Source: Lachnospiraceae bacterium (GTDB lineage Bacteria > Bacillota_A > Clostridia > Lachnospirales > Lachnospiraceae). From it: 11,061 nt of DNA. Where the stretch lies: assembly GCA_024689605.1 (NCBI GenBank), contig JAILDD010000200.1, positions 1 to 11,061 on the forward strand, given 5' to 3'. A program made the position numbers and the translations under genes. Of this stretch, positions 1 to 11,061 are shown piece after piece; the first letter of the stretch is position 1; each line of letters begins with the position of its first letter. The notes beneath the pieces were generated by a model. That model searched no databases. It saw only the letters and a program-made list of their open reading frames with translations, and had not been told where the DNA came from.

Positions 1-258
1 GATGGCAAGATTCAGTATGCAATGAATTATCTTGGAAGGGTGTTAAATCAGCAATTCAGTGGTGATTTCCTGAAAGAAGCACTTCGCAAGGCGGATCAAA
101 AAATGCCATACCGAGGACCGGAATACTATCAGTCAGGTGAATATACATATAAATGCAGTGTGACCGGAGATTTTTCCTGGTTTCAGGGATATGAAGAGAT
201 CTATTGCAACAACGTAAAAGTATACGAATGCTATTTCCATGGCGGAATCATGAAGTAA
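1..258 (+). CDS. DUF5680 domain protein, C-terminal part (5' end outside window)
   Basis: The frame is open from the first base to the TAA ending at 258, so this is the C-terminal 85 residues of a longer protein. The tail, with motifs NYLGRVL, FSGDFLKEAL, YRGPEYYQSGEYTY, GDFSWFQGYEEI and YECYFHGG, matches the DUF5680 domain as I recall it. That domain is often found alone or behind an XRE helix-turn-helix in Firmicutes, so the missing N-terminus may carry such a domain. The molecular function of DUF5680 is unknown. An ATG at 22 exists but has no good ribosome binding site and would cut the domain, so I do not treat it as the start. Confidence 0.8.
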   Translation, partial: DGKIQYAMNYLGRVLNQQFSGDFLKEALRKADQKMPYRGPEYYQSGEYTYKCSVTGDFSWFQGYEEIYCNNVKVYECYFHGGIMK

Positions 259-281
259 ATATCATTTTCAGCCATGGGTTT

Positions 282-374
282 AAATTCTACATAGATTATG
301 ACGCTGAAGCAGGTGGCAAAGTGTTGCTCAACGAAAACGACGTCGAGAGCGTTTGCTTGATGTCGAAAGTGTAG
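282..374 (+). pseudogene. Degenerate fragment resembling the RlmD/RumA C-terminal tail
   Basis: No intact gene lies between 259 and 417. In frame 3 the stretch ending at the TAG of 372-374 reads NENDVESVCLMSKV. This resembles the HVE[ST]V[VC]LMS segment near the C-terminus of RlmD/RumA (23S rRNA uracil-C5 methyltransferase) in clostridia. The His before VE is replaced by Asp. Upstream residues (FYIDYDAEAGGKVLL) are not recognisably RlmD. There is no start codon or ribosome binding site. I read it as a remnant, possibly of an insertion into or duplication of an rlmD 3' end. The match is short and chance similarity is possible. Confidence 0.35.
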
Positions 375-417
375 TTCCGAGATGGGGTGAAGCGAGGGGA
401 TGGAGAGGAGTCTGATT

Positions 418-1371
418 ATGGCATCATCAATTGATTTTAACGATTTTATAGTTACCAAATCGGAGAAAGAGAAATGTGAATTTGAAGTCACTTATAAAGC
501 GATGGAATACTATATAAAGTACCCAGGCTATGATAAGAGCCCTGAATGGAAGAGTATAGTTTTTCAAAATTCGATATATGTATATTATTGTAATAAAGAA
601 GAAAGGAGTAAATATGAAAACGCAACTGCTCAGGGATATAAAGGAGCATGTTTGCTTTTTAACGAAAGTAATAATATAGCACTTACAGCTGACATACTAA
701 CATCTATATACCACCCATTTACTTCATTAGTATTTGAATACAATTCATTGGATGGAGAGGGTTTGTCTAACTTGTTTAAGAATATGGATATTGAGAATTA
801 CTCAAAAAAAATAGTAGCAATATATCCTTACATGAAAGCGTTTGCAAAAGTATATTACTGGTGTGGAAATATGATGCCCGTCATATGTAATTGGAGGGGG
901 GCGAACGATGAGGCTGTTCATAAAATTAAGCAACTAAAAAAAGAAGTAAAAGAAGACTATTTTATAACAATGAAAGAAGGCAAAAAATGGAAAGAAAATT
1001 TTGTAAATGGCCGCAATGTGAGACCAACGGAACTATTGCCAAGCTGGAGAAATAAAATGTGGCCTGCTTGGGAGGATTTTGTATATCAAAATTATCTCAA
1101 TGATTATATTAAAGACGATAAAATAAAAAACATTTCTTTGTGGGACGAATGTGAAAATGATGAGAAGAGGAAGGAATGGTTTTTGAATAATGCAAAACTA
1201 ATTATACAAAGAAGCTATCGGATAATAAACAAGCACCACGGGAAATGGAATGAGAAACGGGAAGACGGAAAGACACATGAAGAGTATGTCAAAGATATTA
1301 TGAAAACTATATTTATTGAGGCAAATATACCGGATATTCCGGACAAACCAGAAGAAATAGTATTATTTTAA
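418..1371 (+). CDS. Uncharacterised A+T-rich accessory protein (317 aa)
   Basis: I do not recognise this protein with confidence. The chosen ATG at 418 has a GGAGAGGAG ribosome binding site at 401-409; an in-frame ATG at 400 lies before that site and is less likely. It is soluble, with no signal peptide or clear membrane helix, rich in Lys, Asn, Tyr and Ile. Distinctive segments are GYKGACLLFN, KAFAKVYYWCGNMMPVICNW and a C-terminal part with many Trp residues followed by FLNNAKLIIQRSYRIINKH. The general layout recalls phage- or ICE-associated DUFs such as the DUF6994 group, but only weakly. Its base composition is clearly more A+T-rich than genes from 1714 onward. Together with rlmD-like debris on both sides this suggests horizontal acquisition. 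It stands alone, with no co-oriented partner close by. Confidence 0.75.
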   Translation: MASSIDFNDFIVTKSEKEKCEFEVTYKAMEYYIKYPGYDKSPEWKSIVFQNSIYVYYCNKEERSKYENATAQGYKGACLLFNESNNIALTADILTSIYHPFTSLVFEYNSLDGEGLSNLFKNMDIENYSKKIVAIYPYMKAFAKVYYWCGNMMPVICNWRGANDEAVHKIKQLKKEVKEDYFITMKEGKKWKENFVNGRNVRPTELLPSWRNKMWPAWEDFVYQNYLNDYIKDDKIKNISLWDECENDEKRKEWFLNNAKLIIQRSYRIINKHHGKWNEKREDGKTHEEYVKDIMKTIFIEANIPDIPDKPEEIVLF

Positions 1372-1407
1372 GTGGGTGCAAAATCGTAGCTATCGTTAAA
1401 TGGTTCC

Positions 1408-1610
1408 GTGGATATGTTCCCGCTAACGAACAAACCCGATGACATTCATGGCGACCTCTCAGCCCACGTGGAGACTGTGGTTCAACTTCCCAAGGGAGAT
1501 ATCGACAGAGACAGCTCGGAGAGAAAAAGTATTGCGAAGACCGATGATATTGGAATGATCAGCGGGTACAACAAATCATGCAGGCACTTAGACATTATGG
1601 GATGATTTAA
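1408..1610 (+). pseudogene. RlmD/RumA-type methyltransferase C-terminal tail, frameshifted and internally deleted
   Basis: From 1408 the frame reads VDMFPLT, then about eleven extra residues, then AHVETVVQLPKGDID. VDMFP.T.HVETVVQLSKG is the conserved C-terminal segment of clostridial RlmD-like 23S rRNA (uracil-C5) methyltransferases as I recall them. That frame stops at 1605. In another frame, 1549-1610 reads WNDQRVQQIMQALRHYGMI followed by TAA, which matches the usual end of the same protein (E..EAI..ALKHFGMI). The order is right but the usual middle of the tail is missing and the frame shifts between the two halves. There is no catalytic domain. I call it a decayed 3' fragment of an rlmD paralogue. 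A 65-residue open frame at 1408-1605 is therefore unlikely to be a functional gene. Confidence 0.6.
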
Positions 1611-1618
1611 AGGAGATT

Positions 1619-1651
1619 ATGCAAATGATCATCATTGAGTGCGCAGATTAA
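1619..1651 (+). CDS. Possible 10-codon micro-ORF with strong ribosome binding site
   Basis: AAAGGAGATT stands directly before ATG 1619, which opens a ten-codon frame (MQMIIIECAD) ending in TAA at 1649-1651. The ribosome binding site is better than that of the gene downstream. It may be the surviving start of a gene whose remainder was deleted, since it abuts the rlmD-like fragment, or a short leader peptide for the SAP-domain gene. Nothing shows that it is functional. Confidence 0.2.
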   Translation: MQMIIIECAD

Positions 1652-1713
1652 TGATCTGAGCTTGAAGATGAGTGTATTTGTCTGGGAAGGTTGATGGTGG
1701 TGAATATTTAGGA

Positions 1714-2334
1714 ATGGATAAACAGATGGAACGTCCGGAGTTTAACAAAATAAAAGATTATGACGAGTTCTGTAAATATTACTGGTATCGTGAAGAGCTG
1801 ATCAAAATATGTAAAGAACTTGGGCTTAGGGCCAGCGGGAGCAAAATTGAACTGAACGATGTCATCAGGGCATATTTTTCCGGTGATAGAATTCTGCCGG
1901 AAAAGAGAAAAACTAAACGTTCAAAGACCACAATGCAGGAACTGACTCTTGATACAGGGCTTATAGAGTGCGGATTTACATTTGGCAGCAGATTCCGGGA
2001 ATTCTTTGCGGAGCAGACAGGGGTAAGGCCCTTTAAGTTCAATGTTGACATGGTTGCGTCTGCAAAGGCAGTAAAGGAAAATGGAGATGAGTCTTTTACA
2101 CTGGGGGACCTCCTAGATATTTATTATGGGAAAAGAACATATGTCAGATATGATAAATCAGCGCTTCAATGGAATAAGTTTGTAAAAGACTTCTGTGCGG
2201 ATGATGCAACGAAGATATATGATGAAAGAATGAAAGCAGCCGCATCTTTTTGGCGGATCGTAAGAGACTCGGACATGAAGAAGGAGTATTCACACGAGTT
2301 GTTTGAAAAATACAGAGACAGTATTACAGTTTAA
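1714..2334 (+). CDS. SAP / DUF6434 domain protein
   Basis: This 206-residue protein begins MDKQMERPEFNKIKDYDEF. The N-terminal part (about residues 10-60, with YYWYREELIKICKELGL, SGSKIELNDVIRAYF) is a SAP-like helix-extended-loop-helix, a fold that usually binds nucleic acid. A Lys/Arg-rich linker (PEKRKTKRSK) follows. The second half, with FREFFAEQTGVRPFKFN, F..DLLDIYYG, W..FVKDFCADD and AASFWRIVRDSD, matches DUF6434. Its function is unknown. Start choice: ATG 1714 has GGTGGTGA about ten bases upstream. ATG 1726 (MERPEF) is an alternative, and a GTG at 1672 would add residues I do not recognise in the family. It precedes sfsA by about 30 nt and may be co-transcribed. Confidence 0.8.
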   Translation: MDKQMERPEFNKIKDYDEFCKYYWYREELIKICKELGLRASGSKIELNDVIRAYFSGDRILPEKRKTKRSKTTMQELTLDTGLIECGFTFGSRFREFFAEQTGVRPFKFNVDMVASAKAVKENGDESFTLGDLLDIYYGKRTYVRYDKSALQWNKFVKDFCADDATKIYDERMKAAASFWRIVRDSDMKKEYSHELFEKYRDSITV

Positions 2335-2366
2335 CTGCAGGAAAAACTGCAATGTTATGGAGATTA

Positions 2367-3020
2367 ATGGTTTACGACAATATTATTGAGGCAAAGTTCA
2401 TAAGCCGCCCGAACCGGTTTATTGCTGAGGTGGAAATTGCCGGGCGCAGGGAAACAGTACACGTAAAAAATACCGGCCGGTGTAAAGAGCTTCTTATACC
2501 CGGATGTGAAGTATGGCTGACGGAACCCGGAACCCCCGGCCGCAAAACCAGATATGATCTGGTAGCGGTAAGAAAGATCGGCGGGGTTCTTTTTAATATA
2601 GACAGTCAGGCGCCGAACAAGGTTGTGAAGGAATGGCTGACATTACAGGATTATGATGCTGTGATCCCTGAATATACCTATGGCGATTCACGTATTGACT
2701 TTTATATGGAGCGCGGATCCGAAAAATATCTGATGGAAGTCAAAGGCTGCACATTGGAGAAAGACGGAATTGGATATTTTCCCGATGCTCCGACAGACCG
2801 CGGTGTGAAGCACATAAGGGAGCTGATCCGTGCTAAGGAAGCAGGGTATAATGCCATACTTGCATTTGTTATCCAGATGGATGGCGTTTCTGAAGTGAGG
2901 GCCAATGTGGAAACCCATCCGGAGTTCGGAACAGCGCTTGATGATGCGGGGAACGCGGGTGTGGAGGTTAAGTTTCTGAGATGTCATGTTGAGCCGGATT
3001 CCCTGACGGTGATATCATAA
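2367..3020 (+). CDS. sfsA: DNA/RNA nuclease SfsA
   Basis: The 217-residue product has full family length. Signature segments are RPNRFIAEV (14-22), VHVKNTGRCKELLIPG (31-46), SRIDFY (108-113), EVKGCTL (124-130) and FPDAPTDRGVKHI (138-150). SfsA has an OB-like N-terminal domain and a PD-(D/E)XK nuclease domain. D111 and the E124-x-K126 pair fit the active site. The family was first named from sugar fermentation stimulation in E. coli and later shown to have nuclease activity there. ATG 2367 is preceded by GGAG four bases upstream and gives the expected N-terminus (MVYDNIIEAKFI); ATG 2352 would add five residues and has no binding site. It follows the SAP/DUF6434 gene closely. Confidence 0.93.
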   Translation: MVYDNIIEAKFISRPNRFIAEVEIAGRRETVHVKNTGRCKELLIPGCEVWLTEPGTPGRKTRYDLVAVRKIGGVLFNIDSQAPNKVVKEWLTLQDYDAVIPEYTYGDSRIDFYMERGSEKYLMEVKGCTLEKDGIGYFPDAPTDRGVKHIRELIRAKEAGYNAILAFVIQMDGVSEVRANVETHPEFGTALDDAGNAGVEVKFLRCHVEPDSLTVIS

Positions 3021-3099
3021 TGCGCAAAAAAATATGTTGATATGTTAGTGCTGCTTTTTTTGTTTAAGGGAAAAGTGATCCGGAAAGGCTGGAGATTCA

Positions 3100-3978
3100 A
3101 TGCATTTTGTTGAGACAAAGGGAATACTGACCGGCAACGGCGGGCGGTATGGAATGAATATATACCGGGGCTGTACCCACGGCTGCATATACTGTGACAG
3201 CAGGAGCAAATGCTATCATTTTACTCATCCTTTCGAAGACATAGAGGTTAAGCGGAATGCACCGGAACTGCTTGAAAAGGCATTGAGGTCGAAAAGAAAA
3301 AAATGCATGATCGGTACGGGCGCCATGTCGGATCCTTATATGCATTGTGAAGAGGACCTAAGGCTTACAAGGAAGTGCCTTGAGATCATATTGGAGAATG
3401 GCTTCGGAGTCGCAATACAGACAAAATCAGACCGTATCCTCCGAGACATCAATCTCCTGTCTGAAATCAACCGCAAAGCAAAATGCGTAGTCCAGATGAC
3501 ACTTACAACTTATGATGACGATCTGTGCCGGATACTGGAACCGAATGTATGTAATACAAAGCGCCGCATCGAAGTGCTGGAGATAATGCGGGAAAGAGGG
3601 ATCCCGACGGTCGTGTGGATGACGCCTATACTCCCCTTCATCAATGATACGGAGGAGAACATCACTGCAATACTTAATGAATGTGTCCGGACGGGTGTAA
3701 AAGGCGTTATTGATTTTGGCATGGGACTTACACTCCGGGAAGGCGACAGGGAGTATTTTTATGCCGCCCTTGATAGGAATTTTCCGGGGATGAAAGAGCG
3801 GTATATAAAACAGTATGGAAACTCATATGAACTGCCCAGCCCGAATGCGAAAGAACTGACGGATTGTTTCCGGAGTATATGCAGGGACAACGGGATCATG
3901 TGTAATCCCGATGAGTGTTTCAGGTACATGCAGGAACTGCCGGATAAGTATACGCAGATGAGCATATTCGACATATAA
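3100..3978 (+). CDS. Radical SAM protein, SPL (spore photolyase-like) family
   Basis: This 292-residue protein carries the cluster-binding motif CTHGCIYC at residues 25-32 (C25, C29, C32), spaced CX3CX2C as in radical SAM enzymes, for one [4Fe-4S] cluster that cleaves S-adenosylmethionine. The surrounding N-terminus (NIYRGCTHGCIYCDSRS), the MSDPYMHCEEDLRLTRK segment and VAIQTKSDRILRD resemble the SPL group (Rv2578c-like), relatives of spore photoproduct lyase. The actual substrate of most members is unknown, and I do not claim DNA repair for this one. GGAG at 3091-3094 supports ATG 3100. It is separated from sfsA by 79 nt containing A and T runs but no convincing terminator. Confidence 0.88.
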   Translation: MHFVETKGILTGNGGRYGMNIYRGCTHGCIYCDSRSKCYHFTHPFEDIEVKRNAPELLEKALRSKRKKCMIGTGAMSDPYMHCEEDLRLTRKCLEIILENGFGVAIQTKSDRILRDINLLSEINRKAKCVVQMTLTTYDDDLCRILEPNVCNTKRRIEVLEIMRERGIPTVVWMTPILPFINDTEENITAILNECVRTGVKGVIDFGMGLTLREGDREYFYAALDRNFPGMKERYIKQYGNSYELPSPNAKELTDCFRSICRDNGIMCNPDECFRYMQELPDKYTQMSIFDI

Positions 3979-4030
3979 GTTTCGTATGGGCTTATCTTCT
4001 AAATGCCCGAAATTAAGGGATGACACGGAT

Positions 4031-4060
4031 CGTATCACTGATGTGACGATACGTTTCTTT
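4031..4060 (+). terminator. Possible weak intrinsic terminator after the SPL gene
   Basis: CGTATC at 4031-4036 pairs with GATACG at 4048-4053 across an 11-base loop, which has a little extra pairing (CAC/GTG). A broken T run (TTTCTTT) follows. It lies about 50 nt after the SPL stop codon and before the PAP2 gene. The short stem and interrupted T tract make it a modest candidate. Confidence 0.4.
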
Positions 4061-4136
4061 CCATCTTCATGGTTCTTTGATACTTTCATATTAACGAACG
4101 CAAACAGGCAATATTGTATGAAAGGATGAAGAGAAC

Positions 4137-4820
4137 ATGAAAGAAAAAAGAAATTTATTTACAGGGGTTGGGATGATCATTGCTTTTGCCTTGTGGACTG
4201 CTTTGATCCAGTGCGTTGACGTGAAAGACGTAGGGCAGAATGGAACGAAGGTCGGGTTTGCTGATTTTAATGTATGGTTCCACCAGCTGACCGGAGTTCA
4301 CCTGACGATTTATACGATCACGGACTGGTTGGGACTTGTTCCTATATTTATATGTATGTGCTTCGGTGTGCTGGGGCTTGTGCAGCTGATAAAGAGACGG
4401 AGCCTGCTCAGGGTTGATCCGGATATTCTTCTATTGGGTGTATACTATGTGATAGTTATAGCCTGCTACCTGGTCTTTGAGATGATTCCGATCAATTATA
4501 GACCTGTGCTAATAGAGGGAAGGCTGGAAGCATCATATCCGTCTTCTACTACATTACTGGTGCTTTCTGTGATGCCGACATTGATGGTTCAGGCATATAG
4601 GCGGGTGGAGAATTTGCTTATAAGAAAAGCTGCGGCAGTGTTTGTGATTGTTTTTTCATTATTTATGGTTACAGGAAGGGTTATAGCAGGGGTACATTGG
4701 GCAACTGATATAATCGGTTCAATACTAATAAGTGCGGGATTGTTTATGCTGTACTTGTCAGCAGTTTTGTATACGGATAAAGTAAGGAAAGCCAAAGGGA
4801 GTAAAGATGGAGTTCAATGA
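4137..4820 (+). CDS. PAP2-like integral membrane protein with altered catalytic motifs
   Basis: The 227-residue protein has about five to six hydrophobic helices (near residues 9-25, 60-85, 97-114, 138-153, 165-180, 190-212). The PAP2 phosphatase layout is visible: YRP at 121-123 (motif 1), YPSSTT at 134-139 where PSGH is usual (motif 2), and TGRVIAGVHWATD at 179-191 (motif 3, with R181, H187 and D191). Classical members use Lys before RP and a His in motif 2; here motif 2 has Thr instead of His and no Lys lies seven residues before RP. Membership in the PAP2 superfamily is fairly clear. Activity as a lipid phosphatase is uncertain. AGGATGAAGAG precedes ATG 4137. The 3' end overlaps the XRE gene by 14 nt, which suggests translational coupling. 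Confidence 0.82.
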   Translation: MKEKRNLFTGVGMIIAFALWTALIQCVDVKDVGQNGTKVGFADFNVWFHQLTGVHLTIYTITDWLGLVPIFICMCFGVLGLVQLIKRRSLLRVDPDILLLGVYYVIVIACYLVFEMIPINYRPVLIEGRLEASYPSSTTLLVLSVMPTLMVQAYRRVENLLIRKAAAVFVIVFSLFMVTGRVIAGVHWATDIIGSILISAGLFMLYLSAVLYTDKVRKAKGSKDGVQ

Positions 4821-5418
4821 AAAACTGCAGGAATTAAGAAAAGCCAGATCCATGACTCAGGAAGAGCTGGCTGAGGCCCTGTTTGTTTCAAGGACCGCAG
4901 TCTCAAAATGGGAACAAGGCCGGGGGTACCCAAATCTTGATTCGCTTAAGGAAATATCGAAGTTCTTTTCGGTGTCGATTGATGAGCTTATCTGTTCGGA
5001 AGAAATCATTTCTGCTGCGGCAGATGAAAAGAAGGAGTGCATAGATAAGTACAGTACCCTCACCTGTAATTTGCTGGATATTTTTATGACATTGATGCTG
5101 TTCCTGCCTGTATTCGGAAACGGAACCGATGATCCGGCTTCGGTATCACTATTCGCAATTACGGATTTAAGTGTATGGATCAAAATCGTGTTCATTGTTT
5201 TAGTTGGAATAGCGGTTTTGAACGGCATCTGCGGTGTTATCATCAGCCGTTTTGATAAGCCGGTATGGAGTCGTTATAGTCTGGTGACGGGGATGGTGCT
5301 ATCCATAGTATGTGCATCGGTATTCATTCTGACAAGGCAGCCGTATGCCGGTATTATCTGTCTGGCCATCCTGGTTGTGAAGGGTCTGCTGATTGCTAAG
5401 GGAAAGGGGTTACTATGA
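4807..5418 (+). CDS. XRE-family HTH regulator fused to a membrane domain
   Basis: This protein has 203 residues. Residues 5-62 form a typical XRE/Cro helix-turn-helix (KLQELRKARSMTQEELAEAL, then VSRTAVSKWEQGRGYPNLDSL). After a short linker come about four hydrophobic segments near 86-104, 121-147, 157-175 and 179-198. A DNA-binding head on a membrane anchor suggests a regulator tied to an envelope signal; this is inference. The start overlaps the end of the PAP2 gene by 14 nt and its stop overlaps the GNAT start in ATGA. The three proteins are therefore probably made from one transcript. GGGAGTAAAG upstream of ATG 4807 serves as ribosome binding site. Confidence 0.88.
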   Translation: MEFNEKLQELRKARSMTQEELAEALFVSRTAVSKWEQGRGYPNLDSLKEISKFFSVSIDELICSEEIISAAADEKKECIDKYSTLTCNLLDIFMTLMLFLPVFGNGTDDPASVSLFAITDLSVWIKIVFIVLVGIAVLNGICGVIISRFDKPVWSRYSLVTGMVLSIVCASVFILTRQPYAGIICLAILVVKGLLIAKGKGLL

Positions 5419-5867
5419 TTGAGAGTGATCGATTAAAGATATATCCTGCCAGCCGGGAACCGATGGAAATGTATATTGCTTCAGAAACGGATGAGGAATT
5501 GAAGAAAGCTTATGGCGAAATGCTGGAAGGCAGTCTTGCGCATCCTGATCAGTGGGACTGGTATGCCATGTGGATGATAGAGAAAGCGGATGGAACGCAT
5601 ATAGGGGATTTTTGTTTTAAAGGTATAGAGGTTGGTATAAATCCGGAAATCGGATATGGTATCCTGGAAGAATACCGGGGCAAAGGCTTTGCTACAGAAG
5701 CAGTGAAGCTTGCGCTGGAATGGGCATTCAGACATCCGGAGATAAAAGCTGTTGAAGCAGAGACAGACCCAGACAACGCGGCATCACAGAGAGTGCTAAT
5801 GAAGTGCGGCTTTAAGCCCAATGGCGAGATTGGCGAAGAAGGACCGAGATACATAGTTTATAGCTGA
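5415..5867 (+). CDS. GNAT family N-acetyltransferase (RimJ/RimL-like)
   Basis: The 150-residue GNAT protein has the acetyl-CoA pyrophosphate-binding loop at EYRGKGFATEAV (86-97) and the NAASQRVLMKCGF segment (121-133) typical of the RimJ/RimL-type subgroup, which acetylates protein N-termini or small amines. The substrate cannot be told from sequence. The N-terminus (MIESDRLKIYPASREPMEMY) is compatible with a full-length member. Its ATG overlaps the XRE stop by four bases, with AAAGGGG as ribosome binding site just upstream. It is the last gene of the PAP2-XRE-GNAT unit; the palindrome at 5912-5937 follows. Confidence 0.9.
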   Translation: MIESDRLKIYPASREPMEMYIASETDEELKKAYGEMLEGSLAHPDQWDWYAMWMIEKADGTHIGDFCFKGIEVGINPEIGYGILEEYRGKGFATEAVKLALEWAFRHPEIKAVEAETDPDNAASQRVLMKCGFKPNGEIGEEGPRYIVYS

Positions 5868-5902
5868 AAAGCTGAAAAGCATATGAGGAAAAATTTTATA
5901 TC

Positions 5903-5911
5903 TGCTATAAT
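5903..5911 (+). promoter_or_regulatory. Extended -10 promoter for the WYL operon
   Basis: TGCTATAAT at 5903-5911 is a perfect extended -10 (TGnTATAAT). No good -35 is present 16-18 bases upstream, as is common with extended -10 promoters. Transcription would start around 5917-5919, inside the palindrome at 5912-5937, giving a leader of about 50 nt before ATG 5971. A second, weaker extended -10 (TGTTATGAT, 5942-5950) is close to the start codon and less plausible. Confidence 0.55.
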
Positions 5912-5943
5912 AAACACGACATACTGATGTCGTGTTTTCTTTG
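5912..5943 (+). terminator. Perfect palindrome: terminator of GNAT operon and possible WYL operator
   Basis: AAACACGACAT (5912-5922) pairs perfectly with ATGTCGTGTTT (5927-5937) across loop ACTG, followed by TCTTTG. It has the form of an intrinsic terminator for the PAP2-XRE-GNAT unit. It also sits immediately behind the -10 box of the WYL gene, where a repressor would block transcription. ACGACAT/ATGTCGT is a good dyad for a dimeric regulator. The dual role is inference; the palindrome itself is seen directly. Confidence 0.6.
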
Positions 5944-5970
5944 TTATGATACATATGGAGCGTGAGAGAG

Positions 5971-6897
5971 ATGAAGATATACAGGCTGATCGGCATACTT
6001 TCTGTGCTGCTGCAGGAAGAAAAAACAACGGCTCCGGAACTTGCAGAGCAGTTTGAAGTTTCGAGGAGGACTATCAATCGAGACATAGAGGATCTGTGTA
6101 AGGCGGGGATTCCGATACAGACGATACCGGGAGTGGGCGGCGGTATCAGAATTATGGACGGATACCGGATGGACCGGACAATATTAACATCAAAGGATAT
6201 GCAAATGATTCTTGCAGGCCTCCGGAGTCTGGACAGCGTGAGCGGAAGCAGTTATTACGGTCAGCTTATGGAGAAGGTCCAGGCGGGATCCTCTGAGTTT
6301 ATTACCGGCAGGGATTCCATCCTGATCGATCTGTCATCATGGTATAGGGATTCATTGGCACCAAAGATAGAGACTATACAAGATGCAATCGGATTAAAGA
6401 AGACCATACGGTTTCGGTACTATTCACCCGGAGGGGATACAGAAAGAGAAATGGAACCATATTATCTAATCTTTAAATGGACAAGCTGGTATGTTTATGG
6501 GTACTGTCTTTTGCGGAAGGATTTCAGGCTGTTTAAGCTGAACCGGATGGATAGTATCGTTCATGCAGCGTTCTTTGAGGGAAGTCGGGAAGTTCCGATG
6601 CCGGATCTTTCAAACCAAAAAGTATTTCCTGCACAGGACAGAGTGAAGGCAATATTTGATCCTTCAATGAAATGGCAGCTTGTTGAAGAATATGGTGTGG
6701 ATTCCTTCACGGAGATGGATGATGGAAGCCTGTTGTTTGAACATGAATATGCTGATGATGAAGGACTGCTTGCCTGGATGCTTTCATGCAGGGATAAGGT
6801 GACGGTTCTGGAACCGGAGAGGATCAGGGAAAAGCTTTATCAGATCACATCCGAGATTGCAAAGAGATACGAGGATGTTTCAAAAAAGGAGAGATAA
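5971..6897 (+). CDS. WYL domain transcriptional regulator (YafY-like)
   Basis: This 308-residue regulator has an N-terminal winged helix-turn-helix (residues 3-60: LIGILSVLLQEEKTTAPELA, then FEVSRRTINRDIEDLCKAGIP and the wing GVGGGIRI). The WYL domain is around residues 130-205 (WYVYGYC at 173-179, FKLNRM at 188-193), with a C-terminal WCX-like region to 308. WYL proteins sense nucleic acid or small-molecule ligands and often regulate the operon they head. GGAG at 5957-5960 and GAGAGAG favour ATG 5971 over the in-frame GTG at 5962. It heads a six-gene run, with the cysteine hydrolase starting two bases after its stop. The palindrome 5912-5937 is a candidate autoregulatory operator. Confidence 0.92.
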   Translation: MKIYRLIGILSVLLQEEKTTAPELAEQFEVSRRTINRDIEDLCKAGIPIQTIPGVGGGIRIMDGYRMDRTILTSKDMQMILAGLRSLDSVSGSSYYGQLMEKVQAGSSEFITGRDSILIDLSSWYRDSLAPKIETIQDAIGLKKTIRFRYYSPGGDTEREMEPYYLIFKWTSWYVYGYCLLRKDFRLFKLNRMDSIVHAAFFEGSREVPMPDLSNQKVFPAQDRVKAIFDPSMKWQLVEEYGVDSFTEMDDGSLLFEHEYADDEGLLAWMLSCRDKVTVLEPERIREKLYQITSEIAKRYEDVSKKER

Positions 6898-6898
6898 A

Positions 6899-7402
6899 AT
6901 GAAAAATACAGCGTTGGTTGTGATAGACCTTCAGAATGACATTACGAAGAATTATAAAAAGATTATAGGACAGGTTAATGAAGCAATCGATTGGGCAGTG
7001 GCAAATGAAATGCATATCATTTATATCAAGCACTACAATCTGTCCGAGAAGACAAGAACATTTAAGCCGGAAACAAAAGGTGCTGAACTGGTTCCTGAAC
7101 TTAAGGTCGTGACAGATAATATTTTTGAAAAGTCAAAAGCCAGTGCACTTACGAGTGAAGCGTTTGCCGGCTTTATTGAGAAAAACAGGATAGAAGAATT
7201 CTATATTACTGGTGCTGATGCAACGGCTTGCGTCAAGTCAACAAGCTATAATCTGGCAAAGGCAGGCTACAAAGTGCACGTGATATCTGATTGTGTAACG
7301 AGTTATGACTTGAAAAAGCTGGATGAAATGTTTACGTATTATGAGACTAAGGGCTGCGATGTATTGATGCTTGAAGAGTGCATAAGAGAAATGGAGGCAT
7401 GA
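6899..7402 (+). CDS. Cysteine hydrolase, isochorismatase-like family
   Basis: The 167-residue product has the isochorismatase-like fold signature: VVIDLQND (7-14, catalytic D10), the FEKSKASAL segment (K78 as probable catalytic lysine) and ITGADATACVKSTSYNLAKAGY (nucleophile C111). The family hydrolyses amides such as nicotinamide or N-carbamoyl compounds, or the isochorismate ether bond. The substrate here is unknown. AAAGGAGAG precedes ATG 6899, which starts one base after the WYL stop codon; a frame open further upstream overlaps the WYL gene and is not needed. It is co-transcribed with the WYL regulator and the following small-enzyme genes. Confidence 0.9.
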   Translation: MKNTALVVIDLQNDITKNYKKIIGQVNEAIDWAVANEMHIIYIKHYNLSEKTRTFKPETKGAELVPELKVVTDNIFEKSKASALTSEAFAGFIEKNRIEEFYITGADATACVKSTSYNLAKAGYKVHVISDCVTSYDLKKLDEMFTYYETKGCDVLMLEECIREMEA

Positions 7403-7406
7403 TTTT

Positions 7407-7823
7407 ATGAGATTAGACGGTTTTGGATTATTGGTTGAGGATATGGCGAAGATGATTCGCTTTTACAGGGATGTGCTTGGATTTGAAATCAGGGAAGCAG
7501 AGGATACATCCAATGTATATCTTGTGAAGGACGGAACGCTGTTTCTTCTGTATGGGCGTAAGGACTTTGAAAAAATGACAAATCGCAGGTATGGGTATAT
7601 CAAGGGGCTGAATGGTCATTTTGAAATCGCTCTGTATGTTGATACCTTTGATGAGGTAGATGCTGCTTACAAGAATGCGGTAGAAAACGGTGCAACACCG
7701 GTATTAGAGCCTGAATTAGAACCATGGGGCCAACGAACCTGTTATATTGCTGACCCGGAGGGTAATCTGATTGAGATCGGTTCCTGGAATAAAGCTTTTG
7801 AAGAGAAGGATGCGGGGAGGTAA
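7407..7823 (+). CDS. VOC family (glyoxalase/bleomycin resistance-like) protein
   Basis: The 138-residue product is a single VOC module pair. It begins DGFGLLVEDMAKMIRFYRDV, followed by LGFEI. The second beta-alpha-beta unit is around 70-128, with HFEIALYV (71-78), ENGATPVLEPE and the ending DPEGNLIEIGSW (116-127). H71 and E123 are placed as possible metal ligands. Members include glyoxalase I, fosfomycin and bleomycin resistance proteins and dioxygenases; the substrate is not determinable. GGAGGCATGATTTT before ATG 7407 gives a strong ribosome binding site inside the end of the cysteine hydrolase gene, with a 4-nt intergenic gap. Confidence 0.9.
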   Translation: MRLDGFGLLVEDMAKMIRFYRDVLGFEIREAEDTSNVYLVKDGTLFLLYGRKDFEKMTNRRYGYIKGLNGHFEIALYVDTFDEVDAAYKNAVENGATPVLEPELEPWGQRTCYIADPEGNLIEIGSWNKAFEEKDAGR

Positions 7824-7829
7824 ATGTAG

Positions 7830-8522
7830 GTGGCATTTGATTTTAAGAAGGAATACAAAGAGTTCTATATGCCGAAGAATAAGCCAGGCATTGTGACTGT
7901 ACCGAGCATGAATTATATTGCTGTCCGCGGAACCGGAGATCCGAATCAGGAGGACGGTGAATATAAGCAGGCTATCGGATTGCTGTATGGGATTGCTTTC
8001 ACAATCAAGATGAGCAAGAAGGGTGAGCATCAGATTGAAGGCTATTTCGATTTTGTTGTTCCGCCTTTGGAGGGATTCTGGTGGCAGGAAAATCGGGATT
8101 CAGGAGAGGGTGTATCGCATAATTGTCGTGCCGGCAGACAAGGGGATGTGGCAGGAATTGACTATGCACATAAGGAAGATTTTCATTGGATCTCTGTAAT
8201 CCGTCTTCCGGATTTTGTGACAGAAGATGATTTCAGGTGGGCTATGAATGAGGCAACGAAAAAGAAAAAAATGGATTTTTCCAAGGTGGAGTTCCTGACG
8301 ATTAATGAGGGGATGTGTGTTCAGTGTATGCATATCGGTTCTTACGATGATGAACCTGCAACGGTAGCTATGATGCATGAGTTTATGGAACAGCAAGGTT
8401 ATGAGCTTGATATATCAGATAAACGACTGCATCATGAAATATATCTGAGTGATGCCAGAAAAGTTGAACCGGAAAAGCTGAATACTGTGATCAGGCATCC
8501 AATAAAAGCAAAGGGGGAATGA
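7830..8522 (+). CDS. GyrI-like small-molecule binding domain protein
   Basis: This 230-residue protein starts at GTG 7830; no ATG is available in frame near it, and GGGGAGG at 7814-7820 is well placed. MAFDFKKEYKEFYMPKNKPG, VPSMNYIAVRGTGDPN, YFDFVVPPLEGFWW, DFHWISVIRLPDFV and MHIGSYDDEP match GyrI-like/effector-binding proteins of the stand-alone Firmicute type. The domain binds hydrophobic cations and other drugs, as in SbmC/GyrI and the effector domains of MerR/AraC regulators. Some stand-alone members hydrolyse electrophiles. Residues about 87-107 (around GEGVSHNCRAGRQG) look like an insertion compared with relatives I remember. It lies six bases after the VOC stop and four before the next start. 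Confidence 0.88.
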   Translation: MAFDFKKEYKEFYMPKNKPGIVTVPSMNYIAVRGTGDPNQEDGEYKQAIGLLYGIAFTIKMSKKGEHQIEGYFDFVVPPLEGFWWQENRDSGEGVSHNCRAGRQGDVAGIDYAHKEDFHWISVIRLPDFVTEDDFRWAMNEATKKKKMDFSKVEFLTINEGMCVQCMHIGSYDDEPATVAMMHEFMEQQGYELDISDKRLHHEIYLSDARKVEPEKLNTVIRHPIKAKGE

Positions 8523-8526
8523 ATAC

Positions 8527-9273
8527 ATGGAGTATATTAGAGTAACAAAAGAAAATCTGGAAAAAGAACACATCTGCTGTGCAATTTCCAACAACAAGGA
8601 TGTGCAGGTATCTTCAAAGAAGGCCTGGCTGGCTAACAGGTTTGATGAAGGTCTTGTTTTTCTTAAGAGCGTAGAACGCGGCAAGTGCTTTATCGAATAC
8701 ATTCCGGCGGAAAATGCATGGATTCCGATAGAGGCTGACGGGTATATGTATATTGACTGCCTGTGGGTGTCCGGTTCTTTCAAAGGACACGGGTATTCTA
8801 CGGATCTTCTTGCCGACTGCATCGAGGATAGCAAAGATAAAAATAAGAAGGGGCTTTGCATTTTAAGTGCAGCAAAGAAAAAGCCGTTCCTGGCTGATCC
8901 GAAGTTTTTAAAGTATAAAGGTTTTGCCATAGCGGATGAAGCAGATAACGGTATTCAGCTCTGGTATTTGCCATTTGATAAGAAGGCGGACGCTCCACGA
9001 TTCAAAGATTGTGCCAGGCATCCGCATATAGAAGAAAAGGGCTATGTTTTGTATTACACGAGCCAATGCCCGTTCAATGCAAAGTATGTTCCAGTATTGG
9101 AGCAGACAGCGAAAGATAACGGTATTCTGTTCAGAGCGATTCATATAAAGAGCAAGGACGAGGCCCGGAATGCACCGACTCCGGTTACGAATTATGCTCT
9201 TTTTCATGATGGGAAGTATGTGACAAATGAGCAGATGAATGATAAGAAGTTCCTGAAACTGGTCAATGGATAG
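8527..9273 (+). CDS. GNAT acetyltransferase with C-terminal YoaP domain
   Basis: The product has 248 residues. The first half is a GNAT fold: YMYIDCLWVSGSFKGHGYST (73-92) includes the acetyl-CoA binding loop, with SAAKKKPFLADPKFLKYKGF (114-133) after it. The second half (about 170-248: GYVLYYTSQCPFNAKYVPVL and the segment after it, then THALF-like NYALFHDGKYVTNEQMNDKKF) matches the YoaP-type C-terminal domain with a thioredoxin-like start; a single Cys (C181) stands where thioredoxins have a CXXC. The fusion is known from YoaP-like proteins of unclear function. GGGGGAATGAATAC precedes ATG 8527. It is the fifth gene of the WYL cassette. Confidence 0.85.
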   Translation: MEYIRVTKENLEKEHICCAISNNKDVQVSSKKAWLANRFDEGLVFLKSVERGKCFIEYIPAENAWIPIEADGYMYIDCLWVSGSFKGHGYSTDLLADCIEDSKDKNKKGLCILSAAKKKPFLADPKFLKYKGFAIADEADNGIQLWYLPFDKKADAPRFKDCARHPHIEEKGYVLYYTSQCPFNAKYVPVLEQTAKDNGILFRAIHIKSKDEARNAPTPVTNYALFHDGKYVTNEQMNDKKFLKLVNG

Positions 9274-9285
9274 AGGAGAAAAGGT

Positions 9286-9597
9286 ATGGCATCAACGAAA
9301 GAGTATCTGGATTTTGTATTAGAACAGCTGTCGGGGCTTGATGATATCAGCTTCCGTCCTATGATGGGCGAGTATGTCCTTTATTATCGCGGCAAGGTGT
9401 TCGGCGGTATCTATGATGACCGGTTTTTAGTTAAGCCTGTTCCTGCAGCGGTAAAGCTTATGCCGGACGCATCAATGGAGCTTCCCTATGAAGGGGCAAA
9501 GGAGATGATCTTGGTAGATAACGTTGATAACCGGGAGTTTCTCTGCGAAGTGGTAGGGAGTATGTGGGATGAGCTGCCGGCAAGGAAAAAGAAGTGA
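9286..9597 (+). CDS. TfoX N-terminal domain protein
   Basis: This 103-residue protein matches a stand-alone TfoX/Sxy N-terminal domain: TKEYLDFVLEQLSGL (4-18), ISFRPMMGEYVLYYRGKVFG (21-40), Y.DRFLVKP (43-51) and a Lys-rich end. In gamma-proteobacteria TfoX regulates competence; stand-alone versions in Firmicutes are small proteins of unknown role, and no competence function should be assumed. AGAGGAGAAAAGGT precedes ATG 9286, 12 nt after the YoaP stop. A strong terminator begins 40 nt downstream, so this is the last gene of the WYL cassette. Confidence 0.9.
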   Translation: MASTKEYLDFVLEQLSGLDDISFRPMMGEYVLYYRGKVFGGIYDDRFLVKPVPAAVKLMPDASMELPYEGAKEMILVDNVDNREFLCEVVGSMWDELPARKKK

Positions 9598-9627
9598 AAA
9601 AGCGTGATTCTTTTTCAGCAAGTAGAA

Positions 9628-9656
9628 TTGTACTGGCTGCTTGTGCGTGATATAAT
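9628..9656 (+). promoter_or_regulatory. Extended -10 promoter buried in the terminator hairpin
   Basis: TTGTAC (9628-9633), 17 bases, then TATAAT (9651-9656), with TG at 9648-9649 giving a TGnTATAAT extended -10. It lies across the left arm and loop of the terminator. If active it would start near 9663 and give a leader of roughly 160 nt for the Rpn gene. It may instead be fortuitous. Confidence 0.35.
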
Positions 9657-9675
9657 CCACGCATAAGCAGTTTTT
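9637..9675 (+). terminator. Strong intrinsic terminator after the WYL cassette
   Basis: CTGCTTGTGCGTG (9637-9649) pairs with CACGCATAAGCAG (9658-9670) through 13 pairs including one G-T, with an 8-base loop and a run of five T (9671-9675). It ends the six-gene unit that starts at 5971. The loop contains TATAAT, see the promoter entry at 9628-9656. Confidence 0.85.
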
Positions 9676-9711
9676 CTATATTATAAATTTCTAACGAGCG
9701 TCGGCTCATTC

Positions 9712-9739
9712 TTGTAATTCTGAAATTCCTGCTTATGAT
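9712..9739 (+). promoter_or_regulatory. Candidate promoter for the Rpn gene
   Basis: TTGTAA (9712-9717), a 16-base spacer and TATGAT (9734-9739) match the -35 and -10 boxes at 4/6 and 5/6. A start near 9746 would give a leader of about 75 nt to ATG 9821. This is an alternative to the promoter inside the upstream terminator. Confidence 0.4.
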
Positions 9740-9820
9740 TCCAAGAAAACCGGCAGGGATATAAGGTGTTTAGTTTGCTATCTTTTTCTCTGCCAGCAAT
9801 TGTGCAAAGGAGAGAAAAAT

Positions 9821-10666
9821 ATGGGAAAAACAAAGACTGCAAAGAGTTATGAGGAACTTAAGTTCAGTGACGACTTCATGTTCGGAAAGATAATGGAGGA
9901 CAAGGAACTCTGCCGGGAGGTACTGGAGTGCCTGCTTCAGCAGCCGGTAGGTGAACTGACCGAGGTGCAGACACAGCGCGAGTTCCGTTATACATCTGAC
10001 GGAAAGCCTATCCGTCTGGATGTATATAATGAGGACAGCGACGGCAGTATATATGATGCTGAGATGGAAAATCTGAATCATAAATCGGTCGAAAGTCATC
10101 AGCTTCCCAGACGGAGCAGGTTTTATCAGGGGGCAATTGATATCGATTTCATGGATAAGAAGTTTTCTTATAAGCTTCTTCCGGAGAGCAGGGTGATCTT
10201 CATTTGTACATTTGATCCGTTTAAGATGGGACATAGCAGATATACGTTCCGGGAGCGATGTGATGAAAATCCGGAAATATGTCTTAATGACGGAACTGAG
10301 AAAGTGTTCTATAATTGTAAGTACGAAGGTGAAGATATTCCGGATGGTATCAGACATTTGTACGAATTTATTGGTACCGGTAATGCGAGTGACGAACTGA
10401 CAGAGAAACTGGATTCTGCCGTAGCAAAAGCACATAGGAACGAAATCTGGAGGACGCAGTACATGAAAGAATGGGTAGTGATACAGGATGCGAGGGATGA
10501 AGGCCGTGAGGAAGGTCGTGAGGAAGGCCGTGAGGAAGAACGGTATGAAGTAATCTCACGTATGCTGAGTTCCGGCAAAACTGCTGAGGAAATATCAGAT
10601 TTCTTCGATTATCCCATAGAGCAGGTGAAAGCGGTGGAAAAGGAACTGCTGGTTTCTGTTGATTAA
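9821..10666 (+). CDS. rpn: Rpn family recombination-promoting nuclease (PD-(D/E)XK)
   Basis: This 281-residue protein matches the Rpn/putative transposase family (PDDEXK_2). The N-terminal motif LKFSDDFMFGKIMEDKELCR (13-32) is followed by the nuclease core IRLDVYNEDSDG (64-75) with D67, and AEMEN (80-84) with E81 and E83, where the family usually has ExQ. HKSVESHQLPRRSRFYQG and the ESRVIFICTFDPF strand complete the domain. A charged hinge (DEGREEGREEGREEE) leads to a small C-terminal helical part (MLSSGKTAEEISDFF). Rpn proteins in E. coli cut DNA, promote RecA-independent recombination and act in phage defence. AGGAG at 9808-9812 fixes ATG 9821; an upstream in-frame TTG at 9800 is unneeded. 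It has its own terminator and is a single-gene unit. Confidence 0.92.
   Translation: MGKTKTAKSYEELKFSDDFMFGKIMEDKELCREVLECLLQQPVGELTEVQTQREFRYTSDGKPIRLDVYNEDSDGSIYDAEMENLNHKSVESHQLPRRSRFYQGAIDIDFMDKKFSYKLLPESRVIFICTFDPFKMGHSRYTFRERCDENPEICLNDGTEKVFYNCKYEGEDIPDGIRHLYEFIGTGNASDELTEKLDSAVAKAHRNEIWRTQYMKEWVVIQDARDEGREEGREEGREEERYEVISRMLSSGKTAEEISDFFDYPIEQVKAVEKELLVSVD
10463..10666 (+). CDS. Candidate intragenic short Rpn product (RpnS-like, 67 aa)
   Basis: Inside the Rpn gene, GGAGG (10449-10453) stands nine bases before the in-frame ATG at 10463-10465 (residue M215). Translation from it would give a 67-residue protein starting MKEWVVIQDARDEG and ending with the C-terminal helical part (SSGKTAEEISDFF). 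For E. coli Rpn proteins an internally started short form has been reported to block the toxic full-length nuclease. The position at the start of the hinge and the near-consensus ribosome binding site fit that pattern. Because the GGAGG also encodes Trp-Arg it may be coincidental; expression is not shown. Confidence 0.45.
   Translation: MKEWVVIQDARDEGREEGREEGREEERYEVISRMLSSGKTAEEISDFFDYPIEQVKAVEKELLVSVD
10499..10534 (+). repeat. Three in-frame 12-bp tandem repeats in the Rpn gene
   Basis: GAAGGCCGTGAG occurs at 10499-10510 and 10523-10534, with GAAGGTCGTGAG at 10511-10522. They encode EGRE three times in the hinge between nuclease domain and C-terminal part. A partial fourth copy (GAAGAACGG) follows. 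Changes in copy number would keep the frame and alter hinge length. Confidence 0.85.
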
Positions 10667-10785
10667 GCCGTATATAGACTGGCTTGCATATGATACTGTA
10701 GAAATATATACCTCGGCGATGGCTTCGGGCTGGAGAAGAAAGCTGCAGACGTTCCTAAGCACTGATACATATTATTTAGAGGCAT
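10667..10785. other. Spacer between Rpn gene and terminator
   Basis: No start codon with a ribosome binding site and no recognisable protein fragment is seen in any frame here. The short open frames do not resemble a family I know. It may be the 3' untranslated part of the Rpn transcript. Confidence 0.5.
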
Positions 10786-10838
10786 AAAAAGGGGCTGTCG
10801 CTTTAGTTGAGTAATTCAACAGAGTGCAGCCCCTTTTT
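10786..10838. terminator. Long bidirectional terminator hairpin near IS end
   Basis: AAAAAGGGGCTG (10786-10797) pairs perfectly with CAGCCCCTTTTT (10827-10838). An inner stem GTTGA/TCAAC (10806-10810 and 10816-10820) caps the loop. A run on one side and T run on the other allow termination of both the Rpn transcript and the minus-strand transposase. GGGGCTGTCGC at the left arm resembles the terminal repeat style of IS1182-type elements, so this hairpin may mark the IS end; a matching far end would be needed. Confidence 0.8.
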
Positions 10839-10958
10839 CTATATTCTTTTTATAAGTTTTTTTATTATTTTTAACTTCTGACTTATTTTTGGGTAAACCT
10901 TAACAGACCAATCTTATCGTTGGCATCTTTTTTCAGATTGAATTTTGATTTTCTAAAA

Positions 10959-11061
10959 TTATGACGCTTTCTTTAGTTCAAACAGGTGCGTTCCCGTTCG
11001 CCCTGTCATAATCTTATGATGAAGTTTATTTATATCAAAGCCGATTGCAAGCAGGGTACTT
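10959..11061 (-). CDS. IS1182-type transposase, C-terminal tail (partial, cut by window edge)
   Basis: Reading the minus strand from 11060 down, 33 codons run open to a TAA at 10959-10961. The residues include AIGFDINKLHHKIMTGRTGT and then HLFELKKAS at the end. N-KLH-KI..GR.GTHL..LKKA is the usual C-terminus of IS1182-type (DDE) transposases as I recall it. The gene's start and catalytic residues lie beyond the window, so whether it is intact is unknown. Between its stop and the hairpin at 10786-10838 is about 120 nt of A+T-rich non-coding sequence, which I read as the IS 3' flank. Confidence 0.7.
   Translation of the reverse strand, partial: STLLAIGFDINKLHHKIMTGRTGTHLFELKKAS

Follow-up and report, generated by a model that had tools for sequence, protein, structure and literature searches.

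Synonymous constraint on a probable internal translation start in an rpn nuclease gene from Lachnospiraceae and its predicted RpnS product

The rpn locus and its predicted products

The stretch of DNA analysed here, called the window, comprises 11,061 nucleotides of contig JAILDD010000200.1 from a Lachnospiraceae bacterium (assembly GCA_024689605.1). It carries an rpn gene with the following features, each given with its basis:

9626 to 9820, plus strand: leader with a hairpin and T-rich tail (9635-9672); blastn, hairpin prediction
9807 to 9812, plus strand: ribosome-binding site (RBS) of RpnL, AAGGAG, 8 nt 5' of ATG 9821; sequence
9821 to 10666, plus strand: rpn gene encoding RpnL, 281 aa; TIGR01784 (91.3 bits), AlphaFold2, alignment
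10449 to 10453, plus strand: internal RBS, GGAGG, formed by Trp210 (TGG) and Arg211 (AGG); sequence, codon conservation
10463 to 10666, plus strand: internal open reading frame (ORF) from Met215, predicted RpnS of 67 aa; conservation, profile match
10502 to 10537, plus strand: three 12-bp repeats encoding GREE-GREE-GREE, residues 228-239; sequence, direct repeat with a spacing of 12

A preliminary description of the window had presumed an Rpn nuclease and had pointed to a GGAGG nine bases 5' of an in-frame ATG that would yield a product of 67 residues. Direct reading bore out these coordinates: the spacer occupies 10454-10462, the ATG at 10463-10465 is Met215 in the frame of the long gene, and the stop codon lies at 10664-10666. 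Membership of the Rpn family was confirmed by the score of the protein against TIGR01784, 91.3 bits at a curated cut-off of 52.1 bits; PF12784 scored 27.8 at a cut-off of 27.4. GGAGG at about such a distance precedes 3 of 327 plus-strand and none of 162 minus-strand ATGs of the window, and one of the three plus-strand cases, ATG 7407, opens a different predicted gene. Taken alone, this pattern within a single window is weak evidence for an internal start.

Leader and gene align by blastn with the two closest relatives, L002 (80.7% over 9626-10650) and L001 (80.6% over 9637-10650). None of the 53 blastn hits lay outside the gene unit, most loci carrying at most about 3 kb of flank. The hairpin with its T tail and the leader are common to L001 and L002, as if gene and leader were mobile together.

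The AlphaFold2 model of the window RpnL (mean pLDDT 90.8, 61 sequences) consists of a mixed N-terminal domain followed by helices at residues 208-250, 255-262 and 266-280, with Met215 close to where the long helix begins. The nuclease-like part extends to about residue 190 and is followed by the helical C-terminus; weak structural matches to PD-(D/E)XK nucleases fall within residues 5-192. Asp67 and Glu81, each found in 115 of 117 aligned genes, and a third position, Glu83 in the window, are presumably the catalytic residues of this fold; across the 117 genes the third position is Gln in 88 and Glu in 23. A profile of 36 C-terminal domains matched RpnS, represented by five E. coli sequences, with a probability of 96.9% in hhalign. 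Residue 8 of the window product stands opposite residue 5 of RpnAS (structure 7TH0), so that the earlier statement of a start at the matching position is a fair one, the window start lying about three residues earlier. The GREE repeats begin at residue 228, 13 residues past Met215 and inside the published range of 8-20 residues for four-residue repeats in Rpn proteins (PMC10327210, available text). Judged from these sequence comparisons, the product predicted from the internal ORF is an RpnS.

Synonymous constraint at the internal start

Relatives were collected as 46 loci from a peptide-pattern search with six patterns, as paralogs found by searching five genomes, and by a TIGR01784 search of 120 genomes of the same family, at least 80 of which gave a match; 40 further regions were fetched. 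Loci from the TIGR01784 and wider-phylum searches were drawn from the better matches among those listed. A profile search of 146 loci and the window gave 118 full-length ORFs, of which 117 remained after one redundant sequence was dropped. This set includes the window and is mostly from Lachnospiraceae, with a few genes from Treponema or Synergistales. An RBS was counted where 5 nt or more match the complement of the anti-Shine-Dalgarno sequence at a spacing suited to initiation.

The column of Met215 contains Met in 86 of the 117 genes, encoded by ATG in all 86, and another residue in 31. An RBS precedes the aligned Met in 73 of the 86 genes, as compared with 25.9 expected from synonymous resampling within each gene; seven of the remaining 13 have a 4-nt match and six have none. 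At other internal Met residues of the same genes, an RBS was found in just 24 of 595 cases. Because one of the search patterns, TQYMKEWV, includes Met215, the share of Met among the 46 pattern loci is biased; the pattern does not contain Arg211. Genes recruited by TIGR01784 only had Met in 42 of 67 cases, an RBS in 33 of these 42, and AGG as the Arg codon in 22 of 23.

The codon of Arg211 completes the GGAGG; 60 of 61 genes use AGG here and the remaining one AGA, whereas at the other Arg positions of these genes AGG accounts for 310 of 1234 codons. Arg211 is the most synonymously constrained of 199 codon columns (z 32.2); Ser99 comes next (z 23.6), which may be explained by the two codon boxes of serine. 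On a codon tree, Arg211 required one synonymous change over 61 tips (0.016 per tip), the lowest value of 184 columns, and 12 other Arg columns tested ranged from 0.37 to 0.59 changes per tip. In 38 representatives less than 50% identical, the Arg codon is AGG in 24 of 24 cases, while other Arg positions have AGG in 88 of 470 (p 3e-18, binomial); such raw p-values overstate the significance since the genes share descent, and the tree-based and same-gene controls deal with this kinship.

Replacements at this site follow the same pattern. Where Glu takes the place of Arg, it is encoded by GAG in 13 of 13 cases among the 117 genes, which preserves GGAGG, and in 8 of 8 among the 38 representatives. 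In the 200 full-length genes of a cross-phylum set, Trp-Arg with Met at +5 uses AGG in 59 of 61 cases (one AGA, one CGG), as against 2 of 9 Trp-Arg pairs at other places of these genes and, in other ORFs, 4 of 43. For Trp-Glu, the Glu codon is GAG in 14 of 14 cases at the site and in 21 of 69 elsewhere. Some genes form AAGGAGG or AAAGGAGA at the site from Lys-Glu or Lys-Gly. As the Glu codon GAG retains GGAGG one base later and others build AAGGAGG or AAAGGAGA, what is kept is the nucleotide signal rather than the residue. GGAGG and ATG are hence conserved beyond the codon constraint of Trp-Arg and Met, the comparison that the preliminary description had proposed as a check of its claim.

Internal starts in other Rpn genes and detached C-terminal copies

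In the 31 genes lacking Met215, inspection by eye, which was uncontrolled, found that a site of 5 nt or longer precedes a start codon in the C-terminal part, an ATG in 29 and only a GTG in two. In one subfamily, characterised by the motif EE[LF]xM, the internal start lies about 29 residues further upstream than Met215. The first Glu of this motif is GAG in all 17 genes and the preceding codon always ends in G, giving GGAGGA, against a background of 39% GAG among the Glu codons of these genes. The group of L066 and L074 has an EVKNM start with GGAGGTGA or GGAGGT.

The cross-phylum scan of the 200 full-length genes was permissive, counting every RBS-preceded ATG of the C-terminal part, and because of this the background expected by resampling is high (28-46%). 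Sites were found in 95 of 107 genes from Lachnospiraceae (44.8 expected), 23 of 27 from the wider phylum (11.3 expected), 23 of 26 from Synergistota (11.9 expected), 23 of 35 from Spirochaetota (9.9 expected) and 4 of 4 from E. coli (1.6 expected); the window gene was also positive. As a control, the scan recovered the published rpnA start, Met244 (PMC10327210, available text), the corresponding starts in rpnB, rpnC and rpnE, and the start of ypaA. For rpnD, an annotated pseudogene in K-12 that was translated as is with its stop displayed, a 4-nt match only was obtained. Within the stretch of C-terminus that was scanned, 12 of the 35 Spirochaetota genes had no ATG preceded by a site; three Treponema genomes account for seven of these genes (L034, L036, L042, L149, L155, L158 and L161 in G125, G126 and G128).

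C-terminal domains also occur detached from the nuclease. Broken rpn copies were analysed from stop to stop, and 38 of 50 closed C-terminal-only ORFs contain a site that spans at least 5 nt and precedes an ATG, GTG or TTG, a count made without a shuffle control; the other 12 showed no start with a 5-nt site. By eye, 20 of the 50, including E. coli ypaA, begin at a motif familiar from full-length genes. In strain AB2028 (G001; L066/L280) and in UBA4364 (G003; L281), the stop codon of RpnL is directly followed by GCGGAGGTGAAG, three bases and an ATG. The likeness of these copies to the gene interior begins, by eye, at the RBS or a few bases from it, and their repeat count is unlike that of the preceding RpnL. 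The two junctions are closely alike and may go back to one single event. A third genome (G134, L274) has two copies behind an RpnL gene; they differ in repeat number, and their likeness starts further upstream of the RBS. A truncated copy, L016, has TGA in place of the Trp codon, yet has kept AAGGA and the ATG.

Genome G003 contains at least five C-terminal-only rpn pieces (L016 at 3836-4204, L025 at 3-290, L029, L040 and L043), each of which retains the internal ATG behind GGAGG or AAGGA; L025 and L040 reach contig ends. Among the matches listed, short open frames that match only the C-terminal part of Rpn are numerous in two Synergistota genomes (G433 and G447), as if orphan RpnS domains were gathered there. 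Some of these frames sit at contig ends, and the fetched ones have starts of mixed kinds.

Proposed function and relation to known Rpn systems

The conservation of RBS and codons, the sites in other subfamilies, the detached copies and the match to RpnS together indicate that the internal start is under selection. In the relatives, the start signal is conserved to a much greater degree than the encoded protein demands, and the signal is very probably real.

Internal RpnS products were described for five E. coli genes by Zhong et al. (2023; PMC10327210, in the available text, as throughout). These products are visible by immunoblot, RpnS blocks the growth inhibition by RpnL, the two proteins form a two-plus-two complex with significantly less nuclease activity, and one plasmid rpn gene protects against phage. 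The same work reports that a C. difficile rpn gene yields RpnS in E. coli and that this product is lost on mutation of the predicted RBS and start, and it records rpn genes from 34 bacterial and two archaeal phyla. The preliminary description had suggested that the arrangement of toxin and antitoxin in one gene extends to Firmicutes; the selection on the internal start in the relatives agrees with it, while the reach to Firmicutes was already in print with the C. difficile gene. Further Rpn literature among the matches listed comprises Kingston et al. 2017 (PMC5350276) and, as mentions, PMC1913061 and PMC10469882. No codon-level test of an Rpn internal start was found among the literature matches listed, subscription papers and supplements being outside this scope; as far as searched, the new elements are the evidence at codon level and the occurrence of detached copies in bacteria other than E. 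coli.

The window gene resembles E. coli RpnAL/RpnAS and RpnB to RpnE in combining a nuclease, an internal RBS with ATG and a helical C-terminal domain with four-residue repeats. It differs from RpnA, the N-terminus of which belongs to Pfam Transposase_31 rather than TIGR01784/PDDEXK_2, and in the size of its internal product (67 aa as compared with 49 aa for RpnAS). The C. difficile gene, likened here by its published description, is similar in its Gram-positive origin and in its internal start, demonstrated by product loss; toxicity and neutralisation are not among the results reported for it in the available text (PMC10327210). E. coli ypaA, a standalone RpnS downstream of rpnE, corresponds to the C-terminal domain alone with the same AAGGAG start. 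Some Lachnospiraceae have equivalents of ypaA directly downstream of an RpnL gene, whereas in the window only the internal form was seen. In E. coli, a promoter of RpnS lies within the gene. The window contains a sigma-70-like match (10 of 12) at 10287-10315 with a TATAAT-like box, which reads TAT AAT in 9 of 20 cases and is not conserved beyond codon usage; it therefore lends no support here to an RpnS transcript of its own, such as E. coli has.

We propose that translation from ATG 9821 would produce RpnL, a PD-(D/E)XK nuclease with a C-terminal domain of one long and two short helices, and that translation from ATG 10463, driven by the GGAGG at 10449-10453, would produce RpnS, the C-terminal domain alone. 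RpnS would most likely pair via its long helix with the identical domain of RpnL, as in E. coli, and this pairing would hold the nuclease inactive until some release, perhaps upon phage infection. Since one stretch of DNA encodes both proteins, a change in repeat number would alter toxin and antitoxin together. An antitoxin role of the window RpnS is plausible by analogy with E. coli, on the grounds of homology, start position and repeat distance; for translation of RpnS in this organism, toxicity of the nuclease, its neutralisation by RpnS and anti-phage action, we infer from the same comparison that they may apply here. As a whole, one frame encoding two proteins, with RpnS restraining RpnL, is in our view the likely explanation.

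The internal start might also be real with the small protein serving as a structural partner in an active L2S2 complex and not as an inhibitor. Conservation shows no more than a requirement for the product, RpnL and RpnS of E. coli do assemble two plus two, and other within-gene products such as Cas11d, cited in PMC10327210, are partners. We nevertheless consider this role unlikely for RpnS, as the E. coli complex is significantly less active as a nuclease and RpnS relieves the inhibition of growth.

RBS-like sequences within genes have been proposed to slow ribosomes, and the purine-rich stretch could similarly cause a pause, or be an RNA element, with no new protein started from it. This appears very improbable, because an ATG at a usable distance is conserved along with the site, some detached copies retain the site though the upstream frame is gone, the local RNA structure around the site is no stronger than that of shuffles (z -0.16), and the E. 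coli products were detected by immunoblot (PMC10327210). That the GGAGG is a chance by-product of codon choice in a protein requiring Trp-Arg and Met could draw on the three GGAGG-preceded ATGs among 327 and on the strong conservation of Trp210 and Met215 as residues in an alignment of genes chosen for Met215, but it is refuted by the codon tests (AGG in 60 of 61 genes at the site against 25% elsewhere and in just 4 of the 43 Trp-Arg pairs that other ORFs contain, GAG in 13 of 13 and 14 of 14 Glu replacements, AAGGAGG or AAAGGAGA formed from other residues at the same place) and retains a negligible probability, barring some further bias on the Arg211 codon alone.

The detached copies suggest a route by which separate antitoxin genes can arise. 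We tentatively put forward, as a possibility short of an even chance, that an internal antitoxin start is a design rule of Rpn genes across phyla, placed differently in each subfamily with the coding sequence bent to keep it, and that the unit from RBS to stop is a detachable cassette. Duplicated downstream, in some genomes starting at that very RBS, and with varying repeat counts, such cassettes might let genomes amass orphan antitoxins of different specificity. Among the phyla, Bacteroidota make little use of RBSs. The detached copies starting at the internal site and the codon signature are the parts that specialists may not expect. With the present analysis, a finding made mainly in E. coli becomes a testable rule in which codon choice alone marks a hidden start, and many genes of gut and rumen bacteria annotated as putative transposases may encode toxin and antitoxin within a single frame.

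Complete rpn genes that include an internal RBS and ATG are also present on virus-assigned contigs of IMG/VR (L283, L285, L289, L290 and L291).
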